Both the position numbers and the translations under genes were made by a program. A DNA stretch of 64,000 bases, taken from Pseudorhodobacter sp. MZDSW-24AT. GTDB lineage: Bacteria > Pseudomonadota > Alphaproteobacteria > Rhodobacterales > Rhodobacteraceae. The DNA is taken from positions 62,001 through 126,000 of the forward strand of contig NZ_PGOI01000012.1 of NCBI RefSeq assembly GCF_002794355.1, written 5' to 3'. This document shows, in pieces, positions 1-64,000 of the stretch (the first letter of the stretch is position 1; the number at the start of each line of letters is the position of its first letter). The notes below the pieces were generated by a model. The model had not been told where the DNA came from, searched no databases, and saw only the letters and a list, made by a program, of their open reading frames with translations.

Positions 1-1281
1 GATTGAAAAGTCGTGCGTTTGCGCCGTGCCAAAGAAGGACGCGACTTCACCGGCCGCATCTGCCGTCTGATCAGGGCTCTCCCGTCTTCCGGTTGCGCGC
101 GAAAGCGTGATCCGCCCACGCCAAGGCAGGCTCGGCTGAAATTGGGCGTCACTATAAGGGTCTGGCAGAGTGTTCCCCTCCATCTGATCCATCAGAATGA
201 AGGGATAAAACATGACGGACTGACCCTTCGCCTTCAGCGCCCGGATCGCCTCAATCACGCTTTGATCGGATGGTGTGCCTCCATAAATGGAGCTGCCACC
301 ACGTCTTGGCACTTCCTCGGCTTCGTTGCGAGAAATGCCGCCCGATCTCCACGGCATTTGCGCAGGATCTTGTGTTTTCTGCTCTACCTTGGGCCTGATC
401 TCGCAGTCCCCGCACCGCAAGTCATTGCCAAACCACGACACGACAAGCGATACCGCGCGGCAGTTCGGCAATTCACGCGTCAATTGGGTCAGCGAGGTGA
501 TCAGATCGGACTCACCGCTGGGCGCGTTAACGTTCAAGGCGCGCGAAACACCCAGATCCCCCTCAAACCAGACTTTCTGGGCCGCCAGCGCATATTCCCC
601 TGTTCCCGGAATCAACGCCACAGCACGAATAGCATCTTGGTAATCGGGCAGTTTGCTGGCCTCTGGGCCTTGCGCGCGACGCATAACCTCAAAGCTGAAC
701 TGCGGGACACGGTTGCCAAAGGCGCCCAGATCCAGCGTATCCACCACGACATAGGCTGTCCCACGATATGCGGGTGCGAAGTCTCCGATATGGGCTTCCA
801 ACAAAGGATCGGGAAGCTGACTTTCCGTCCCGTGATAGACACGGAGTGTCAAGGACGCGGGCGAGATCTCATCCCCATCCGCCCAAATGCGCCCGATGCC
901 CAAAATCTCACCCTCACACAGGGAAATCGCAAGACTCACCGAATATGCATATTGAACCGTTTTGGGCGATGGCATGCCCTTGCCGCCCGAAGTTTGGCGC
1001 GTCTCGCGAAAGGGTGAAGCCCAGATCACTTGCCCAGAAATCCGCATCCGACCCCACAGCTTGGCGATCGGCGCCCCTTCGCTCGCCCCCATCACATGAA
1101 ATCGGTCAATCCGTCCGATCTCCACCGCGTCCGACCCTGCCCCCAACAGCCTTTGGTCCAGCGCACGGCCCACTGTGGCACCAACCGCCCGGCCCAGAAC
1201 CGCCCCTGAAAGGCCAAGCACCGTGCCCCCAAAGCCCGAGCCCAAGGCGGCCCCGGCCGCGGCAAAAAGAATAGTCGCCAT
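1..1281 (-). CDS. GTA tail tip / host-specificity protein g15, 3' part outside window
   Basis: This is the start of the last and largest gene of the GTA structural cluster, the 'megatron' gp15 of the baseplate and tail tip. ATG at 1281 overlaps the g14 stop region (g14 TGA at 1282-1284). I translated the lowest 420 bases codon by codon and found no stop; the rest reads as one continuous protein, so about 427 residues of a protein normally well over 1000 are present. The N-terminus is Gly/Ala-rich and hydrophobic (MATILFAAAGAALGSGFGGT). Segments such as SRNEAEEVPRRGGSSIYGG match what I recall of Rhodobacter gp15. The missing C-terminal part carries the receptor and carbohydrate-binding regions in the family, so nothing can be said of specificity. 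Confidence 0.9.
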   Translation of the reverse strand, partial: MATILFAAAGAALGSGFGGTVLGLSGAVLGRAVGATVGRALDQRLLGAGSDAVEIGRIDRFHVMGASEGAPIAKLWGRMRISGQVIWASPFRETRQTSGGKGMPSPKTVQYAYSVSLAISLCEGEILGIGRIWADGDEISPASLTLRVYHGTESQLPDPLLEAHIGDFAPAYRGTAYVVVDTLDLGAFGNRVPQFSFEVMRRAQGPEASKLPDYQDAIRAVALIPGTGEYALAAQKVWFEGDLGVSRALNVNAPSGESDLITSLTQLTRELPNCRAVSLVVSWFGNDLRCGDCEIRPKVEQKTQDPAQMPWRSGGISRNEAEEVPRRGGSSIYGGTPSDQSVIEAIRALKAKGQSVMFYPFILMDQMEGNTLPDPYSDAQFQPSLPWRGRITLSRATGRRESPDQTADAAGEVASFFGTAQTHDFSI

Positions 1282-1761
1282 TCATTCGCCCTTTTCAGGA
1301 AAGCCGTAGACTGCAACAACGCGGCGCAACCATGGGTCAGAGAGTGAATTCTCGACGACGCCATAGCCGGAATATGCATGGATAAACCTCCCGCGCGGGG
1401 AGACTGCCGAAACGATGCCAAGATGCTTTGCAACGGCGTCATCCCGCATCCGGAACAACAAGACATCCCCCAACAAAAGCCGAGGCTCGGTTTTCAGCCG
1501 CAAAAAGTGATCGGCGGCGCGCCTGAGCACCTCATCCTTCGAGGGTTCTGCCCAATCCATGGAATAGGGCGGTGGCGCGACAGGCTCCGGGCCAATCACC
1601 GCGCGCCAAATGCCTCGGACCAAGCCAAGACAGTCAGTGCCCGCGCCGCAAGCCGAGGCCTGATGTCGATAGGGGGTGCCAAGCCAACGGCGCGCTTCCT
1701 CTACAATGCGTTCGGCCTGCGCAGCAGCGGCTTCTGCCTTCGCTCCCACAAGATCTGGCAT
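1282..1761 (-). CDS. GTA g14, NlpC/P60 cell-wall peptidase
   Basis: This 159-aa tail-associated peptidase is expected to cut recipient peptidoglycan during DNA entry. The NlpC/P60 signature is visible: the catalytic Cys lies in AGTDCLGLVRGIW (about residue 44), followed by GDVLLF and by HLGIVSA, which supplies the His. Its length fits phage and GTA hydrolases that consist only of this domain. It starts 4 nt after the g13 stop and ends 1 nt before the g15 ATG, so it sits within the tightly packed tail-tip gene run. I see no signal peptide, as expected for a particle protein. Confidence 0.92.
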   Translation of the reverse strand: MPDLVGAKAEAAAAQAERIVEEARRWLGTPYRHQASACGAGTDCLGLVRGIWRAVIGPEPVAPPPYSMDWAEPSKDEVLRRAADHFLRLKTEPRLLLGDVLLFRMRDDAVAKHLGIVSAVSPRGRFIHAYSGYGVVENSLSDPWLRRVVAVYGFPEKGE

Positions 1762-1765
1762 GCAG

Positions 1766-2629
1766 TCACCTCCGTCGGCTTCGACTTGGGCTTGACCGCA
1801 TCCAGTCCTCGCCCGGAATATGGGGAAACCCGCGAAAGTTCAGAAAATTGTCAAACTTCGCCTTGCAGGTCGACATCCGCTTGTCACACCCTGCCACGAT
1901 TAGAACCTGGTCCTGCGGCGCGGGCACCACACCGAACGCGTGCCACAGATCCAGCACCCGGCCTTCAGCGTCTAGCGCATCGGCCTTCACCCGCCCCACT
2001 TGCCCATGCCCCACCCCAGACAAAATCCTGACTTGCCCATCAGCAAACCAGCCCTCTGCAAATGAGCCCAAACCGGAAAATACCAACCGGCGTCCGTCGA
2101 TGATCTTTGCGATCGGCGCAGAGACAGACATCTGCGGCGTGGACAGATCCATCTTGCATGCGGCATCCCCAAGCACCGCGCCGCACGCGGCATGGTAGAT
2201 GCGCCCTGTCCTCACGTTAAGGCGTTCGGTCAGGCTGCGAAGTTCCACCCGGAACGCGCCTTCACTGCGGGTCAATTCACCGAATGTCCCACGCATCAAG
2301 ATCGTGCGGGCCGACACATCTGCCCAGTTGACCAGAAACGTGGTCACCTCCGCCCCATCATAGCGTCCCGCCAGAATGTCTTGCTCGCTTATGGCCTCCG
2401 CCGTCAGCGCCCCGGAAACCTCGGTGTTGTCCACTGCAAGCCCGGTGGTCATATCCAGCATTCCTGCGGTCAGACCGCTGCGCGCGACAAAGGTCACGCC
2501 ATCAAACATCAGATCACAGTCATGATCAGTAAAGCCGAGCGTCACCCCATCCCTGCGCTGAACCTGCCACGCGCGGCACAGAGTGGTTGACCCGGTCTTC
2601 AAATGCTCTTGCAATGCGGCCCGCGTCAA
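1766..2629 (-). CDS. GTA g13, DUF2163 baseplate hub protein
   Basis: The 287-aa protein matches the DUF2163/phage_BR0599 family, the GTA hub protein that carries an iron-sulfur cluster in the R. capsulatus particle. Cysteines that could serve this are in YHAACGAVLGDAACKMD, GCDKRMSTCKAKF and near the N-terminus (CRAWQVQRRDG). The best start is TTG at 2629, giving a TTGA overlap with the g12 stop (TGA at 2626-2628). The C-terminus FRGFPHIPGEDWM is characteristic of the family. Transcription and probably translation are coupled to g12. Confidence 0.9.
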   Translation of the reverse strand: MTRAALQEHLKTGSTTLCRAWQVQRRDGVTLGFTDHDCDLMFDGVTFVARSGLTAGMLDMTTGLAVDNTEVSGALTAEAISEQDILAGRYDGAEVTTFLVNWADVSARTILMRGTFGELTRSEGAFRVELRSLTERLNVRTGRIYHAACGAVLGDAACKMDLSTPQMSVSAPIAKIIDGRRLVFSGLGSFAEGWFADGQVRILSGVGHGQVGRVKADALDAEGRVLDLWHAFGVVPAPQDQVLIVAGCDKRMSTCKAKFDNFLNFRGFPHIPGEDWMRSSPSRSRRR

Positions 2630-3258
2630 ATCCGCACCTCCAGCACCGGCACATCCGGCACCTCGCCCGCCTGAAACGAGGCGATCGACGTCAGGATGCT
2701 GTCTGTGTCAAAGCGCACGGGCACATCGAACTCAAACCCGGCATAGACCGTCACCCCAAGATCGGGCGGCACCGAAAAGGTGATCTCGCCACGCGTATGG
2801 TCGACCGTGAATTCCGCCCCTTCCACTTTCGGGTCCCGGGCAACCGCCACCAGAACCGTTCCCACAACGGGCTTGGTGATTGGTCTGACATAGGTCTCGC
2901 TGCCGGATCGATAGGTCTTCGCCAAGGCAAACACCTTTTGAACACCATCGCCGGTGCCGATCACTTGGTCGATGGCGCTGGGCTTTCGCGATGGCGCGCA
3001 TGATTTATAGTCGGTCCAGTCCTTCCATCGAAAGCCATGCATCCTTCCCCGGCGCGCTTCGAAAAAGGCGATCAGGGCCTCGATGTCATCCAAGGTTCGC
3101 AAGCCCGCCCCCGCTTCATAGCGGCGGCGCGAATGAGCCCACGGCGTGTTGCGCTCTTCATGGCCGCTGGCCAGCGTCACCACATCCGTGCGCCGCTCCG
3201 GCCCCCCGACCGAACCAAAGCTGAGGTTGGCGGGAAATCTGATCTCATGAAACGCCAT
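2626..3258 (-). CDS. GTA g12, DUF2460 distal tail protein
   Basis: This 210-aa protein is the distal tail component (TIGR02217/DUF2460). I chose the ATG at 3258 over longer forms because GAGGAG lies directly upstream with good spacing and the family begins with MAFHEIRFP. The body contains HEERNTPWAHSRRRYEAG and FRWKDWTDYKSC, both typical of the family. It follows the g11 stop by about 10 nt and overlaps g13 by a TTGA junction. Confidence 0.92.
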   Translation of the reverse strand: MAFHEIRFPANLSFGSVGGPERRTDVVTLASGHEERNTPWAHSRRRYEAGAGLRTLDDIEALIAFFEARRGRMHGFRWKDWTDYKSCAPSRKPSAIDQVIGTGDGVQKVFALAKTYRSGSETYVRPITKPVVGTVLVAVARDPKVEGAEFTVDHTRGEITFSVPPDLGVTVYAGFEFDVPVRFDTDSILTSIASFQAGEVPDVPVLEVRI

Positions 3259-3268
3259 TTCCGGCTCC

Positions 3269-3922
3269 TCACCTGTTTCTTTGTCCCCGCGCCAACGCGC
3301 GCGAGGCCTGTGCCGCGATCTGGCTTTGACTGCGCTGGAACCCCTGAACATCCGGGGTCTGAATGTTCATCACCACCGTCACAGGGCGTCCGCCGCCCGC
3401 AGCCTGCACGCCCAGCCGCCCATCTGCACCGCGTGCCAGCGGCATGATGGCCTCTGGTCCCGCTTCTCCCATCAGGCCTTGTCCGCCTCGCATCGGGAAC
3501 CGGGTGGGGCTCGCCACAATGCCGCCTTTTGCAAAAGGCATCACCCGTCCTTGCGCAAAAGCGCCCCCGTTCTGAAACGGCAGCAGGCTTCCCATCGCGG
3601 CCGTCACCCCCTGTGCCACCAGTCCGCCGACGGCCCCCTGAACGGGCCGCATCGCGGCATTGTAAACGCCGTTGATCATGGATTGCGCCACGGTCCGCAG
3701 CGCATCCGACAGTTTCATTCCGTCAAAGATCAGCCCGTCAAACGCCCGCCGAAGCCCGCCGCCAATCCCGTTCGACAGGGTGTTCACCTCGCGCCCTGTG
3801 AACTGCAGGGAAGCTTGCAGGCTGACCAGCTCACTCTCGAAGGTGCCTACCATCGTTGACGAGGCCCCCAGCACCGCTTCCAAGGCCGCCACCTGCTCCT
3901 GCAGTTCTTCGATCTGCGCCAT
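3269..3922 (-). CDS. GTA g11, tape-measure protein
   Basis: The 217-aa protein has a predicted coiled-coil start (MAQIEELQEQVAALEAVLG), a Gly/Ala-rich hydrophobic centre (AVGGLVAQGVTAAMGSLLPF) and the motif GEAGPEAIMPLARGADGRLGV that is common in tape-measure proteins of GTA and lambdoid phages. It is short, which agrees with the short GTA tail. ATG at 3922 is preferred over the adjacent TTG at 3925 because AAGGAG is 7-8 nt upstream. Its first 92 nt overlap the end of the preceding chaperone gene in another frame. Confidence 0.88.
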   Translation of the reverse strand: MAQIEELQEQVAALEAVLGASSTMVGTFESELVSLQASLQFTGREVNTLSNGIGGGLRRAFDGLIFDGMKLSDALRTVAQSMINGVYNAAMRPVQGAVGGLVAQGVTAAMGSLLPFQNGGAFAQGRVMPFAKGGIVASPTRFPMRGGQGLMGEAGPEAIMPLARGADGRLGVQAAGGGRPVTVVMNIQTPDVQGFQRSQSQIAAQASRALARGQRNR

Positions 3923-4118
3923 CAAACCTCTCCTTCGCTGTATCAGGAAAAGCGGCGGCCAGTTCGGCCAGCCGCGCGCGGGTCAGCGGCGGGCTGCCTG
4001 CTTCTGCCCCCAGCATGATCCGCAGCTCCACAGGCGTCAGCCGCCAGAACTGTTCGGGCGGCAGGCCAAGGTGGAACAGGCCCACCCGGATCAGCCCGGG
4101 CCAGTCCATGCCGCTCAT
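3831..4118 (-). CDS. GTA g10.1, phage tail assembly chaperone (TAC/DUF2376 type)
   Basis: The 95-aa product begins MSGMDWPGLIRVGLFHLGL and continues PPEQFWRLTPVELRIMLG, the pattern of the TIGR02216 tail assembly chaperone. It starts in an ATGA overlap with g10. The family core ends near FPDTAKE, about residue 62. The last 30 or so residues are Gly-rich, come from the 92-nt overlap with the tape-measure gene in another frame, and look unconserved. It probably solubilises the tape-measure protein before the tail tube is built. Confidence 0.8.
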   Translation of the reverse strand: MSGMDWPGLIRVGLFHLGLPPEQFWRLTPVELRIMLGAEAGSPPLTRARLAELAAAFPDTAKERFDGADRRTAGAGGGLGSGAGGLVNDGRHLRE

Positions 4119-4435
4119 GTCTCCCCCGGCAAGGCAAAGGCCCGCGCCAGCAAAGCGGCCGCCACCCGCGCCGCCTCCATCGGTCCGCCGCCGATCTCCA
4201 CCGATCGCAAATCAGACGCCGTTCCGGTCCAGCCGCCGCCCCGCAACCCGGCCACCAAAAGCGCCACCACATCGCGTGAGGAAAAGCGCCCCGCCTCAAA
4301 CCGCTGGACAAGGTCAATCAATGACCCCACCGCCAGCGTCTCTTCCAACTCGGCCAAGGCGCCAAGCGTCAGCTTGGCCACGGTGGGGCGCCCATCCAGC
4401 ACCACCACCACCTCGCCCGTCCAAGGGTTCGCCAT
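4115..4435 (-). CDS. GTA g10, tail assembly protein
   Basis: This small protein (106 aa from ATG 4435; a GTG at 4438 would add one residue) corresponds to GTA gp10. Visible features are MANPWTGEVVVVLDGRPTVA, then AKLTLGALAELEETL and a C-terminal ARAFALPGE. The family is described as a gene transfer agent tail assembly component and is found almost only in GTAs and their prophage relatives. The start overlaps the g9 stop (TGATG) and the stop overlaps g10.1 (ATGA), so the three genes are translationally coupled. Confidence 0.85.
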   Translation of the reverse strand: MANPWTGEVVVVLDGRPTVAKLTLGALAELEETLAVGSLIDLVQRFEAGRFSSRDVVALLVAGLRGGGWTGTASDLRSVEIGGGPMEAARVAAALLARAFALPGET

Positions 4436-4848
4436 CACAGCGCCACAAAGCTCAGCGCACCCGCAGACGCGAGCGACATTTCATACGTGGCTTCTCCGTT
4501 GTGGCTGCCCGCATATTCGATCGCGGTGATCATGAACGCCCCTTCGACCACACCGAAATCGGGAATGATCACCTGAAAGTTCGGCACCTCACCGTCGAAA
4601 AAGATCTGGCGCGCGCGCTCGTCGGTGTTGGCATCCCGAAACACCCCCGAGCCGGAAATCGCGGCCGACTTCACCCCGGCGCCACCCAAAAGTTCGCGCC
4701 AGCCTCCAGCACTCTCCAAGCTGGTGACATCGACCGTTTCGGCATTGAAGCTGATCCGTGTGGCCCGCAGGCCCGCCACGGTTTCAAACATGCCATCCCC
4801 CGTCAGATCCAGCTTGAGCAGCAGATCCTTTCCGCTTTGCACGGCCAT
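4435..4848 (-). CDS. GTA g9, major tail tube protein (TP901-1 type)
   Basis: The 137-aa protein has the pattern of the phage TP901-1 major tail family: MAVQSGKDLLLKLD, then ETVAGLRATRISFNAETVDVTS, a central LESAGGWRELL and ANTDERARQIFFDG. It polymerises into the tail tube. ATG at 4848 has TGGAG 8 nt upstream. A short AT-rich gap of 33 nt separates it from g8, one of the few gaps in this gene run. Confidence 0.92.
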   Translation of the reverse strand: MAVQSGKDLLLKLDLTGDGMFETVAGLRATRISFNAETVDVTSLESAGGWRELLGGAGVKSAAISGSGVFRDANTDERARQIFFDGEVPNFQVIIPDFGVVEGAFMITAIEYAGSHNGEATYEMSLASAGALSFVAL

Positions 4849-4881
4849 AGATTAACTCCATTGTGAATATATATCAGAGCT

Positions 4882-5280
4882 TTAAAGCTCAATCATCACG
4901 CGGAACGTCAGGTCGATCCGCCGTGCCTCGCCTTCCGCCAGCCTCTTGGCCACGGCCTTGAGGAACCCAATCGCCACGACGCGCCCGATGCTCAGTGCGG
5001 GTGTCGCGCCAACCAGCCTTTCATGCACCGCGCCCGCCACGGTCTTGGCCGCCAGAAAGCCGCTGGCATCGCTGATCACGCTCACCGAAATCCGATGCTC
5101 GGCGCCACCGCCGCTCTTGTCAGACTGATCCAGAACCTCTTCAGGACCTATCAGCACAAAGGTGCCACTGCCCCCCGCCGGCGGCATCGCGTCCACCACC
5201 AGAACCCCCTCCAAGCCGGGGGCAGAAACCAGCAGGTCATAGACCGCCACTTGCAAGGCTGCCGCGCCAGCATAGCTCAT
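4882..5280 (-). CDS. GTA g8, tail terminator (DUF3168)
   Basis: The 132-aa protein starts MSYAGAAALQVAVYDLLVSAP and contains FVLIGPEEVLDQSDKSGGG, the usual layout of DUF3168 tail-completion proteins that cap the tail tube next to the head. I chose ATG 5280, which gives an ATGA overlap with the g7 stop, rather than the longer form starting at 5307. Confidence 0.88.
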   Translation of the reverse strand: MSYAGAAALQVAVYDLLVSAPGLEGVLVVDAMPPAGGSGTFVLIGPEEVLDQSDKSGGGAEHRISVSVISDASGFLAAKTVAGAVHERLVGATPALSIGRVVAIGFLKAVAKRLAEGEARRIDLTFRVMIEL

Positions 5281-5615
5281 CGCGCGGCCTCCTCGCGGGC
5301 AAAGCATGTCAGATACCGGCCCACCGCATCGCGCTCGGTGACAGCAAGGATCTGAAACACGCGCGCGCCCTCCCTAAGCCGCTGCCCCGCAACCGGCCGC
5401 CGCTCAGATCCGGCTGCCGCCCCCCGCAGCGTGATCCGATACGCCACGCTTGCCAGCATCGTCTCCTCACCCTTCGCATCCCGCCCGATGCCCGGCACGA
5501 TCTCGCCCCAAACGGTGCCGACGACCTCCCAAAGCGTAGCAAAGCCACCAGCCCCGTCCGCAGCCACCACGGGGCGCTCCAGCGTAAGCAGGCGGTTCAG
5601 ATGCACAGGCGTCAT
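5277..5615 (-). CDS. GTA g7, head-tail adaptor (head closure)
   Basis: The 112-aa protein (MTPVHLNRLLTLERPVVAAD) is of the phage head-tail joining / SPP1 gp16-like family. The WGEIVPGIGRDAKGEE segment and RITLRGA beta region fit the family. It closes the filled head and receives the tail. Both ends overlap neighbours by ATGA (g6 upstream, g8 downstream). Confidence 0.87.
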   Translation of the reverse strand: MTPVHLNRLLTLERPVVAADGAGGFATLWEVVGTVWGEIVPGIGRDAKGEETMLASVAYRITLRGAAAGSERRPVAGQRLREGARVFQILAVTERDAVGRYLTCFAREEAAR

Positions 5616-6214
5616 GCCCCACCTCCCCCCAGAACGCGAACCGTGCGCCAGCGCTCGATCAAGGCCTGCACCGTCAAAGGCAAGGCCGGACCACTTTGCC
5701 CGCCGGAATGCCGCATCTCGTAGAAGTCGGCGGCCAGCAGCAGCACCGCCTGTGCCAGATCCACCGGCACCGCCGTCCAGTCACTGCCAAAGCCTGCGTC
5801 AAATGCGATCTCGACGCTGCCGCCCTCAGGAACAGGGGGCAGGCTCTGCCCCGTCCCGCGCAAACGCGGCCGCGCCATATCGGGCTCAAGGGTGTAAAGC
5901 TCCGGCGCCACCACGAAAGCCACACCGGCGGCATCGCGCAGCGTCACCGACACCAATGCCGACACCGGCGCCATGGGCAAGGCCTGCGCCCCCCGATCCG
6001 CGCGCCAACGGTTCAGCCGCAACAGAAACCGCCGCGCCAGCAACGCCTTGCCGATGCGCCCCTCGATCACCGCAATCGCGGCCCGCAGATGGGCCGCCAC
6101 CAACCCATCTTGCAATCCGTCATCGGCAAAGCCGGTGCCCAGACGCAGATGATCCTTCATCGCCTGCACCGGCAATGCCTCGAGCGGCACCGCGGTCTGC
6201 TCGGTCAACATCAT
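5612..6214 (-). CDS. GTA g6, head-tail connector protein
   Basis: The product is about 200 aa from ATG 6214 (the next codon, 6211, is also ATG). GGAGAG lies about 8 nt upstream, which excludes the longer open frame to 6334. The sequence EALPVQAMKDHLRLGTGFADD and AAHLRAAIAVIEGRIGKALL matches the phage gp6-like DNA packaging/connector family. It docks under the portal. It is separated from the capsid gene by 148 nt, the widest gap inside the cluster. Confidence 0.88.
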   Translation of the reverse strand: MMLTEQTAVPLEALPVQAMKDHLRLGTGFADDGLQDGLVAAHLRAAIAVIEGRIGKALLARRFLLRLNRWRADRGAQALPMAPVSALVSVTLRDAAGVAFVVAPELYTLEPDMARPRLRGTGQSLPPVPEGGSVEIAFDAGFGSDWTAVPVDLAQAVLLLAADFYEMRHSGGQSGPALPLTVQALIERWRTVRVLGGGGA

Positions 6215-6362
6215 CCATTTCTCTCCGATTGCCCCACCTGAAAGATCGGGCGCGCGCCCCACACCGCTCTGTCGGAGGGGGAGCAGCCAGTCGGCGTGGC
6301 AAGGCCAGCGCGCGCCCGAAATCAACCCTGCCACCAGCGGGCGGCGGGCCGTCGCTGTGCCG

Positions 6363-7559
6363 TTACGACACCGCGATCTTCAGAAGCTTGATCGCGGCAT
6401 AATCGGTGACATCGCCCCCGACGCGCTTGTTGGCATAAAACAGCACATGCGGCTTGGCGCTAAAGGGATCACGCAGGATGCGCAAATCAGGCCGCTCGGC
6501 GATGGTATAGCCCGTGGCAAAATCCCCGAAAGCGATCGGATAGGCATTGGCCGCGACATCGGGCATATCCTCACAGATCAGCACCGGATACCCCATCAGG
6601 CGTGGTGGCTCCCCGGCCTGCAACCCGTCCGACCACATGAAGCGCCCATCGGCATCCTTCATCTTGCGCACAGCCCCCGCGGTTTTCGAGTTCATCACAA
6701 AGGTGCCGTTCGCCCGGTAATCCGCCCCCAGCGCATAGACCAGATTGACGATGCAATCAGCCGCATTGGTCGAGGCAAAATCCGCCGCCGCCCCGGTTGG
6801 CACATAGCCCAGCGATCCCCAAAGCCAGGCCGCCTGCGCCACCTTTGGCGGCAGCATGATCCCGCGCGGCTTGTCCACGCCATCGCCGTTCACAAAGGCT
6901 GCGGCCTCCGCGCGCAGGAACCGGGTGGCAATCTTGCCCGCCAGCCAGCCTTCAACATCAAAGGCACTGTCATCCAGCAACCGCTGGCTGGCCTTCGGCA
7001 TCGCCGACAGTTCATGCAGCTTGATCGAAATGCGCTCAAGTGCCGGGGTCGAGGTCTCGGCCTGCGCCGCCGTCTCGGTGGCCCAGCCCGATCCCACCTC
7101 CGTGCGGTCCACCAACACATCAAAGGACGAGGCGTCCACCTGCACCACATTGGCCACCGAGCGCAGCGACGAGGTCGACACCAACAGCGACCGAATGCTG
7201 TCCGCCGTCTGCGGGTCCACCAGATAGCCCCCGTCCGCCGCCACCGCGCTGTTCAGCGCCTTGCCTTCCAGCACCAGCCCCCGCAAGCCATCATCATCGC
7301 CCGAGCGCAAATAGGCATCGAACGCCTTCTGATGCGGGGCGTCCTGTTCGGCAGAAGCCGACAAGGCCGGACGGCCATAGGTCATCGTCTTTTGGTTCAA
7401 CATGGTCAGTCGCTCTTCCTGATGTTGCAGCGATTGTTTCACTTCGGCCTGAAACAGTTTGATTTCATTCAAGAACCCAGCCATCGCAGATTTCACCTCT
7501 GCACCCGGTTCCGGGGCCGTGGACACATCTGTCCCGGCCCGAGCCTTTCTCTCGGTCAT
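6363..7559 (-). CDS. GTA g5, HK97-fold major capsid protein
   Basis: This is the major capsid protein, 398 aa from ATG 7559. AGGAG lies 5 nt from that ATG, so the longer open frame to 7628 is not used. The N-terminal 100 residues form a predicted coiled-coil scaffold region (SAMAGFLNEIKLFQAEVKQS) that the g4 protease normally removes. The mature part begins near YGRPALSA and contains YLVDPQTADSIR and the HK97-type PVLICEDMPDVA...IAFGDF segment. It ends VTDYAAIKLLKIAVS, as in other GTA capsids. Confidence 0.95.
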   Translation of the reverse strand: MTERKARAGTDVSTAPEPGAEVKSAMAGFLNEIKLFQAEVKQSLQHQEERLTMLNQKTMTYGRPALSASAEQDAPHQKAFDAYLRSGDDDGLRGLVLEGKALNSAVAADGGYLVDPQTADSIRSLLVSTSSLRSVANVVQVDASSFDVLVDRTEVGSGWATETAAQAETSTPALERISIKLHELSAMPKASQRLLDDSAFDVEGWLAGKIATRFLRAEAAAFVNGDGVDKPRGIMLPPKVAQAAWLWGSLGYVPTGAAADFASTNAADCIVNLVYALGADYRANGTFVMNSKTAGAVRKMKDADGRFMWSDGLQAGEPPRLMGYPVLICEDMPDVAANAYPIAFGDFATGYTIAERPDLRILRDPFSAKPHVLFYANKRVGGDVTDYAAIKLLKIAVS

Positions 7560-7593
7560 CGTCACTCCTGATGTTTGAACGAAAGCCGGGGCG

Positions 7594-8142
7594 TTACCGC
7601 TCGGCCAGTTGGCGGCGCGCGTCTTCAAAAATCGCGGCCAGATCGCGCCAGTGCCAGCCTTCTTCCGACTTCGCCTGCACCCGCGCCTCGGAAAGCATCG
7701 GAAAGGTCACCAGCGACACCTCCCAAAGCTCCAGCTCCGACAAAAGCCGCTGGCCCTTGCCATTGCGTTCAGATTTCACCGTGCGATAGCCGATCGACAA
7801 GCCGTCGATCGCCCCCGCCGCCAGCAGTGCTGCCGCCTCCCGGCCTTGCGCCACTTCGGTCAACAGCCGTCCCTTGACCCAAAGGCCAAGCGCGTCCTCG
7901 CGCACCTCCTCCCAGATCCCGATCGGCTGCGCCGGGTCATGCTGCCACAGCATCTTGACCTTGCCGCCCTTGGCCAGAAGCCGCGCAAGCGATGCGCGAT
8001 ACGCCCCCGCTTGCACCACATCGCCCCCCTGATCCGGCACACCGAACAGGCTGGCATAGCCTTCAACGATCCGGCCCTCGGTCACCGTCAGGCCTTGCTC
8101 CGGTCGCAGATACTTCCGCTCCGGCGCGCCAAAATCCGTCAT
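7594..8142 (-). CDS. GTA g4, HK97-family prohead protease
   Basis: The 182-aa protease matures the capsid precursor. Family marks are GRIVEGYASLFGVPDQGGDVV near the N-terminus, MLWQHDPAQPIGIW (His) and LLAAGAIDGLSIGYR (Ser), giving the expected His/Ser active-site order. It sits between g3.5 (4-nt gap) and the capsid gene it processes (34 nt). Confidence 0.94.
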   Translation of the reverse strand: MTDFGAPERKYLRPEQGLTVTEGRIVEGYASLFGVPDQGGDVVQAGAYRASLARLLAKGGKVKMLWQHDPAQPIGIWEEVREDALGLWVKGRLLTEVAQGREAAALLAAGAIDGLSIGYRTVKSERNGKGQRLLSELELWEVSLVTFPMLSEARVQAKSEEGWHWRDLAAIFEDARRQLAER

Positions 8143-8146
8143 CGCG

Positions 8147-8389
8147 TCACCTCATTGCCGCCTGAAGAATGGCTTCGGCCCCCTGCGCCAGCAGAAAGGC
8201 CGCAACCCCATAAACCCCCAGCCAGATCCGCTTTTCCAAACGCTCCAGCACCGCGTCGATCTGGCCAAGCCGGAAGTCCAGCGCCGCCCAACGCTCTTCG
8301 GCCACCCGTTCATTCGCCTCGATCCGCGCCGCCGCCGCATCGAAACTGTCATACAGAAACCGTGACCCCCCGGGCTTGCGCACCGTCAT
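8147..8389 (-). CDS. GTA g3.5, small membrane-anchored protein
   Basis: The 80-aa protein has a helical, charged first half (AAAARIEANERVAEERWAAL) and one hydrophobic segment near the C-terminus (IWLGVYGVAAFLLAQGAEAI). The same position in Rhodobacter GTA clusters holds a small ORF called g3.5, whose role is not known to me. ATG 8389 overlaps the portal stop (ATGA), and codon use resembles its neighbours, so it is very likely expressed. Confidence 0.75.
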   Translation of the reverse strand: MTVRKPGGSRFLYDSFDAAAARIEANERVAEERWAALDFRLGQIDAVLERLEKRIWLGVYGVAAFLLAQGAEAILQAAMR

Positions 8390-9576
8390 TCTGCATCAGA
8401 CAGGGCGGGCAGGCCCAACAGCCGCCGCTTTTCCGCAACGGTCAGGAAATCCGCGGCCCCCACCCGCGCCCATTGCTGATCGCGCTCTCCCGCCAGCGCC
8501 GGGATCTGATCCAGGTCCACCCTCAGGTCCACCGCTTCCCCCACGAAACCCGCCAGCCAGTGGCTCACATCCGCCATCACCTTGGCCGCCAGCGGCAGCA
8601 CCGTGAGCCGATAGAACGCCCGGTTGGCTTCCTGATAATTGGCGTAAGTCGCGTCTCCCGGAATTCCCAAAAGCATCGGGGGAATGCCAAAGGCCACGGC
8701 AATCTCGCGCGCGGCCGCCTCCTTGGTCTTCTGAAACTCCATGTCACTGGGCGAAAACCCCATCGGCTTCCAGTCCAGCCCGCCTTCCAGCAGCATGGGC
8801 CGCCCGGCATTGCGCGCGCCTTGGTGGTTCGCCTCGATCTCTCCCACCAAACGGTCGTATTGATCGTTCGACAGCGCCCCTTGTCCATCGACCCCCTTGT
8901 AGACAATCGCCCCCGAAGGCCGCGCGGCATTGTCCAACAAGGCCTTCGACCATGCGCTTGCCGCGTTGTGCACATCCACTGCCACTGCCGCCGCCTGCAT
9001 GGGCGACAGGCCATAATGGTCATCTTGGGGGTGAAAGGCCCTCAGATGACAGATCGGCTTCGCCGCGCCCCGCATGTCAAAGCGATGCGTCCGCCCGCCC
9101 ACCGTGTAATCATAGGCCACGGGCCAACCATCCGCCCCCGGCACCAGCGCCATCCGGTCCGATCGCAGCACATGCAACTCTCCCGGCAAAAGCTCCAGTC
9201 CCGGCACCGCCTCCAGATAGGCGTTCCCGCTCAGCAGGAAATGGCCATAAACCGCTTCCAGAAATTCAGCACGCCCTTGCGCCGCATTGGGCCGACCAAT
9301 CAGCGCAAGCACCGGATGGCTCTCAAACCGTCGCTCGGCGTCCTGACAAATCAAAGGCAGCGCGGCTGCCGCCTCGGCCACCATCTTCACCGCCCGAAAG
9401 CCCACCGGGTTTGCCAGAAACCCCGTCCGCGTCAGCGAGGCGGCATCGCGCGGGCTCCATTTCACCCGTCCCACACTGCCCCACGCCGACACACGCCCCG
9501 TGGCGCTCGCCTTTTTCTCCACAACGGCAGAGGGCGGGGGCGAAACCTCGCCCCGCCGCAGAAAGTTGAACACCAT
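8386..9576 (-). CDS. GTA g3, portal protein
   Basis: The 396-aa protein is an HK97-type portal. It starts MVFNFLRRGE and contains RTGFLANPVGFRAVKMVAEA, LPGELHVLRSDRMALVP and GIPPMLLGIPGDATYANYQEA, the strongest portal signatures. It forms the dodecameric DNA gate to which terminase docks. The gap to terminase is 51 nt; the 3' end couples to g3.5 by ATGA. Confidence 0.95.
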   Translation of the reverse strand: MVFNFLRRGEVSPPPSAVVEKKASATGRVSAWGSVGRVKWSPRDAASLTRTGFLANPVGFRAVKMVAEAAAALPLICQDAERRFESHPVLALIGRPNAAQGRAEFLEAVYGHFLLSGNAYLEAVPGLELLPGELHVLRSDRMALVPGADGWPVAYDYTVGGRTHRFDMRGAAKPICHLRAFHPQDDHYGLSPMQAAAVAVDVHNAASAWSKALLDNAARPSGAIVYKGVDGQGALSNDQYDRLVGEIEANHQGARNAGRPMLLEGGLDWKPMGFSPSDMEFQKTKEAAAREIAVAFGIPPMLLGIPGDATYANYQEANRAFYRLTVLPLAAKVMADVSHWLAGFVGEAVDLRVDLDQIPALAGERDQQWARVGAADFLTVAEKRRLLGLPALSDAE

Positions 9577-9627
9577 GTTTTCCGATCTCCGTTCTTCGGG
9601 AAACTCCCGACGCGCACCCTCGCGCGG

Positions 9628-10971
9628 TTACAGCGTCCGCATCCGCGGATCGCCGCCATACCCTTGCGCTGGCGCGATCATCGCCTCATGCAAAGCCCAG
9701 ACCAGCGCATCCACGCGGTCCGGGCTGCCCGCGCCTTTAAACCCGGTGCGCGTCATCAGGCACATCTGATCCTCCAGCTTGCGCAAGATGCCTGCATGGA
9801 CAACCCGGCCCTGTTCATACAGCGCCGCCACCGGTTCCGCCCGCAGGCTCTTGCCCCGGGTCGCCGACACGCCGCGATAGGCCACCAGCGCGCCTTGCTG
9901 GCGGATCATTTGTTCCACCATGTCGCCGCCCTGATTGACCTCGGCCACCATGCGGTCGGCCCCGTGGCGCTCATAGGCGGCCACCGCCGCCCGCGCCCAA
10001 TCGGTGGGGGTGCCGCTGATGCTGGCATCTTCCAGCACCACCGCCCGCCAGTCGCGCGGGTTGCCTTCGGTCTGCACCCCCACCACCACGATGCCGCATT
10101 CATCCGACGTGGTCTTGGACGTCACCGGTGGGTCCACCGCCACCACGATCCGGCTCAGCCGCTCAGGCGATGGGCCGCGCGTGCTTTCCAGCATCGCAAC
10201 CGTCCACAGCGCGCCCTCCAGATCGTCGATCAGCTCGCCGTCCAGCTCCTGTCGCCCCAGCCGCTGCCCCCCATAGCGGGACTGCACCTCCTCCAGAAAC
10301 GACTTCGCCAGATAGGCCCGGTTGGCATCGGTCGGGGCATGCGTCATCACCGTCGACGGATTGCGCAAGATCGCCTTTAGCACAGGAATGCTTTGCGGCG
10401 TCGTCGTCACCACCTGTTGCGGATGCGGTCCCAGACGCAACGCGAATTGCAGCTGATCCCATGTCTCCTGCGCCTTCTTCCATTTCGCAAGCTCATCCAC
10501 CCAAGCCGCGTCGAATTGCGGACCCCGCAGACTGTCCGGGTCATGCGCCGAAAAACACTGCGCCACCGCCCCATTTGGCCAAGTCAGCATCCGCCGCGTG
10601 CTGTTCCACTCTGGCCGTCGATCCGGGGGCGAACAGGCCAGAATGCCGCTGTCGCCCAACACCATCACCTCGCGCGCCTGATCCAGCGTTTCCGCCACCA
10701 GCGCCACCCGGCTGGCCCGGCCCGGATCTTGCGGGCGCGCGCCTTCCACTTGGGCCCGCACCCATTCCGCACCGGCCCGTGTCTTTCCCGCGCCGCGCCC
10801 TCCCATGATCACCCAGCTTTTCCACGCCCCTTCCGGCGGCAGCTGATGCGGCAGCGCCCAGAACTCGAACATCCAAGGCAGCGCCATCAGCGCCGCACTC
10901 GACAAGCCGTTCAAAAAGCTGTCGATCACCTCAGGCGTCGCGGAGGAGAGCCAGACGCCGCCCGATCTCAT
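9628..10971 (-). CDS. GTA g2, large terminase subunit
   Basis: The motor that packages host DNA into GTA heads, about 447 aa from ATG 10971 (an in-frame codon at 11073 would run through g1 and is less likely). Walker A is MGGRGAGKTRAGAEW at about residues 56-70, preceded by the adenine-binding W/Q region. Walker B is FDAAWVDELAKW. The C-terminal nuclease has VAVDPPVTSKTTSDECGIV with an Asp, and MVAEVNQGGDM. The start lies 41 nt inside the g1 end. In GTAs this enzyme packages random headfuls; sequence alone does not show specificity. Confidence 0.95.
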   Translation of the reverse strand: MRSGGVWLSSATPEVIDSFLNGLSSAALMALPWMFEFWALPHQLPPEGAWKSWVIMGGRGAGKTRAGAEWVRAQVEGARPQDPGRASRVALVAETLDQAREVMVLGDSGILACSPPDRRPEWNSTRRMLTWPNGAVAQCFSAHDPDSLRGPQFDAAWVDELAKWKKAQETWDQLQFALRLGPHPQQVVTTTPQSIPVLKAILRNPSTVMTHAPTDANRAYLAKSFLEEVQSRYGGQRLGRQELDGELIDDLEGALWTVAMLESTRGPSPERLSRIVVAVDPPVTSKTTSDECGIVVVGVQTEGNPRDWRAVVLEDASISGTPTDWARAAVAAYERHGADRMVAEVNQGGDMVEQMIRQQGALVAYRGVSATRGKSLRAEPVAALYEQGRVVHAGILRKLEDQMCLMTRTGFKGAGSPDRVDALVWALHEAMIAPAQGYGGDPRMRTL

Positions 10972-11257
10972 CGCGCGCGGCGGCAAAGTCGAGCTCACCG
11001 GTTCCGACAGCCCCGGCAAGAGTTTTGCGGAGTTTGTCAACTTTGTTCCTCTCATCCATGAACAGCCGGACAAAACTGCTCAGGTTGTCCGTAACCTTTT
11101 TGGCCTCGGTCAACTGGTCGAACCGTCCGTTCTCGACCTCTGTGATCACCTGCTGAAACCGGATGACCGCCCGCGCCAACTGTCGCTCGGCCACCAACAA
11201 CAGATCCTGTGGCGTGACGGTCTCGTCTTCGTCTTGAGCCGTGAAGTTGATTGTCAT
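10931..11257 (-). CDS. GTA g1, small terminase-like protein
   Basis: The 108-aa helical protein (MTINFTAQDEDETVTPQD) has the long coiled region LLLVAERQLARAVIRFQQVI followed by KKVTDNLSSFVRLFMDERNK. This fits GTA gp1, the degenerate small terminase that has lost sequence-specific DNA recognition. It is the promoter-proximal gene of the cluster. The ribosome site is weak (GGTGGCAGCACAGC before ATG). Its leader holds the terminator hairpin described separately. Confidence 0.85.
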   Translation of the reverse strand: MTINFTAQDEDETVTPQDLLLVAERQLARAVIRFQQVITEVENGRFDQLTEAKKVTDNLSSFVRLFMDERNKVDKLRKTLAGAVGTGELDFAAARDEIGRRLALLRDA

Positions 11258-11302
11258 GCTGTGCTGCCACCCGCCACGCTATCCCTCCGACGAGCAGAAA
11301 TG

Positions 11303-11336
11303 AAAAAGAGCGGTCAGGGGTCTGACCCCGCCGCTC
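11303..11336 (-). terminator. rho-independent terminator or attenuator ahead of GTA g1
   Basis: Read on the minus strand, a hairpin with outer stem GAGCGG/CCGCTC (11331-11336 with 11308-11313) and inner GGGGTC/GACCCC pairing is followed directly by TTTTT (11303-11307). It lies 128 nt after the mltG stop and 46 nt before the g1 ATG. It may end mltG transcription. As there is little space for a promoter after it, GTA transcripts probably cross it. Confidence 0.7.
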
Positions 11337-11362
11337 TCGACACTTCTTCTAGCATGTCACAA

Positions 11363-11391
11363 GTGATACATCAGACCGCGCGGCAAGTCAA
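11363..11391 (-). promoter_or_regulatory. candidate promoter upstream of GTA g1
   Basis: On the minus strand, TTGACT (11386-11391) is followed after 17 nt by TATCAC (11363-11368). This is the best sigma-70-like pair between mltG and g1. If it is used, RNA would start near 11356, about 100 nt before the g1 start codon and only 20 nt before the terminator-like hairpin. This is prediction only; GTA promoters are known to need activator proteins. Confidence 0.4.
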
Positions 11392-11463
11392 GCAAAATAC
11401 CAAGCCACACCAATGGCTTAGCGCCCGCCACGTTAACCTTTTGCTAACCTTGGCAACAGGGGT

Positions 11464-12642
11464 TCACTCCCCCTGCACCCCGGTCTGGCCCTCTTGGCCG
11501 CGCTGACGCTCGATCTCGCGCCAGCGTGCGACATTGGCGTTATGCTCTTGCAGCGTCACCGCAAAGGCGTGCCCGCCGGTGCCATCGGCCACGAAGAAGA
11601 TGTAATCCGTGGAGTCAGGGTTCAGCGCCGCCTCGATGCTCAACCGCCCCGGATTGGCGATCGGCGTCGGTGGCATCCCGTCGATGACATAGGTGTTATA
11701 GGGCGTCTCGCGCCGCAACTCGCTTTGCCGAATGCCACGCCCCAGCACGCCCTGCCCCAATGTGATGCCGTAAATCACCGTCGGGTCGGTCTGCAACCGC
11801 ATCCCGCGCTCCAGCCGGTTGACAAACACACTCGCCACCTGCCGCCGCTCTTCGGCCACCCCGGTTTCCTTCTCGACAATCGAGGCCATGATCAGCGCCT
11901 CTTGCGGCGAAGCATAGGGCAAGCCCTCTGCCCGGCTGGCCCAAAGTGTCGCCAGAATCTGTTCTTGCGCCGCGGTCATCCGCGCGAGCAAGGCTCCCCG
12001 GTCCGAGCCTTTGTCGACCTCATAACTGTCGGGCGCAAGGCTGCCTTCTGGCGGCACCTCCGCCACCTCGCCGGTCAGGAAATCCGCGCGCTTGAGCGCA
12101 TCCACCACCTGCCAGCTTGTCACGCCTTCGGCCAAAGTCACCCGGAAGCGCAGATCCGACTCTTCGACCACGTCCACATAGGCTTGCGGCTTCGCTTCAG
12201 CGGCCGGATCGAATTTCACCACCTCGACATAGCGGTTGGTCGCGGCGTCCAGCTCACGCAGCACCACATCGGCGCTGTTCACCCCGATGCGGAAGTTCAC
12301 CTCGCGCCCGCAGGTCGATTGCCCGCTGGTGGTGATCGAATCCAGCACATCCACCATCGACGCACCCGGAGACAGCAGATAGCTGCCGAACTTAAGCAGT
12401 TGCGCCTTGTCCGAATAATCGGCCCCAATGCGGAAGATCCGCGCATCCGACACCGCACCTTGCGCTTCCAGCGCCCGGCTGACCGAACTCAAGGACGCCC
12501 CGCGCTCGACGCGGAAGCAGATCGCATCGGTCAAAGGCCCCGGCCCGGTGTATTGCTCACGCCCCCAAGCCAAAAGCCCGGCTGCCATCACCAGCAGCAC
12601 GATGAACAATGTCAGTGCATTCGACGCGACCGACCGCCACAT
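11464..12642 (-). CDS. mltG: endolytic murein transglycosylase MltG
   Basis: MltG (YceG-like) is an inner-membrane enzyme that cuts nascent glycan strands and so sets chain length. The 392-aa protein has an N-terminal membrane segment (NALTLFIVLLVMAAGLLAW) and the catalytic block ALIMASIVEKETGVAEERR with the conserved Glu. VFVNRLERGMRLQTDPTVIYG and ANPGRLSIEAALNP are further family marks. It starts 3 nt after fabF stops, so the two form an operon. The last 15 residues are Gln/Gly-rich and not conserved. Confidence 0.96.
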   Translation of the reverse strand: MWRSVASNALTLFIVLLVMAAGLLAWGREQYTGPGPLTDAICFRVERGASLSSVSRALEAQGAVSDARIFRIGADYSDKAQLLKFGSYLLSPGASMVDVLDSITTSGQSTCGREVNFRIGVNSADVVLRELDAATNRYVEVVKFDPAAEAKPQAYVDVVEESDLRFRVTLAEGVTSWQVVDALKRADFLTGEVAEVPPEGSLAPDSYEVDKGSDRGALLARMTAAQEQILATLWASRAEGLPYASPQEALIMASIVEKETGVAEERRQVASVFVNRLERGMRLQTDPTVIYGITLGQGVLGRGIRQSELRRETPYNTYVIDGMPPTPIANPGRLSIEAALNPDSTDYIFFVADGTGGHAFAVTLQEHNANVARWREIERQRGQEGQTGVQGE

Positions 12643-12645
12643 CCC

Positions 12646-13905
12646 TCAGCGCACCTTGCCGACGACAAGGCTGGCATTGGTGCCGCCAAAGCCAAAGGAG
12701 TTCGACAGCGCCACATCAATCTTGCGATGCCGCGCCGCGTTCGGCGCCAGATCCAGCTTTGGCGTCACCGCCGGTGTGTCCAGATTGATCGTCGGCGGCG
12801 CGACCTGATCGCGGATGGCAAGGATGCAGAAAATCGCCTCTACAGCACCCGCCGCCCCCAGAAGATGCCCGATGCTCGATTTGGTCGAAGACATCGTCGC
12901 CCCCGCCGCCGCATCGCCCATCAGCCGCTCCACCGCCCCCAACTCGATGGTGTCCGCCATCGTGCTGGTGCCATGCGCATTGATGTAATCGATGTCCGAG
13001 GGCTGCAAACCCGCCCGCTTCAGCGCCGCCGCCATGCTGCGATAGCCGCCGTCGCCATCCTCCGACGGGGCGGTGATGTGATAGGCGTCGCCCGACAGGC
13101 CATAGCCCAGCACCTCGGCATAGATCTTTGCCCCGCGCGCCTTGGCATGTTCATACTCTTCCAGCACCACCACGCCCGCGCCTTCGCCCATCACGAACCC
13201 GTCGCGGTCCGCGTCATAGGGCCGGCTGGCGCGTGCCGGATCATCGGCGCGCTTGGTGGAAAGCGCCTTGCAGGCGTTGAACCCGGCAATCCCGATCTCG
13301 CTGATCGGGCTTTCCGCGCCGCCCGCCACCATCACATCGGCATCGCCCAGCATGATCAGCCGGGCCGCATCGCCAATCGCATGGGCCCCGGTGGAGCAGG
13401 CCGTCACCACCGCATGGTTCGGCCCCTTGAAGCCAAAGCGGATGCTCACCTGCCCCGACACCAGATTGATCAGCGCGCCGGGGATAAAGAAGGGCGACAC
13501 CCGCTTGGGGCCCTTTTCCTTGATCAGCACGGCCGTTTCGGCAATCGACGACAGCCCGCCGATCCCAGAGCCGATCATCACGCCGGTGCGCTCCTTTTCC
13601 TCTTCGGTCTGGGGCACCCAGCCGGAATCGCGCACAGCTTGGGTGGCGGCGGCCATGCCATACAGGATGAAATCGTCCACCTTGCGGCGGTCTTTCGGCT
13701 CCATCCAGTCGTCGGGGTTGAAGGTGCCGTCGCTGCCATCGCCCAGCGGAATCTCGCAAGCATATTGCGTGACCACATTGCTCGGGTCAAAGCGCGTGAT
13801 CGGCCCCGCGCCGGATTGCCCGGCCAACAACCGGCTCCAGGTCTCTTCGACCCCGCAGGCAAGCGGTGTCACCATCCCCAGACCTGTCACAACGACCCGA
13901 CGCAT
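12646..13905 (-). CDS. fabF: 3-oxoacyl-[acyl-carrier-protein] synthase II
   Basis: FabF condenses malonyl-ACP with growing acyl-ACP in type II fatty acid synthesis. The product is 419 aa from ATG 13905, which has GAGGAG upstream; the open frame starting at 13923 lacks a ribosome site. Catalytic residues are Cys170 in VVTACSTGAHAIGDAA, His in INAHGTSTMADT and His in SSIGHLLGAAGAVEA. The glycine-rich SNSFGFGGTNASLV is near the C-terminus. It is co-transcribed with mltG. The usual upstream acpP is not in the window. Confidence 0.97.
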   Translation of the reverse strand: MRRVVVTGLGMVTPLACGVEETWSRLLAGQSGAGPITRFDPSNVVTQYACEIPLGDGSDGTFNPDDWMEPKDRRKVDDFILYGMAAATQAVRDSGWVPQTEEEKERTGVMIGSGIGGLSSIAETAVLIKEKGPKRVSPFFIPGALINLVSGQVSIRFGFKGPNHAVVTACSTGAHAIGDAARLIMLGDADVMVAGGAESPISEIGIAGFNACKALSTKRADDPARASRPYDADRDGFVMGEGAGVVVLEEYEHAKARGAKIYAEVLGYGLSGDAYHITAPSEDGDGGYRSMAAALKRAGLQPSDIDYINAHGTSTMADTIELGAVERLMGDAAAGATMSSTKSSIGHLLGAAGAVEAIFCILAIRDQVAPPTINLDTPAVTPKLDLAPNAARHRKIDVALSNSFGFGGTNASLVVGKVR

Positions 13906-14001
13906 ACGATGTCTCCTCAGCACGAAAACGCTTTGCCGCGTGATACACGCGGGCCTTGGTCAGCGCAACCGCCGGGACGGTTGCGCCGGGCCACCCGGCA
14001 G

Positions 14002-14024
14002 AAAACGGGGGGGCCAGCCCCCCG
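14002..14024 (-). terminator. terminator after the thuA/thuB-like operon
   Basis: On the minus strand a GGGGGG/CCCCCC stem (14006-14024) is followed by TTTT (14002-14005). It lies about 30 nt after the stop at 14056 and before fabF, so it separates the sugar operon from fabF-mltG. Confidence 0.75.
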
Positions 14025-14055
14025 CTCCCCCCGGGATGTTTACCGGTCGAAACTG

Positions 14056-15108
14056 TCAGACCGGCAGCACCAGCCCGCCACGCTGGGCGCTTTCCTCGGC
14101 ACGGTCCAAAAGCCGTTGCAGCATGGCACCGCGCGCGAAATCCGGCACCGCCAGACCTTGGCCGCGAATGGCCGCGATGAAGCGCTCATAGACCGAAGGC
14201 GTGGCGGGGCACTCCACTTCGGCCCAAGTGGCGGTCAGACGATCCGCCCCCACACAGGCCCGCAAGCGGCTGATGTTGTTCTCGAAACTGACCTCAATCC
14301 CGCCCTGATCGCCATAAAGACGCAAGCGCAGATCATTCATGTGCCCGGTGGCAAAACGTGTGGTGTGCACCACGCCCAAGGCGCCGCCTTCCAGCCGGAT
14401 TTGCATCGTGGCGCTGTCATTCGCGTCCAGCCTGTATTCCCCGATCTGCCCCCCCGGCGCCTTGTCAAAGGTCGCCAGCCGCGCCGAAACATCCACCGCC
14501 GCCTCGCCCGCGATGAAAGTGGCGAAGTCAAGGATATGGATGCCCACATCCCCCAGCACGCCCTTCGACCCATGCGCGGTGGACAGCCGCCACAGCCATT
14601 GCGGCTGCTCGGACCATTCGCCCCAAGCGGGCTGCGTCAGCCAGCTTTGCAGGTAGGATGCCTCGAAATGCCGGATGCGCCCGATGGCGCCCTCGGCGAC
14701 CATTTGCGCCGCCTTTTGCAAGGCCGCCCCGTTGCGATAGCTCAGGTTCACCATGTTCACGACACCCGCAGCCGCCGCCGCCTGCGCCATCGCCTCGGCA
14801 TCGGCAGCATGGGTTGCCAGCGGCTTTTCGCACAGCACATGCTTGCCCGCCTCCAGCATCGGCAGCGTGGTGGCAAAATGCGCCGCATCCGGCGTGACAT
14901 TGGTCACCGCATCGAACTCACCCCAGGCAATCGCCTCGGCCACCGAGCCAAAGCCCTGCGCGATCCCGTGCTTTTCACAAAACGCCGCCAACTGCTGCGG
15001 CCGGGTGTCCACCCCCGCCACCAGCTGCACCCCTTCCATCGCCCCAAAGCCTTCGGCATGGTTCTGCGCCATGCCCCCGGTGCCGAGGATCAAAAGCCGT
15101 ATGGTCAC
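14056..15108 (-). CDS. Gfo/Idh/MocA-family oxidoreductase, ThuB-like
   Basis: This 350-aa NAD(P)-dependent sugar dehydrogenase has a Rossmann start (TIRLLILGTGGMAQNHAEGF), the EKP motif in GKHVLCEKPLATHAADA and the catalytic-domain GVLGDVGIHILDFATFI. It overlaps the upstream ThuA-like gene by ATGA. In Sinorhizobium ThuA and ThuB act together in trehalose and related disaccharide use through 3-keto sugars; assignment here rests on that pairing. Substrate is not proved, and no ABC transporter for the sugar is in the window. Confidence 0.82.
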   Translation of the reverse strand: MTIRLLILGTGGMAQNHAEGFGAMEGVQLVAGVDTRPQQLAAFCEKHGIAQGFGSVAEAIAWGEFDAVTNVTPDAAHFATTLPMLEAGKHVLCEKPLATHAADAEAMAQAAAAAGVVNMVNLSYRNGAALQKAAQMVAEGAIGRIRHFEASYLQSWLTQPAWGEWSEQPQWLWRLSTAHGSKGVLGDVGIHILDFATFIAGEAAVDVSARLATFDKAPGGQIGEYRLDANDSATMQIRLEGGALGVVHTTRFATGHMNDLRLRLYGDQGGIEVSFENNISRLRACVGADRLTATWAEVECPATPSVYERFIAAIRGQGLAVPDFARGAMLQRLLDRAEESAQRGGLVLPV

Positions 15109-15890
15109 CGGAACCCCTCCTCGCCGTCATGGTGCAGACGCGGGCCGCGCTCTTCGATCGGCTCCAGCGCCTGATCCACCGGCACATTCGGGGCCGCCGA
15201 CGGATCGGCCAGCCGCGCCGCCGGATTATGCGCCCATTTCACCGCGTTCAGGATCACCCGCTGCACATTGGCATCGTGATAGGTGGGATAGGTTTCATGC
15301 CCCGGGCGGAAATAGAACACCGACCCGGCGCCGCGCTTGTAGGTCAGGCCCGAGCGGAACACCTCGCCGCCTTGGAACCATGACACGAACACCGTCTCCA
15401 TCGGCTCTGGCACGCCAAACGGCTCGCCATACATTTCCTCATGCTCAAGCTCAAAGTGATCGGGCAGCCCGGCGGCAATCGGATGGTTGCGGCTGGTCAG
15501 CCAGATCCGTTCCCGCTCCCCGGCCTCACGCCACGTCAGGTTGCACGGCGCGCCCATCAAGCGCTTGAAGGGCTTCGCGAAATGCGCCGAATGCAGGAAA
15601 ATCGCGCCCATGCCCGACCAGACCGCATTGCACACACGCTCCACCACCTCATCCGATACATCGCCATGCGCCGCATGGCCCCACCAGATCAGCACATCGG
15701 TTTCGGCCAGCTTTTCCGCCGTCATCCCATGATCGGGGTCCTGCAGCGTGACCGTCGAAGCCGTCACGCCCGCATCGCGGTTCAGCGCATCGGCAATCGC
15801 CGTGTGCATCCCCTTGGGGTAGATGTCCGCCACCACCTTGTTCTTCCGCTCATGGACGTTTTCGCCCCAAACCGTCACCCGGATCGCCAT
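15105..15890 (-). CDS. ThuA-like trehalose utilisation protein
   Basis: The 261-aa protein (ATG 15890, preceded by AAGGAGGG) has the ThuA/GATase-like fold: VTVWGENVHERKNKVVADIY, VLIWWGHAAHGDVSDEVVE, AIFLHSAHFAKPFKRLMG and FYFRPGHETYPTYHD. The WGHAAHG and PGHETYP blocks are nearly as in rhizobial ThuA. It is the first gene of a two-gene operon with the ThuB-like oxidoreductase (ATGA overlap). A 14-bp palindrome of LacI-operator type lies 47 nt upstream, so sugar-responsive repression is likely. Confidence 0.85.
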   Translation of the reverse strand: MAIRVTVWGENVHERKNKVVADIYPKGMHTAIADALNRDAGVTASTVTLQDPDHGMTAEKLAETDVLIWWGHAAHGDVSDEVVERVCNAVWSGMGAIFLHSAHFAKPFKRLMGAPCNLTWREAGERERIWLTSRNHPIAAGLPDHFELEHEEMYGEPFGVPEPMETVFVSWFQGGEVFRSGLTYKRGAGSVFYFRPGHETYPTYHDANVQRVILNAVKWAHNPAARLADPSAAPNVPVDQALEPIEERGPRLHHDGEEGFR

Positions 15891-15936
15891 GGCGATTCCC
15901 TCCTTGCTTGCGCTCACGGCAGCGGAGTATCACAGC

Positions 15937-15950
15937 CCAAAGCGCTTTGG
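15937..15950. promoter_or_regulatory. LacI-family-type operator palindrome
   Basis: CCAAAGCGCTTTGG is a perfect 14-bp palindrome with the central CG of LacI/GalR-family operators. It lies upstream of the ThuA-like gene and overlaps the expected promoter zone. No LacI-type regulator gene is in the window. Confidence 0.55.
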
Positions 15951-16024
15951 CAGCGCTGTTTGTCCCGGCGCGGCGCCCCGGCGTTTTGTTGCTTGGCCTT
16001 GCCTCGCCACACAGACCCGCGCGC

Positions 16025-18376
16025 TCAGCCCAGCAGGCGCGGCACGATCGTCACGATCCATGGCGCGAAATACAGCAGCAGCAACGCCCCAAGCTGGATC
16101 AGCACAAAGGGGACCACCCCGGTATAGATATGCCGCGTCGTCACCTCCTTGGGCGCCACCCCGCGCAAGTAGAACAGCGCAAAGCCGAAGGGCGGGGTCA
16201 GGAAACTGGTTTGCAGGTTCACCGTGATCATGATGGTGACCCAGCTTGGGTCAAAGGTGCCGCCATAGATCACCGGCCCCACGATCGGCACCACGATGTA
16301 GATGATCTCCAGAAAATCCAGCACAAATCCCAGAATGAACAGCACCAGCATCACGATCAGAAACGCCGTCAGCTCATTGTCGAAACTGCGCAGGAAGCTC
16401 TGGATGTAATGCTCGCCGCCAAAGCTGATCAGCACAAGGTTCAGGATCTGGCTGCCGATCAGAATGGCGAAAACCATGCTGGTGATCTTCGCGGTCTCGC
16501 GCACCACCGATGTCAGCACCGCCCCGCGCCACAGCACCCAGCAAGCATAAAGGATGCCGAACATCGTGAAGCTATAGGCCACCATCGCCACCCAGAAGGC
16601 CACCACCTGTTCGGTCGTCGTGGTGCCAAGCCCCAGACGCAGGTCAAAGTTCACCCCCACCAACAGCATGATGACCAAGGCGAATGACGTCGCCAGAATA
16701 ACTCTCGGGCTGCGCCCTTCGTCCTGCAACCGCCGATAGGCCGCAAGGAGCAGCGCCCCCCCCGCGCCCAGCGCTGCCGCCGGCGTCGGGTTGGTGATCC
16801 CCCCCAGAATCGACCCCAGCACCGCCACCACCAGAACCAGCGGCGGAAACACCACCCGCAGGATCTCGCTTTGCAGCAGCATCGGCAGCGCCGCCCAGAT
16901 CGCCCAGACCACCACCGCAAAGGGCAGCGCCAGCCACAAAAGACTCAGCCCCGGCGACATCAGCGGCCCGACGAACAGCGCATCCACCGCAAGCGCCATC
17001 ACCACGGCGCCCAGACCAATCCACACCGGCCGATGCTCTGCCATCGGCGCAAGCCCGCGCGCCGTGGTCAGCGTCAGCGCGGCCAGCAGCATCAGCACCG
17101 CCACCCCACTGCCCACCGGCGCCCGGCTTTCCTCCCGCGCGATCCGCGCCGCCTCGCGCTCTTCCGGCGTCAGCGCCCGCGCCTGCGTGGTCCCGCCCGC
17201 CGCAGCAATCGCCGCCTGCTCGGCCACGGCCGCATCCCAGCGCTCTTGCCCGTGCAGCGCAATCATGCTCGCCCGGCATTGCTCGTTGACATTGGTGCGC
17301 AACGACGCGCCTTGGCTGGCCTCGCTGAAACTGTCCACCGTCATGTCCTGCGAGCCGATCAGGTTCACCTGCGACAGCATCAGAAACCCGCCGATCAACG
17401 CCACCGGCACCCACAAAAACCATACCGTCGCCTCGCGCCGGGTGATGATCTGGCCACCACCGGCCGCCACATGAATGGCCGGCGCCTTCGCCGGGTTGGC
17501 CACCGCATAGCCAAAGGCATACACCGCATACAGAACCGCCAGCAGCAGCCCCGGCAGGATCGCCGCCTGAAACAGCGTCCCCACCGACACCACCGCCGCC
17601 TTGCCCAGATAGGTCAGTGCATCCGTGCAGCCCGCCGCCTGCGCCCGCACCTCCTGACCCGACGCATAAAGATCCCCCGCCATCGTGCCCAAAAGCACGA
17701 TCACGATCGACGGCGGGATGATCTGGCCCAGCGTCCCGCTTGCCGCAATCACCCCGGTCGCCAATTGCGGGCTGTATCCGGCGCGCAGCATGGTGGGCAG
17801 GCTCAAAAGCCCCATCGTCACCACCGTCGCCCCCACGATCCCGGTCGAGGCCGCCAGAAACGCGCCCACCACCACCACCGAAACCGCCAAGCCCCCCGGA
17901 AGCGGCCCGAACACCCGCGCCATCGTGGTCAGCAGATCATTGGCAATCTTTGACCGCTCCAGCACGATGCCCATCATCACGAACATCAGCACGGCCAGCA
18001 GCGTCTCGATCGACGCGCCTGCAATCACCCGCTCGTTCATCCGGTTGACGATAAAGCTCAGGTTGCGGTCCATCGCCAGTTCCCAACCGCCCGGGAACAA
18101 GGACACCTCCACGCGGGGCAAGTCAGGGTATCGGAAGGTGGTGATGTCAATCGCCGCCACCCCTTGCGCCACCAGCGCCCGATAGGCCTCCGATCCGGTG
18201 TCAATCGCCTGATGCACCAGCACCCCGGCGGAATCCAGCGCGGCAATGATGCCAAAGCCGATGATCCCCGCGCCGCCAATCGCAAAGGCCACCGGAAAGC
18301 CAGAGATGATGCCTCCAAACAGGCACAGGAACACGATAATCAGACCGACCTCAACGCCGTCCAGACCAAAAAGCAT
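16025..18376 (-). CDS. TRAP transporter large permease (DctM type), extended
   Basis: This is the 783-aa ion-coupled permease of a TRAP uptake system. The N-terminal half has the DctM pattern: FGGIISGFPVAFAIGGAGI, LAVLMFVMMGIVLERS, GIVGATVVTMGLLSLP and GTLGQIIPPSIVIVLLG. The C-terminal part has FLDFLEIIYIVVPI and TSFLTPPFGFALFYLRG. Typical DctM is about 430 aa. Here roughly 300 extra residues between the halves include charged loops and additional membrane segments. Large TRAP subunits of this kind exist for monocarboxylate or 2-oxoacid systems. It follows the small permease by 15 nt. Confidence 0.92.
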   Translation of the reverse strand: MLFGLDGVEVGLIIVFLCLFGGIISGFPVAFAIGGAGIIGFGIIAALDSAGVLVHQAIDTGSEAYRALVAQGVAAIDITTFRYPDLPRVEVSLFPGGWELAMDRNLSFIVNRMNERVIAGASIETLLAVLMFVMMGIVLERSKIANDLLTTMARVFGPLPGGLAVSVVVVGAFLAASTGIVGATVVTMGLLSLPTMLRAGYSPQLATGVIAASGTLGQIIPPSIVIVLLGTMAGDLYASGQEVRAQAAGCTDALTYLGKAAVVSVGTLFQAAILPGLLLAVLYAVYAFGYAVANPAKAPAIHVAAGGGQIITRREATVWFLWVPVALIGGFLMLSQVNLIGSQDMTVDSFSEASQGASLRTNVNEQCRASMIALHGQERWDAAVAEQAAIAAAGGTTQARALTPEEREAARIAREESRAPVGSGVAVLMLLAALTLTTARGLAPMAEHRPVWIGLGAVVMALAVDALFVGPLMSPGLSLLWLALPFAVVVWAIWAALPMLLQSEILRVVFPPLVLVVAVLGSILGGITNPTPAAALGAGGALLLAAYRRLQDEGRSPRVILATSFALVIMLLVGVNFDLRLGLGTTTTEQVVAFWVAMVAYSFTMFGILYACWVLWRGAVLTSVVRETAKITSMVFAILIGSQILNLVLISFGGEHYIQSFLRSFDNELTAFLIVMLVLFILGFVLDFLEIIYIVVPIVGPVIYGGTFDPSWVTIMITVNLQTSFLTPPFGFALFYLRGVAPKEVTTRHIYTGVVPFVLIQLGALLLLYFAPWIVTIVPRLLG

Positions 18377-18391
18377 GGTAATTTCCGTCCC

Positions 18392-19309
18392 TTAATGCGT
18401 TTGCAGGTCTTGCGCGCTGCCACCGGGCGCATCCCGGTCCAGATAGCGCCCTTCGGCCACAGGCCCTTCCACGAACTCCAGCCAGGACCGCCACAAGAAC
18501 GCCCAGGCGTGCACGAACACCAGCGCGCAAAAGGCGATCATCAACAGCTTGAACAGGAAATAGGCATCAAAGCCGTTGGGCGAAAACGCAATCGTCTCGA
18601 CATTCCACTTGAAGATGCGTGCCTTGGCCAACAGGCTTTCCAGCTTGTCACTCGCCGAAACCTTCGGCGTGACCAAAGACCGCCACATGAAATACCAAGA
18701 ATACAGCCAAGTGAGCACCGCCGCCGGCATCATGAACAGCAGACAGCCCGCCATGTCGATCAGCCGCTTGGTGCGGAACCGGACATTGGCATAGATCAGA
18801 TCCACCCGCACATGGCCGCCTTGCACAAAGGTATAGGTCACGCAAAGGCAAACGATCATCGCGTTGTAAAGCTTCAACTCTTCCGACCACCACGACAGGT
18901 CGCGCGCGAAAGACGGCCCCGGCAGCAGCGGATAGCCAAAAGGCGCCAGCGGCCCGAATTCCAGCGCCGCCACCCGAAAGATGCGCTGCAAGAAGATGAT
19001 CACGATCTGCTGCAACACCATCAGCAAACCAAACCAGGCCACAAAGCGCCCGATCCCATTGGCCATCGCCTCCAGCCCGCGCACCATCCGCCACATGAAG
19101 GGCCGAACCACCAGGCCAATCACCGTCAGCACCAGAAATCCGGTCAGAACCACGAAGAAGAACTCAACCGAGCCGCCGTAATAGATAAAGCGCGCCAGCG
19201 CCTCACGGTCCGCCCAGTTCAGCCACATCCCCGGATTGGCCAGCGCCACCCCGAAATTGACAAAGGCCATGCCGATATGGCCCAGCACCCACCAGATCGC
19301 GTCTATCAC
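18392..19309 (-). CDS. TRAP transporter small permease (DctQ type), long form
   Basis: The product is 305 aa, larger than the usual 160-220, with about six hydrophobic segments. Examples are FFFVVLTGFLVLTVIGLVV, MAGCLLFMMPAAVLTWLYSW and LLMIAFCALVFVHAWAFLW. The DctQ-like core is in the C-terminal two thirds (VRVDLIYANVRFRTKRLIDM). I chose GTG 19309 because GGGAGGGGG precedes it. The oversized small and large subunits go together, as in TakP-class systems. Confidence 0.85.
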   Translation of the reverse strand: MIDAIWWVLGHIGMAFVNFGVALANPGMWLNWADREALARFIYYGGSVEFFFVVLTGFLVLTVIGLVVRPFMWRMVRGLEAMANGIGRFVAWFGLLMVLQQIVIIFLQRIFRVAALEFGPLAPFGYPLLPGPSFARDLSWWSEELKLYNAMIVCLCVTYTFVQGGHVRVDLIYANVRFRTKRLIDMAGCLLFMMPAAVLTWLYSWYFMWRSLVTPKVSASDKLESLLAKARIFKWNVETIAFSPNGFDAYFLFKLLMIAFCALVFVHAWAFLWRSWLEFVEGPVAEGRYLDRDAPGGSAQDLQTH

Positions 19310-19357
19310 CGCGCCCCCTCCCGTGCAGGCAGCCCCCGGCCCTCACATCAGACCGGA

Positions 19358-19430
19358 CGCCCCCTCTCATCTGTTCATAAATATCCCAGGGGGGTCCGGG
19401 GGGAGGATCCCCCCGGGGTCGGTCCCCTGC
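19358..19430 (-). repeat. intergenic hairpin repeat, copy A (core GGATATTTATGAACAGATGA)
   Basis: On the minus strand a strong stem (CCGGGGGGA/TCCCCCCGG) is followed by ACCCCCC and then by GGGATATTTATGAACAGATGAG. It lies between the TRAP binding-protein gene and the small permease. A second copy in the same orientation relative to transcription lies at 26780-26832. From memory this motif is scattered through Rhodobacterales genomes. Confidence 0.7.
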
Positions 19431-19469
19431 GCGGCGCGGGCAGGATTGCCGCCGCCCGCCTCTTCGAGC

Positions 19470-20555
19470 TCAGCCCAGCACGCGGTCGCGCTGCGCGGTA
19501 TAGGTGCCGTCCGAGATCGCAAGCCAGGCCGAAGACGCCTTCATCGAGGCCATCGCCGAGTCGTAAACCTTCTTGTAGATCTCATCGCCCATGTTCTCGT
19601 CATGCACCGCCTGGCTCGCCGCGCCAAAGGCATCCCAGACCGACTCGGGGAATTCCATCGTGCGCACGCCCGCCGCCTGCAACCGCGCCAAGGCGGCCCC
19701 GTTCTGCGTCAGGAACTGCGCCAGGTTCCACTGGTGCCCGTCGCCCGCGACGATCTCGATGATCTTCTGCTGCGTCGGCGTCAGGCTCTCATAGACATCG
19801 CGGTTGGTCGCCAGCGACAGGCCCGCCCCCGGCTCGTGGAAGCCGGCCGGGTAATAGATCTTGGTGATCTCCTGCAGGCCCAGCTTCTCATCGGCCCAAG
19901 GCCCGATCCACTCGGTCGCATCGATCGCGCCCGAGGACAGCGCCTGATAGACCTCGCTGCCCGGAATGTTCTGCACGCTCGCGCCCATCTTGCCCAAGGC
20001 CAGACCGCCCAAGCCCGGCATGCGGAACTTCAGCCCTTGGAAATCCTCGGGCCCGGTGATCTCCTTGCGGAACCAGCCACCGCCTTGCGCGCCGGTGTTG
20101 CCCGCAAGGAAAGACTTGATGCCAAAGATCTGGCCCAGCTCGTCATGCAGCTCCATGCCGCCATTGTGGTAATACCAGTTCGCAAGCTCCTGCGCCGTCA
20201 TGCCAAACGGCACTGCGGTGAAAAACGCATAGGCGGGATGCTGGCCCACGAAATAGTAATCCGCCCCGTGATACATGTCAGCCTGACCCGAGGTCACCGC
20301 GTCAAACACCTCGAAGGCGCCCACCAATTCGCCCGCCGCCTTCAGATCCACGGTCAGCTGCCCATCGGTCAGCGCGGTGATCATGTCGGCGCAGCGCTGG
20401 GCGCTGTCATGCACCCCCGCCAGCCCGCGTCCCCAAGTGGTCACCAGCGTCAGCGTGCGGTTGCCTTGCGCATACATCGGCGCCGCCAGCGTGCTTGCCG
20501 CCGCAGCGGTCGCCCCGCCCAGCGCAGCCTTCGTCAAAAAGGAACGACGGTCCAT
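19470..20555 (-). CDS. TRAP transporter periplasmic binding protein, TakP-like
   Basis: The 361-aa exported solute receptor has a Tat signal (DRRSFLTKAALGGATAAAAS, cleavage after YAQ). The body resembles TakP-class receptors: GGWFRKEITGPEDFQGLKFRM, SGAIDATEWIGPWADEKLG and YYPAGFHEPGAGL. These receptors bind monocarboxylates or 2-oxoacids, often with a metal, which suggests such a substrate here. ATG 20555 has GGAGGAG 7 nt upstream and is preferred over GTG 20561. It is first in its operon; a hairpin repeat separates it from the permease genes, which would favour excess receptor. Confidence 0.92.
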   Translation of the reverse strand: MDRRSFLTKAALGGATAAAASTLAAPMYAQGNRTLTLVTTWGRGLAGVHDSAQRCADMITALTDGQLTVDLKAAGELVGAFEVFDAVTSGQADMYHGADYYFVGQHPAYAFFTAVPFGMTAQELANWYYHNGGMELHDELGQIFGIKSFLAGNTGAQGGGWFRKEITGPEDFQGLKFRMPGLGGLALGKMGASVQNIPGSEVYQALSSGAIDATEWIGPWADEKLGLQEITKIYYPAGFHEPGAGLSLATNRDVYESLTPTQQKIIEIVAGDGHQWNLAQFLTQNGAALARLQAAGVRTMEFPESVWDAFGAASQAVHDENMGDEIYKKVYDSAMASMKASSAWLAISDGTYTAQRDRVLG

Positions 20556-20806
20556 CAACACTCTCCTCCCATGATACCTTCCGCCCGGATGGCCTCCACC
20601 ATCCCGATCCGCTCACGCTAGCGTGAGCGCGTCGCGCCTGAAATACCTACAAATACGGAGAGCGCGCAGGCAAGGCGCATAAATCTTTCGAATGCCCCAG
20701 CGTCAACGCAAGAATCTTTGCCCCGCAGGCACGCTGCCGCACAGGCCGCGATTGACCCTGTCGCGATCCGCCCGCACTCTGGCGCAGAGCCAAGCGAGAC
20801 CTGCCG
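20556..20806. promoter_or_regulatory. divergent promoter region, TRAP operon / two-component operon
   Basis: About 250 nt separate the oppositely oriented binding-protein gene and histidine kinase gene. A site for the response regulator is expected here by analogy with DctSR-DctPQM, but I could not pick out a convincing operator or promoter. Confidence 0.4.
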
Positions 20807-22207
20807 ATGACCGATCCCACCCGCAGATCCAGACTCACCTACGGGCAAAAGGTCTTTCTGCTTGCCACCCTGCCCCTTGTGCTCGCCATGGCGATCCTCT
20901 CCGTGCTCGTCACGCGCGAAGCCCGCCTGATGTCCGAACGCGAAATCGCGGTGCTCGAGGCTCAGCTGATCGCCACCAAACGCGCCGAGCTGAAGAATTA
21001 CCTCTCCATCGCCCGCACTGCCTTTGGGCCGATCTATGGCAACGCGCTGCCCGATGACGAAGACGCCAAAACCCGCGTCGCGCAGATCCTCGCGGCCATG
21101 ACCTATGGCACCGATGGCTTCTTTTTCGTCTATGATTACGATGGCCGCAACCTCGTCAGCCCCCGCCAGACATGGCTGATCGAACGGGGCTGGGCGGGCC
21201 TGCATGATCCCGAAGGCACCCCTGTCGTCGACCGCCTGATCGAACTCGCCCGCCAAGGCGCGGGCTTTCACAGCTATGTCTGGCCCAAACCCTCCACCGG
21301 GCGCGACGGCCGGATGATCACCTATGTGATCGGCCTGCAAGACTGGCGCTGGGCGATCGGAACCGGCGTCTTCATCGATGATGTGCTCACCTCGGTCGCC
21401 GCGGTGCAGGCCGAAACGGAAACGCATGTCACCCGCACCTTTCTCTACATCGGCGCCATCACCGCCGCCGCCGTGCTGGCCGTCTTCTTCTCGGGCCTGA
21501 TCCTCAACCTCCGTGAGCGCAGGCTGGCCGATCAGAAACTCAAGGCCCTCACCCAACGCATCTTCGACACGCAGGAAGAAGAACGCGGCCGCGTCGCGCG
21601 CGAATTGCATGACAGCATCAGCCAGATTCTCGTCGGCGTGCGCTACACGCTCGAACTCGCCCGCCGCCGTCTTGCCACCCAAGACGCCCGCGCTGGCGAA
21701 AGCCTTGGCCAAGGCATCGAAAACCTGAACGGCGCCATTCAAGAGGTGCGCCGCATCAGCCGCGACCTGCGCCCCGGCGTGCTGGATGATCTGGGCCTTG
21801 GCCCCGCCCTGCAATCTCTGGCCGAAGAATTCGGCCGCCGCACCGGCATCACGGTCGATTATGTCACCAACCCCTTCCGCAACCGGCTTGACCCCGAAGC
21901 CAAGATCGCCCTCTACCGCATCGCCCAAGAGGCGCTGACCAATATCGAACGCCACTCCGGCGCCACCCGCGTCAAGATGCTGGTGCGCGGCACCAAGACG
22001 GGCGCTGTGGTGCGCATCGAAGACAATGGCCACGGGATGCCCGCGACCCGGCGCGAAGGGCTGGGCCTGCGCAACATGGCCGAACGCATGGAGCGGCTTG
22101 ACGGCACGCTGCGGATCTTGTCCACCCGCAGCGGAACGCTGATCGAGGCGCAGGTGCCGCTCTCGCACATGCTGCCCCCCACCGAAACCGCAGAGGCGCA
22201 AGCATGA
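20807..22207 (+). CDS. sensor histidine kinase, Cache domain plus HisKA_3
   Basis: The 466-aa membrane kinase has two membrane segments (about residues 16-35 and 211-233) that enclose a periplasmic single Cache domain with GTDGFFFVYDYDGRNLVSPR and GLQDWRWAIGTGVFIDDV. The cytoplasmic part has the HisKA_3 motif RVARELHDSISQILVG with phospho-acceptor His near 268, and a HATPase with EDNGHGMP and REGLGLRNMAERM. Cache domains of this type often bind small carboxylates. It is divergent from the TRAP genes and overlaps its response regulator by ATGA, so it probably senses the transported acid. Confidence 0.93.
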   Translation: MTDPTRRSRLTYGQKVFLLATLPLVLAMAILSVLVTREARLMSEREIAVLEAQLIATKRAELKNYLSIARTAFGPIYGNALPDDEDAKTRVAQILAAMTYGTDGFFFVYDYDGRNLVSPRQTWLIERGWAGLHDPEGTPVVDRLIELARQGAGFHSYVWPKPSTGRDGRMITYVIGLQDWRWAIGTGVFIDDVLTSVAAVQAETETHVTRTFLYIGAITAAAVLAVFFSGLILNLRERRLADQKLKALTQRIFDTQEEERGRVARELHDSISQILVGVRYTLELARRRLATQDARAGESLGQGIENLNGAIQEVRRISRDLRPGVLDDLGLGPALQSLAEEFGRRTGITVDYVTNPFRNRLDPEAKIALYRIAQEALTNIERHSGATRVKMLVRGTKTGAVVRIEDNGHGMPATRREGLGLRNMAERMERLDGTLRILSTRSGTLIEAQVPLSHMLPPTETAEAQA

Positions 22208-22854
22208 CCGATTCCAGCCAGACCCGTGTGCTGATCGTCGACGATCACCCGATGGTGGCCGCAGGCATCCGCGCCATTCTGGAAACCTATGACGACATCC
22301 ACGTCGTCGGCACCCTGTGCAACGGACGCCAAGCCATCGACCGTGTGGCCGAGCTTGATCCGGATGTCATCCTGCTTGATCTCAACATGCCACAGGTCAG
22401 CGGCCTGACCGCGACCGAGATCATTCTGGAAAACCGCCCCGACACCCGCATCCTGATCTTGTCGATGCATGACAGCCCCGAATACATCTCCACCGCGCTC
22501 AGCCATGGCGCGATGGGCTATCTGCTCAAGGATGTGCCCACCGAAGAGGTGAAGCTCGCGATCGACACAGTGATGCAAGGCCGCCGCTACCTTTGCACCG
22601 GGGCCAGCGACAGCCTCAAGCCGCTTGCCGAAGATGCGCGCGAACCCTTGACCAGCCGCGAACAGACCATCCTGCTGGAACTGGCACAGGGCAGATCCAA
22701 CAAGGAAGTGGCGCTCGCGCTCAACATCTCGGTGCGCACGGTGGAAACCCACCGCAAGAACATCAAGCGCAAGCTCGGCATTGCCTCAACCGCCGGCCTC
22801 ACGCGCTATGCGATGGAACATGGCGTCTTGCAAGGCACGGGGCACGGGCGTTGA
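22204..22854 (+). CDS. LuxR/NarL-family response regulator
   Basis: The 216-aa protein is the partner of the kinase upstream. The receiver domain has VLIVDDHPMVAAGIR, phospho-acceptor Asp near residue 59 (DVILLDLNMPQ) and ILSMHD. The C-terminal HTH is LTSREQTILLELAQGRSNKE followed by ALNISVRTVETHRKNIKRKL. It probably activates the divergent TRAP operon. The stop overlaps the next gene by TTGA. Confidence 0.94.
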   Translation: MTDSSQTRVLIVDDHPMVAAGIRAILETYDDIHVVGTLCNGRQAIDRVAELDPDVILLDLNMPQVSGLTATEIILENRPDTRILILSMHDSPEYISTALSHGAMGYLLKDVPTEEVKLAIDTVMQGRRYLCTGASDSLKPLAEDAREPLTSREQTILLELAQGRSNKEVALALNISVRTVETHRKNIKRKLGIASTAGLTRYAMEHGVLQGTGHGR

Positions 22855-23585
22855 CCCTGCCTGACAGGCCCGTCCCGCCCGCTCCCCTTGGCCTGACGCC
22901 AAGGCAGCCGTTGACCGGCGGGCATCGCAACATCGTCTGGCTCTGCGAAGGTCCGACTGGCGCGGTGGTCGCCAAATCCACCCGACGCAGCGAAGATCAG
23001 ATCCGCTGGCTCACCCCGCTTCATGCCGCCGCCCGCGCCGCCGGGTTCCAGGTGCCGCCCCTGCGTCCCGGCCCTGATGGGCAGCTCGTGCAGCATGGCT
23101 GGACAGCGGAACCTTTGGTGACGGGCCGCGCCGCCACCGCCGCCGATATGCGGGCGCTTGCGCCCCAGATCCATGCCTTCCACCGGCTTTGCCCGCAGCT
23201 GCCGCAGCGCCCCGGCTTTGCCAGCCTGCGCGACCTGCTGACCCGGACCCGCAGCGGCGACACGGACCTCAGCACCCTGCCGACAGATGTGCTGGCCCGC
23301 TTGCGCACCGCTTGGGCCGCCGCTGCATTCGGCCCGACACAGGCCATCCACGGCGATCTAGGCCCCGGCAATGTCATCCTGACTCCCACCGGCCCCTGCC
23401 TGATCGATTGGGACGAAGCCCGCATCGACTTGGCCTTTCTGGACCTGACCTTCAGCGCAGATGTGCCTGCCCCGATGACCGCCGCCCATCTGGCATGGGA
23501 AATCGCCTCGTGCTGGCAGGCCGAACCGGACCACGCCCGCCACCTCCTTGCCACCTTTGCCTCGCAGGCAACACCACAGCGCTAA
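22851..23585 (+). CDS. aminoglycoside/choline kinase-like phosphotransferase
   Basis: The 244-aa protein of the APH family begins at TTG 22851 in a TTGA overlap with the response regulator. The catalytic loop is AIHGDLGPGNVILTPTG, followed by CLIDWDEARIDLAFLDL. A P-loop-like start is LTGGHRNIVWLCEGPTG. Such enzymes phosphorylate alcohols or amino alcohols (choline, aminoglycosides, thiamine). The substrate is unknown. Coupling to a two-component system is unusual and may reflect a shared metabolite. Confidence 0.8.
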   Translation: MTLPDRPVPPAPLGLTPRQPLTGGHRNIVWLCEGPTGAVVAKSTRRSEDQIRWLTPLHAAARAAGFQVPPLRPGPDGQLVQHGWTAEPLVTGRAATAADMRALAPQIHAFHRLCPQLPQRPGFASLRDLLTRTRSGDTDLSTLPTDVLARLRTAWAAAAFGPTQAIHGDLGPGNVILTPTGPCLIDWDEARIDLAFLDLTFSADVPAPMTAAHLAWEIASCWQAEPDHARHLLATFASQATPQR

Positions 23586-23695
23586 AAGCTGCATCCAAGA
23601 GGGAACTTGCCCCCAACCCCTTGCAATTTGAGCCATCACACCAAAGTCATGGCCACCACTCATCCGGCCAGAGCTTTACCAACGGGGACGCCAAC

Positions 23696-24610
23696 TTGAC
23701 CTATCTTCTGTTCTGCATCGGCCTCGTCGCCCTTTTCCTTGGCGGCGAATACTTGGTGCGCGGCGCATCGAACATTGCCCGTCACTTCAATCTCTCCCCC
23801 ATGGTGATCGGCCTTACCATCGTGGGCTTTGGCACCTCCGCGCCCGAGCTTCTGGTCTCGGTTCAGGCCGCACTTGCCGGCCAGCCCGCCATTGCCATTG
23901 GCAATGTTCTGGGCTCGAACGTCGCCAACATCCTGCTGATCCTTGGCACCTCGGCCGCCATCGCCGCGCTGATGATCCCGCTGCGCAAGGTCTGGCGTGA
24001 CCTTGGCATCATGGTGCTGGCCACCGCCGGCCTCTGGATCATGCTGCTCGATGGCGTGATCTCGCGTCTGGATGGCGTGATCCTGCTGGTGGGCCTGACC
24101 ATCTTCATGGTCATGGCCTTCGTCCTCGGCAAAGAAGAACCTGATCTGGACGAAGCACCCCCCGCCAAGATGCCCATCGCCCTCGCCCAAACCATCGGCG
24201 GGTTGATCGTTCTGGTGATCGGCGCGCGGCTGCTGGTCGACAATGCCACCCTGATCGCGCAGTCCTTTGGCGTCTCCGAAGCGGTGATCGCCCTCACCGT
24301 CGTGGCCGTCGGCACCAGCCTGCCGGAACTGGCCACCAGCGTGATCGCCGCGTTCCGCAAGCAAACCGAAATCGCCGTGGGCAATGTCATCGGATCGAAC
24401 ATCTTCAACATCTTCTCGATCCTCGGCATCACGGCGCTCATCACCCCCATTCCGGCCGACCCGCGCTTTGCCGCCGCCGACATGCCTTGGGTCGCAGGCA
24501 CTGCCCTGCTGCTGGTGGCCTTCGCGGTGCTGCTCAAGGGCATCCCACGGCTTGCGGGCGCGGCGCTCTTGGCGATCTACGCAGGCTATGTCGCCCTGAT
24601 CATGACCTGA
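23696..24610 (+). CDS. CaCA-family Ca2+(or Na+)/cation antiporter, YrbG-like
   Basis: The 304-aa membrane protein has the two alpha-repeat motifs of CaCA exchangers: IGLTIVGFGTSAPELLVSVQ and ALTVVAVGTSLPELATSVIA, each followed by IAIGNVLGSNVANILLI or IAVGNVIGSNIFNIFSI. About ten membrane segments in two inverted halves are joined by a short acidic loop (GKEEPDLDEAPPA). TTG 23696 with GGGG upstream is the best start; no ATG is available there. Expected role is export of Ca2+. Confidence 0.9.
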   Translation: MTYLLFCIGLVALFLGGEYLVRGASNIARHFNLSPMVIGLTIVGFGTSAPELLVSVQAALAGQPAIAIGNVLGSNVANILLILGTSAAIAALMIPLRKVWRDLGIMVLATAGLWIMLLDGVISRLDGVILLVGLTIFMVMAFVLGKEEPDLDEAPPAKMPIALAQTIGGLIVLVIGARLLVDNATLIAQSFGVSEAVIALTVVAVGTSLPELATSVIAAFRKQTEIAVGNVIGSNIFNIFSILGITALITPIPADPRFAAADMPWVAGTALLLVAFAVLLKGIPRLAGAALLAIYAGYVALIMT

Positions 24611-24799
24611 CCTTGCGGCCCCTTCCGGCGCATGTCACCCCGCCCGTGCCCGGCACCGGCGGGGTTATTCTTGCGACTCAGGGCAAGAGAAATCTTGTGA
24701 AACGCGTCATTGTTCCAAAAATTTCCACACCGATCACCAAAACGTAATAAAAAACCAAAAATACCGGCATCTGGCGACACTTTATTTGGATTTTTGCTG

Positions 24800-24828
24800 T
24801 TGACGCCCCCAAGACGCGCGCCTAGTTT
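24800..24828 (+). promoter_or_regulatory. promoter for the ilvB leader
   Basis: TTGACG (24800-24805), a 17-nt spacer and TAGTTT (24823-24828) lie just before the leader peptide. The 90 nt upstream are AT-rich, unlike the surroundings, and may act as an UP element. Confidence 0.6.
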
Positions 24829-24857
24829 GCCCCGCGTAAGGATTTGAGGGGGCAGCA

Positions 24858-24905
24858 ATGCTGCATATTCTCGTACTTGGGGGTTTTTGGCGCATGGGCC
24901 GGTAA
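24858..24905 (+). CDS. ilv leader peptide
   Basis: A 15-codon ORF with its own ribosome site (GAGGGGG) encodes MLHILVLGGFWRMGR. Residues 2-7 hold Leu, Ile, Leu, Val and Leu, all products of the downstream pathway. It is followed within 30 nt by a strong terminator, so it has the layout of a branched-chain amino acid attenuator in which ribosome stalling at Ile/Leu/Val codons prevents termination. Confidence 0.85.
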   Translation: MLHILVLGGFWRMGR

Positions 24906-24931
24906 CGGTTGACCATAACAGGTTCCCATGC

Positions 24932-24957
24932 GCCCCCGGAAACCCCGGGGGCTTTTT
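24932..24957 (+). terminator. ilvB attenuator terminator
   Basis: The stem GCCCCCGG (24932-24939) with CCGGGGGC (24945-24952), loop AAACC, is followed by TTTTT. Upstream, CGCATGGG (24891-24898) can pair with CCCATGCG (24925-24932), and GGGGGTTT in the leader-peptide codons can pair with AAACCCC of the terminator, giving alternative folds. Confidence 0.85.
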
Positions 24958-25002
24958 GTTGCGACACACCAGAGAAGACTGGCACAGGCGGAGAAACGAA
25001 CG

Positions 25003-26757
25003 ATGACACAGGCGATGACAGGTGCCCGGATGGTGGTGCAGGCGCTGAAGGATCAGGGCGTCGAAGTGGTCTTTGGCTACCCGGGCGGTGCGGTCCTGCC
25101 GATCTATGACGAGATCTTTCAGCAAAACGACATCCGCCACATCCTTGTCCGCCACGAACAGGGCGCCATCCACATGGCCGAAGGCTATGCGCGCTCGACC
25201 GGCAAGGTGGGCGTGGCCTTGGTGACCTCGGGCCCCGGCGCCACCAACGCGGTGACAGGGCTGGTGGATGCGCTGATGGATTCGATCCCGCTGGTGGTGC
25301 TGACCGGCCAGGTGCCCACCTTCATGATCGGCACCGATGGCTTCCAAGAGGCCGACACCGTGGGCATCACCCGCCCTTGCACCAAGATGAACTGGCTGGT
25401 GAAAGACACTGCCAACCTGTCCTCGACCATCCATCAGGCCTTCCATGTCGCACGGTCGGGCCGCCCCGGCCCGGTGCTCATCGACATCCCCAAGGATGTG
25501 CAATTTGCCACTTCGGATTATGTGGTGAAGGAAAAGATCAAGACCGGCCATTACCAGCCCAAGCTGAAAGGCGACATCGACCAGATCACCCGTCTGGTGG
25601 AAATGATCGAAACCGCCGAACGCCCGATCCTTTACACCGGCGGCGGCGTCATCAACTCGGGCCCCGCCGCAAGCCAGCTCTTGCGCGAACTGGCCGAGGC
25701 CACCGGCTTTCCCGTCACCTCCACCCTGATGGGTCTGGGCGCCTATCCGGCCAGCGGCAAGAACTGGCTGGGGATGCTGGGGATGCACGGGCTTTATGAA
25801 GCCAACCTCGCGATGCATGGCTGCGACCTGATGATCAACATCGGCGCCCGCTTTGACGACCGCATCACCGGCCGGCTCAAGGATTTCAGCCCGAACTCGC
25901 GCAAGGCGCATATCGACATCGATGCGTCGAGCATCAACAAGGTGATCCGCGTCGATGTGCCGATCCTGGGCGATGTCGGCCACGTGCTGGAAGACCTGCT
26001 GCGGATCTGGAAATCGCGCGGGCGAAAGGTCAACAAGGAAGGTCTGGCCAAATGGTGGGCGCAGATCAACGACTGGCGCGCGGTGAAATGCCTGACCTAC
26101 AAGAACTCGACCAGCATCATCAAACCGCAATACGCGCTGGAAAGGCTGGAAGCCCTGACCAAGGGCATGGACCGCTATATCACCACCGAAGTCGGTCAGC
26201 ATCAGATGTGGGCGGCGCAATTCCTTGGCTTTGAAGACCCGAACCGCTGGATGACCAGCGGCGGGCTTGGCACCATGGGCTATGGCCTGCCTGCCTCCAT
26301 CGGCGTGCAGATCGCCCACCCGGAGGCGCTGGTGATCAACGTCGCCGGTGAGGCAAGCTGGCTGATGAACATGCAGGAAATGGGCACCGCCATGCAGTTC
26401 CGCGCGCCCGTGAAACAGTTCATCCTGAACAACGAACGCCTTGGCATGGTGCGCCAGTGGCAAGAGCTTTTGCACGGCGAGCGCTATTCGCAGTCCTGGT
26501 CGGAATCCCTGCCCGATTTCGTGAAACTGGCCGAAGCCTTTGGCTGCAAGGGCATCAAGGTCAGTGATCCCAAGGATCTGGACGACGCGATCCTGGAGAT
26601 GATCCGCTATGACGGCCCGGTGATCTTTGACTGTCTGGTGGAAAAGCACGAAAACTGCTTCCCGATGATCCCCTCGGGCAAACCGCACAACGAGATGCTG
26701 CTTGGCGATGCCGATACCCAAGGCGTGATCGGGGCCAAGGGCGCCGTTCTGGTGTGA
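25003..26757 (+). CDS. ilvB: acetolactate synthase large subunit
   Basis: This ThDP enzyme catalyses the first common step of Val/Leu/Ile synthesis. It is 584 aa from ATG 25003 (GGAGAAACGAACG upstream). Domains in order are the ThDP PYR domain (FGYPGGAVLPIYDE, EQGAIHMAEGYAR), the central FAD/Rossmann domain (MLGMHGLYEANLAM, GARFDDRITG) and the PP domain (TSGGLGTMGYGLPASIGVQ, NVAGEASWLMNMQEM, NNERLGMVRQWQE). In the PP domain the usual GDGSF is GEASW, the AHAS-type variation. It is controlled by the upstream attenuator. Confidence 0.97.
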   Translation: MTQAMTGARMVVQALKDQGVEVVFGYPGGAVLPIYDEIFQQNDIRHILVRHEQGAIHMAEGYARSTGKVGVALVTSGPGATNAVTGLVDALMDSIPLVVLTGQVPTFMIGTDGFQEADTVGITRPCTKMNWLVKDTANLSSTIHQAFHVARSGRPGPVLIDIPKDVQFATSDYVVKEKIKTGHYQPKLKGDIDQITRLVEMIETAERPILYTGGGVINSGPAASQLLRELAEATGFPVTSTLMGLGAYPASGKNWLGMLGMHGLYEANLAMHGCDLMINIGARFDDRITGRLKDFSPNSRKAHIDIDASSINKVIRVDVPILGDVGHVLEDLLRIWKSRGRKVNKEGLAKWWAQINDWRAVKCLTYKNSTSIIKPQYALERLEALTKGMDRYITTEVGQHQMWAAQFLGFEDPNRWMTSGGLGTMGYGLPASIGVQIAHPEALVINVAGEASWLMNMQEMGTAMQFRAPVKQFILNNERLGMVRQWQELLHGERYSQSWSESLPDFVKLAEAFGCKGIKVSDPKDLDDAILEMIRYDGPVIFDCLVEKHENCFPMIPSGKPHNEMLLGDADTQGVIGAKGAVLV

Positions 26758-26779
26758 CGCCGGAGGCGTGATCTTTTGC

Positions 26780-26832
26780 TGAACTCCCGGGGGCTTTGCC
26801 CCCGGACCCCCAGGATATTTATGAACAGATGA
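26780..26832 (+). repeat. intergenic hairpin repeat, copy B (core GGATATTTATGAACAGATGA)
   Basis: Stem CCCGGGGGC/GCCCCCGG (from about 26786) is followed by ACCCCCAGGATATTTAT and GAACAGATGAAAG. It is the same element as copy A at 19358-19430. It sits between ilvB and ilvH, 12 nt before the ilvH ATG, and its last bases may contribute to the ilvH ribosome site. Confidence 0.75.
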
Positions 26833-26844
26833 AAGGGCAGGCCC

Positions 26845-27405
26845 ATGTCGCCGCTCAATATCAAACAAGGCTCCACCAGCCATTCCGCCTATGACCTGCG
26901 CGATCCCTATGCCGAGGTGATCGAAGCGCATACGCTTGCGGTGATCGTCGACAACGAACCCGGTGTGCTGGCGCGGGTGATCGGGCTGTTTTCGGGTCGG
27001 GGCTACAATATCGAGAGCCTGACCGTGGCCGAGACCGACCACACCGGGCATCTGAGCCGCATCACCATCGTGACACGCGGCACGCCGCAGATCATCGCGC
27101 AGATCAAGGCGCAGCTGGCCCGCATCGTGCCCGTGCATGACGTGCATGATCTGACCGAAGAAGGGCCTTCGGTGCAGCGCGAGCTGGCGCTGTTCAAGGT
27201 GGCGGGCAAGGGCGAGCACCGGATCGAGGCCTTGCGTCTGGCCGAGATCTTCCGCGCCCATGTGGTGGACAGCACGCTGGAATCCTTTGTGTTCGAGATG
27301 ACCGGCACGCCGGAAAAGATCGACAGCTTTGCCGAGCTGATGCGCCCCTTGGGCCTGCGCGAGATTGCCCGCACGGGTGTGGCAGCGCTGTCGCGGGGGC
27401 TGTGA
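26845..27405 (+). CDS. ilvH: acetolactate synthase small (regulatory) subunit
   Basis: The 186-aa subunit activates IlvB and binds the feedback inhibitor valine. The N-terminal ACT domain is HTLAVIVDNEPGVLARVIGLF followed by GRGYNIESLTVAETD. The second domain has ELALFKVAGKGEHR and FEMTGTPEKIDSFAELMRPLG. It lies 87 nt after ilvB, separated only by the hairpin repeat, so it belongs to the same operon. Confidence 0.96.
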   Translation: MSPLNIKQGSTSHSAYDLRDPYAEVIEAHTLAVIVDNEPGVLARVIGLFSGRGYNIESLTVAETDHTGHLSRITIVTRGTPQIIAQIKAQLARIVPVHDVHDLTEEGPSVQRELALFKVAGKGEHRIEALRLAEIFRAHVVDSTLESFVFEMTGTPEKIDSFAELMRPLGLREIARTGVAALSRGL

Positions 27406-27791
27406 TGCGGAAGCTGGTGTTGTTTGCCGCCACCGCGCTCTGTGCCGCGCCGCTTTCGGCGGAAACCTATGCCGATTACGGCAAGCCCGAGCAATGCGGC
27501 GCCTATGCCGAGGCCCGCTATGACCGCGAAAGCTATTTCCCCGGCGGCGAAGGCGGCGCGATCCGGCTGGATGACGCGCAAAGCGTGCGTGGTCTGAACG
27601 CGCTGCTGTTTGAAGGCACCATGACCGAAGAAGGGATGGCAGAGCCGGTGGGCCGCGTCTTGGCCGCCCGCGCGCCCTTGCTGGGGGTGGAAGGCGAGGC
27701 GGCGCCCGAGGTTGTGGTGATCATGACCGAACGCGGCATCCGCCTGTTGCAGCCTTGCCCTGCGACCGCGCCAGAAGGCAACGGCGGCTGA
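27405..27791 (+). CDS. secreted protein of unknown function
   Basis: The 128-aa protein starts with an obvious signal peptide (MRKLVLFAATALCAAPLSA, then ETYAD). The mature part is acidic and has two Cys (EQCGAY and LLQPCPAT) that could form a disulfide. I recognise no domain. ATG 27405 overlaps the ilvH stop by one base (TGATG), so it is translated from the ilv mRNA; this may be only positional. Confidence 0.7.
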   Translation: MRKLVLFAATALCAAPLSAETYADYGKPEQCGAYAEARYDRESYFPGGEGGAIRLDDAQSVRGLNALLFEGTMTEEGMAEPVGRVLAARAPLLGVEGEAAPEVVVIMTERGIRLLQPCPATAPEGNGG

Positions 27792-27806
27792 GGCCAGCCG
27801 CGAAGG

Positions 27807-27842
27807 CCCGCCCCCCCGTGATGTGTGTGCGGGGGGGGGCGG
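27807..27842. terminator. C/G hairpin between convergent genes
   Basis: A run of seven C (27811-27817) and a run of nine G (27831-27839), with loop GTGATGTGTGTGC, form a very stable stem between the secreted protein (+) and the hydratase (-). There is no T tract, but the position suggests a bidirectional transcript end. Confidence 0.5.
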
Positions 27843-27845
27843 CGC

Positions 27846-28622
27846 CTAGCGCCCCTCAAAAGCGGCGGGGCGTTTTTCCAGAAAGGCCACCACGCCTTCC
27901 ATGAAGTCGCGGGTCTGGCCGCAGGCGCCTTGAAGCTGCGCCTCGAGCGCCAGTTGCGCGTCAAGATCATTGCTGGAGCTTTGCCGCAGCGCCTGTTTCA
28001 CGCCGCGATAGGCCACCGTCGGCCCTGTGGCCAAGGCCCCGGCGCGGGCCGTGATATGGTCGGCAAAGGCATCATCCGCCACCGCTTCCCAGATCATCCC
28101 CCACTCCGCCGCCTGCCGCGCGCTGATCTTGTCGGCAAAGAGCATCGCCCCCATGGCGCGGGCAAAGCCCACCTGACGCGGCAACCAATAGGTGCCGCCC
28201 GCATCCGGCATCAGGCCGATGCGGGTGAAGGCCTGAATGAAACTGGCGCTCTCTGCCGCGATCACCACATCGCAGGCCAGCGCCAGATTGGCCCCCGCCC
28301 CTGCCGCTGGCCCGTTCACCGCCGCGATCACCGGCACCGCGCAGTCCATGATGGCGCGCAACAGCGGTTCATATTCGTCGCGCAGCGTTCGCTCCAGATC
28401 GATCTCGGCGATCCGCGCCCGGTCGCCCAGATCCTGACCCGAGCAGAAGGCCCGCCCCGCCCCGGTCAGCACGATCACCCGCGCGGTCTTTTCCGCCGCG
28501 CGAAAGGCATCCAGCAGCTCTGCCCGCATCTGGCTGGACAGCGCATTCATCACCTCGGGCCGGTTCAGCGTGAGGGTGGCCACGCCGCCTGTCGCCGTTA
28601 CGCGGATTGTCTGATAGTCCAT
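27846..28622 (-). CDS. enoyl-CoA hydratase/isomerase family protein, PaaG-like
   Basis: The 258-aa crotonase-fold protein (ATG 28622 with GGGGGAG upstream) has the oxyanion-hole pair in GAGRAFCSGQDLGDRA and NGPAAGAGANLALACD. SFIQAFTRIGLMPDAGGTYWLPR has Asp at the position where PaaG-type isomerases carry their acid; in true hydratases both Glu residues are present. PaaG isomerises the ring epoxide in phenylacetate breakdown, but no paa genes are near, so the physiological substrate is open. Confidence 0.85.
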   Translation of the reverse strand: MDYQTIRVTATGGVATLTLNRPEVMNALSSQMRAELLDAFRAAEKTARVIVLTGAGRAFCSGQDLGDRARIAEIDLERTLRDEYEPLLRAIMDCAVPVIAAVNGPAAGAGANLALACDVVIAAESASFIQAFTRIGLMPDAGGTYWLPRQVGFARAMGAMLFADKISARQAAEWGMIWEAVADDAFADHITARAGALATGPTVAYRGVKQALRQSSSNDLDAQLALEAQLQGACGQTRDFMEGVVAFLEKRPAAFEGR

Positions 28623-28693
28623 CTGCTCCCCCTGCCTCGTGCCGCGCAAAGACTAGCCACGCGCGCGATGGCAAGAAAAGCCCAAACGCCGCG

Positions 28694-29152
28694 TCACTTG
28701 CCCAAGAGATCGCGCAGCCGCGCCTGCTCTTCCGCGCTGAGCGTCGCGGGTGCCGGCGCCGCCTGCCCACGTCTGCGGACATAGGCAAAGGCGCCGATCC
28801 CGCCCAGCAACAGCACGGCCGGACCGGCCAGCCACAGGATCAGGTTCGCGCCTTCGGCACGCGGATTGAACAGCACGAATTCGCCATAGCGGCTGACCAC
28901 GAAATCCAGCACCTCGGCGTCATTGTCACCCGCCATGATCCGCTCGCGCACCACCAGCCGCAGATCGCGGCTGATCGGCGCGTTGGAATCGTCGATCGAC
29001 TCGCCCTGACAGACCGGGCAGCGCAGGTTGCGGCTGATCGCGCGCGCCCGCGCCTCCAGCCCCGGATCGGCCAGCACCTCATCGGGTTGCACCGCATGGA
29101 CCGGCGCCATCGGGGCAAAGGCCAGCATAAGCCCCAGAAGGATGCGCTTCAT
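28694..29152 (-). CDS. ccmH: cytochrome c maturation protein CcmH (CycL)
   Basis: The 152-aa protein is the thiol component that reduces apocytochrome c for haem ligation. It has a signal peptide (RILLGLMLAFAPMAPVHA), the redox motif in SRNLRCPVCQGESIDDSNAP, and a C-terminal anchor (LILWLAGPAVLLLGGIGAFA). It starts 5 nt after ccmF stops; TGAGGGG serves as both the stop region and ribosome site. The start at 29152 is chosen over the longer frame, which runs inside ccmF. Confidence 0.95.
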   Translation of the reverse strand: MKRILLGLMLAFAPMAPVHAVQPDEVLADPGLEARARAISRNLRCPVCQGESIDDSNAPISRDLRLVVRERIMAGDNDAEVLDFVVSRYGEFVLFNPRAEGANLILWLAGPAVLLLGGIGAFAYVRRRGQAAPAPATLSAEEQARLRDLLGK

Positions 29153-29157
29153 GCCCC

Positions 29158-31128
29158 TCACTCCGCCGGAACCGCGGCCGAGCGGCGGCTGGCCCCCGCC
29201 GCCACCCGGTAGCGACGATCCGTCAGGCTCAGCAAGCCCCCAAAGGCCATGATCAGGCACCCTGCCCACAGCCAATTGGCAAAGGGCTCGATGTAAGAGC
29301 GCACCGCATAGCCGCCATTGGCCTGCGGATCGCCGATCACCAGATAGATGTCGCGCCAGAAGCCGTAATCGATCGCCGCCTCGGTCGTCGGCATCCCTTG
29401 CACCGGATAGAAGCGCTTTTCCGGCGTCAGCGTCGCCACCAGCGCACCGTCCCGCCGCACGATCATGGTGGCCATGGTGCTGGAGTAATTCGGCCCCTGC
29501 ACCTCATCCACCGATTGCAGCGTCACCTCATAGGACCCCAGCGGATAGCTGCCGCCCTCTTGCACGATGCGGATGTCTTCGGTCTTCCAGGCCAGCATGG
29601 CGCAGACCGCGAAAATGGTGATCCCAAGGCCCGCATGCGCCGTGACCTTGCCCCAATCGGCGCGCGGCAGCCGCCCCAGACGCGCCATCCGCCCCGCGAA
29701 CGCGCCGCGCCCCGTCCGGCTCCACAGGTCCAGCACCGCGCCCAGCACCACCCAGATGCCCAGCGCCACCCCCACCGGGCCAAGCGCCGTGCGCCCGGTC
29801 TGCATCGCCCAGACCAAGGTGCCCAGCGCAAAGGCCAAAAGCGCCACCGGCAGCAAAGGCCGCATCCCGCGCAGAATCTCGCCGCGCTTCCACGGCATCA
29901 TCGCCCCCAGCGGCAAGATCACCGCCAAAGCCACCGCAAAGGGTGAAAAGGCCGCGTTGAAGAACGGCTCCCCCACGCTCAGCGTGCGGCCAAAGAACAG
30001 CTCGGCCAGCAGCGGCCAGATGGTGCCGATGAACACCACGAAAGCCGCCACCGACAGCAGCAGATTGTTCGCCACCAAGGCCGACTCGCGGCTGACCACC
30101 GCAAACAGCCCCTTGGCCTCCATCACCCCGGCGCGGAAGGCGAAAAGCGTCAGCGCCCCCCCCATGAACACCGCAAGGATCATCAGGATGAACACTCCGC
30201 GCTCGGGGTCATTGGCAAAGGAATGCACCGAAGTGATCACGCCCGACCGCACGATGAAAGTGCCGATCAGTGAAAAGCCGAAGGCCATGATTGCCAGCAG
30301 AATGGTCCAGGCCTTCAGGCTTTCACGCTTTTCCACCACGATGGCGCTGTGCAGCAAGGCCGCCGCCAAAAGCCATGGCATGAAGGACGCGTTCTCCACC
30401 GGGTCCCAGAACCAGAACCCGCCCCAGCCGAGTTCGTAATAGGCCCACCACGACCCCAGCGCGATGCCGATGGTCAAAAACACCCAAGCCGCCAGCGTCC
30501 AAGGCCGCACCCAGCGCCCCCATGCCGCATCCACCCGCCCCTCGATCAGCGCCGCCACCGCAAAGCTGAACGCCATGCTCAGGCCCACATAGCCCAGATA
30601 CAGAAACGGCGGGTGAAAGGCCAAACCGGGATCTTGCAGCAGCGGGTTCAGATCCAGCCCGTCCAGCGGCGGCACCGCCAGCCGCAGGAACGGGTTCGAG
30701 GTCAGCAGCATGAACAGCAGGAAAGCCACGCCAATCGACCCTTGTACCGCAATCACCCGCGCCTTCAGCGTGGGCGGCAGATTGCCGCCAAACCACGCCG
30801 CACAGGCCCCAAACAGCGCAAGGATCAGCGCCCAAAGCAGCAAGGACCCTTCATGATTGCCCCAAACGCCAGAAATCTTGTACAGCATCGGCTTCAGCGT
30901 ATGCGAATTCTGCACCACCAGAACCAAGGAAAAGTCCGAGACGACAAAAGCATAGGTCAGGGCCGCAAAGCTTGCCGCCACCAGTACGAACTGGATCATC
31001 GCCGCCGGTTCCGCCACCGCCATCAGCGCCGCGTTGCGCCGATAGGCGCCCCACATCGGCACCACCATCTGCACCACCGCAACCGCCAAGGCCAGAACCA
31101 AGGCAAAGTGACCAAACTCGACGATCAT
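29158..31128 (-). CDS. ccmF: haem lyase CcmF (CycK)
   Basis: CcmF is the large membrane subunit that attaches haem to apocytochrome c. The product is 656 aa with about 15 membrane helices. The tryptophan-rich haem-handling motif is WGGFWFWDPVENASFMPWL. Conserved His residues are in GVWGNHEGSLLLW, LAFHPPFLYLGYVG and SVHSFANDPERG. A large periplasmic loop sits near the C-terminus (EVTLQSVDEVQGPNYSSTMA). It pairs with ccmH; the usual upstream ccmE is not here. The system would serve cytochromes needed for photosynthetic electron flow. Confidence 0.96.
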   Translation of the reverse strand: MIVEFGHFALVLALAVAVVQMVVPMWGAYRRNAALMAVAEPAAMIQFVLVAASFAALTYAFVVSDFSLVLVVQNSHTLKPMLYKISGVWGNHEGSLLLWALILALFGACAAWFGGNLPPTLKARVIAVQGSIGVAFLLFMLLTSNPFLRLAVPPLDGLDLNPLLQDPGLAFHPPFLYLGYVGLSMAFSFAVAALIEGRVDAAWGRWVRPWTLAAWVFLTIGIALGSWWAYYELGWGGFWFWDPVENASFMPWLLAAALLHSAIVVEKRESLKAWTILLAIMAFGFSLIGTFIVRSGVITSVHSFANDPERGVFILMILAVFMGGALTLFAFRAGVMEAKGLFAVVSRESALVANNLLLSVAAFVVFIGTIWPLLAELFFGRTLSVGEPFFNAAFSPFAVALAVILPLGAMMPWKRGEILRGMRPLLPVALLAFALGTLVWAMQTGRTALGPVGVALGIWVVLGAVLDLWSRTGRGAFAGRMARLGRLPRADWGKVTAHAGLGITIFAVCAMLAWKTEDIRIVQEGGSYPLGSYEVTLQSVDEVQGPNYSSTMATMIVRRDGALVATLTPEKRFYPVQGMPTTEAAIDYGFWRDIYLVIGDPQANGGYAVRSYIEPFANWLWAGCLIMAFGGLLSLTDRRYRVAAGASRRSAAVPAE

Positions 31129-31222
31129 GCAAATCCCCCATGCGCTGCGGCTATCTTAGGCGCAATTCGCCGCTCGCGCCATGGGATGCGCGCGCGTGTC
31201 GCGGTCACAGTTGCGCGCAGGC

Positions 31223-32506
31223 TCAATCCAGATGGTGCCGGATGCGCCGCACCATCAACCAGACCGCCAACAGCACCAGCGGCGTCAACACCGCCGTGCC
31301 CATCCCTTTCGACACCCCCCAGGCTTCGGTGAGCGGGTAGATCGCATAGCTCGCCAGATTGATCGCATAATAGCTGATCGCCACCGTCGACAACCCCTCC
31401 ACCGTCCGCTGCAAGCGCAGCTGCACATCGGCGCGGCGGTCCATGCTCTCCAGCAGCTTCTGGTTCTGCGCGGATCGGTCCACATCCACCCGCGTGCTCA
31501 ACAGTTCCGCCGCCCGCGCCGCCCGTTCCGCCATGCTGCGCAACCGGCTCTCGGCCGATTTCACCGTCCGCATCGCCGGATCATAGCGGCGCATCATGAA
31601 TTCGGCAAAGGTCTGGCGGCCATTGATGCGGATCTCGCGCATCACCTCGATCCGCTGGTTCACGATCGCCTCATAGGCCGCCGTCGCCCCAAAGCGGAAG
31701 GTGTATTTCACCGACAGGCTCTCCAACTCGGCCGAAATCGCCAGCAGGTCATGCAACATCGCCTCGGCACTGCGCTCATGGCCATCCAGCGCCGTCACCA
31801 GCGCCGAAAGCCGCGGGTCCAGCGCATTCAGCCGCCCGTTCAGATGCCGCACCCGCACCAGCCCCAGCATCGACATCGCGCGATAGGTCTCCACCTCGCA
31901 CAGCCGCTGCACGATCCGCCCCACCCGCCGGGGCGAGGTGCCGGGTCGCACGAACACGGCAAAGCGCATATGCCCCGCCGGATCGATGCGGAAATCCCCC
32001 GCCACAATCGCCGCCCCATCCACCACTTTCGACACGGCAAGGCTCTCGCCCACGAACCAGTCCTCCAGCCGCGCCAAGGCCTGCGCCTCATCCTCGGGCA
32101 AAGGCTCGATGCGGATCAGCACCGAACACAGCCGCTTGCCCGGTGCCTGCGCCAGCCACTCCTCGGGAAACACCCGCGCCTCTGCCGGATCAAAGGCTTG
32201 CGACGACACGCCCTTGCCAAAGACCGAATAGGTCACGAATTCGGTATGGCTTTCCCATTTCAGCTGATGACGGCCGATTTCGCCAAAGAAATGCGTGGCG
32301 TCGGGCTGCGGATGCGCGCTGCCATTGCGGTCCAGCAGGTCCAGCAAATGCCGCCGGTCCAGCGCCCGGTCCCGGTTGGCCGCATCCTCCGGCTCCTTGA
32401 TCGCCAGATACACCGCCGTCCCCGGCACCTCGATCGCGGGAAAGGGCCGCGCATGCAGCTCATTCACAATCGTATAGCGCTGCGGGTGATCGGCAAAGCT
32501 GGGCAT
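31223..32506 (-). CDS. DUF3422 family membrane-anchored protein
   Basis: The 427-aa protein has the DUF3422 (COG4949) start RYTIVNELHARPFPA, then THFFGEIGRHQLKWESHTEF and two C-terminal membrane segments (AISYYAINLASYAIYPL and AVLTPLVLLAVWLMV). Its function is unknown. ATG 32506 has GGAG about 9 nt upstream; a GTG at 32515 is possible. It probably has its own promoter in the 32507-32627 gap. Confidence 0.88.
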   Translation of the reverse strand: MPSFADHPQRYTIVNELHARPFPAIEVPGTAVYLAIKEPEDAANRDRALDRRHLLDLLDRNGSAHPQPDATHFFGEIGRHQLKWESHTEFVTYSVFGKGVSSQAFDPAEARVFPEEWLAQAPGKRLCSVLIRIEPLPEDEAQALARLEDWFVGESLAVSKVVDGAAIVAGDFRIDPAGHMRFAVFVRPGTSPRRVGRIVQRLCEVETYRAMSMLGLVRVRHLNGRLNALDPRLSALVTALDGHERSAEAMLHDLLAISAELESLSVKYTFRFGATAAYEAIVNQRIEVMREIRINGRQTFAEFMMRRYDPAMRTVKSAESRLRSMAERAARAAELLSTRVDVDRSAQNQKLLESMDRRADVQLRLQRTVEGLSTVAISYYAINLASYAIYPLTEAWGVSKGMGTAVLTPLVLLAVWLMVRRIRHHLD

Positions 32507-32627
32507 GACAGGCACTCCGGGCAGGCCGGTCCCGGCCTCTCACCCAAACCTAGGGCGGCCCTGCGCGGCGGGAAATGCGAAACACAGGCATACCTCAGTA
32601 TGCCGCTTCGCTGTTGCGCGAATGTCA

Positions 32628-32654
32628 AAGGCCCCGGCACGCCGCCGGGGCCTT
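32628..32654 (-). terminator. GC hairpin after the pnt operon
   Basis: A perfect 10-bp stem AAGGCCCCGG/CCGGGGCCTT with loop CACGCCG lies downstream of pntB. On the minus strand it is followed by TTTGACATT, so termination is possible though the T tract is short. Confidence 0.55.
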
Positions 32655-32658
32655 CGTC

Positions 32659-32720
32659 CGATTTTTCGCAGAAAAATCGTCTTTCTTCTCGTCTCAACCG
32701 ATGTTTCGCAGAAAAATCGG
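32659..32720. repeat. CGCAG-core hairpins, locus 1 (two copies)
   Basis: Copy 1a at 32659-32679 has arms CGATTTTT and AAAAATCG around core CGCAG. Copy 1b at 32698-32720 has arms CCGATGTTT and AAAAATCGG with one mismatch. Both read CGCAG on the plus strand. They lie between the pntB stop (32726) and the GC hairpin upstream of the DUF3422 gene. Confidence 0.85.
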
Positions 32721-32725
32721 CCCGG

Positions 32726-34228
32726 TCAGTCGATCAGCGGCAACAGCGCATCCAGGGATTTCTTGGCATCGCCATAGAACATCCGTGTGTTTTCCTTATA
32801 GAACAGCGGGTTCTCAATTCCCGAATACCCCGTCCCCTGCCCGCGCTTGGACACGAACACCTGCTTGGCCTTCCAGCATTCCAGCACCGGCATCCCGGCA
32901 ATCGGGCTGTTGGGGTCTTCCTGCGCGGCCGGGTTCACGATGTCATTCGAGCCAATCACGATCGCCACATCCGTGCTCGGGAAATCCTCGTTGATCTCGT
33001 CCATCTCCAGCACGATGTCATAAGGCACCTTCGCCTCGGCCAGAAGCACGTTCATATGCCCGGGCAAACGGCCCGCCACCGGGTGAATGGCAAAGCGCAC
33101 CGTCTTGCCCTTCGCCCGCAGCTTGCGCGTCAGTTCCGACACCGCTTGCTGCGCCTGCGCCACCGCCATCCCATAGCCCGGAATGATGATGATGCTGTCC
33201 GCCTCGTTCAGCGCCGCCGCCACACCTTCGGTGTCGATGGCCACTTGCTCACCGGTGACTTCCATCTGTGGCCCCGAACTGCCGCCAAAGCCGCCCAGGA
33301 TCACGCTGACAAAACTGCGGTTCATCGCCTTGCACATGATGTAGGACAAGATCGCCCCGGACGAACCCACCAAGGCCCCGACCACGATCAGCAGATCATT
33401 GCCAAGGCTGAAGCCGATCGCCGCCGCCGCCCAGCCGGAATAGCTGTTCAGCATCGACACCACCACCGGCATGTCGGCGCCGCCAATGCCCATGATCAGG
33501 TGATAGCCGATGAACAGCGCCAGCAACACCAGCAAGATCAGCGTCCAGCTGCCCGCGTCGTTCAGATACATCGCCGCCAGCACCACCGACCCGATGGCCG
33601 CTGCCGCATTCAGCATATGCCCGCCCGGAAGCTGCTTGGCTGCCGAGTTCACCTTGCCGGCCAGCTTGCCATAGGCAATCACCGATCCGGTAAAGGTCAC
33701 CGCACCAATCCAGATGCCCAGCACCAGTTCGATGCGCAGGATCGTGATCTCGACGGCGGTTTTCTTGGCAATCAGCGCGCCAAAGCTGGAAATGCCGTCG
33801 AACACCCCGGCCTGCCCGAATTTCTCGGCGCATGCGATGGCACTCAAGGCCGGATCGCAGCGGTCGATCCCGGCGCCCGCCAGCATCCCCATCACCGCGC
33901 TGATCTGCAAATCGGCGTTAAAGCCCACAAAGACCGCCGCCAGACCCACAAGGCTGTGCATGATCGCCACCAGCTCGGGCATCTGCGTCATCTGCACCTT
34001 GGTCGCCAGCTGATAGCCAACGATACCGCCCAGGGTGATCAGGATCAGGCTGACCGCCCAAAGCCCTTGCCCCGGCCCCATCAGGGTGGCGACAATGGCC
34101 AAGGCCATACCCGCGATGCCATACCAGACCGCGCGCTTGGCGCTTTCCTGCCCCGACAGCCCGCCAAGGCTCAGGATGAACAAGACCGCCGCAACCGCAT
34201 AAGCGGCGAATGTGAAACCGTAATCCAT
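32726..34228 (-). CDS. pntB: NAD(P) transhydrogenase beta subunit
   Basis: The 500-aa subunit has about nine membrane helices and a C-terminal NADP-binding domain. Marks are [20 protein letters not shown], the [20 protein letters not shown] loop, and domain [18 protein letters not shown] plus [20 protein letters not shown]. It couples proton return to reduction of NADP+ by NADH, which phototrophs use for biosynthesis. AAGGAG precedes ATG 34228, 13 nt after pntA. Confidence 0.97.
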
Positions 34229-34241
34229 GGGTCTCGTCTCC

Positions 34242-35819
34242 TTACGATTTCTGGAACATGGCGAGCATGCGCCGTGTCACAAGGAAGCCACCGAAGATGT
34301 TGACAGCACACATCAACACCCCCAGCGCGGCCAGCAGCGTGATCAGAAAGCTGCTCGACCCGATCTGAATCAGCGCCCCCAGAATCACGATCGACGAAAT
34401 CGCATTGGTCACCGCCATCAAGGGCGTGTGCAGGCTGTGGCTGACGTTCCAGATGACCTGAAAACCGATGAAGACCGACAGCACGAACACGATGAAATGC
34501 TGCATGAAACTGGGCGGCGCCACCAGACCCGCCGCAAGGATCAGCGCGCCCCCCACCGCCAGCAGCGTCACCTGCTGCTTGGTCTGCGCCTTGAACGCCG
34601 CCGTTTCCTGCGCGCGGCGCTCCTCTGGCGTCAGCTCCTTCACCTTTTCCTTGGGCTTGGCCGCCGCAATCGCGGCCACCTTCGGCGGCGGCGGCGGATA
34701 GGTCACCGCCCCCGCATGGGCGACCGTGGCCCCGCGGATCACGTCATCCTCCATGTTATGGGCGACCACACCATCTTTCTTTGGTGTAAGATCGGCCAGC
34801 ATATGGCGGATGTTGTTGGAATACAGCGTCGAGGCCTGTGCCGCCATCCGGCTCGGGAAATCGGTATAGCCCACGATGGTTACGCCGTTTTCCGTCACGA
34901 TCTTCTGGTCGGGCACCGTCAGATCACAGTTGCCACCGCGCTCGGCCGCAAGGTCCACGATCACCGACCCCGGCTTCATCATCGCCACCATATCCGTGGT
35001 CCACAGCTTCGGCGCGGGCCGTCCGGGGATCAGCGCGGTGGTGATCACGATGTCCATCTCGGGCGCCAGCTCGCGGAACTTCGCCAGCTGCTTGGCGGCA
35101 AAGGCCGGGCTCGACGGCGCCGCATAGCCGCCCGTGGCCGCACCATCGGGCAACTCGCTGGCGTCAAACTCCAGAAACACGAAATTCGCGCCCATCGATT
35201 CAATCTGCTCGGCCACTTCGGGGCGCACATCGAACGCGTTCACGATCGCGCCAAGGCTGGTCGCGGTGCCAATCGCGGCCAGACCGGCCACGCCCGCCCC
35301 CACAACCAGAACCTTCGCCGGAGGCACCTTGCCCGCTGCCGTCACCTGCCCGGTGAAAAAGCGGCCAAAGTTGTTGCCCGCCTCGATCACCGCGCGATAG
35401 CCCGCGATATTGGCCATCGACGACAGCGCGTCCATCTTTTGCGCGCGGCTGATGCGCGGCACCATGTCCATCGCCACCACAGTGGCCCCTTGCGCGGCCA
35501 CCTGTGCCAGCAGATCGGCATTCTGCGCGGGCCAGAAAAAGGAAATCAGCGTCTGCCCGGCGCGCAACAGCTTGGCCTCCTCGGCCTCCGGCCCACGCAC
35601 CTTGACCACGATATCCGCAGCCTCATACAGGGCGGCAGCAGTCGGCACCACCGCCACACCCGCGGCCTCATAGGCGGCATCGGTAAAGCCCGCCTTGGCG
35701 CCCGCTCCGGTCTCGATTACGCAAGCATGGCCCAGCTTGATCAACTGAACCGCCGACTCCGGCGTCATCGCGACGCGATTCTCGCCCTCGAATATCTCTT
35801 TCGGTGCCCCGATCTTCAC
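34242..35819 (-). CDS. pntA: NAD(P) transhydrogenase alpha subunit
   Basis: The product is 525 aa from GTG 35819 (GGGGGAG upstream; starts [20 protein letters not shown]). The N-terminal NAD-binding domain I has [21 protein letters not shown] and [14 protein letters not shown]. The C-terminal part carries membrane helices ([21 protein letters not shown]). The subunit is not split into pntAA/pntAB. It forms an operon with pntB. Confidence 0.96.
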
Positions 35820-35939
35820 TCTGTCTCCCCCGATGCTCTGGTCCGTGCCGCGCTCGCGCGCAAAGCTCCGGCCCTCTATTGCGGTCCCTTGCGCACCGCG
35901 CAAGATTATTTCACAGACTTCTGCCGATTTGCGGCATTT

Positions 35940-36413
35940 CTATCGCAGATTGCGACCGAACCAACGCCCCGTGCGCTGCGTCCACGCCGCAAAAGCCGCG
36001 CCAAAGCCAGCGCGCAACACCGCTTCTTCTGGCAGAACAAAGCGGTGTTGCAGCATCAGCAGGAACCCAAGCACCAAGGGCACCGCCACCGGCACATCCC
36101 ACCACAGGACCGCGCCCGACAGGATCAGCACATCCGCCAGATAAATCGGGTTGCGCGTCCAGCCGAACACCCCGCGCGTGATCAGCACCCGTGGCTGCCC
36201 GCGCGGCACCACCGTGGTGCGCGCCCACCACATCTGCCCCACCGCCGCCGCCATCAGCCCCACGCCCAAAGCACCCAGCACCGCGCCCACCCAGCGCCCC
36301 GACGGCCCGAAAAGCCCCCATGGCATCGCCTGATCAAAGCCCCAGACCGCCGCAAGCGCCAGCCCCAGCCAGACCGGCGGCACATCCACCCACTGCCAAA
36401 ACGGTCGTCGCAT
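35940..36413 (-). CDS. isoprenylcysteine/phospholipid methyltransferase-like membrane protein
   Basis: The 157-aa protein starts at ATG 36413 with GGGAGG upstream. It has four hydrophobic segments and the ICMT/PEMT-type motif RGVFGWTRNPIYLADVLILSG followed by a C-terminal PEEAVLRAGFGAAFAAWTQR. Such proteins methylate lipids or prenylated Cys using SAM. The substrate here is unknown. Confidence 0.78.
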   Translation of the reverse strand: MRRPFWQWVDVPPVWLGLALAAVWGFDQAMPWGLFGPSGRWVGAVLGALGVGLMAAAVGQMWWARTTVVPRGQPRVLITRGVFGWTRNPIYLADVLILSGAVLWWDVPVAVPLVLGFLLMLQHRFVLPEEAVLRAGFGAAFAAWTQRTGRWFGRNLR

Positions 36414-36544
36414 CCTTCGCCTCCCCGATGGCTTAGGGCTAAGGGCAAGATTGTCGCTCTGGCAACACAGAAAGCCGCTTGCCTCCCTTGCGCCGCCCGT
36501 GACTTTCGCCAAACTGCGCGCAAAACAACCCAAAGGCCAGACAA

Positions 36545-37741
36545 ATGCCCACCGATTTCGCCGCCACCCGCGACCTGTTCCACCTGCCCCCCGGCGTGAT
36601 CTATCTGGACGGCAATTCGCTGGGCCCCTTGCCGCGCGCCGCCGTCGCCCGCGTGGCCGCTTGCGTCACCGAAGAATGGGGCAACCTGCTGATCCGGGGC
36701 TGGAATGCCGCAGGCTGGATGGATCAACCCGCCCGGCTGGGCGACCGCATCGGCCGCCTGATCGGGGCGGAGCCCGGCGCCACCGTGCTGGGCGACACGC
36801 TCTCGATCAAGGTCTATCAGGCCCTTGCCGCCGCCCTCGACATGGCGCCCGGCCGCAAGGTCATCCTGTCCGACACCGGCAACTTCCCTTCTGATCTATA
36901 CATGGCCGAAGGCCTGTGCCGCACGCTTGGCCCTGATTACCGGCTCGTCACCGTCGCCCCCGAAGCCGTGGCCGATGCGCTCAGCGACGAGGTGGCGGTG
37001 TTGATGCTCACCCAAGTCGATTACCGCACCGGCCGCCTGCACGACATGGCAGATCTCACCGCGCGCGCGCAGGAAAAGGGCATCCTCACCGTCTGGGATC
37101 TGGCCCATACCGCCGGTGCGCTGGCCGTGGATCTGGCAGGCTGCAACGCCGATTTCGCGGTGGGCTGCACCTATAAATACCTCAACTCCGGCCCCGGCGG
37201 CCCCGCCTTCATCTATGTGGCCCCCCGCCACCAAGACCGCGCGCTTCCCGCGCTGTCAGGCTGGCTCGGCCACGCGGCCCCCTTCGCCTTCGATCTGCAC
37301 TACCGCCCAGGCACCGGGGTCGAACGCATGCGCGTCGGCACCCCGCCCGTGCTGCAAATGGCCGCGCTCGAAGCCAGCCTCGACATCTGGGACAGCGTCG
37401 ACATGCAGGCCTTGCGCGCCCGCTCCATCGCCTTGTGTGAGGCGTTCATCGCCGGGGTCGAAGCCGCCTGCCCCGATCTCACCCTCGCCTCACCGCGCGA
37501 CCCAAGCCAGCGCGGCTCGCAGGTCAGCTTCCGCCACCCCGAAGGCTATGCCATCATGCAGGCCCTGATCGCCCAAGGCGTGATCGGCGATTTCCGTGCC
37601 CCTGATATCCTGCGCTTTGGCTTCACCCCGCTCTACACCTCCGATGCCGATGTGCAGGGCGCTGTCCGCATCCTGTCCGAGATCATGGCCAGCGGCAGCT
37701 GGGATCGCCCTCAGTTCAAGGCCCGCGCCAAGGTCACCTGA
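36545..37741 (+). CDS. kynU: kynureninase
   Basis: This 398-aa PLP enzyme hydrolyses kynurenine to anthranilate and alanine in tryptophan breakdown. Family marks are VIYLDGNSLGPLPRAA, NLLIRGWNAAGWMD, DTGNFPSDLYMAEGL, WDLAHTAGALAVDL and the PLP-lysine region GCTYKYLNSGPGGPAF. RMRVGTPPVLQMAALEAS and RFGFTPLYTSDAD follow. No other kyn gene is in the window; the upstream gap of 131 nt is shared with the divergent methyltransferase-like gene. Confidence 0.96.
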   Translation: MPTDFAATRDLFHLPPGVIYLDGNSLGPLPRAAVARVAACVTEEWGNLLIRGWNAAGWMDQPARLGDRIGRLIGAEPGATVLGDTLSIKVYQALAAALDMAPGRKVILSDTGNFPSDLYMAEGLCRTLGPDYRLVTVAPEAVADALSDEVAVLMLTQVDYRTGRLHDMADLTARAQEKGILTVWDLAHTAGALAVDLAGCNADFAVGCTYKYLNSGPGGPAFIYVAPRHQDRALPALSGWLGHAAPFAFDLHYRPGTGVERMRVGTPPVLQMAALEASLDIWDSVDMQALRARSIALCEAFIAGVEAACPDLTLASPRDPSQRGSQVSFRHPEGYAIMQALIAQGVIGDFRAPDILRFGFTPLYTSDADVQGAVRILSEIMASGSWDRPQFKARAKVT

Positions 37742-37828
37742 CCCAAGCCTGCGACCGGATGCAAAGCCCTGTTCAAATCACAGTTGCGCGAGACGATCCC
37801 CCCTTGGGCAAGTCTTTGCGCAGGGGCT

Positions 37829-37857
37829 TTGACGTCTGGCACAGGCTCGGCTAGGCT
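37829..37857 (+). promoter_or_regulatory. promoter of the L,D-transpeptidase gene
   Basis: TTGACG (37829-37834), a 17-nt spacer and TAGGCT (37852-37857) lie 61 nt before the start codon. Confidence 0.6.
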
Positions 37858-37917
37858 CACCTTGATCGCGCCGGGGCATGCCAGCCCAAGCATCGAATTT
37901 GTTACGGGATTTCCAGA

Positions 37918-39036
37918 ATGTCAGCTTTTGTGCTCCGGGTCATGCTTGCCGCAACCGTTACGGCAGGCCTCGCTGCCTGCGTGCCCACCACCACCACCAC
38001 GTCCCCCTCCACCGCCGCGCCGGTCGCGCTTCCGCAAGAGGGGCTTTATCTTGCCACCTCCGACAATGGCATCGCGATCCCGGCGATTGACACAAGCAAG
38101 GTGCCCGCCCAATTCCAGCGCCAGATCGTCGACTACCCCTCGACCGAGGCGCCCGGCACCGTCATCATCAACCCGGCCACCAAGCATCTTTACTTCATCA
38201 CCGGCAACAACAAGGCGATCCGCTACGGCATCTCCGTGGGCGCAGCAGGCTTTGAATGGTCCGGTGAGGCGCTGGTGACCAACCGCCGCCAATGGCCAAC
38301 CTGGACCCCGCCGAAAGAAATGATCGAGCGTAAGCCCGAGCTTGCGAAATGGGAAAAGGGTCAGCCCGGCGGTCCGACCAACCCGCTCGGCGCGCGCGCG
38401 CTCTATCTCACGACCAACGGGGTCGATTACGGCTACCGCATCCACGGCACCCCCGATTGGTGGTCCATCGGCAAGAACGCCTCGTCGGGCTGCATCCGCA
38501 TGATCAACCAAGACGTGATGGATCTTTACACCCGCGTGCCGGACAATGCCAAAGTCATCGTGCTGACCGCGCGCGGCGAAATGCCAAAAGGCCTGAAACT
38601 GCCGCCGCCTGCGCCGAAGAAGAAAAAGCCCGAACCCGCCCCGGCGGTCGCCACCCCGGCCACCACGCCAGAGGCAACGCCTGCCACCGCCACCGCGCCC
38701 GTGGTGGGTCCCGTGATGGGCCCGATGTCCACTGCGCCTCTGCCGCTGCCATCGGCCACGCCCGCCGCCGGAGCCGTGGCCCCCGCGCGGACCACCCCCA
38801 CCGCGCCCGCGCTGGACACGCCGCCCACGACCCCGGCCGTCACCGCTCCGGTGGCCCCGGCGCAGCCCAGCCTGCCCACCGCGCCAACCACCCCGGCCCC
38901 GGCAGCCGTCACCGCCCCCAGTGTCAGCGCCCCCAGCGCGGCGGCGCCAACACCACCCGCCCCAGCCCCGGCCGCCACCCCGGCGGCGCCCGGCTGCGCG
39001 GTGCCTCTGGTCAACGGCACCTGTCCAAAACCCTAA
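37918..39036 (+). CDS. L,D-transpeptidase (YkuD) lipoprotein with Pro/Ala/Thr tail
   Basis: The 372-aa cell-wall enzyme forms 3-3 cross-links or attaches proteins to peptidoglycan. The lipobox LAAC puts the lipidated Cys at residue 21. The YkuD domain spans about residues 80-215, with His176 in YRIHGTPDWWSIG and catalytic Cys192 in ASSGCIRM. Residues from about 235 to the end are low-complexity Pro/Ala/Thr, with a basic PKKKKPEPAP stretch first. The protein ends with a small two-Cys tag, PGCAVPLVNGTCPKP. The tail may reach through peptidoglycan. Confidence 0.92.
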   Translation: MSAFVLRVMLAATVTAGLAACVPTTTTTSPSTAAPVALPQEGLYLATSDNGIAIPAIDTSKVPAQFQRQIVDYPSTEAPGTVIINPATKHLYFITGNNKAIRYGISVGAAGFEWSGEALVTNRRQWPTWTPPKEMIERKPELAKWEKGQPGGPTNPLGARALYLTTNGVDYGYRIHGTPDWWSIGKNASSGCIRMINQDVMDLYTRVPDNAKVIVLTARGEMPKGLKLPPPAPKKKKPEPAPAVATPATTPEATPATATAPVVGPVMGPMSTAPLPLPSATPAAGAVAPARTTPTAPALDTPPTTPAVTAPVAPAQPSLPTAPTTPAPAAVTAPSVSAPSAAAPTPPAPAPAATPAAPGCAVPLVNGTCPKP

Positions 39037-39065
39037 GGCCCGTCACTGGCCTCGGCCAAAACACA

Positions 39066-39095
39066 AACGCGCGCACCCTTGGTGCGCGCGTTCTT
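39066..39095. terminator. bidirectional terminator
   Basis: A perfect 12-bp stem AACGCGCGCACC/GGTGCGCGCGTT with loop CTT lies between two convergent genes. TTCTT follows on the plus strand. Confidence 0.8.
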
Positions 39096-39114
39096 CATGT
39101 CCCGGCAAAGCGGC

Positions 39115-39825
39115 TCAGGCCAGCCAGCGGTCGTAATCGCTCACCAGCAGATGCGTCGGCGCCACGTCTTCCTCGATCTCGGCAAAACGGCCAATCGGCT
39201 CGACAAAAATGTTGTCCGTCAGATCATCGTTCACCGTGCTGACCTCACCGATCAGCACATCGCCGCCTTCGCCCCAGAAGGCGTGCCAATCCCCCGGCAT
39301 CAGCGTCACACTCTCCCCCGGCGCCAGCTTCAGCTTCTCACCGGGCGCATAGGCGCGCGCGATCCCGTCACAGCGCACCACGCCGCCCCGGTCGCGGGCA
39401 AAGCGCCCTTGATCATCGCTGCCAAACAGCTCGATCACCAGCGTCGCCCCGCCCCGGTTGATGATATCCTCGGCCTTAATCACATGGGTGTGCATCGGCG
39501 ACAGCTGATCCTGCCGCGAAATCAACAGCTTTTCCGCATAGCACATGCCCCCGCCGCGCTGCAGATCCGACAAGTCCCCATTGCGCAGCGTGAACAGGAA
39601 CAGCCCCATCTCGTCAAAGCGGCCCTGCCCATAATCGGTGATGTCCCAGCCCATGCGCGCGCCGATGATCCGCTCGGCTTTCGCATTCTGCGCGCGAAAC
39701 TGCTCTGGCGTCCAATAGGCAAAGGGCGGCAGCACAAAGCCAAAGTGGCGGATCATGTCATCCGCTGCCGCCATGATCTCATTGATCCGGCTGCGTGTCA
39801 TGGAATGGGGTGATGTCTGGGTCAC
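39115..39825 (-). CDS. D-lyxose isomerase-like cupin
   Basis: The 236-aa protein resembles the D-lyxose ketol-isomerase family of cupins. Metal ligands are expected from LSPMHTHVIKAEDIINRGG (two His and one Glu) and MPGDWHAFWGEGG. GTG 39825 has AGGAGGG at 8-9 nt and is preferred over ATG 39801. The family interconverts lyxose/xylulose or mannose/fructose; the natural substrate is unknown. It stands apart from the neighbouring amidotransferase gene by 59 nt. Confidence 0.82.
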   Translation of the reverse strand: MTQTSPHSMTRSRINEIMAAADDMIRHFGFVLPPFAYWTPEQFRAQNAKAERIIGARMGWDITDYGQGRFDEMGLFLFTLRNGDLSDLQRGGGMCYAEKLLISRQDQLSPMHTHVIKAEDIINRGGATLVIELFGSDDQGRFARDRGGVVRCDGIARAYAPGEKLKLAPGESVTLMPGDWHAFWGEGGDVLIGEVSTVNDDLTDNIFVEPIGRFAEIEEDVAPTHLLVSDYDRWLA

Positions 39826-39884
39826 GGCAAGCTCCCTCCTGCTTTGCCGCCGACTATACCCACCCCGTTAGCGCAAACAAGCGC

Positions 39885-40676
39885 TCAAGCCCGCCGCGCA
39901 ACCGCCGGACGCCGCCCCGCCGCCCAATCCGCCGCCGCCGCGCCAAAGGCCGCGAACAAGGGGCGCGACACCGGGTCTCCGGCGGCATTCCATTCCGGGT
40001 GCCATTGCACCGAAAGCGAGAATCCCGGCGCCCCTTGCACATAAATCGCCTCGGGCGTGCCATCGGGCGCAGTCCCGTCAATCACGATGCGCGCGCCGGG
40101 GCGGTTGATGCCCTGCCCGTGCAAGGTGTTGGTCATCACCTCTTGCGCCCCCATCAGCCGATGGAACACCCCGCCTTGCGTGAACCGCACCGGATGGCGC
40201 AGCGCGAACTTTTCCTCCAGCGTGCCATCGGGCGGCATCCGGTGGTTCATCCGCCCCGGCAAATCGCGGATCTCGGGGTAAAGCGTGCCCCCCATCGCCA
40301 CATTCACCTCCTGAAAGCCGCGGCAAATCCCAAACACCGGCTGCCCGCGCTCGATACAGGCGCGCACCAGCGGCAGGGTGATCGCATCGCGGCAGCGGTC
40401 AAAGGCCCCATGCGCCGGGGTTTCCTCCTCACCATATTCGCTCGGATGCACATTCGGCCGCCCACCGGTCAGCAAAAACCCGTCACACAGCTCCAGAAGC
40501 TCAGGCACCGACACTAACCGCGGGTCCGACGGAACGATCAGCGGCAAACAGCCCGACACCTCGGCCACCGCCTCGGAATTCATCGTGCCCCCGGCATGGA
40601 CGGGATAGCTTTCGTTGAGCAGGCTCATATTGCCGATGATGCCGACAACCGGACGGCGCGCGGAAAGATGGGTCAT
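39885..40676 (-). CDS. gamma-glutamyl-GABA hydrolase-like class I glutamine amidotransferase (PuuD family)
   Basis: The product is 263 aa from ATG 40676 (ATG 40703 is a possible longer start; neither has a strong ribosome site). The nucleophile is Cys118 in FGICRGFQEVNVAMGGTLY; the His/Glu pair is in SVQWHPEWNAAGD. DGFLLTGGRPNVHPSEYGEE is also typical. PuuD frees GABA from gamma-glutamyl-GABA in putrescine use, but no other puu genes are present, so the role stays at family level. Confidence 0.85.
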   Translation of the reverse strand: MTHLSARRPVVGIIGNMSLLNESYPVHAGGTMNSEAVAEVSGCLPLIVPSDPRLVSVPELLELCDGFLLTGGRPNVHPSEYGEEETPAHGAFDRCRDAITLPLVRACIERGQPVFGICRGFQEVNVAMGGTLYPEIRDLPGRMNHRMPPDGTLEEKFALRHPVRFTQGGVFHRLMGAQEVMTNTLHGQGINRPGARIVIDGTAPDGTPEAIYVQGAPGFSLSVQWHPEWNAAGDPVSRPLFAAFGAAAADWAAGRRPAVARRA

Positions 40677-40889
40677 GGACGATGTGCCGGATTCCTGTTG
40701 CATGGCCAAACCATAAGCGCAAAATCGCCCGAGGCCAACTGCGCACCTGCGCACATCCCAAGCGCAGCCCTTTGCCACGCAGGCCCCCCGGCACACCCGC
40801 GTGGAAAATTTGGCAGGGTGACGCGGGCGTGACTTGCCTTCCCGCAGGGGGAAGCTGCGAAGATCGCGCCCAGCAACACGGAGCAGCCC

Positions 40890-41291
40890 ATGAAACGCCC
40901 AGTCTTCACTCCCCCAGTCTTGACCACCCTTTGCACCCTTGCCCTGCTCGCTGCCGCGCCCGTGCTGGCGCAAGGCATGGATCACAGCGCCCATGGCGCA
41001 GGCCATGCCGGCCATGGCACCGCGCACAGCCAGCCCGGCCCCGCCAATGCCGCCTTCGAGGCCGCCAATGCCAAGATGCATGCCGAGATGGCCATTCCGC
41101 TGACCGGGAATGCCGATGTCGATTTCATCGCGGGCATGATCCCGCACCATCAAGGCGCGGTCGACATGGCGCGCATCGTGCTGGAACACGGCAGCGATCC
41201 CGAGGTGCGCAAACTGGCCGAAAGCATCATCGCCAGCCAAGAGGCGGAAATCGCCTGGATGACGGCGTGGCTGGCGGCAAACCAGCCCTGA
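40890..41291 (+). CDS. DUF305 exported protein
   Basis: The 133-aa protein has a signal peptide (TTLCTLALLAAAPVLAQG) followed by a His/Gly-rich stretch (MDHSAHGAGHAGHGTAHS) that could bind metal. The DUF305 core is DVDFIAGMIPHHQGAVDMAR and ASQEAEIAWMTAWL. DUF305 proteins often accompany copper-handling genes, but none is adjacent here. Confidence 0.9.
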   Translation: MKRPVFTPPVLTTLCTLALLAAAPVLAQGMDHSAHGAGHAGHGTAHSQPGPANAAFEAANAKMHAEMAIPLTGNADVDFIAGMIPHHQGAVDMARIVLEHGSDPEVRKLAESIIASQEAEIAWMTAWLAANQP

Positions 41292-41294
41292 ACC

Positions 41295-41372
41295 CGGAGT
41301 TTTCTGCGAAAATCCGGCTCTGCCTCGCTGTTGCGCACCGGCGAAGCAGAGCGATTTTTCGCAGAAAAATCG
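41295..41372. repeat. CGCAG-core hairpins, locus 2 (inverted pair)
   Basis: Copy 2a at 41295-41318 has arms CCGGA(G)TTTT and AAAATCCGG around CTGCG, with one bulged G. Copy 2b at 41352-41372 has arms CGATTTTT and AAAAATCG around CGCAG, identical to copy 1a. Between them GCTCTGCCTCGC (41318-41329) can pair with GCGAAGCAGAGC (41341-41352). The whole block fills the gap between two convergent genes. Confidence 0.85.
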
Positions 41373-41378
41373 TCCCCC

Positions 41379-42614
41379 TCACCCCAAGGCAATCACCCGC
41401 GCCGCCGCCTCCAGCGCGCCCGGCCCATGCGGGATGTCCAAGGCGATCAGCCCCGCCTGCATCACCCCCAGCGCCCCCAGCGTCATATGCGCGTTCACAT
41501 GCCCCATATGCGCCACCCGCAAAAAGCCGTGCCACGCCGGGTCACTGGGCAGCGCCATGCCAAGGCCAATCCCCAGCGTCACCCCGGCCTGCGTTTCCGT
41601 CCAGTCGCGCAGCCGTGTCGCATCCGGCGCGCCCAGCCGCGCCGCCGTCACCGCCCGCGACCGATGCGCCGGGTCCGCCACATTGAGCCCGATCCGCGCA
41701 TTCCCCACGGCCCAAGCGTCGAACGCCGCCCAGACCGCGCGCGCCAACACCTCGTGCCGTGCCCAGACATTGGCCATCCCCTCTTCGCGCAGCATCGACA
41801 AGGCCTCGCGCAATCCGAACAGATGATGCGTCGGCGCCGTGCCCGCCCAATATTGCCAGAACTCCTCGGGGGCTGCCCGCTTGCGCCAATCCCAATAGGG
41901 CGTGCGCAGATCCGCCTCGGCCCCGGCGGCGCGCGCCTTGTCGGAAAACCAGACAAAGCTCATTCCCGGCGGGGTCATCAGCCCTTTCTGGCTCGCCGCC
42001 ACCGTCAGATCCACGCCCCAAGCGTCCATATGATATTCGTCACAACCCAAAGAGGCGATGCAATCCACGCACAGCAGCGCCGGATGCGCCACCGCATCCA
42101 GCACCGCGCGCAAGGCCGGAATATCCGTCCGCACCGAGCTTGAGGTGTCCACATGCGTGGTCAGCACCGCCTTGATCCGGCCCTCGCGGTCTTGGCGCAG
42201 CCGCGCCTCGACCTGCGCCATATCCACCGGGGCCGAGGTGCCAAAGTCCATCACCTCGACCTCCACCCCCATCGCGCGCGCGCTCTCGGCCCAGCCCAGC
42301 CCAAAGCGCCCGGTCGACAGCACCAGCGCCCGGTCGCCCCGGCTGAACAGGTTCGCATTGGCAGCTTCCCACGCCGCATGCCCATTGCCGATATAGGCCG
42401 CCACATGCTGCGCCGTGCCCGCCACCGCGCGCAGATCCGGCCATAGCGCCGCCACCATTTCGGGCAGTGCTCCCGCATAGATATTGGGCGCCGCGCGGTG
42501 CATCGCGTTCAGCACCCGGTCCGGCATCACCGAAGGCCCGGGGATCGCAAGATAAGGCCGCCCCCGCGACAGATCGGGGCGGGCGTTGGGAAGGGAAGAC
42601 AGGGTATCGTGCAT
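41379..42614 (-). CDS. class V aminotransferase, serine/alanine-glyoxylate type
   Basis: The 411-aa PLP enzyme has the SGAT/AGAT layout: LAIPGPSVMPDRVLNAMHR, YIGNGHAAWEAANANLFSRG, VLTTHVDTSSSVRTDI, VDCIASLGCDEYHMDAWGVD and the PLP-lysine in LTVAASQKGLMTPPGMSF. It transfers amino groups between serine or alanine and glyoxylate; the serine cycle or photorespiratory recycling is a plausible context. No other serine-cycle genes are nearby. Confidence 0.86.
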   Translation of the reverse strand: MHDTLSSLPNARPDLSRGRPYLAIPGPSVMPDRVLNAMHRAAPNIYAGALPEMVAALWPDLRAVAGTAQHVAAYIGNGHAAWEAANANLFSRGDRALVLSTGRFGLGWAESARAMGVEVEVMDFGTSAPVDMAQVEARLRQDREGRIKAVLTTHVDTSSSVRTDIPALRAVLDAVAHPALLCVDCIASLGCDEYHMDAWGVDLTVAASQKGLMTPPGMSFVWFSDKARAAGAEADLRTPYWDWRKRAAPEEFWQYWAGTAPTHHLFGLREALSMLREEGMANVWARHEVLARAVWAAFDAWAVGNARIGLNVADPAHRSRAVTAARLGAPDATRLRDWTETQAGVTLGIGLGMALPSDPAWHGFLRVAHMGHVNAHMTLGALGVMQAGLIALDIPHGPGALEAAARVIALG

Positions 42615-42660
42615 CGTCAGGCGCCTTTGCGGGATTTCGCTGGCTCATGGCTAGGGCCGC

Positions 42661-42760
42661 GCCGCGACAAGGTCAATCGCCCGCACAGGCAATTGCCCCA
42701 CACAGGCAATTACAGGAGCAGCCATTGCGGCAGCGGGGGGTTTGGCATTACATCACGCCC
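42661..42760 (+). promoter_or_regulatory. leader of the ABC exporter gene with a short direct repeat
   Basis: The gap between the divergent aminotransferase and ABC genes contains CACAGGCAATT twice, about 18 nt apart (near 42685 and 42704). This could be a regulator half-site pair or a chance duplication. I see no clear promoter. Confidence 0.3.
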
Positions 42761-44565
<1,805 letters not shown>

Positions 44566-44569
<4 letters not shown>

Positions 44570-45339
44570 CCGCACAGCCCCTTGGCGAAACCGCCGCCGA
44601 CCGTCAGGTGCTCAAGGTCACCGGCAAAGACCGCTTCAGCTTTCTCCAAGGCCTGATCAGCAATGACATGCTGCCGCTGGAACGCGCGCCCGGCCTGATC
44701 TGGGCGGCCCTGCTCACCGCGCAAGGCAAATATCTCGCCGATTTCTTCGTCCTCCGCCCCGAAGACGGCGATCACCTCTGGCTCGACATCAAGACCGACC
44801 TTGCCGCCGACACCGCGCGCCGCCTCAGCCTTTACCGCCTGCGCGCCGATGTGCAGATCACCGCCACCGACCTTTCGGTGACCCGCGGCTTGGGCCCTGC
44901 CCCCCGCGGCGCCTGGCCCGACCCGCGCCACCCGGCACTGGGCTGGCGCGCCTATGGCCAGCCGGGCCACGCCCCCCGCATCGACTGGGACGCGCTGCGC
45001 GTGGCCCATTGCATCCCCGAAAGCGGCATCGAGCTGATCCCCAACGAAAGCTACCTGCTGGAGTCCGGGTTCGAACGCCTCCACGGGGTCGATTTCCGCA
45101 AGGGCTGCTATGTCGGGCAGGAAGTCACCGCCCGCATGAAACACAAGACCGAGCTGCGCAAAGGCCTTGTCACCGTCAGGATCGAAGGCAGCGCCCCCGT
45201 GGGCACCCCCATCCTGTCGGACGGCAAAGAAGCAGGCACGCTCTTTACCCAATCCGGCGGGCAGGCCATCGCCTATCTGCGCTTCGACCGGATGCAGGAC
45301 ATGCAGGCCGGCACCGCCCGCCTGCATCCCCTCGCCTGA
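44566..45339 (+). CDS. ygfZ: folate-binding YgfZ/CAF17 protein
   Basis: The 257-aa GcvT-like protein helps maintenance of certain iron-sulfur enzymes. The hallmark is KGCYVGQEVTARMKHKTEL; the N-terminal FSFLQGLISNDMLPL and GIELIPNESYLLESGFERL also fit. It overlaps the ABC exporter by ATGA, which implies shared expression, though no functional link is known to me. Confidence 0.94.
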
Positions 45340-45346
45340 CCGACAC

Positions 45347-45408
45347 GATCTTTCTGCGAAAGATCCCGGCAGCCCCGGACGCCACCGCGAATTTTCGCAG
45401 AAAATTCG
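45347..45408. repeat. CGCAG-core hairpins, locus 3 (inverted pair)
   Basis: Copy 3a at 45347-45365 has arms GATCTTT and AAAGATC around CTGCG. Copy 3b at 45388-45408 has arms CGAATTTT and AAAATTCG around CGCAG. They fill the 74-nt gap between convergent ygfZ and efp. Confidence 0.88.
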
Positions 45409-45413
45409 TCCCC

Positions 45414-45977
45414 TTACGCGCGCTCGGAATATTCCATGAATTCCGTGTGCACGATGATCTCTTCATCCTGCCCGATAAAGGGCGGAATCATGATCCGCAC
45501 GCCATTGTCCAGAATGGCGGGCTTGAAGCTGTTCGCCGCCGTCTGCCCCTTCACCACCGGCTCGGTCTCCACGATCCGGCACTTCACCTTTTGCGGCAGC
45601 GTCACCGCCAGCGCCTCATCGCCATAATAGCGGATCGTCGCTGTCATTCCGTCCTGCAAAAACGGCCGCCGCTCGCCCAGCAGGTCGGCGTCCAGTTCGA
45701 TCTGCTCATAGGTCTCGGCATCCATGAACACCAGCCGCCCATCGGTCTCATACAGGAACTGCTGGTCCTTGTTCTCCAGCCGCACCTCCTCCACCTTGTC
45801 TTCCGACCGAAAGCGCTCGTTCAGCTTGCGCCCGTCGCGCAGGTTCTTCAACTCCACCTGCGCAAAGGCGCCCCCCTTGCCGGGTTTCACATGATTGGCC
45901 TTCACGGCCGCCCACAGGCCGCCGTCATGTTCCAGCACCATTCCGGGCTTGATCTCGTTTCCGTTGATTTTCGGCAT
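45414..45977 (-). CDS. efp: elongation factor P
   Basis: The 187-aa translation factor relieves ribosome stalling at polyproline. It starts [20 protein letters not shown]. The tip loop reads [19 protein letters not shown], with Lys in KPGKGG at the modification site. The C-terminal part has GPxVKGQTA-like [18 protein letters not shown] and [17 protein letters not shown]. The divergent gap of 218 nt upstream holds the promoter. Confidence 0.97.
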
Positions 45978-46001
45978 TTGCGGCGAAACCTTGACAAAAG
46001 G

Positions 46002-46029
46002 TTGAAGTCAAAAAGAAGCCCCCTATATC
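46002..46029 (+). promoter_or_regulatory. candidate promoter of the 108-aa conserved protein
   Basis: TTGAAG (46002-46007), a 16-nt spacer and TATATC (46024-46029) face the gene at 46196. It implies a leader of about 160 nt. Confidence 0.45.
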
Positions 46030-46195
46030 TGGGCGATGCAAAGCGAGCAAGCAGACTAAATACAGTATGACCTTGCGTCAGTCATGCGTCAGGCGCATGA
46101 CAGGAATGCAAAACAGGTGCTGCCGAATCGCTGTGAAATGTTTAGGTTCGCCCGACGCCAAGAAAGACAAGAGCAAGAATAAAGGACTGCCTCAT

Positions 46196-46522
46196 ATGAC
46201 TGGTTTCGTTGACAGCACTGCCTTCAATTTCGAACAAGGTCAGCGCGCGCGCAAGCTTTTTGCCGCCGTTGTGCTTGCTGCGCTGGACGATGCCATCGCA
46301 GATGACAAAAAATACGGCAACGGGCCAGAGCAGATTGCCCGTTGGGCCCGCTCGCGCGACGGGCGTGAAGTTTTGTCCTGTGCCGGGATCGATCCGAACG
46401 AACGTGTGGTCAAGGGCCTGATGGAATTCGTGTCGAAAGGCGTGCGCACCTCTGTCGCGCTCAGCCGCGAAGAGTCCGAGCGTCGTCACGCGCTGGAATC
46501 GGAAATGGGCGAAGCCGCCTGA
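46196..46522 (+). CDS. conserved Rhodobacterales protein, DUF6280-like
   Basis: The 108-aa soluble protein (MTGFVDSTAFNFEQGQRARK) begins at ATG 46196 with AAAGGA upstream. It is helical and charged, with KYGNGPEQIARWARSRDG and CAGIDPNERVVKGLMEFV. I recall closely similar proteins throughout Rhodobacteraceae under DUF6280; the function is unknown. A long leader and a very strong terminator suggest a well-expressed single gene. Confidence 0.8.
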   Translation: MTGFVDSTAFNFEQGQRARKLFAAVVLAALDDAIADDKKYGNGPEQIARWARSRDGREVLSCAGIDPNERVVKGLMEFVSKGVRTSVALSREESERRHALESEMGEAA

Positions 46523-46541
46523 TCGGCGCTTTCTCCGCGCC

Positions 46542-46580
46542 AAAACAAAACGCGCCCTTGCGGGGGCGCGTTTTGTTTTT
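46542..46580. terminator. strong bidirectional terminator
   Basis: AAAACGCGCCC pairs with GGGGCGCGTTTT around loop TTGCG, flanked by A-rich and T-rich tracts that extend the stem (AAAACAAAA with TTTTGTTTT). It ends the 108-aa gene and, on the other strand, follows the DUF2497 gene. Confidence 0.9.
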
Positions 46581-46635
46581 CCGGCATCAAACATCGGGCA
46601 CCCTTGGCACGCAAGGGGTTTGCAGGCGCAATCCC

Positions 46636-47529
46636 CTATTGGAATTCGCGCACCGCCAGCGCGCGCGCAATCTCGGCCCGCACCAGCTTGCGAACATTGC
46701 GGGTGATCCGCTCGCCCAGATTGCCTGACAATTCCTCGCGGATCAGATCCCGCACCAGATCGCGCAACACCTCTTCATCAAAGGTCATGCCGCCCGCCTG
46801 AACGCTTTCCAGATCGGAAATCACCTCTTCCTCCGTCTCCCGCGCCAGATCGGCCCGGACGGCGGCTTCGGCCGCATCGGCCCAACCCGCGTCTTCCTCC
46901 GAAGGGCGGGTCTCGCGCGCAGGCCGCCCGGCAACCGCTGCGAAGGCAGGGGGCGCGTCAAACTCTGCCTGCACAGATGCGAAGTCCGCCATCGGCGCTT
47001 CGACAAAGGTTTCGGCAAAACGGGCTTCCAGCGCACTGGCCCGCGGGGCCGCCTTAAAGCGGGGCAACGTCTCCTCTGGCTCTATCTGCCAGATTTCCGG
47101 GTCGCCAAAGGGCGATTCCCATTCTTCCTCGGCCACCGCCGCCCCCAGACGCGACACGACGTTTTCCACCGGCAGCGCGGGCGCGGGCTCTGAAACGGCA
47201 CGCACCGGTTCAACCGCCCCCGGCCCCCAGCCTTCTTCCGCCGCCGCCTCCGGCACCGCCGCACCGGCTTCCGTGTCCTGCGTCAGTCCACGGGTCGCCT
47301 CTGTCGCGGCGACGTCTTCGCCCACGCCGTCAAGACTCTCCGGGGCCTCGGGGGCCTCCGAGGCCTCGGGGTCTGAAACCACCCGCAAGGCGGGGGTCAG
47401 CAACAGCTTGCCCGGCCCCTCTGGCGTCACCGGCTCTCCGGGGCGCACAGGGCGCAAATCCTCCGACACCAGCCGCCGGATCGAGGACAGAACATCCTCA
47501 ATATCATGAGTGCTCATCGGTTCCGACAT
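46636..47529 (-). CDS. DUF2497 / PopZ-like polar organiser protein
   Basis: The 297-aa product starts MSEPMSTHDIEDVLSSIRRL (ATG 47529; ATG 47517 also possible). It has the conserved N-terminal helix, a long acidic Pro/Glu/Ala-rich middle of low complexity, and the C-terminal helical block FDEEVLRDLVRDLIREEL followed by RNVRKLVRAEIARAL. This three-part plan matches DUF2497 proteins related to PopZ of Caulobacter, which self-assemble at cell poles and recruit client proteins. The middle region is much more acidic than neighbouring proteins, as in PopZ. Confidence 0.85.
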   Translation of the reverse strand: MSEPMSTHDIEDVLSSIRRLVSEDLRPVRPGEPVTPEGPGKLLLTPALRVVSDPEASEAPEAPESLDGVGEDVAATEATRGLTQDTEAGAAVPEAAAEEGWGPGAVEPVRAVSEPAPALPVENVVSRLGAAVAEEEWESPFGDPEIWQIEPEETLPRFKAAPRASALEARFAETFVEAPMADFASVQAEFDAPPAFAAVAGRPARETRPSEEDAGWADAAEAAVRADLARETEEEVISDLESVQAGGMTFDEEVLRDLVRDLIREELSGNLGERITRNVRKLVRAEIARALAVREFQ

Positions 47530-47675
47530 TCGACACCTGCCCGTCGTCTTGCTGCCCTCCGGCTTGCCTTGCGCGATGACACGAAGGTCATCCCGCCCGC
47601 CGGTATCCGCCTTCAGTGTAATCCGCCCCGCGCCGCAGCACAAGAAAATGGCGCGAAGGCGCGCGTTGTCCGCCA

Positions 47676-47699
47676 CTGTGCCCCGCTGCCGGGGCACAG
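47676..47699 (-). other. hairpin after tolC
   Basis: A 9-bp perfect stem CTGTGCCCC/GGGGCACAG with loop GCTGCC lies 8 nt past the tolC stop. No T tract follows, so it may protect the mRNA end rather than terminate. Confidence 0.5.
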
Positions 47700-47707
47700 C
47701 GCGCCGC

Positions 47708-49069
47708 TTACTTCAGCTTTTCCAGAATCCGGTCCAGCTTCTTGCCCTGCGCCGAATGGCTCGGCGCGTTCTTCACCGCATTGTAATAGGCCGCCGGATC
47801 ATAGGTCGGGATGCCCAGCTTCAGATGCTCCACCGACAAAAGACCCATGGCCTGCAACACCCGGTAAACGCCCAGATAGCGCTGCGCCTCGGCCTCGATC
47901 CGCGTCACCCGCGCGTCCAGCAATTCCTGCTCGGCGTTCAGCACATCCAGCGTGGTGCGCGCGCCAAGGTTCGCCTCTTCGCGCACGCCGTCAAAGGCGG
48001 TCTGCGCCGCGCGGATCTGCCGATCCCCGGCCTGCACCTGCGCATTGGCAATCGACAGCCCGGCCCAGGCATTGCCCACCGCCTCGGCAATCTGCACCCC
48101 CGCCTGCGCCAGATCCGACCGCGCACCATCGCGCTGCGCAATCGCCTGCCGCAACAGCGAGGCCTGCGCCCCGCCCGAATAGACCCGCTGGCTCAGGGAC
48201 AGGCCAAAGCTCTGGTTCTCGGCCCCCACATCATTGATGCCCACCCCGGCGCGGGCCGAAACCGTTGGCTTGAACCCGGCCTTCTGCAATTCCACCGCCA
48301 ATTCGTTGATGGTCACCCGGCGCTGTGCGCCCAGAATGGCCGGATGCGTCCGCAGCGCCACCGCGCGCGCCGCCTCCATCGACGCGGGCAAGCTGGGCGA
48401 GGTCGGCAAGCGCGCCAGACCGCGCGGATAGGCCCCGGTCGCGGCCTTGAAGGCCTCACGCGCCACCATCAGATTGCCCTCGGCCGCCGCAAGCCCCGCC
48501 CGCGCCGCCGCCAGCCGCGCCTCGGCGATCGACACATCGGTGCGGGTGATCTCCCCCACCTCGAACCGGTCCTGCGCCGCCCGCAATTCCTGCGTCACCA
48601 GCCGCACGTTCGACTCGCGCAAGGCCAGCAGCTGCTGGTTCACCTGCACCTCCACATATGAGGCCACCGCCGCGAACAGCACATCCTGCTCCACGCTGCG
48701 CAACAGCTCTCGCGTGGCCAGCACCGTTTCCTTGGCAATCTCGATGCGGATCGCGCGGCGACCAAAATCCAGCAGCACCAATTGCGCCGACAGATCAAAG
48801 GTGGTGCGCACCCCTTCCACAAACGGCCCGCTCGCGGTTTGCTGGCTGCGCGAATAGCCGCTGTTCAGCGCAAAATCCACCACCGGCCGCAGCGTCGACA
48901 TCGCCTGCGCCACATCCTCATCCGCCGCCCGCAGCGTGGCCTCTTGCTTGTCCAAAAGGTTCGACGTCCGGTAGGCCGCGATGAAGGCATCTGTCAGAGT
49001 CTGGGCCTGCGCCGCAGGCGCCGCCATCACGCTGACCGCCACCGCTGCCGCTGCAAAAAATCCACGCAT
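47708..49069 (-). CDS. TolC-family outer membrane efflux protein
   Basis: The 453-aa protein has a signal peptide (FFAAAAVAVSVMAAPAAQAQ) and the repeated TolC pattern: TLTDAFIAAYRTSNLL, then FALNSGYSRSQQTAS, FEVGEITRTDVSIAEARLAA, SARAGVGINDVGAENQSF and GARTTLDVLNAEQELLDAR. It forms the trimeric channel for type I secretion or multidrug export. No inner-membrane pump partner is adjacent. Confidence 0.94.
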   Translation of the reverse strand: MRGFFAAAAVAVSVMAAPAAQAQTLTDAFIAAYRTSNLLDKQEATLRAADEDVAQAMSTLRPVVDFALNSGYSRSQQTASGPFVEGVRTTFDLSAQLVLLDFGRRAIRIEIAKETVLATRELLRSVEQDVLFAAVASYVEVQVNQQLLALRESNVRLVTQELRAAQDRFEVGEITRTDVSIAEARLAAARAGLAAAEGNLMVAREAFKAATGAYPRGLARLPTSPSLPASMEAARAVALRTHPAILGAQRRVTINELAVELQKAGFKPTVSARAGVGINDVGAENQSFGLSLSQRVYSGGAQASLLRQAIAQRDGARSDLAQAGVQIAEAVGNAWAGLSIANAQVQAGDRQIRAAQTAFDGVREEANLGARTTLDVLNAEQELLDARVTRIEAEAQRYLGVYRVLQAMGLLSVEHLKLGIPTYDPAAYYNAVKNAPSHSAQGKKLDRILEKLK

Positions 49070-49142
49070 ATCCTGACCGCTCCTGTCGATTGTCCCCGCT
49101 TTGAACGCGCAGGATCTGCCTTTTTGTCGCGCGCCTCCGCTG

Positions 49143-49796
49143 TCAGAGCGTGAAGGCGCTTTCTTTCCGGAAACCGGGCAGCACCGGGGCGGCGGCGTTG
49201 AACACGAACCGCCAGCTCACCTGTCCGCCCGATTTGAACCCAACCCGCACCACACCCAAGGCGCCTTCCATGAACAGCGCCGCAATGCGCCCGCCATCCT
49301 TCAGCTGGTCCAGCACCGCCTGCGGGATCACCTCAACGCCGCCCTGCACCGTGATCACATCATAGGGCCCATGCTTGGCCGCCCCGGCGGCCAGTGGCCC
49401 CACGATCACGGCGGCATTGTCCACCGACGCCTGCGACAGCAGGTTCTGCGCCTCGCCCGCAAAGGCCTCATCTTCTTCGACCGCCACCACCGCATCGGCC
49501 AGCCGCGCGATCACCGCCGCCGAATAGCCCAAGCCACAGCCCAGATCCAACACCAGCTCGTCCGGCTGAATGTCCAGCGCATCCAGCATCTTGGCCAGCG
49601 TGCGCGGCTCTAGCACCACCCGGTCCGTCCGCAGCACCAGATTTTCGCCCATATAGGCCGCCTCGCGCTTGTCGCGCGGCACGAACACCTCGCGCGGCAC
49701 CGTCAGCATCGCCTCGATGATCGGAAATTTGGTCACGTCCGAAGGTCGCACCTGGGTGTCAACCATCATCACGCGGCGGGCAGAGAAATCGGTCAT
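49143..49796 (-). CDS. protein-L-isoaspartate O-methyltransferase family protein
   Basis: The 217-aa SAM-dependent enzyme starts TDFSARRVMMVDTQVRPSDV and contains VLDLGCGLGYSAAVIARLAD (motif I) and YDVITVQGGVEVIPQAVLDQ. This sub-family is common next to tolC in Rhodobacterales and differs from true Pcm, where motif I is usually EIGTGSGYQ. Repair of isoaspartate is therefore possible but not certain. Confidence 0.85.
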   Translation of the reverse strand: MTDFSARRVMMVDTQVRPSDVTKFPIIEAMLTVPREVFVPRDKREAAYMGENLVLRTDRVVLEPRTLAKMLDALDIQPDELVLDLGCGLGYSAAVIARLADAVVAVEEDEAFAGEAQNLLSQASVDNAAVIVGPLAAGAAKHGPYDVITVQGGVEVIPQAVLDQLKDGGRIAALFMEGALGVVRVGFKSGGQVSWRFVFNAAAPVLPGFRKESAFTL

Positions 49797-49942
49797 GGGT
49801 TGAACTCACGGGTCTAGATCGGCTGCTGCTTTTCTCTTGCCACATCTCCCCGGCGGGGGCAACGCCACAGTCGGGCGGCGCTGCGACGGCATCGGGATTT
49901 TTTGCCCCACTGCGTCTCCCGCGCCGCAGTCTGTGCCCAAGA

Positions 49943-50623
49943 TCATGGCGCAACACGTTGTAATGTGGGCGCAATCACCGCGAATGCCGCTTCGGCCGCC
50001 GGGCTTTCGTCAAAGGTGCACAGCACACCCTGCGCCACCGCACGGCAGGGCCCCGTCTCGTCGCTGATCCAGTCCAGCGGGTTCAAAAACCACACCGCCC
50101 CGCCATCGCCCTCGACATCCTCGAAAAACACGGTCGAGATCTCTTCGGCCAGCACCCCATCGCCCAAATCCGCGAAATAAGGCTGATCCACCGCCCATCC
50201 TTGTGGCAGCGTCACCCGCAGCCCGGTCGCCGCATCCGCAAAGTCGCAGCGCGCCTCGGCGCAGCGCAGCGCCACCCCGCCCGCGATCTCCAGCACCGGC
50301 ACCACGATCTCCGCCATCCCGGCGGTCACCTCCACCTCGGCCTCATAAAGCTCGACCGGCGTGAAGCCCGAAAACAGATAGCGCCCCGGCTCCAGCGCCA
50401 CCCGCCACGGCCCTTGCACCGGTGCCTCGGTCATCACCATGGCATCCAGCACATTCGCCTCCTCCGGCAGGTCCAGCGGCACCGCCGACCACGACACCGC
50501 GTCGCCTTCGGCCCCATCCGGCCCTTCGGCGCGCACCTCCAGCTGCACCGGCGCCGCCCCGGCCGCCGCCGCCAGCATAAGCGCCCCCGCCAGCACCACC
50601 GCGCCCCACCGCCGTCCCATCAT
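49943..50623 (-). CDS. secreted protein of unknown function
   Basis: The product is about 226 aa with a signal peptide (VVLAGALMLAAAAGAAPVQL). The mature part is acidic and beta-rich (RVALEPGRYLFSGFTPVELY, then EAEVEVTAGMAEIVVPVLE) with four Cys. It contains GWAVDQPYFADLGDG and VWFLNPLDW. I recognise no family. ATG 50623 is chosen; ATG 50620 and GTG 50635 are also possible. The high Gly content in other frames is an artefact of GC. Confidence 0.65.
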   Translation of the reverse strand: MMGRRWGAVVLAGALMLAAAAGAAPVQLEVRAEGPDGAEGDAVSWSAVPLDLPEEANVLDAMVMTEAPVQGPWRVALEPGRYLFSGFTPVELYEAEVEVTAGMAEIVVPVLEIAGGVALRCAEARCDFADAATGLRVTLPQGWAVDQPYFADLGDGVLAEEISTVFFEDVEGDGGAVWFLNPLDWISDETGPCRAVAQGVLCTFDESPAAEAAFAVIAPTLQRVAP

Positions 50624-50715
50624 CACCTGTTCCACTCCCGGCTCACTTCACGCCCGCCTTCCTGCGCAGAGCGCGCCGATTTGGCAAGCCCACGCGCGGC
50701 GCTGCCGCTTGCACC

Positions 50716-50745
50716 TTTCCAAAATACTCCCGCCGGAGGCGTCCG
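50716..50745 (-). repeat. short intergenic motif GCCTCCGGCGGGAGTATTTT
   Basis: On the minus strand, after the dxs stop, GCCTCCGGCGGGAGTATTTT is followed by GGAAAG. I recall this as a frequent gene-end motif in Rhodobacterales. The GCCTCCGGCGG palindrome followed by A/T makes it a candidate weak terminator. A truncated relative, CGCCGGAGGCG, follows ilvB at 26759. Confidence 0.5.
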
Positions 50746-50767
50746 ACATCCGCCCCGCGCACCGCCC

Positions 50768-52693
50768 TTATACCAGCCGCAGCCCCCGCGCGGCCCCCGC
50801 GCGGCCCAAGGCCTGTCGCGCCGCCGCCGCAATATCGCCTGCCTGCAAGCCCGCCCAGTCATACATCTGCGCCGGGGCGGCCTGATCGATGAACCGGTCG
50901 GGCAGCACCAGCGTGCGGATCGCGCGCCCGCGCTCCAACAGCCCCGCCCCTGCCAGATAATGCAGCACCAAGGCCCCAAAGCCCCCGGTGCTGCCCTGCT
51001 CCACCGTGATCAGCGCCGCATGGCCTTCGATCAGCCGGTCGATCAGCGCATGATCCAGCGGCTTGGCAAAGCGGGCATCGGCCACCGTCACCGAAATGCC
51101 CTCGGCCTCCAGCAGATCCGCCGCCGCCTGCACCTCGCCCAGATGCGCGCCAAAGGACAGCAGCGCCACCTCCCGCCCTTCGCGCAGCACCCGGCCCTTG
51201 CCGATCTCCAGAACCTGCCCGCGCTCGGGCATCTCCACGCCAAGGCCCTCGCCGCGCGGATAGCGAAAGGCGATCGGCCCGCTGTCATGGGCCACGGCGG
51301 TGGCGATCATATGGCACAGCTCTGCCTCATCCCCCGCCGCCATCACCACCATGTTGGGCAGATTGGCCAGAAAGGCCACGTCAAAGGCCCCGGCATGGGT
51401 GGCCCCGTCCTGCCCCACCAGCCCCGCCCGGTCGATGGCAAAGCGCACGGGCAGATTCTGCAAGGCCACATCATGCACGATCTGGTCATAGCCCCGTTGC
51501 AGGAAGCTCGAATAAATCGCGCAGAACGGCTTCAGGCCACTGGCGGCCAGACCCGCGGCAAAGGTCACCCCATGCTGCTCGGCGATGCCCACATCAAACA
51601 CCCGCGCCGGAAAGCGCCGCGCCATCACGTCCAGCCCGGTGCCCCCCGGCATGGCGGCGGTGATTCCCACGATGCGCGGATCGCGCGCGGCCTCTTCCGT
51701 CAGCCGTTGGCCAAAGACGCTGGTGTAACTCGGCGCATTCGACTTCGCCTTCACCTGCGCGCCGGTCGCCACATCGAATTTCGCCACCCCGTGATACTTG
51801 TCATCCGCGCCTTCCGCAGGGGCATAGCCCTTGCCCTTCACCGTCACCGCATGGATCAACACCGGCCCGGTCGCGCGCGCCCGCGCCGCCCGCAAGGTGG
51901 CCAGCAGTTGCGGCACATCATGCCCGTCCACCGGGCCGATATAGGTAAAGCCGAATTCCTCGAACAAGGTGCCGCCCCCCGGCATCCCCGTCACCATCGC
52001 CCGCGCGCGCCGCGCGCCATCTCGCACCGGCCCCGGCAAATGCGCCTCCACCCCTTCGGCCACCGCCTTCAGCGTGGCGAGCGGCCCCTTGGCGGCAATG
52101 TCGTTCAGATAGCGCTGCAAGGCGCCCACGGGCGGCGCAATGCTCATGTCATTGTCGTTCAGCACCACGAACATCCGGCTTTTCAGATGGCCCGCATGGT
52201 TCATCGCCTCATAGGCCATGCCAGCCGTGATCGCGCCATCTCCGATCACCGCAATGGTGTCGCCCACCGGCATCCCCATCTCGCGCCCCACGGCAAAGCC
52301 AAGCGCAGCGCTGATCGACGTGCTGGAATGCGCCGCGCCAAACGGGTCAAACTCCGATTCCGCCCGCTTGGTGAACCCGCTCAATCCCCCCGCCTGCCGC
52401 AGGGTCAGCATCCGGTCGCGCCGCCCGGTCAAAATCTTGTGCGGATAGCACTGGTGCCCCACATCCCAGATCAGCTTGTCCATCGGCGTGTTGAACACGG
52501 CATGGATCGCCACCGTCAACTCCACCACGCCCAGCGACGATCCCAGATGCCCGCCCGTGCGGCTCACCACCTCAATCGTCTCGCGCCGCAGCTCATCGGC
52601 CAAAGCCGCAAGCTCGGCATCGCTCAAGGCCTTCAGATCGGCAGGGCCGGACACGCGGTCCAGCGTCGGGGTGTGAATGCCGTGCAGGCCCAT
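50768..52693 (-). CDS. dxs: 1-deoxy-D-xylulose-5-phosphate synthase
   Basis: The 641-aa ThDP enzyme starts the MEP isoprenoid pathway and supplies carotenoid and bacteriochlorophyll side chains. ATG 52693 has GGGAGG upstream; the open frame extending to 52888 lies in the pufX terminator region and is not coding. Marks are [70 protein letters not shown] and [11 protein letters not shown]. It follows pufX, as in R. capsulatus and R. sphaeroides, and may be read partly from the puf promoter. Confidence 0.97.
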
Positions 52694-52742
52694 GGTCGCG
52701 TCCTCCCGAAAGGTTGGCCCTCGATCCGCATCGACCGAAAGC

Positions 52743-52777
52743 AAAAAAGTGCCGTATGGATCACCTCCACACGGCAC
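52743..52777 (-). terminator. puf operon terminator
   Basis: On the minus strand the stem GTGCCGTGTGGA/TCCATACGGCAC (52749-52777) is followed by TTTTTT (52743-52748). It lies about 115 nt after pufX and before dxs, so dxs needs readthrough or its own promoter. Confidence 0.85.
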
Positions 52778-52892
52778 CAGGTCCCTGTCGCCAACAGGAA
52801 GGGAACCGGGCTGTGGTTGTGCCCCGGATCCGGGCCGGCGTTCTGGCCCGAATGGTCTGGCAAGGGCGGCTGCGCGCCGCCCTCGCATCGGA

Positions 52893-53135
52893 TCAGGCCA
52901 GATCGTGGCCCGCCACCGTCAGCGGCTGCTCCAGGCTCGAGCGCGGCATCGGATCGGGCGTCTGGCGGCTTTCCTCGGGCAACAACAGCCCGATGCCATA
53001 GATCGCCCCCAGGATCAGCCCGATCGCCAGCAGGAAGGCCCCCGCCAGAAAGGCCCCCCACATCATCTGGCCGAAAATCCAGGTGCGCAGGCGGCTTGTC
53101 GGGCTTTCGTCTACGTAGAACGGTTTGTCAGACAT
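52893..53135 (-). CDS. pufX: reaction-centre/LH1 ring-opening protein PufX
   Basis: The 80-aa product (ATG 53135, GAGGGG upstream) begins [20 protein letters not shown] and has a single membrane helix with several small residues ([21 protein letters not shown]), the GxxxG-type pattern of PufX. The end is Pro-rich ([14 protein letters not shown]). PufX leaves a gap in the LH1 ring for quinone exit. It differs from both R. capsulatus and R. sphaeroides forms, as PufX sequences diverge fast; its place after pufM is decisive. Confidence 0.93.
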
Positions 53136-53145
53136 CGTGATCCCC

Positions 53146-54069
53146 TCAATCCAACGGCGCGTAGCCGTGTTCCTGTGCCCAGACATACCAGTTGTCCACC
53201 ACAGTCCCGGTCAGCAGAATGCCGATCCCGCCGGTCAGCGTGACCAGCACCGCAAACCACCAGGCCCAGCGGTGAATGCCCTCCATCGTGGCGTTGAACC
53301 CCATGGTCCAGCGCCAGAACAGCGCCGCCCGCTCGCTCGCCGTGCCGCGGTCCACGATCTGCTCCAGCTCGCGGTCACCGCCAAAGCGGCTGACGGCCAG
53401 AATGGTCGCGCCATGCATCGCAAACAGCAAGGCCGAGCCATAGAGGAAGGCAATCGAAAGCGCGTGGAACGGATTGTAGAACAGATTGCCATAGGTCAGG
53501 CTGAACAGGTTGGTCCAGTCCAGATGGCTGAAGATGCCATAAGGCACGGCATGGCTCCACGATCCCATCAGGATCGGCCGGAACAGACCCAGCACCAGAA
53601 ACAACCAGATGGCAGAGGCAAAGGCCCAAGCCACATGCTTGCCCATCCCAAGCGCCTGCGCCCGCAGGTAGGTCCGCACCCACCAGGCACAGACGCTCAC
53701 CAGCAGGAAGAAGCTGGCGATGATCCACAAGCCCCCCTCGCCCAAAGGCGCAAAGCCAAGGCCGTATTCCTCGGCCGGCGGCTCAAGGCTGAACCAGAAC
53801 AGGTCGCGCAGGAACACTGCCGGGTTCAACCCCGCCTGATGCCAGAACCACGCGCCGACGATGAAGAACCAGATCGCCCCCGCCGCCAGCGAGATCACGC
53901 CCATGGTGCCCAAGTAGACCGGCCCCAGCTGCGCGTTGCCGATCCAGCCCATCAGGTTGGAGAAGCTCGCGCTCTTGGTGCGGTTGGTCAACTCGACGCC
54001 TTCGACCATGCCCATTTCCGGCTCGGCCCGCACCTGCACCTGCGTGAAGATGTTTTGATACTCAGCCAT
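53146..54069 (-). CDS. pufM: photosynthetic reaction centre M subunit
   Basis: The 307-aa subunit has five membrane helices. It contains [20 protein letters not shown], the [19 protein letters not shown] region (bacteriochlorophyll and quinone side) and [20 protein letters not shown], with the His and Glu that bind the non-haem iron. [20 protein letters not shown] follows. The start overlaps pufL by 8 nt. Confidence 0.98.
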
Positions 54070-54910
54070 TGACGCCTCCCTCGATCCCCGCCCACCACGG
54101 CAGGTTCAGCCACCAATCCCACCAGACAACCCATTGGTCGAACCAGATGGTGCCCGAAATCACGATACACACCGCCGACCAGAAGCCCGCGTTCAGCGCC
54201 AGCAAAAGCCCCACCCGGTGAATGCCCAAGGTGCCCACCGAATAGCCGATCAGATCGCGGAAATAGGTGTCCTCATGGTCGGGCGTGCGCATTTCCTTGC
54301 CCTTTTCAGGGTTGGCCGCCGACAGGATCAGCGCGCCATGCAACGACAGCGCAAGGGCCGTGGTGAAGAAGAAACTCACCGCGATCATATGCGCCGGATT
54401 GTAATGGAAGTTGCCGTATTGATAGCCGGTGTTCGACACCCAATCGAGATGCGTCCAGATGCCATAGGGAAAGGCATAGCCCCAAGCCCCCATCAGCATC
54501 GGGCGGATCACCACCAGCGTCAGGTAGGCAAAGATCGCCACCCCAAAGGCCACCGGCACATGGTATCCCATGCCCAGCTTGCGGCAGATCTCCACCTCGC
54601 GCATCGCCCAGGACACGAAAGCCCCGGTCGCGCAAATCGTGATCACCTGCCACAACCCGCCCTCGCGCAAGGGCGCGGCCGCCAAGCCCATTTCCACAGG
54701 CGGCGGCGCGATCGAGATCAGCCAGGGGTTCCAGGTCCCTTGCAGGCTTGCGCCATAGAAAATCAGGATGGTGCCAAGGGCTGCAAAGAAAAAGCCCACG
54801 ACTCCAAAGAAGCCAACGTAGAAAGGCCCGACCCAGAAGTCGAACAGGTTCCCGCCGACAAGCGTGCCGCCCGGCACGCGGTATTTTCGTTCGAAGCTGA
54901 GCAGTGCCAT
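54062..54910 (-). CDS. pufL: photosynthetic reaction centre L subunit
   Basis: The 282-aa subunit starts [20 protein letters not shown]. It has five helices and shows [60 protein letters not shown] and [21 protein letters not shown], which include the special-pair and iron His ligands. GGAGAGGG precedes the ATG. It is separated from pufA by a 128-nt region with the stabilising hairpin. Confidence 0.98.
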
Positions 54911-54996
54911 GCTTCCCTCTCCGCGTTGATGGAGGCGGTCCCCTCATGGGCGGAATGCGCCATGGCGGGCCGACTTGAAATTCGGTGTGATTTTCA

Positions 54997-55023
54997 CGGG
55001 CGATCTGACCAGCAGATCGCCCG
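54997..55023 (-). other. pufBA mRNA-stabilising hairpin
   Basis: A perfect 11-bp stem CGGGCGATCTG/CAGATCGCCCG with loop of five bases lies 15 nt after the pufA stop. In R. capsulatus a hairpin at this place protects the pufBA segment from 3' decay, so LH1 is made in excess over the reaction centre; the same job is inferred here. Confidence 0.85.
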
Positions 55024-55038
55024 CGACGGCGGCACGGA

Positions 55039-55212
55039 TTACTCCGCGACCACGCGGTTGTATTTGACGGCCGCAATATCCAGCCAGTTGTACGACGGGG
55101 TCGACAACAGGACGAGATGGATCATCGCCGCCAGCAGGAACAGGAACACGCCCTGTGCCACGAACACGCGACGGGGATCGAAGATCAGCCAGATTTTGTA
55201 GAATTTCGACAT
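55039..55212 (-). CDS. pufA: light-harvesting 1 alpha polypeptide
   Basis: The 57-aa product (ATG 55212 after GAGGAGG) has [20 protein letters not shown], the membrane helix [19 protein letters not shown] with the bacteriochlorophyll-binding His, and SYNWLDIAA after it. It pairs with PufB to form LH1. Confidence 0.97.
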
Positions 55213-55225
55213 TGTTTGATCCTCC

Positions 55226-55375
55226 TCAGAACCAAGGGCGCCAGATGTACACAGCCAGGTGGGCCACCACGGCAATCGCCGTGAAAAGCCAAAGCCCGCT
55301 CATGTACACAGAGTGCAGTTCTTGCGCCTGTTCGTCAGTAAGACCCGTGAAGCTCAGGTCAGTTCTGTCAGCCAT
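55226..55375 (-). CDS. pufB: light-harvesting 1 beta polypeptide
   Basis: The 49-aa product (ATG 55375 after CGGAGG) has [20 protein letters not shown] and the helix [20 protein letters not shown], with two His; the second binds bacteriochlorophyll. It ends RPWF as in Rhodobacter. The gap to pufA is 13 nt. Confidence 0.97.
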
Positions 55376-55408
55376 AGTATCCTCCGGATTTGGAGACTGC
55401 CGCCGCAT

Positions 55409-55536
55409 ACCCTGCGGCGGGGGTCACGGGCCGGCGGAGTGCCGGTTCCGTGTTTTCCGATCCCCCGCAAAGATCTGCGGGGAAACGAAGCGATGGCTTC
55501 CGACGGGCGCGGCGGAAGGAAAGTCTTGCGGCCGGG
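55409..55536 (-). other. pufQ-pufB leader with three stem-loops
   Basis: Three stems can form in this order on the transcript: CCCCGCA/TGCGGGG, CCGGC/GCCGG and CCGCCGCA/TGCGGCGG. In R. capsulatus this segment is where the pufQ-containing transcript is processed, giving a stable pufBA 5' end. The same is inferred. Confidence 0.55.
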
Positions 55537-55749
55537 TCAGGGCCGGAAAATGGCAGGCGTGATCGCCTTGGCTTCCAGCCAGGCGCGGGCCAAGGGCCCA
55601 TGCACCGGCAGGCGCTGGTGGCGCAGCGCCGTCCAGGCCCAGGCCAACAGCGACAGCGGCACCGCGACCAGGAAGATCAGCACGAAATACACATAGAACT
55701 CGGCCTTTGGCGTGCGATGCACATGGCCGCCTGCGGTCTGGTCACTCAT
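55537..55749 (-). CDS. pufQ: PufQ, bacteriochlorophyll-related small membrane protein
   Basis: The 70-aa product (ATG 55749, GGGAGG upstream) starts [20 protein letters not shown] and has one helix ([18 protein letters not shown]) plus a C-terminal [18 protein letters not shown]. Family members raise bacteriochlorophyll production, by an unclear mechanism. The start overlaps the bchZ end by 8 nt, as in other Rhodobacter species. Confidence 0.93.
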
Positions 55750-57244
55750 GAATGCCTCCCTTGGCGTTCGCGTCTTGGGTTGGGCGGGCATCCCCGCGCA
55801 ATCCTTCGACAAATTCGACAATCACCCGCTCGGCCCCGTGGTCGAGCGCGGCCTTCTCCGCCGCATCCCGCAAGGATTTGGCGGCCGAGATCCGGGTCAG
55901 CACCGGGTGCTCGGAAACAATGCGGTCCAGTGCCGCCTGCGCGTCGAGATCCCATGGGAAATCGCGGCGCAAGGTGGTGGGGGTGGCGGCGGCGCTGTCC
56001 ATCTCAGACCCCAAGGGCAGGATGTGGAACAACGCCTCGAACAGCCCGTTGCACACTTCCTGCAAGATCCAGACCGCCCCGGCATAGCCCATGAAAGGCG
56101 TGCCGGTGTGCCGCCGGATCGCGGCCCCGGGAAAGCTCGCGGCGATGAAACTCGGGGCCGGACCCCCAAACGATCCGGGTCCGCCCTTCATCTCCGCCAT
56201 GTACATCTTCTCGTTGATCGACCCCATCACGATCAGCGGCCGATGCTGTTTGAGCAGCGCGCGCACCGCCTCGTTGTTGGTCTTGGCCCCCGCGACGCGC
56301 GACACCGCAAAGGCGCAAGGCAGGCCCAGATCATGCTCAAGGTAGTTGCGCACGCCGCGCGTATAGGTGTCATTGGCCACAATCGCGAAACTCGCGGTGG
56401 CAAAGAAATCCTGCGTGACCGACCGCCACAGATCCCAGACCGGCTTCAGCGTGCTGTGCTTTTCCCGCGCGATGAACGGCTCCGGGTCCAGCCCCAGCAA
56501 TTCCCCCAAGCTGCGCAGGAATTTCGTGGTCGACTCAAGGCCGAAGGGCGCTTGCAAATAAGGTTTGCCCAGCACCTCCGCGAGACCGCGCCCGAATTCG
56601 CGGTACATCACGATGTTCACATCGGCATTCACCAGATTGCGCATCTCGGCCAGATGGGCGCCCAAGGGCATCACCATATTGACCTCGGCCCCGATGCCTT
56701 CGACCAAGCGGCGGATCTCGTGCAGATCGCTCGCCATGTTGAAGGTGCCATACATCGGGCCCAGAATATTGACGCGCGGCGGCGCGCCGTCTTCGCGCTT
56801 TTTCTCCACCGGCATCCGGCCCTTGGTCATGCCGAATTCGGTGAAGATCCAGGTCATCGCGCGGTCAGCGCATTGCCACTGGTCCTCGTCGATGGTGCGC
56901 GGCAGGAAGCGCTGAATATTGGTGCCCGCCGGGGTGACGCCCCCACCGATCATCTCGGCGATCGACCCGGTCACCACCACCGCCGGCAGCGCCGGGTCGA
57001 GAACCTTCCAGGCCCGCGCCATCGAGGCTTCGGTGCCCGAGGACATCTCATCCTCGGCCAATCCGGTGACGACAATGGGCAATTCATGCGGCGGCAACGC
57101 GTCGGTGTAATGCAGCACCGAGGTGACCGGCAGGTTCTCACAGCCCACCGGGCCATCAATCACCACCTGCAATCCCTTGACGGCGCAAAAGGCATAGATC
57201 GCCCCCCAATAGCCGCCCGCCCGGTCATGGTCCTGAATCAGCAT
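55742..57244 (-). CDS. bchZ: chlorophyllide reductase subunit BchZ
   Basis: The 500-aa nitrogenase-like catalytic subunit pairs with BchY. It shows [20 protein letters not shown] (conserved Cys), [38 protein letters not shown] and [15 protein letters not shown]. The C-terminus contains the light-independent reductase tail [10 protein letters not shown]. The puf promoter is expected inside its 3' part. The upstream gap of 124 nt holds four tandem hairpins. Confidence 0.97.
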
Positions 57245-57260
57245 GGGGTGCCCTCCCCAC

Positions 57261-57358
57261 GATCTTTCTGCGAAAGATCAGCAGCACGAATGTTCTGCGA
57301 ACATTCCAACCAAAGTTTCGCAGAAACTTTGTCCTTACGATTTTTCGCAGAAAAATCG
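57261..57358. repeat. CGCAG-core hairpins, locus 4 (four tandem copies between bchY and bchZ)
   Basis: Four palindromes lie in 98 nt: 4a 57261-57279 (GATCTTT, CTGCG, AAAGATC), 4b 57288-57306 (GAATGTT, CTGCG, AACATTC), 4c 57311-57331 (CAAAGTTT, CGCAG, AAACTTTG) and 4d 57338-57358 (CGATTTTT, CGCAG, AAAAATCG). Orientation flips in the middle: two CTGCG, then two CGCAG. Copy 4a has the same arms as 3a, and 4d the same as 1a and 2b. They occupy nearly all of the gap inside an operon. Confidence 0.92.
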
Positions 57359-57368
57359 AGGCGATGGG

Positions 57369-58892
57369 TCATATCATCTCCTCCGCCTTGGCCGCGCGCG
57401 CCAGCTTGTCCAGCTTCTTCTGGTGGGCGGCGCGGAAATCGGGGCGCAGGTTCGGCGCGCCTTCCCAGATGCCCGAGGTGTCGTCCTTGCCCACACCCTC
57501 AAAGAACGCCTTCATGCCGGCCATGCGGCTCTTGTTGCCCATCGCGGCGGTGATGACCTGCGCCAGCGATCCCGCGCCCGCCGGCCCCATCAAGGGGCGC
57601 GCCGAAATCAGGTTGGTGAAATACAGCGCCGGAATGCCCAGCTCCTTGGCCTTCTGCACCACCGGTGTGGTGCCGATCGCCAGATCGGGCGCAAAGCCCG
57701 CCATGGCGGCACAATCGTCTTCCAGGCTCGCACGGAACTTCACCGCCACGCCGCGCGCGGCGAGCCAAGCGCGGTCTGCCTCGCTCCAAGCACTGCGCGC
57801 GCAGGCCGTGCCGACATAGGGCACCTCGGCGCCGCTTTCGATCAAGAGCCGCGCCACCAGCAGCTCCGACCCTTCATAGCCCGACAGCGTGATGCGCCCC
57901 CGGATCGGGTTGGCGGCCAAAGCCGCGCGGATGGAGGCGCCAAAGGCATTCTGGGCCGCCGCGATCTTTTCTGCCGTCACATCATAGGCTTGCCCGACAG
58001 AGCTCAACCAGTCCATCGTGCCCTCATAGCCCACCGGGGCAGAGCCCACCACGCTGCGCCCGGCCGCCTCGAAAGACCGCACCGCCGCCGTGTAGAACGG
58101 ATGGATCGCCGCCACCACCTTGCAATCCAGCGCGGCGTAAAGCTCGCGCCACGCGCGGCACGGCACCACCGGCCCCGCGGCCAAGCCCATCGGCGCCAGC
58201 ATGGCGCCAATCATCATCGGATCGGCCGGGAACATCTCGCCCAAAAGCGCCACCGCCGGGCGGTCGCTGCGCCCCGTGGTTGGCGCCGCCACCGGCCCTG
58301 CCGCCACCTCGGCGCGCGCGTAATCCAGCATCGCGCCCGCCAGCACATCCTTGGCCTCGGCATGGGTTGGCACGCCGAACCCCGGCACATCGATCCCCAC
58401 GATCCGCACGCCGTTGATTTCCTTCGGCAACAGCCGCAGCGGCACCCCGCTTGCGGTGGGCACGCACAGGTTCGTCACCACCACCGCATCATAGCGCGCG
58501 GGGTCCGCCAGTTCATGCACCGCATCGCGGATGTCCTCGAACAGCTTGCCCGTCACCAGCGATTCCGAGTTGAACGGCACATAGCCCACCGACCGCCGCG
58601 CCCCGTAGAAATGCGACACGAAGGTCAACCCGTACACACAGCAGGCCGAGCCCGACAGCACCGTCGCCACCCGCCGCATCCGCAGCCCCACGCGCAAGGA
58701 CCCGAAAGCCGGGCACATGGATTGCGGTTTGTCATGAGGCCCTTGCGGGTAATCTTTCGCGTAACGGTTTAACAATTCCGTGTTGCCCGCTGCCCGCGCG
58801 GCCGCCGCCATCTGGTCGGCCCCGGCATGGCATCCTTGCCCATCCAGCGATGGCACAGCCGCTTCGGGCGCCACATGGCGCAACCCGCTCAT
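57369..58892 (-). CDS. bchY: chlorophyllide reductase subunit BchY
   Basis: The 507-aa partner of BchZ has Cys residues for the iron-sulfur cluster in KPQSMCPAFGSLRVGLRM, SGSACCVYGLTFVSHFYG and VVTNLCVPTASGVPLR. GEMFPADPMMIGAMLAPMG and GSAPVGYEGTMDWLSSVGQA follow. ATG 58892 has AAGGGG upstream and overlaps by ATGA the small ORF described next. The complex reduces the C7-C8 bond of chlorophyllide. Confidence 0.97.
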   Translation of the reverse strand: MSGLRHVAPEAAVPSLDGQGCHAGADQMAAAARAAGNTELLNRYAKDYPQGPHDKPQSMCPAFGSLRVGLRMRRVATVLSGSACCVYGLTFVSHFYGARRSVGYVPFNSESLVTGKLFEDIRDAVHELADPARYDAVVVTNLCVPTASGVPLRLLPKEINGVRIVGIDVPGFGVPTHAEAKDVLAGAMLDYARAEVAAGPVAAPTTGRSDRPAVALLGEMFPADPMMIGAMLAPMGLAAGPVVPCRAWRELYAALDCKVVAAIHPFYTAAVRSFEAAGRSVVGSAPVGYEGTMDWLSSVGQAYDVTAEKIAAAQNAFGASIRAALAANPIRGRITLSGYEGSELLVARLLIESGAEVPYVGTACARSAWSEADRAWLAARGVAVKFRASLEDDCAAMAGFAPDLAIGTTPVVQKAKELGIPALYFTNLISARPLMGPAGAGSLAQVITAAMGNKSRMAGMKAFFEGVGKDDTSGIWEGAPNLRPDFRAAHQKKLDKLARAAKAEEMI

Positions 58893-58963
58893 CGCGCACG
58901 CCCCTTGGCTTGCAACACGCGCAGCGCCTCTTCCAGCCGGGTCAGGGTGTCGAGATCAAACAT
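58889..58963 (-). CDS. candidate 24-aa peptide gene between bchX and bchY
   Basis: A 24-codon ORF starts at ATG 58963, inside the last codons of bchX, and stops at TGA 58889-58891, sharing ATGA with the bchY start. Its sequence begins [19 protein letters not shown] and ends with basic residues; it would form one amphipathic helix. Upstream GGTG and GGAAG could serve ribosomes. It may encode a peptide or simply carry ribosomes from bchX to bchY. I know of no described protein of this kind here. Confidence 0.45.
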   Translation of the reverse strand: MFDLDTLTRLEEALRVLQAKGRAR

Positions 58964-59960
58964 TGTCATACACCACTTCCAGCGAAGGCCGCGCCCCCGC
59001 GAAGGCGCCGCGCATGTCGGCATCCGTGGCGGGGGTCAGCACGAAATCGGCCCCCGTATGCTCGGCACTGAACAGCGCCAAAAGCCCATCCTGCGTCAGC
59101 GGCACCGGGCGCACCGGCGGCGCCACGCCCACCGCCGAAGCCAAGCTTTCGAACAGCGGCCCCCACTGGCTCTCATAGCTGCCGACAATCTGGTAATTGG
59201 CCGATTTCTTGCGCAGATCATCGTCTTGCGGGATTGCCGCCAGCACCGGGATCTTCACCGCTTCCGCAAAAGCCGCCGCTTCGCCCGTGCCATCATCCTT
59301 GTTGATGACCAGCCCCGCCACGCCGACATTGCCGCCCAGCCGCCGGAAATACTCCACCGCCGAACACACATTGTTCGCCACATACAGCGATTGCAGGTCG
59401 TTCGACGCGACCAAGATCACCTTCTGCGCCATGTCGCGGGCAATCGGCAGGCCAAAGCCGCCGCAGACCACATCGCCCAGAAAATCCAGCAGAACATAGT
59501 CAAAGTCCCAGTCATGGAACCCCAGCTTTTCCAAAAGCTCGAACCCGTGGATGATCCCGCGCCCGCCGCAGCCACGCCCCACCTCTGGCCCGCCCAGCTC
59601 CATCGCGAACACACCGCCGCGTTTGAAGCAGACATCGCCAATCTTGACCTCTTCGCCCGCCAGTTTCTTGCGGGTCGAGGTCTCGATGATGGTGGGGCAG
59701 GCCTTGCCGCCGAACAACAGGCTGGTGGTGTCCGATTTCGGATCGCAGCCGATCAACAGCACCCGCTTGCCCATCTCGGCCATCATGTGGCTCAGGTTGG
59801 CCAGCGTGAAGGATTTGCCAATCCCGCCCTTGCCATAGATCGCAATGATCTGCGTCTTCTTGGTGGGCGCGCCCTGCGGCACTTCCAGCGAAGGTTCATC
59901 ATGCGCCTCGGCGCGCAGACGGGCATCGAAATCCTTGAGGTTCGGAATATCCAAAGTCAT
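58956..59960 (-). CDS. bchX: chlorophyllide reductase iron protein BchX
   Basis: The 334-aa NifH-like ATPase passes electrons to BchYZ. The P-loop is [20 protein letters not shown] and switch II lies in [19 protein letters not shown], which has one of the cluster-ligand Cys; the other is in [22 protein letters not shown] 59960 overlaps bchC by ATGA, so the longer frame to 59996 is not used. Confidence 0.97.
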
Positions 59961-60901
59961 GCGTGGCCGCTCCAGTCCAATATCATTTTCAGGCAAGACG
60001 CGTCTTCAAAGGCCAAGGCATAGGCCTCTGTCGCATCCGCAGCAGGGCGGGTGTGGGTGATCAGCCCGGAAAGCGACAAAGCGCCGCTTTCGATCAGCGC
60101 GCGCACCGCCACCAGATCATCGGGGGTCCATTCGCTGGCAATCCGAATGCGCGCCTCTTTCATAAATGCGGGCGGAAAGGCAAAGCTCACCGGCTCGGTA
60201 TAGAACCCCGCCAGCACCACTTCGCCGCCTTTGGCAAGCCGCATCACCAGCGGGTCCAACAGGCCCTTGGCACCGCTGGCATCGTAAATCGCCTTATAGT
60301 CGCGGCGGCTGTCGGTTGCGGGGTCAATCACCTCATAGCCCAGCGCGCCCTCGCGCCGGGCGGGGTTCACTTCCCACACGGTGGGCGCAGGCGCCCCCGC
60401 CGCAATCGTCAGCCGCGCCAGCAACCGGCCCAGCGTGCCATGGCCGACAATCAGATCGGGCAAAGCGGTGTTGAACCCGGCAAGCGCATGGCGCGCCGTG
60501 GCTGCCAGCGCCAGCAAGGCACCTTCCGCCCCGGCCCCCCGGTCCAGCCGCGCCACCCGCGCCGCAGGTGTCACCAGATGGCGCGATGCGCCCCCAAACA
60601 GGCCGCGCACATTTTCTGCAAAACAATTCGCGCCGGGCACAAACACATGCTCGCCCACGCGGAACCCGGTTTCCGGGGCGGCCTCCACCACCTCGCCAAA
60701 TGCCTCATATCCCGGCACCAGCGGATAGCCCATTCCCGGAAAGGGCGGCATCGTGCCCGACCAGAACAGCTTTTCGGTGCCCGTCGAAATGCCCGAATGC
60801 GACACCTCGACCACCAGATCCCCTGCCGTCGGGGGCACAAGGCCCAAGGTCGCAACCCCAAGGTCACGCGGCCCCGACAAGATGACGGCAGATGTTTTCA
60901 C
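59957..60901 (-). CDS. bchC: 3-hydroxyethyl bacteriochlorophyllide a dehydrogenase BchC
   Basis: The 314-aa zinc-type alcohol dehydrogenase oxidises the hydroxyethyl group to acetyl. It has [40 protein letters not shown] and [13 protein letters not shown] (NAD site). The start is GTG 60901 with GGGGAG upstream. It is the first gene after the paired PpsR boxes. Confidence 0.95.
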
Positions 60902-60962
60902 CAGTCTGTCTCCCCTTTCCGCCGATCACAGAGTCGCGATGCAACGGAACCTTTTCACTAGC

Positions 60963-61006
60963 TGTAAGTTTAGACTTACAATTCAAAGTGTCAATTTAAA
61001 TGGACA
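60963..61006 (-). promoter_or_regulatory. bchC promoter with two PpsR/CrtJ boxes
   Basis: Box 1 is TGTAAGTTTAGACTTACA (60963-60980) and box 2 TGTCAATTTAAATGGACA (60989-61006); both fit TGT-N12-ACA and they are 8 bp apart, the spacing known for cooperative binding. On the minus strand TTGACA (60989-60994) lies in box 2 and TAAACT (60967-60972) in box 1, 16 nt apart, so a repressor on both boxes would cover the promoter. Confidence 0.92.
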
Positions 61007-61122
61007 TGTTTTGAGCAGATAGCTGTCGCGCCTGTTGCACAGCCAAGCCCCGGCCAGCGCCCAAAGGCGCTTTTGGCAACGACGGGCCTGTTTTTGCCGC
61101 CTGCGCGGCAGTGCCTTTGCGG

Positions 61123-62235
61123 TCAGAACGGCTTTTGCGCCGTCAGGGCCGAGGTGACATAGGGCCTTGGCCCGGGGTAGTCGCGCAGGCCGGTAAAGCC
61201 TGCCGCAGACAAAAGCGCTGCAATTTCGACGGCCGAGCGTGTGCGCCCGGTCTGCATCGCCAATGTGTAAACCGCGAAATAAACATCCGTCGCCGGATCG
61301 GGGCGCGCGCCTCCCGACATCGGCTCCGAAATCAACAGCCGCCCGCCCGGCGGCAAGGCGGCAAACGCCGCCTCCAGCAAGGCCGCCACCGTAGAGTCGG
61401 AATGGTCATAAAGCACCCGGATCAGGCTGATCATATCCGCGCCCTGCGGCAGCGGATCGTCCCGGAAACTGCCCGGATGCACGGTCAGCCGCGCCAGAGG
61501 GGCGGCCCCCTCCACCACCGCGGGCAAGTCGAACAGCGTCAGCCGCAGCGCCGGATACTGCGCCGCCACCGCGCGCAGAAAGGCGCCGGTGCCGCCGCCC
61601 ACATCCATCAAATGGCGCACGCCCCGCAGGCTGACCAGCCGCAGCGTGTCGCCTGCCACCAGCGCCTGACTGTCCGCCATCAGGCGGCTGTAGCGCGCGG
61701 CAAGCGCAGGCTCGGCGGCCGCCCCCGCGCCAAAGACATAAGGCCAAAACCCCGCCAGTTCGGGCTGGGTCTGGCCTCGGAAAAACGCCACCGGATCGGC
61801 CAGATCGCGGTAAAGCACATCATGGTGCCGCACCATCGCCTCCAGCCCCGGCACGGTCAGAAAGGCCCCGCCGCGCGGGGTCAGATGCCATTGCCCGCGC
61901 GCGTGGCGCAGCAGTTTCAGCGCAGCCCCCGCCTGCACCAAAATCTGCATCCGCGCCTCGGGCACCGCCGCCCTCTGCGCCAAACGCGGCAGCGACGCGG
62001 GCCCTTCGGCCAGCGCGTGCAACACCCGCAACTCCACCAGCGCCAGCAGCGCCTGCGACTGCACAAAGCCCGAAACCACGTCGAAAAGCGCGCGCCCCTC
62101 GGCCCGCGATCTCAGCCTAAGCCCCGGAATCCGCTCGATCACGGCGTGAAAGCGCGGTGACATCGCCAGACGGGTCAGCCATGCCGGCCCCGTCCGCCGC
62201 AGCCGCTCGGGCCGGGGCAAGGGCAGATCCGCCAC
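61123..62235 (-). CDS. crtF: demethylspheroidene O-methyltransferase
   Basis: The 370-aa SAM enzyme methylates the tertiary hydroxyl of carotenoids to give spheroidene. The SAM motif is LMDVGGGTGAFLRAVAAQYP, followed by LTLFDLPAVVEGA and ISLIRVLYDHSDS. The N-terminal part has the dimerisation helices (FDVVSGFVQSQALLALVELR). GTG 62235 follows crtE by 4 nt; AAGGGG is upstream. Confidence 0.93.
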   Translation of the reverse strand: MADLPLPRPERLRRTGPAWLTRLAMSPRFHAVIERIPGLRLRSRAEGRALFDVVSGFVQSQALLALVELRVLHALAEGPASLPRLAQRAAVPEARMQILVQAGAALKLLRHARGQWHLTPRGGAFLTVPGLEAMVRHHDVLYRDLADPVAFFRGQTQPELAGFWPYVFGAGAAAEPALAARYSRLMADSQALVAGDTLRLVSLRGVRHLMDVGGGTGAFLRAVAAQYPALRLTLFDLPAVVEGAAPLARLTVHPGSFRDDPLPQGADMISLIRVLYDHSDSTVAALLEAAFAALPPGGRLLISEPMSGGARPDPATDVYFAVYTLAMQTGRTRSAVEIAALLSAAGFTGLRDYPGPRPYVTSALTAQKPF

Positions 62236-62239
62236 CCCC

Positions 62240-63109
62240 TTATCCCTTCGCCGCCGTCAAGCGCGCGGGCGTCATCTTCTCGGCATAGGCGCGCACCATC
62301 TGCGCCAGCATCGCCTCCCCCGGACAGGCCGGAATCGAGGCGATCGCGCCCCCAAGAATGTCGCGCAAATGCGCCACCGCCCCCGCCACGCCCAGCTCCG
62401 TCACCGCCGAAGGCCGCCCATGCGCCACATCCTGCCCCGCAGGCTTGCCCATCTCCTCCGCCCCCAGCAGCGCGTCCTTCAGATCATCCGCCACCTGAAA
62501 TGCAGCGCCAATGCGTGCGCCCAGCTCTTCCCACGGCTCCGCATCCTGCCCCGCCGCCAGCGCCCCCATCTGCGTCGCCGCAATGAACAGCGCCCCCGTC
62601 TTCGCCCGGTGATAGGCCGCCAGATCGATCTGCCCTTCGCTCTCCCAGCCTTGGCCCGCACAAATGCCAAACGGCATCCCCGTGCGCTGCGCCAGATGCC
62701 GCACCAGCCCCAGCGCCCGCTCCGGCGCCTCTGCCCCCGCCCGCGCGAGCACCTCGAAGGCCAGCACGATCAGCGAATCCCCCGCCAGCACCGCCAAAGG
62801 CTCCCCAAAGGCCCGGTGCACCGTCGCCTTACCCCGCCGCACATCGGCATCGTCAAAGGCGGGCAGATCATCATGCACCAGACTCGCGCAATGGATCAGC
62901 TCCAGCGCCACCGCCGCCGCATCCGTCAGCCCCGGCCGGTCATCGCCACAGGCCAGCGCCACCGACATCAGAATCGTCGGCCGGATGCGCGCGCCCCCCG
63001 GAAACACCGCATAAGGCAAGGCCGCCCCCAGACGCGGTGGCGCCGCTTCGGATTGCGCCAAGGCCATCGCCCGCCCCATCGCCGCTTCGATCCGCCCATC
63101 CAGTGCCAT
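62240..63109 (-). CDS. crtE: geranylgeranyl diphosphate synthase
   Basis: The 289-aa prenyltransferase makes GGPP for carotenoids and the phytyl chain. The first Asp-rich motif is CASLVHDDLPAFDDADVRRG and the second QVADDLKDALLG. GGARIRPTILMSVALACGDD is the substrate-binding start. ATG 63109 has AGGAGAGG upstream; longer frames run into the promoter. It forms an operon with crtF and probably reads into bchC. Confidence 0.95.
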   Translation of the reverse strand: MALDGRIEAAMGRAMALAQSEAAPPRLGAALPYAVFPGGARIRPTILMSVALACGDDRPGLTDAAAVALELIHCASLVHDDLPAFDDADVRRGKATVHRAFGEPLAVLAGDSLIVLAFEVLARAGAEAPERALGLVRHLAQRTGMPFGICAGQGWESEGQIDLAAYHRAKTGALFIAATQMGALAAGQDAEPWEELGARIGAAFQVADDLKDALLGAEEMGKPAGQDVAHGRPSAVTELGVAGAVAHLRDILGGAIASIPACPGEAMLAQMVRAYAEKMTPARLTAAKG

Positions 63110-63231
63110 AAGCTGCCCTCTCCTGACGCTTTGCCCCATCGTGGCAGCGCCTTGGCCATGTGTAAACCAAAACTTACACATTTCGCGTCATTCCCACTTT
63201 ACAACCTCCCGCAACCCGCCATCATGCCCCC
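63110..63231. promoter_or_regulatory. crtE-crtD divergent promoter with PpsR/CrtJ boxes
   Basis: TGTAAACCAAAACTTACA (63161-63178) is a full TGT-N12-ACA box. A degenerate partner, CGT-N12-ACA (63186-63203), lies 7 nt away. The pair can control both genes, which are oriented away from each other. Confidence 0.8.
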
Positions 63232-64000
63232 ATGCAAAGCCGCGACACCGCAGTCATCATCGGGGCCGGGATCGGAGGCCTCGCCGCCGCCATCCGTCTG
63301 GCGGCCAGCGGCCTGCGCGTCCGCGTGCTCGAGGCCGCCGACAGCCCCGGCGGCAAGGCGCGCGCCCTGCCTTCTGCCGCAGGCCCGGTTGACACCGGCC
63401 CCACCGTCCTCACGATGCGCGCCGAATTCGACGCCCTCTTCGCCCTCGCGGGCCAGCGGCTGGACGATCATGTCACCCTCACCCCGCTGCCCATCCTCGC
63501 CCGCCATTTCTGGCAAGACAGCCCGTCGCTCGACCTCTTCCCCGACCCCGAGGCGAATATCGAAGCCATCGACCGCTTTGCCGGGCCACGAGAGGCCGCC
63601 GCCTTCGCCCGCTTCAACCGCCTGTCGCAGGCGCTTCTGGCCGCCTTCGACGCGCCGGTGATGCGCAGCGCCACGCCAAATCTTGCCCGCATCGCCCGCA
63701 CCGCCGCCGTGCAACCCAGGCTCTGGCCCGCCCTCCTGCCCGGTGTCTCGCTCGAAAGGCTGCTCAAAGCTCACTTCCGCGACCCGCGCCTGATCCAGCT
63801 TTTCGCCCGCTACGCCACCTATGTCGGCGGCCGCCCGCGCCATGCACCGGGCGTGCTCGCGCTGATCTGGCAGGCCGAGGCGCAAGGCGTCTGGGCCGTG
63901 CGCGGCGGCCTCCACAGCCTTGCCCAAAGCCTTGCCGATCTTGCCACCGGCCTTGGGGTGCGCTTTCACTATGCCACCCGCGCCCGCCGCATCCTCACCG
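63232..64000 (+). CDS. crtD: methoxyneurosporene (hydroxyneurosporene) dehydrogenase, 3' part outside window
   Basis: The first 256 residues of a CrtI-type FAD desaturase are present: RDTAVIIGAGIGGLAAAIRL (FAD site), VRVLEAADSPGGKARALPSA, DTGPTVLTMRAEFDALFALA and RYATYVGGRPRHAPGVLAL. The position beside crtE in divergent orientation identifies it as CrtD rather than CrtI. The frame stays open to the last base. The ribosome site is weak. Confidence 0.92.
   Translation, partial: MQSRDTAVIIGAGIGGLAAAIRLAASGLRVRVLEAADSPGGKARALPSAAGPVDTGPTVLTMRAEFDALFALAGQRLDDHVTLTPLPILARHFWQDSPSLDLFPDPEANIEAIDRFAGPREAAAFARFNRLSQALLAAFDAPVMRSATPNLARIARTAAVQPRLWPALLPGVSLERLLKAHFRDPRLIQLFARYATYVGGRPRHAPGVLALIWQAEAQGVWAVRGGLHSLAQSLADLATGLGVRFHYATRARRILT

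Follow-up and report, generated by a model that had tools for sequence, protein, structure and literature searches.

In Caulobacter crescentus, GafY, GafZ and IHF control the GTA cluster (Tran and Le 2024, PMC11150451), and that paper describes an activator homologous to GafA, a GafZ protein that lets RNA polymerase pass terminators, and a requirement for antitermination in expression of the cluster. The GafZ-binding element lies between the -35 and -10 elements, with a left half, GCGCCCG, that reads CG-N2-CG, and the same paper raises the idea that R. capsulatus GafA, which has a GafZ-homologous part, might possess an unrecognised antitermination activity (PMC11150451). Two further systems share this promoter layout: Q of lambda and of phage 21 is loaded at the late promoter pR', before the terminator tR' and the late phage genes (PMC7171158, PMC6606751), and the AlpA/alpBCDE system of Pseudomonas aeruginosa has an element between -35 and -10 and an intrinsic terminator before the first gene (PMC7969949, PMC9371919). 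In R. capsulatus the stretch bound by GafA lies 76-125 bp upstream of g1 and covers the -10 element and the start site (PMC6363796), the C-terminal part of GafA binds the same fragment, and the protein is described as acting via omega at initiation (PMC9638019). Full-text searches, which covered few subscription journals, returned no description of such a terminator for GTA leaders of Rhodobacterales; neither Fogg 2019 nor the R. capsulatus small-terminase paper uses the words "terminator" or "hairpin", and PMC9638019 does not use "terminator".

The GTA leader analysed here lies in a 64,000-nucleotide stretch of Pseudorhodobacter DNA (the window), whose closest named relative by large terminase is P. 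algicola (Pseudotabrizicola, 92% identity). The genes follow each other on the minus strand in the order fabF, mltG and then the GTA cluster, which starts with g1 (small terminase, an ORF at 10931..11257) and g2 (large terminase, 9628..10980, with Pfam Terminase_6N and Terminase_6C, which served as the query stretch). A g1-homologous ORF adjoins TerL in 124/125 loci. The codirectional upstream neighbour mltG (YceG-like, 11464..12642, minus strand, named from ORF reading) belongs to the context and lies outside the module described below. A second terminator-like hairpin (11399-11422, minus strand) sits between mltG and the GTA promoter, and its conservation is not obvious in an alignment of the genus.

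All elements of the module are on the minus strand. The -35 element TTGACT (11386..11391) is followed by a 17-nt spacer containing CG-N2-CG, here CGCGCG (11377..11382), a candidate GafA loading site, and by the -10 element TATCAC (11363..11368), some 6-7 nt ahead of a start predicted at about 11355-11357 from the position of the -10 element and the published R. capsulatus mapping. The initially transcribed block, CATGCTAGAAGAAGTGTC (11339..11356), leads into a terminator hairpin (11306..11338) that begins 18-19 nt past the predicted start and runs into a U-run (11303..11307), the predicted 3' end of the RNA. Counted from the predicted start, the U-run ends at 54 nt, and another 45 nt separate the U-run from the g1 ATG (11257). 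The preliminary description had proposed TTGACT-N17-TATCAC with a hairpin and U-run about 20 nt into the RNA and 45 nt from the terminator to the g1 ATG, and direct reading of the sequence agreed with it in coordinates and in spacing.

Taken as a single sequence, the window provides modest evidence for this promoter and terminator. Over 46 nt, the hairpin stretch has a folding energy of -22.6 kcal/mol (z -3.3; none of 200 shuffled versions was equally stable), a consensus scan turned up 2 terminator-like sites where 1.0 were expected, and the corresponding promoter scan missed the promoter because TATCAC lacks the T that the scan demands. Comparison across the family, by contrast with this single sequence, confirmed the promoter-terminator layout as a feature at the level of sequence. 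We compared the leaders of 125 loci (103 distinct) with those of a second set of 100 loci, mostly from different genera, which had been picked by large-terminase similarity; the counts concern related sequences. In the first set the initially transcribed block was matched at 20 or more of 26 positions in 100/103 leaders, the exceptions being L023, L087 (where the block remains and the hairpin is changed) and L105 (truncated at the contig end); in the second, 77/100 scored above the best of 60 shuffled sequences. A strict test, which demanded a strong hairpin that leads into a T-run of three or more between 30 and 80 nt into the transcript, was passed by 181/203 leaders (median -22.4 kcal/mol), with T-runs of 4-8 in 167 of them and of 3 in 14, and of five or more in 138. 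The 22/203 that failed comprise about six with a hairpin recognisable by eye, one cut by a contig end and others without a clear module. TTGAC falls within the expected stretch in all but 5 of 186 distinct modules, and stands at the same position in about 180 of them, and in the family profile the TA of the -10 element is kept at 94-99%. The check for conservation in other GTA leaders, proposed in the preliminary description, thus came out in its favour.

The module is also a one-per-genome signature. A model built from 28 leaders (R1) recovered the window and 80 of another 99 loci at E<=1e-4, and in the window's own genome it gave one match (E 6.3e-7), the next two (0.05 and 0.32) being coding sequence by reading. 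At E<=0.01, 155/244 whole genomes of the order were matched and 89/244 were not; among 289 genomes of the class, only weak matches were found beyond the family. Weak second matches in other genomes are, by reading, coding sequence or ordinary terminators, and R1 did not find the module again in the window's own genome, at other GafA targets for instance. Rfam 15 gave no match above gathering score, ruling out a known structured RNA family: the window had 0 matches, and 18 module loci were without a relevant match at E<=1. Searches with the PMC6854486 primer sequences did not find the R. capsulatus leader among the collected loci, 394 genomes of the family and viral contigs, and the phage records contained only terminases of less than 60% identity.

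Of 27 loci from other families (L350-L376), 7 gave a hit in the terminator scan (L358, L359, L363, L366, L369, L373 and L374). In L366, L369, L373 and L374, which come from other alphaproteobacterial families, a terminator stands at the head of GTA-like or phage-like clusters, ahead of their first gene, and in L373 and L369 the hairpin and T-run directly follow an AT-rich, promoter-like stretch. We regard terminators ahead of GTA-like clusters in other families as a lead, not a result.

The stem itself covaries. In an 81-row alignment (A4), 96.3% of cells are paired and 11/11 stem pairs show two-sided compensatory changes, with a covariation score of 0.471 against 0.190 in shuffled alignments (0/500). 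A4 is a covariance-model alignment and as such is biased toward the structure used for fitting, yet versions slid out of register still reached at most 0.135; it was made with a stricter E-value than its predecessor A3, which contained six opposite-strand rows. A MAFFT alignment (A1) misaligned two stem registers and recovered 3 pairs only, and a fixed-register count, blurred by shifts of the U-run, gave 75.9% paired over all rows, with one register group at 0.761 against at most 0.742 in shuffles. Because many A4 cells are G-U, the stem appears to be kept as RNA and not as a DNA operator; a palindromic operator is disfavoured by these G-U pairs together with the U-run.

The spacer between -35 and -10 carries a second conserved feature, TTGAC-N4-CG-N2-CG, which is present in 151/180 distinct modules, compared with a mean of 1.8 and a maximum of 6 for shuffled spacers. 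Its likeness to the Caulobacter GafZ element is a resemblance, consisting of four fixed bases at the same position. A profile search detected one DUF6456 protein in the window's genome, GafA-like at 209.7 bits (L377:826-1944, with a gene downstream that is lipA-like by reading), so that GTA terminases and a GafA-type activator gene are both present in this genome. DUF6456, which we take to be the GafZ domain from a Caulobacter control match and the CtrA site described next, occurs in 243/244 genomes of the order, and the single exception (G181) has neither a terminase match nor an R1 match. A CtrA site, TTAAC-N6-GTAAC (L377:743-758), lies 67 nt upstream of the ATG of the GafA-like gene, and gafA promoters have the same CtrA-site pattern at 65-71 bases (Fogg 2019, PMC6363796). 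The stretch bound by GafA in R. capsulatus projects to 11333-11382 in the window, where it spans the -10 element and the predicted start.

We infer a promoter-coupled transcription gate of the lambda-Q/AlpA type ahead of the GTA genes, because the terminator and the spacer element are conserved, a GafA-like gene is present, and GafZ antiterminates in Caulobacter; we put the probability of this reading at roughly two in three. According to it, polymerase would start at about 11356 and, unaided, would stop in the U-run at 11303, releasing a predicted RNA of ~54 nt, and the GTA genes would stay off even with a leaky promoter. Once GafA is made, its C-terminal DUF6456/GafZ-like part would load at the promoter, probably via the conserved CG-N2-CG of the spacer and the first transcribed bases, which are nearly invariant, and GafA would then travel with polymerase, confer terminator resistance and allow transcription of the whole ~14-kb cluster from g1 onward. 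Two hallmarks of Q/AlpA-type control are found in the sequence, namely an intrinsic, covarying terminator between promoter and first gene (in the 181/203 leaders above) and a conserved element between -35 and -10 (in the 151/180 modules). The GafA-like gene is the candidate for the read-through protein by analogy with its Caulobacter homologue GafZ, the one for which such activity is known. Initiation control is very likely involved, because R. capsulatus GafA is reported to act through omega (PMC9638019).

The leader contains further structure around the terminator. In folds of six leaders, an outer helix forms between AGAAGUG (11347-11341) and a 3' strand CAUUUCU (11296..11302, minus strand), which places the terminator at the tip of an extended stem; because this helix spans the U-run, it is possible only in read-through RNA. 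Six of its pairs were tested: pair 12-3 gave a strong signal (0/2000 shuffles), pair 10-5 a weaker one (2/2000), and four gave nothing beyond shuffles. At the covarying pair, C goes with G in 11/17 rows versus 12/111 (Fisher p 3.8e-6, computed on rows that are related), and most outer-helix pairs are too invariant to judge. A second stem, CTCGTGC...GCATGAG (about 11257-11296), precedes g1, and its left half is found in 104/187 modules; it may touch the ribosome-binding region. At the other end of the leader, CAWGCTRGA (+1 to +9, window 11347-11356) is near invariant and is followed by a GAAGTG-like sequence; CAWGCTRGA lies outside the terminator stem and is possibly a signal for GafA, sigma or pausing. 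In relatives, the block at 11350-11356 is often an almost leaderless ATG ORF (MLEEVGK...), with AAG in a sizeable minority.

These elements allow an extended version of the gate, which we consider tentative and on balance unlikely, in which the first bases, the terminator, the outer helix and the second stem would form one composite cis-acting RNA, family-wide and GTA-specific, that a GafA-modified polymerase would use twice. The first use would be a stop passable by the loaded polymerase only; the second would be the long stem, refolded in read-through RNA only, by which the GTA mRNA would be stabilised or processed.

The same helix could also be read as the whole point of the leader: the terminator would be weak and constitutive and would only lower expression, while RNA stability would be the purpose of the outer helix and hairpin, by which the GTA mRNA would be protected or processed at its 5' end. 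That the helix is confined to read-through RNA, that one of its pairs covaries strongly and that the second stem follows in many leaders all agree with such a role, but a protective stem needs no U-run, yet a T-run of at least 3 is kept in 181/203 leaders and one of five or more in 138/181, and we judge this account improbable. To a similar degree we doubt that the ~54-nt terminated RNA is itself the product, acting in trans as an sRNA or decoy, with read-through being secondary. The near invariance of the first ~18 nt and the compactness of the RNA would suit an sRNA, and in R. sphaeroides one is reported to arise from the dcw 5' leader (PMC5089854); against this, there is one match per genome, before g1 only, which fits a role in cis, and the ~54-nt RNA is a prediction that has no Rfam match.

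A hairpin at this place could alternatively serve the gene behind it. The hairpin would then be the terminator of the fabF-mltG operon, placed by chance past the GTA promoter and shielding g1, with GTA RNA passing by virtue of promoter strength: mltG is codirectional and upstream in 68/79 loci, and a terminator at the hairpin site would also halt read-through from mltG. The distances speak against this reading, since the hairpin keeps a fixed distance to the promoter while its distance to mltG varies between 7 and 1508 bp. Of the 11 loci with no mltG in the flank, 10 have an intact module, among them L116 with its divergent upstream gene, and the eleventh (L105) is cut by the contig end. In the window, the other terminator-like site (11422-11399) already lies between mltG and the promoter. 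Moreover, a terminator after TTGAC-N17-19-TA was found at 75/75 GTA sites versus 1/25 other sites in the same named loci. The terminator thus goes with the promoter rather than with the neighbouring gene, because the module is kept without mltG or with a divergent neighbour and because of the 75/75 versus 1/25 split; an operon terminator that appears only with its operon and at a fixed distance from it is not what these loci contain, and the reading is largely refuted and very improbable.

Least probable of all is classical attenuation, with translation of a leader ORF (ATG CTA GAA GAA GTG ...) or an alternative fold deciding termination: the block is an ATG ORF in many leaders and its variable bases often fall at third positions, but just 64% of modules have the T of the ATG, AAG being found in many, and several frames contain stops, after 13 codons in the window and after 5 in L037 (by reading), which leaves neither a conserved start codon nor a frame open across the terminator, and a competing antiterminator fold is absent from the six folds.

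Returning to the promoter-coupled gate, its bearing on the expression of GTA in few cells probably differs from what the preliminary description had supposed. The part of that description's argument that stands is that GTA transcription from a conserved promoter must pass a conserved terminator; a role of the terminator in limiting expression to few cells is the less probable part, and papers attribute this limitation to upstream GafA, CtrA and quorum control. More likely, the terminator contributes a tight off-state, as a leak-proof switch, rather than the choice of the cells that turn on. That account also lacked GafA as an antitermination factor, the conserved element in the spacer, the ~10 invariant bases at the start of the transcript and the outer helix over the U-run.

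A promoter-proximal terminator conserved across the family offers a precise and small cis-target for the GafA question raised by Tran and Le 2024. If true, the gate would explain the silence of lethal phage-derived genes in almost all cells and would join GTA control to the control of phage late genes by Q and of cell death by AlpA via a shared promoter layout. As one match is found per genome, the module can also mark true GTA leaders in genomes.

Korotaev is said to have reported in 2025 that antitermination is used to express BaGTA in Bartonella; BaGTA is of different phage origin. Within the same bacterial family as the window, the dcw leader of Rhodobacter sphaeroides is alike in being a 5' leader that bears an sRNA, UpsM, but it is an extended leader and belongs to cell-division genes, not to a phage-derived cluster (PMC5089854). 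The likeness to lambda Q and phage 21 Q lies in an antiterminator that would be loaded at the promoter before a terminator, ahead of phage-type genes; Q and GafA belong to different protein families, and loading of lambda Q needs a sigma-dependent pause (PMC7171158, PMC6606751), whereas neither a lambda-like sigma pause signal nor a full -10-like hexamer was evident by eye in the first transcribed block here. Caulobacter shares with this locus the GTA cluster, the GafA-homologous activator and the position of the element between -35 and -10. In Caulobacter, however (PMC11150451), GafY and GafZ are two distinct proteins, the leader measures at least 229 nt, where the hairpin here falls inside the first 50 nt or so of the transcript, and the terminator tested consisted of three 150-bp repeats after the first gene and not of the leader, where here a short hairpin stands before g1. 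AlpA is, by analogy, the closest working analogue of the GTA gate, as it combines the element between -35 and -10 with an intrinsic terminator before the first gene and, as with GTA, switches on lysis genes in a subset of cells (PMC7969949, PMC9371919). AlpA is considered by its authors to be unrelated in sequence to other antiterminators, and predicted GafZ structures are described as lacking similarity to AlpA (PMC11150451). AlpA has two target loci (PMC7969949, PMC9371919), whereas the GTA leader is the one match in its genome.

Follow-up and report, generated by a model that had tools for sequence, protein, structure and literature searches.

Subunits of heteromeric complexes are over-represented among overlapping gene pairs (PMC10666635), and BchY and BchZ, as subunits of one complex, are of this type. 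In the window, by which we mean the whole stretch of 64,000 nucleotides from Pseudorhodobacter sp. MZDSW-24AT analysed here, 124 nt separate the bchY stop (57369) from the bchZ ATG (57244) on the minus strand, and four hairpins lie in between. Here we describe what occupies this distance and how the two genes may remain coupled across it.

An ORF across the bchY-bchZ gap

The family matches listed in Table 1 agree with the gene identities given in an earlier note on this DNA, as do the coordinates with the 124-nt gap and the four hairpins that it described. Its statement that the other neighbours in the operon overlap or are very close has to be amended: the bchX-bchY gap nearby measures 63 nt. 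The earlier note also missed that an ORF spans the whole 124-nt gap and overlaps the genes on either side. We use the term bridge for this arrangement, i.e. a start overlapping the upstream stop, a frame open through the gap and a stop overlapping the downstream start. In the window the ATG of the bridge is at −4 relative to the end of bchY.

Table 1. Positions of the features of the window that are discussed in the text
Feature	Position	Strand	Remarks
bchY, chlorophyllide a reductase subunit Y	57369..58892	-	TIGR02015, 751 bits, and ORF; 3' end GGAGGAG-ATG-ATA-TGA
Shine-Dalgarno-like GGAGGAG ahead of the bridge ATG, within bchY	57378..57384	-	sequence reading
Bridge ORF, unannotated, 44 codons (44 aa) and stop	57238..57372	-	ATGA overlap with bchY stop; ATGCTGA overlap with bchZ start
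Hairpin 1 (gene order), CGATTTTTC-TGC-GAAAAATCG	57338..57358	-	
Hairpin 2 (gene order), CAAAGTTTC-TGC-GAAACTTTG	57311..57331	-	
Hairpin 3 (gene order), GAATGTTC-GCA-GAACATTC	57288..57306	-	opposite orientation
Hairpin 4 (gene order), GATCTTTC-GCA-GAAAGATC	57261..57279	-	opposite orientation
GGGGAGGG, Shine-Dalgarno-like for bchZ, within the bridge ORF	57251..57258	-	sequence reading
bchZ, chlorophyllide a reductase subunit Z	55742..57244	-	TIGR02014, 831 bits; ATGCTGATT gives the bridge stop TGA at nt 5-7
Small ORF in the bchX-bchY gap	58889..58963	-	start -8 to bchX stop, stop -4 to bchY start
Two hairpin units, 7 nt behind the stop of gene 32726-34228	32660..32718	.	dispersed copies
Inverted hairpin pair between convergent genes	41297..41371	.	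5 and 7 nt from stops
Inverted hairpin pair between convergent genes	45347..45407	.	7 and 6 nt from stops

The array in the gap consists of four perfect hairpins with the common core TTC(TGC)GAA and differing outer stems. It folds at −58.8 kcal/mol versus −34.6 kcal/mol in shuffled sequences (z −6.3), and the 9-mer TTCTGCGAA occurs 10 times in the window, where 0.34 occurrences are expected. No Rfam family was matched in the window. An intrinsic terminator was discarded: no G+C-rich stem followed by a T-run overlaps the array on the minus (coding) strand. This fits the earlier remark that a strong terminator would be odd at this junction.

A dispersed REP-like hairpin

The hairpins of the array are copies of a dispersed REP-like repeat with about 60 hairpins in the genome. 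This supports the hairpin unit suggested in the earlier note, and within the genus the array occurs in this species only. The 11-mer TTTCTGCGAAA has 57 matches in the genome versus 2 for the reversed control. Around exact cores we found 58 perfect hairpins with at least five further pairs; chance core matches show 0–3 further pairs and are therefore cleanly split from the true hairpins. Because the surroundings of exact 9-mer matches were used for the catalogue, diverged copies are absent from it. Although variable, the outer stem remains paired, with full complementarity of the arms in 58 of 61 cases versus a mean of 17 when the 3' arms are re-dealt, and G-T pairs are absent from the five outer pairs of the stems (61 units).

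The gene context of the hairpins was taken from a simple codon-score gene caller. With weak single matches set aside, about 16 clusters are located between convergent and about 18 between co-directional genes, 1 lies between divergent genes and 3 lie within predicted genes. The family sits at a median distance of 7 nt behind stop codons, and the TGC strand mostly has the sense of the gene whose 3' end the hairpin adjoins, which accounts for the inverted pairs between convergent genes. Many intergenic palindromic copies, inverted dimers and a location near gene 3' ends are what is generally expected of REP-like repeats. No stop codon is found in any of the six frames in 46 of the 61 hairpins, the remaining ones having five open frames; in composition shuffles about 1.7 of 61 are fully open in all six.

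Perfect hairpins of the family were also seen inside predicted protein genes (L111:1996-2014, L128:9071-9089, L148:1993-2011), where the unit may thus be translated as part of the protein. Ordinary terminator-like stems, G/C-rich and with T-runs, occur beside or between hairpin units (L135:1977-2049, L123:6705-6723); because both are found side by side, the hairpin adds to such stems rather than replacing them. A comparison of contigs C12, C4 and C25 with C24 and C1 (G000) showed an uneven spread of copies, with many on the 380-kb C12 and few on the 740-kb C24 and the 340-kb C1.

Among 296 Rhodobacteraceae genomes, sampled at one per genus, 19 have the strict form of the hairpin, a few of them with 17–54 copies. 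Counts within the own genus, which is close to Pseudotabrizicola/Cypionkella by BchZ identity, range from 57 down to none. REP families tagged GTAG or CGTC are palindromes of 20–40 bp that form inverted dimers, lie near stops and mostly in convergent or co-directional gaps, and are patchy among species (PMC3733652). The hairpin of the window is likewise palindromic, forms inverted dimers, lies near stop codons and is patchily distributed. It differs from them in its 5' tag (C/G)AC before a GAW stem, its 3-nt loop and its conserved core with a variable, compensating outer stem, and no dedicated transposase was found. We rejected membership in the GTAG REPs, as there is no unpaired GTAG and the 5' flank reads C/G (52/61), A (48/61), C (59/61). 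The CGTC superfamily, defined here by a 5' CGTC (or TGTC/CCTC), a stem starting with AT, a loop of 4–5 nt and a tail CCA, was rejected as well: the hairpin has no 5' CGTC, a stem mostly beginning with GA and a loop of 3 nt.

A RAYT-driven REPIN inserted at random, with an untranslated gap and a coincidental frame, would suit the inverted pairs, the high copy number and the presence of two RAYT genes (L209, G000:C25:239853-240287; L210, G000:C22:40349-40783). Both genes clearly match NF047646 but fall below the Pfam PF01797 cut-off. The full-length RAYT at C25:239853 is flanked by a different repeat, GTAG-GGTGCGTGC, no TTCTGCGAA core lies near either RAYT of this genome, and genomes G254 and G313 have 19 and 17 hairpin copies and no RAYT. 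RAYT mobilisation was rejected on these grounds. Since the frame rule in 69 of 69 gaps (see below) excludes coincidence as well, we regard this origin as extremely improbable. Because the RAYT link failed, the hairpins are fairly described as a REP-like family for which no mobiliser was identified.

The bchY-bchZ junction in relatives

We compared 167 distinct bchY-bchZ junctions, 147 from Rhodobacteraceae and 20 from Alphaproteobacteria outside the family. In line with the mobile repeat suggested in the earlier note, the array is not kept: in sister species the two genes either overlap directly (TGATG) or are separated by another repeat. Among the Rhodobacteraceae junctions 72 overlap by 1 nt (TGATG), 3 overlap by 7 nt, 3 have gaps below 5 nt and 69 have gaps of 55–283 nt. 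Outside the family 10 junctions overlap by 7 nt, 9 overlap by 1 nt and one has a gap; the 7-nt overlap in these 10 of 20 is exactly that of the bridge stop with bchZ. The single gap, in genome L270, is filled by a CGTC-type repeat dimer CGTCACCCCAGC...GCTGGGGTGACG and likewise forms an ORF that overlaps its neighbours at −4 on either side.

The bridge ORF, its overlaps and their conservation over the 69 gapped loci can be read directly from the DNA. Gap length is 1 mod 3 in 69 of 69 junctions. From dinucleotide shuffles the bridging frame (frame 2) would be expected to be open in about 39 of them, yet it is open in every one (product of chances ~1e-18); the observed counts for the remaining frames are 43 and 35 of the 69 gaps. 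The bridge start overlaps the bchY stop (AT[ATG]A or TG[ATG]) at −4 in 46 loci and at −1 in 23. Relative to bchZ the bridge stop is located at +7 in 64 loci, because bchZ codons 2–3 (ATG CTG AT., ATG CTA G.., ATG TTA G..) supply it, at +10 in 3 and at +1 in 2. A Shine-Dalgarno-like stretch precedes the bridge start in 64 and bchZ in 67 of the 69 loci. Four annotated plasmid-borne copies, in which the bchZ starts were annotated independently, also fit the bridge rule; the bridge is missing from their gene tables, the table being known to be incomplete. Two other readings of the open frame were rejected, read-through of BchY, as frame 0 is open in only 43 of 69 gaps, and an N-terminal extension of BchZ, as the bridge is in another frame.

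The flanking codons differ between the two types of junction. The last bchY codon with its stop reads ATATGA in 39 of 69 gapped versus 0 of 72 overlapping loci, and a stop is present at bchZ nt 5–7 in 65 of 69 versus 27 of 72. Synonymous codon choice thus tracks the gap or overlap architecture.

The bchX-bchY gap is unfit as a neutral control, for it carries its own conserved small ORF; we used bchZ-pufQ gaps and 83 co-directional gaps of 40–300 nt (G000, G002) instead. Only 3 of these 83 are bridged, including bchY-bchZ, which leaves 2 of 82 without it, and their lengths spread over the three classes mod 3 (33, 28, 22). The nine bchZ-pufQ gaps are mixed. Within this genome we noticed a second possible repeat-filled bridge at L129:7857-7957, between a cysS-like and a citramalate-synthase-like gene (cysS-cimA), where a GTG overlaps the upstream stop (GTGA) and the frame then runs without a stop across a TTCTGCGAA hairpin and a repeat rich in G/C, ending 8 nt into the next gene.

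The inserts of the 69 gaps are mostly unrelated repeats, grouped into 30 sequence clusters. On a junction-protein tree resting on ~270 aa the gap or overlap state changes at least 46 times (shuffled mean 54), a near-random distribution which may reflect recombination or poor resolution. With at least 46 state changes and 30 insert clusters, many of the insertion events are independent, the exact number being blurred by recombination, by tree resolution and by some of the 69 loci belonging to close relatives. Five loci carry the hairpin of the window, two of them probably closely related; here 13 of 13 cores are in one reading phase and 8 of 8 spacings are multiples of 3, whereas the spacings in other hairpin clusters of this genome are free of this rule. 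As for other fillings of the gap, the GTAGGGTGCGTGC hairpins that flank the RAYT at C25:239853 are found in L045 and L067, and a hairpin pair CAAATTCCTTnnAAGGAATTTG-CAAATCTnTTnnAAnAGATTTG, which looks like a further dispersed type, in L043, L090 and L283.

The bridge peptides have no common sequence among the 69 loci, save the final Cys forced by ATGC. They are peptide readings of local repeats, such as DFSAKN/DFSQKNR (the hairpin of the window), KYPTGVRGCETPAA, GVSHPRTPVGYF, CVLART and others. Since the ORF is conserved in 69 loci and its start and stop have a good context, it could in principle encode a functional small protein that is part of chlorophyllide a reductase or helps to assemble it, and the adjoining bchX-bchY gap does hold a small ORF with a conserved peptide. 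We consider this very unlikely for bchY-bchZ, where the peptide is read from whichever repeat is present, about half of the relatives have no bridge and searches of Pfam and NCBIfam gave no match. Unlike the bridge, the bchX-bchY ORF may be a true microprotein. A loose test for it was positive in 54 of 75 junctions, its peptide is conserved in Rhodobacter-like lineages (MFDL..L..LEEAL, also MFDL..L..LEEALRAL; loci L031-L110), and the annotations of Roseobacter litoralis and Tateyamaria omphalii list it as a hypothetical protein.

The structure of the gaps is not uniform either: z falls below −2 in 27 of 69, with a median of −1.4. An alternative reading takes the hairpin array as an RNA element, a processing site or a shield of the mRNA end that tunes bchY versus bchZ-puf, with the frame rule incidental. 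The fold in the window, the structured inserts in the 27 loci and the placement of the family, a short distance behind stops and with its TGC strand oriented like the adjoining gene, as for REP-like 3'-end stabilisers, would agree with it. Most gaps, however, are not unusually structured, the inserts are unrelated, the frame rule is kept in every gap and translating ribosomes would melt the hairpins, so that we judge this reading unlikely. With structure in 27 of 69 gaps versus frame and overlaps in 69 of 69, RNA structure was rejected as the conserved trait, and the processing site or decay buffer put forward in the earlier note does not hold as the main explanation; an extra RNA effect of the hairpins beside the bridge is possible. 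Frame, start overlap and stop overlap are what is kept at this junction, peptide and structure what is not.

Probable coupling of bchY and bchZ by the bridge

Taking these comparisons together, the bchY-bchZ gap is very probably a translated bridge ORF that keeps termination-reinitiation coupling across repeat insertions. Its translation, the coupling by it and a peptide without function of its own are what we infer from the conserved architecture. A ribosome finishing bchY at ATATGA would reinitiate at the overlapping ATG of the bridge, translate the repeat-filled gap into a short functionless peptide, stop at the TGA contributed by bchZ codons 2–3 (ATGCTGA) and reinitiate at the bchZ ATG; the passage from bchY to the bridge would take place at −4 or −1 and that from the bridge to bchZ at −7. 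The bridge would thereby carry the coupling of two equal subunits over a distance that otherwise breaks it, as coupling by termination-reinitiation needs an overlap or a very short gap and is nearly abolished by ~20 nt (PMC10666635). The four hairpins would be passengers, REP-like copies which habitually land a few nt behind stop codons, and would be tolerated in the gap because hardly any frame of the unit contains a stop and the array preserved the reading frame. bchZ retains its own Shine-Dalgarno-like stretch, and some independent initiation is possible.

The −4 (ATGA) and −1 (TGATG) overlaps are those of short-overlap coupling (PMC10666635, PMC6728339), and as there the pair consists of two subunits of one complex. 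The difference is that two consecutive junctions are linked here by an ORF without a conserved product, and that the downstream overlap is 7 nt. By analogy, the closest known case is that of the mycobacterial interspersed repetitive units (MIRU; Supply et al. 1997), which are described in the review PMC12548453 as mobile repeats whose own ORF keeps coupling after insertion. Both cases have an intergenic repeat at a coupled junction with an ORF overlapping a neighbour; the comparison is one of architecture, as the MIRU hosts belong to a different phylum and their repeat unit differs from the hairpin of the window. A start overlap of 4 or 1 nt and a frame open to the downstream start, which make up the MIRU-like architecture, are each found in 69 of 69 loci. 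MIRU is one family that fits many junctions, whereas here one junction has many unrelated repeats in different lineages, all in frame and with overlaps at both ends.

Short ORFs that serve the translation of the next gene and not their own peptide are also known from bicistronic designs and leader ORFs, which deliver the ribosome to the next gene (cited in PMC12548453), and from mgtQ between mgtC and mgtB, which acts through acidic residues and alternative stems (PMC8092293). In contrast to mgtQ, the sequence of the bchY-bchZ bridge is free and frame and ends alone are kept. No description of this bridge was found in the literature searched.

As to how the gaps arose, we lean slightly towards a fixed coupled-gene junction on which unrelated repeats land and from which they are lost again over evolution, each being accepted only if it can be read through as a bridge ORF. 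If this holds, translational coupling, and neither the peptide nor RNA structure, would be the selected trait shaping the intergenic region, and repeats may be favoured for their near absence of stops in all six frames.

An apparently non-coding gap thus becomes strong comparative evidence for selection on termination-reinitiation coupling: in dozens of lineages different inserts occupy one junction, the frame and both overlaps are always kept, and peptide and structure are free. Gap length mod 3 combined with an open bridge frame offers a simple genome-wide test for coupled pairs. The finding also calls for caution with any small ORF that lies between subunit genes, as it may act as a coupler and not encode a microprotein. 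It further suggests that translatability in any frame underlies the spread of some intergenic repeats.
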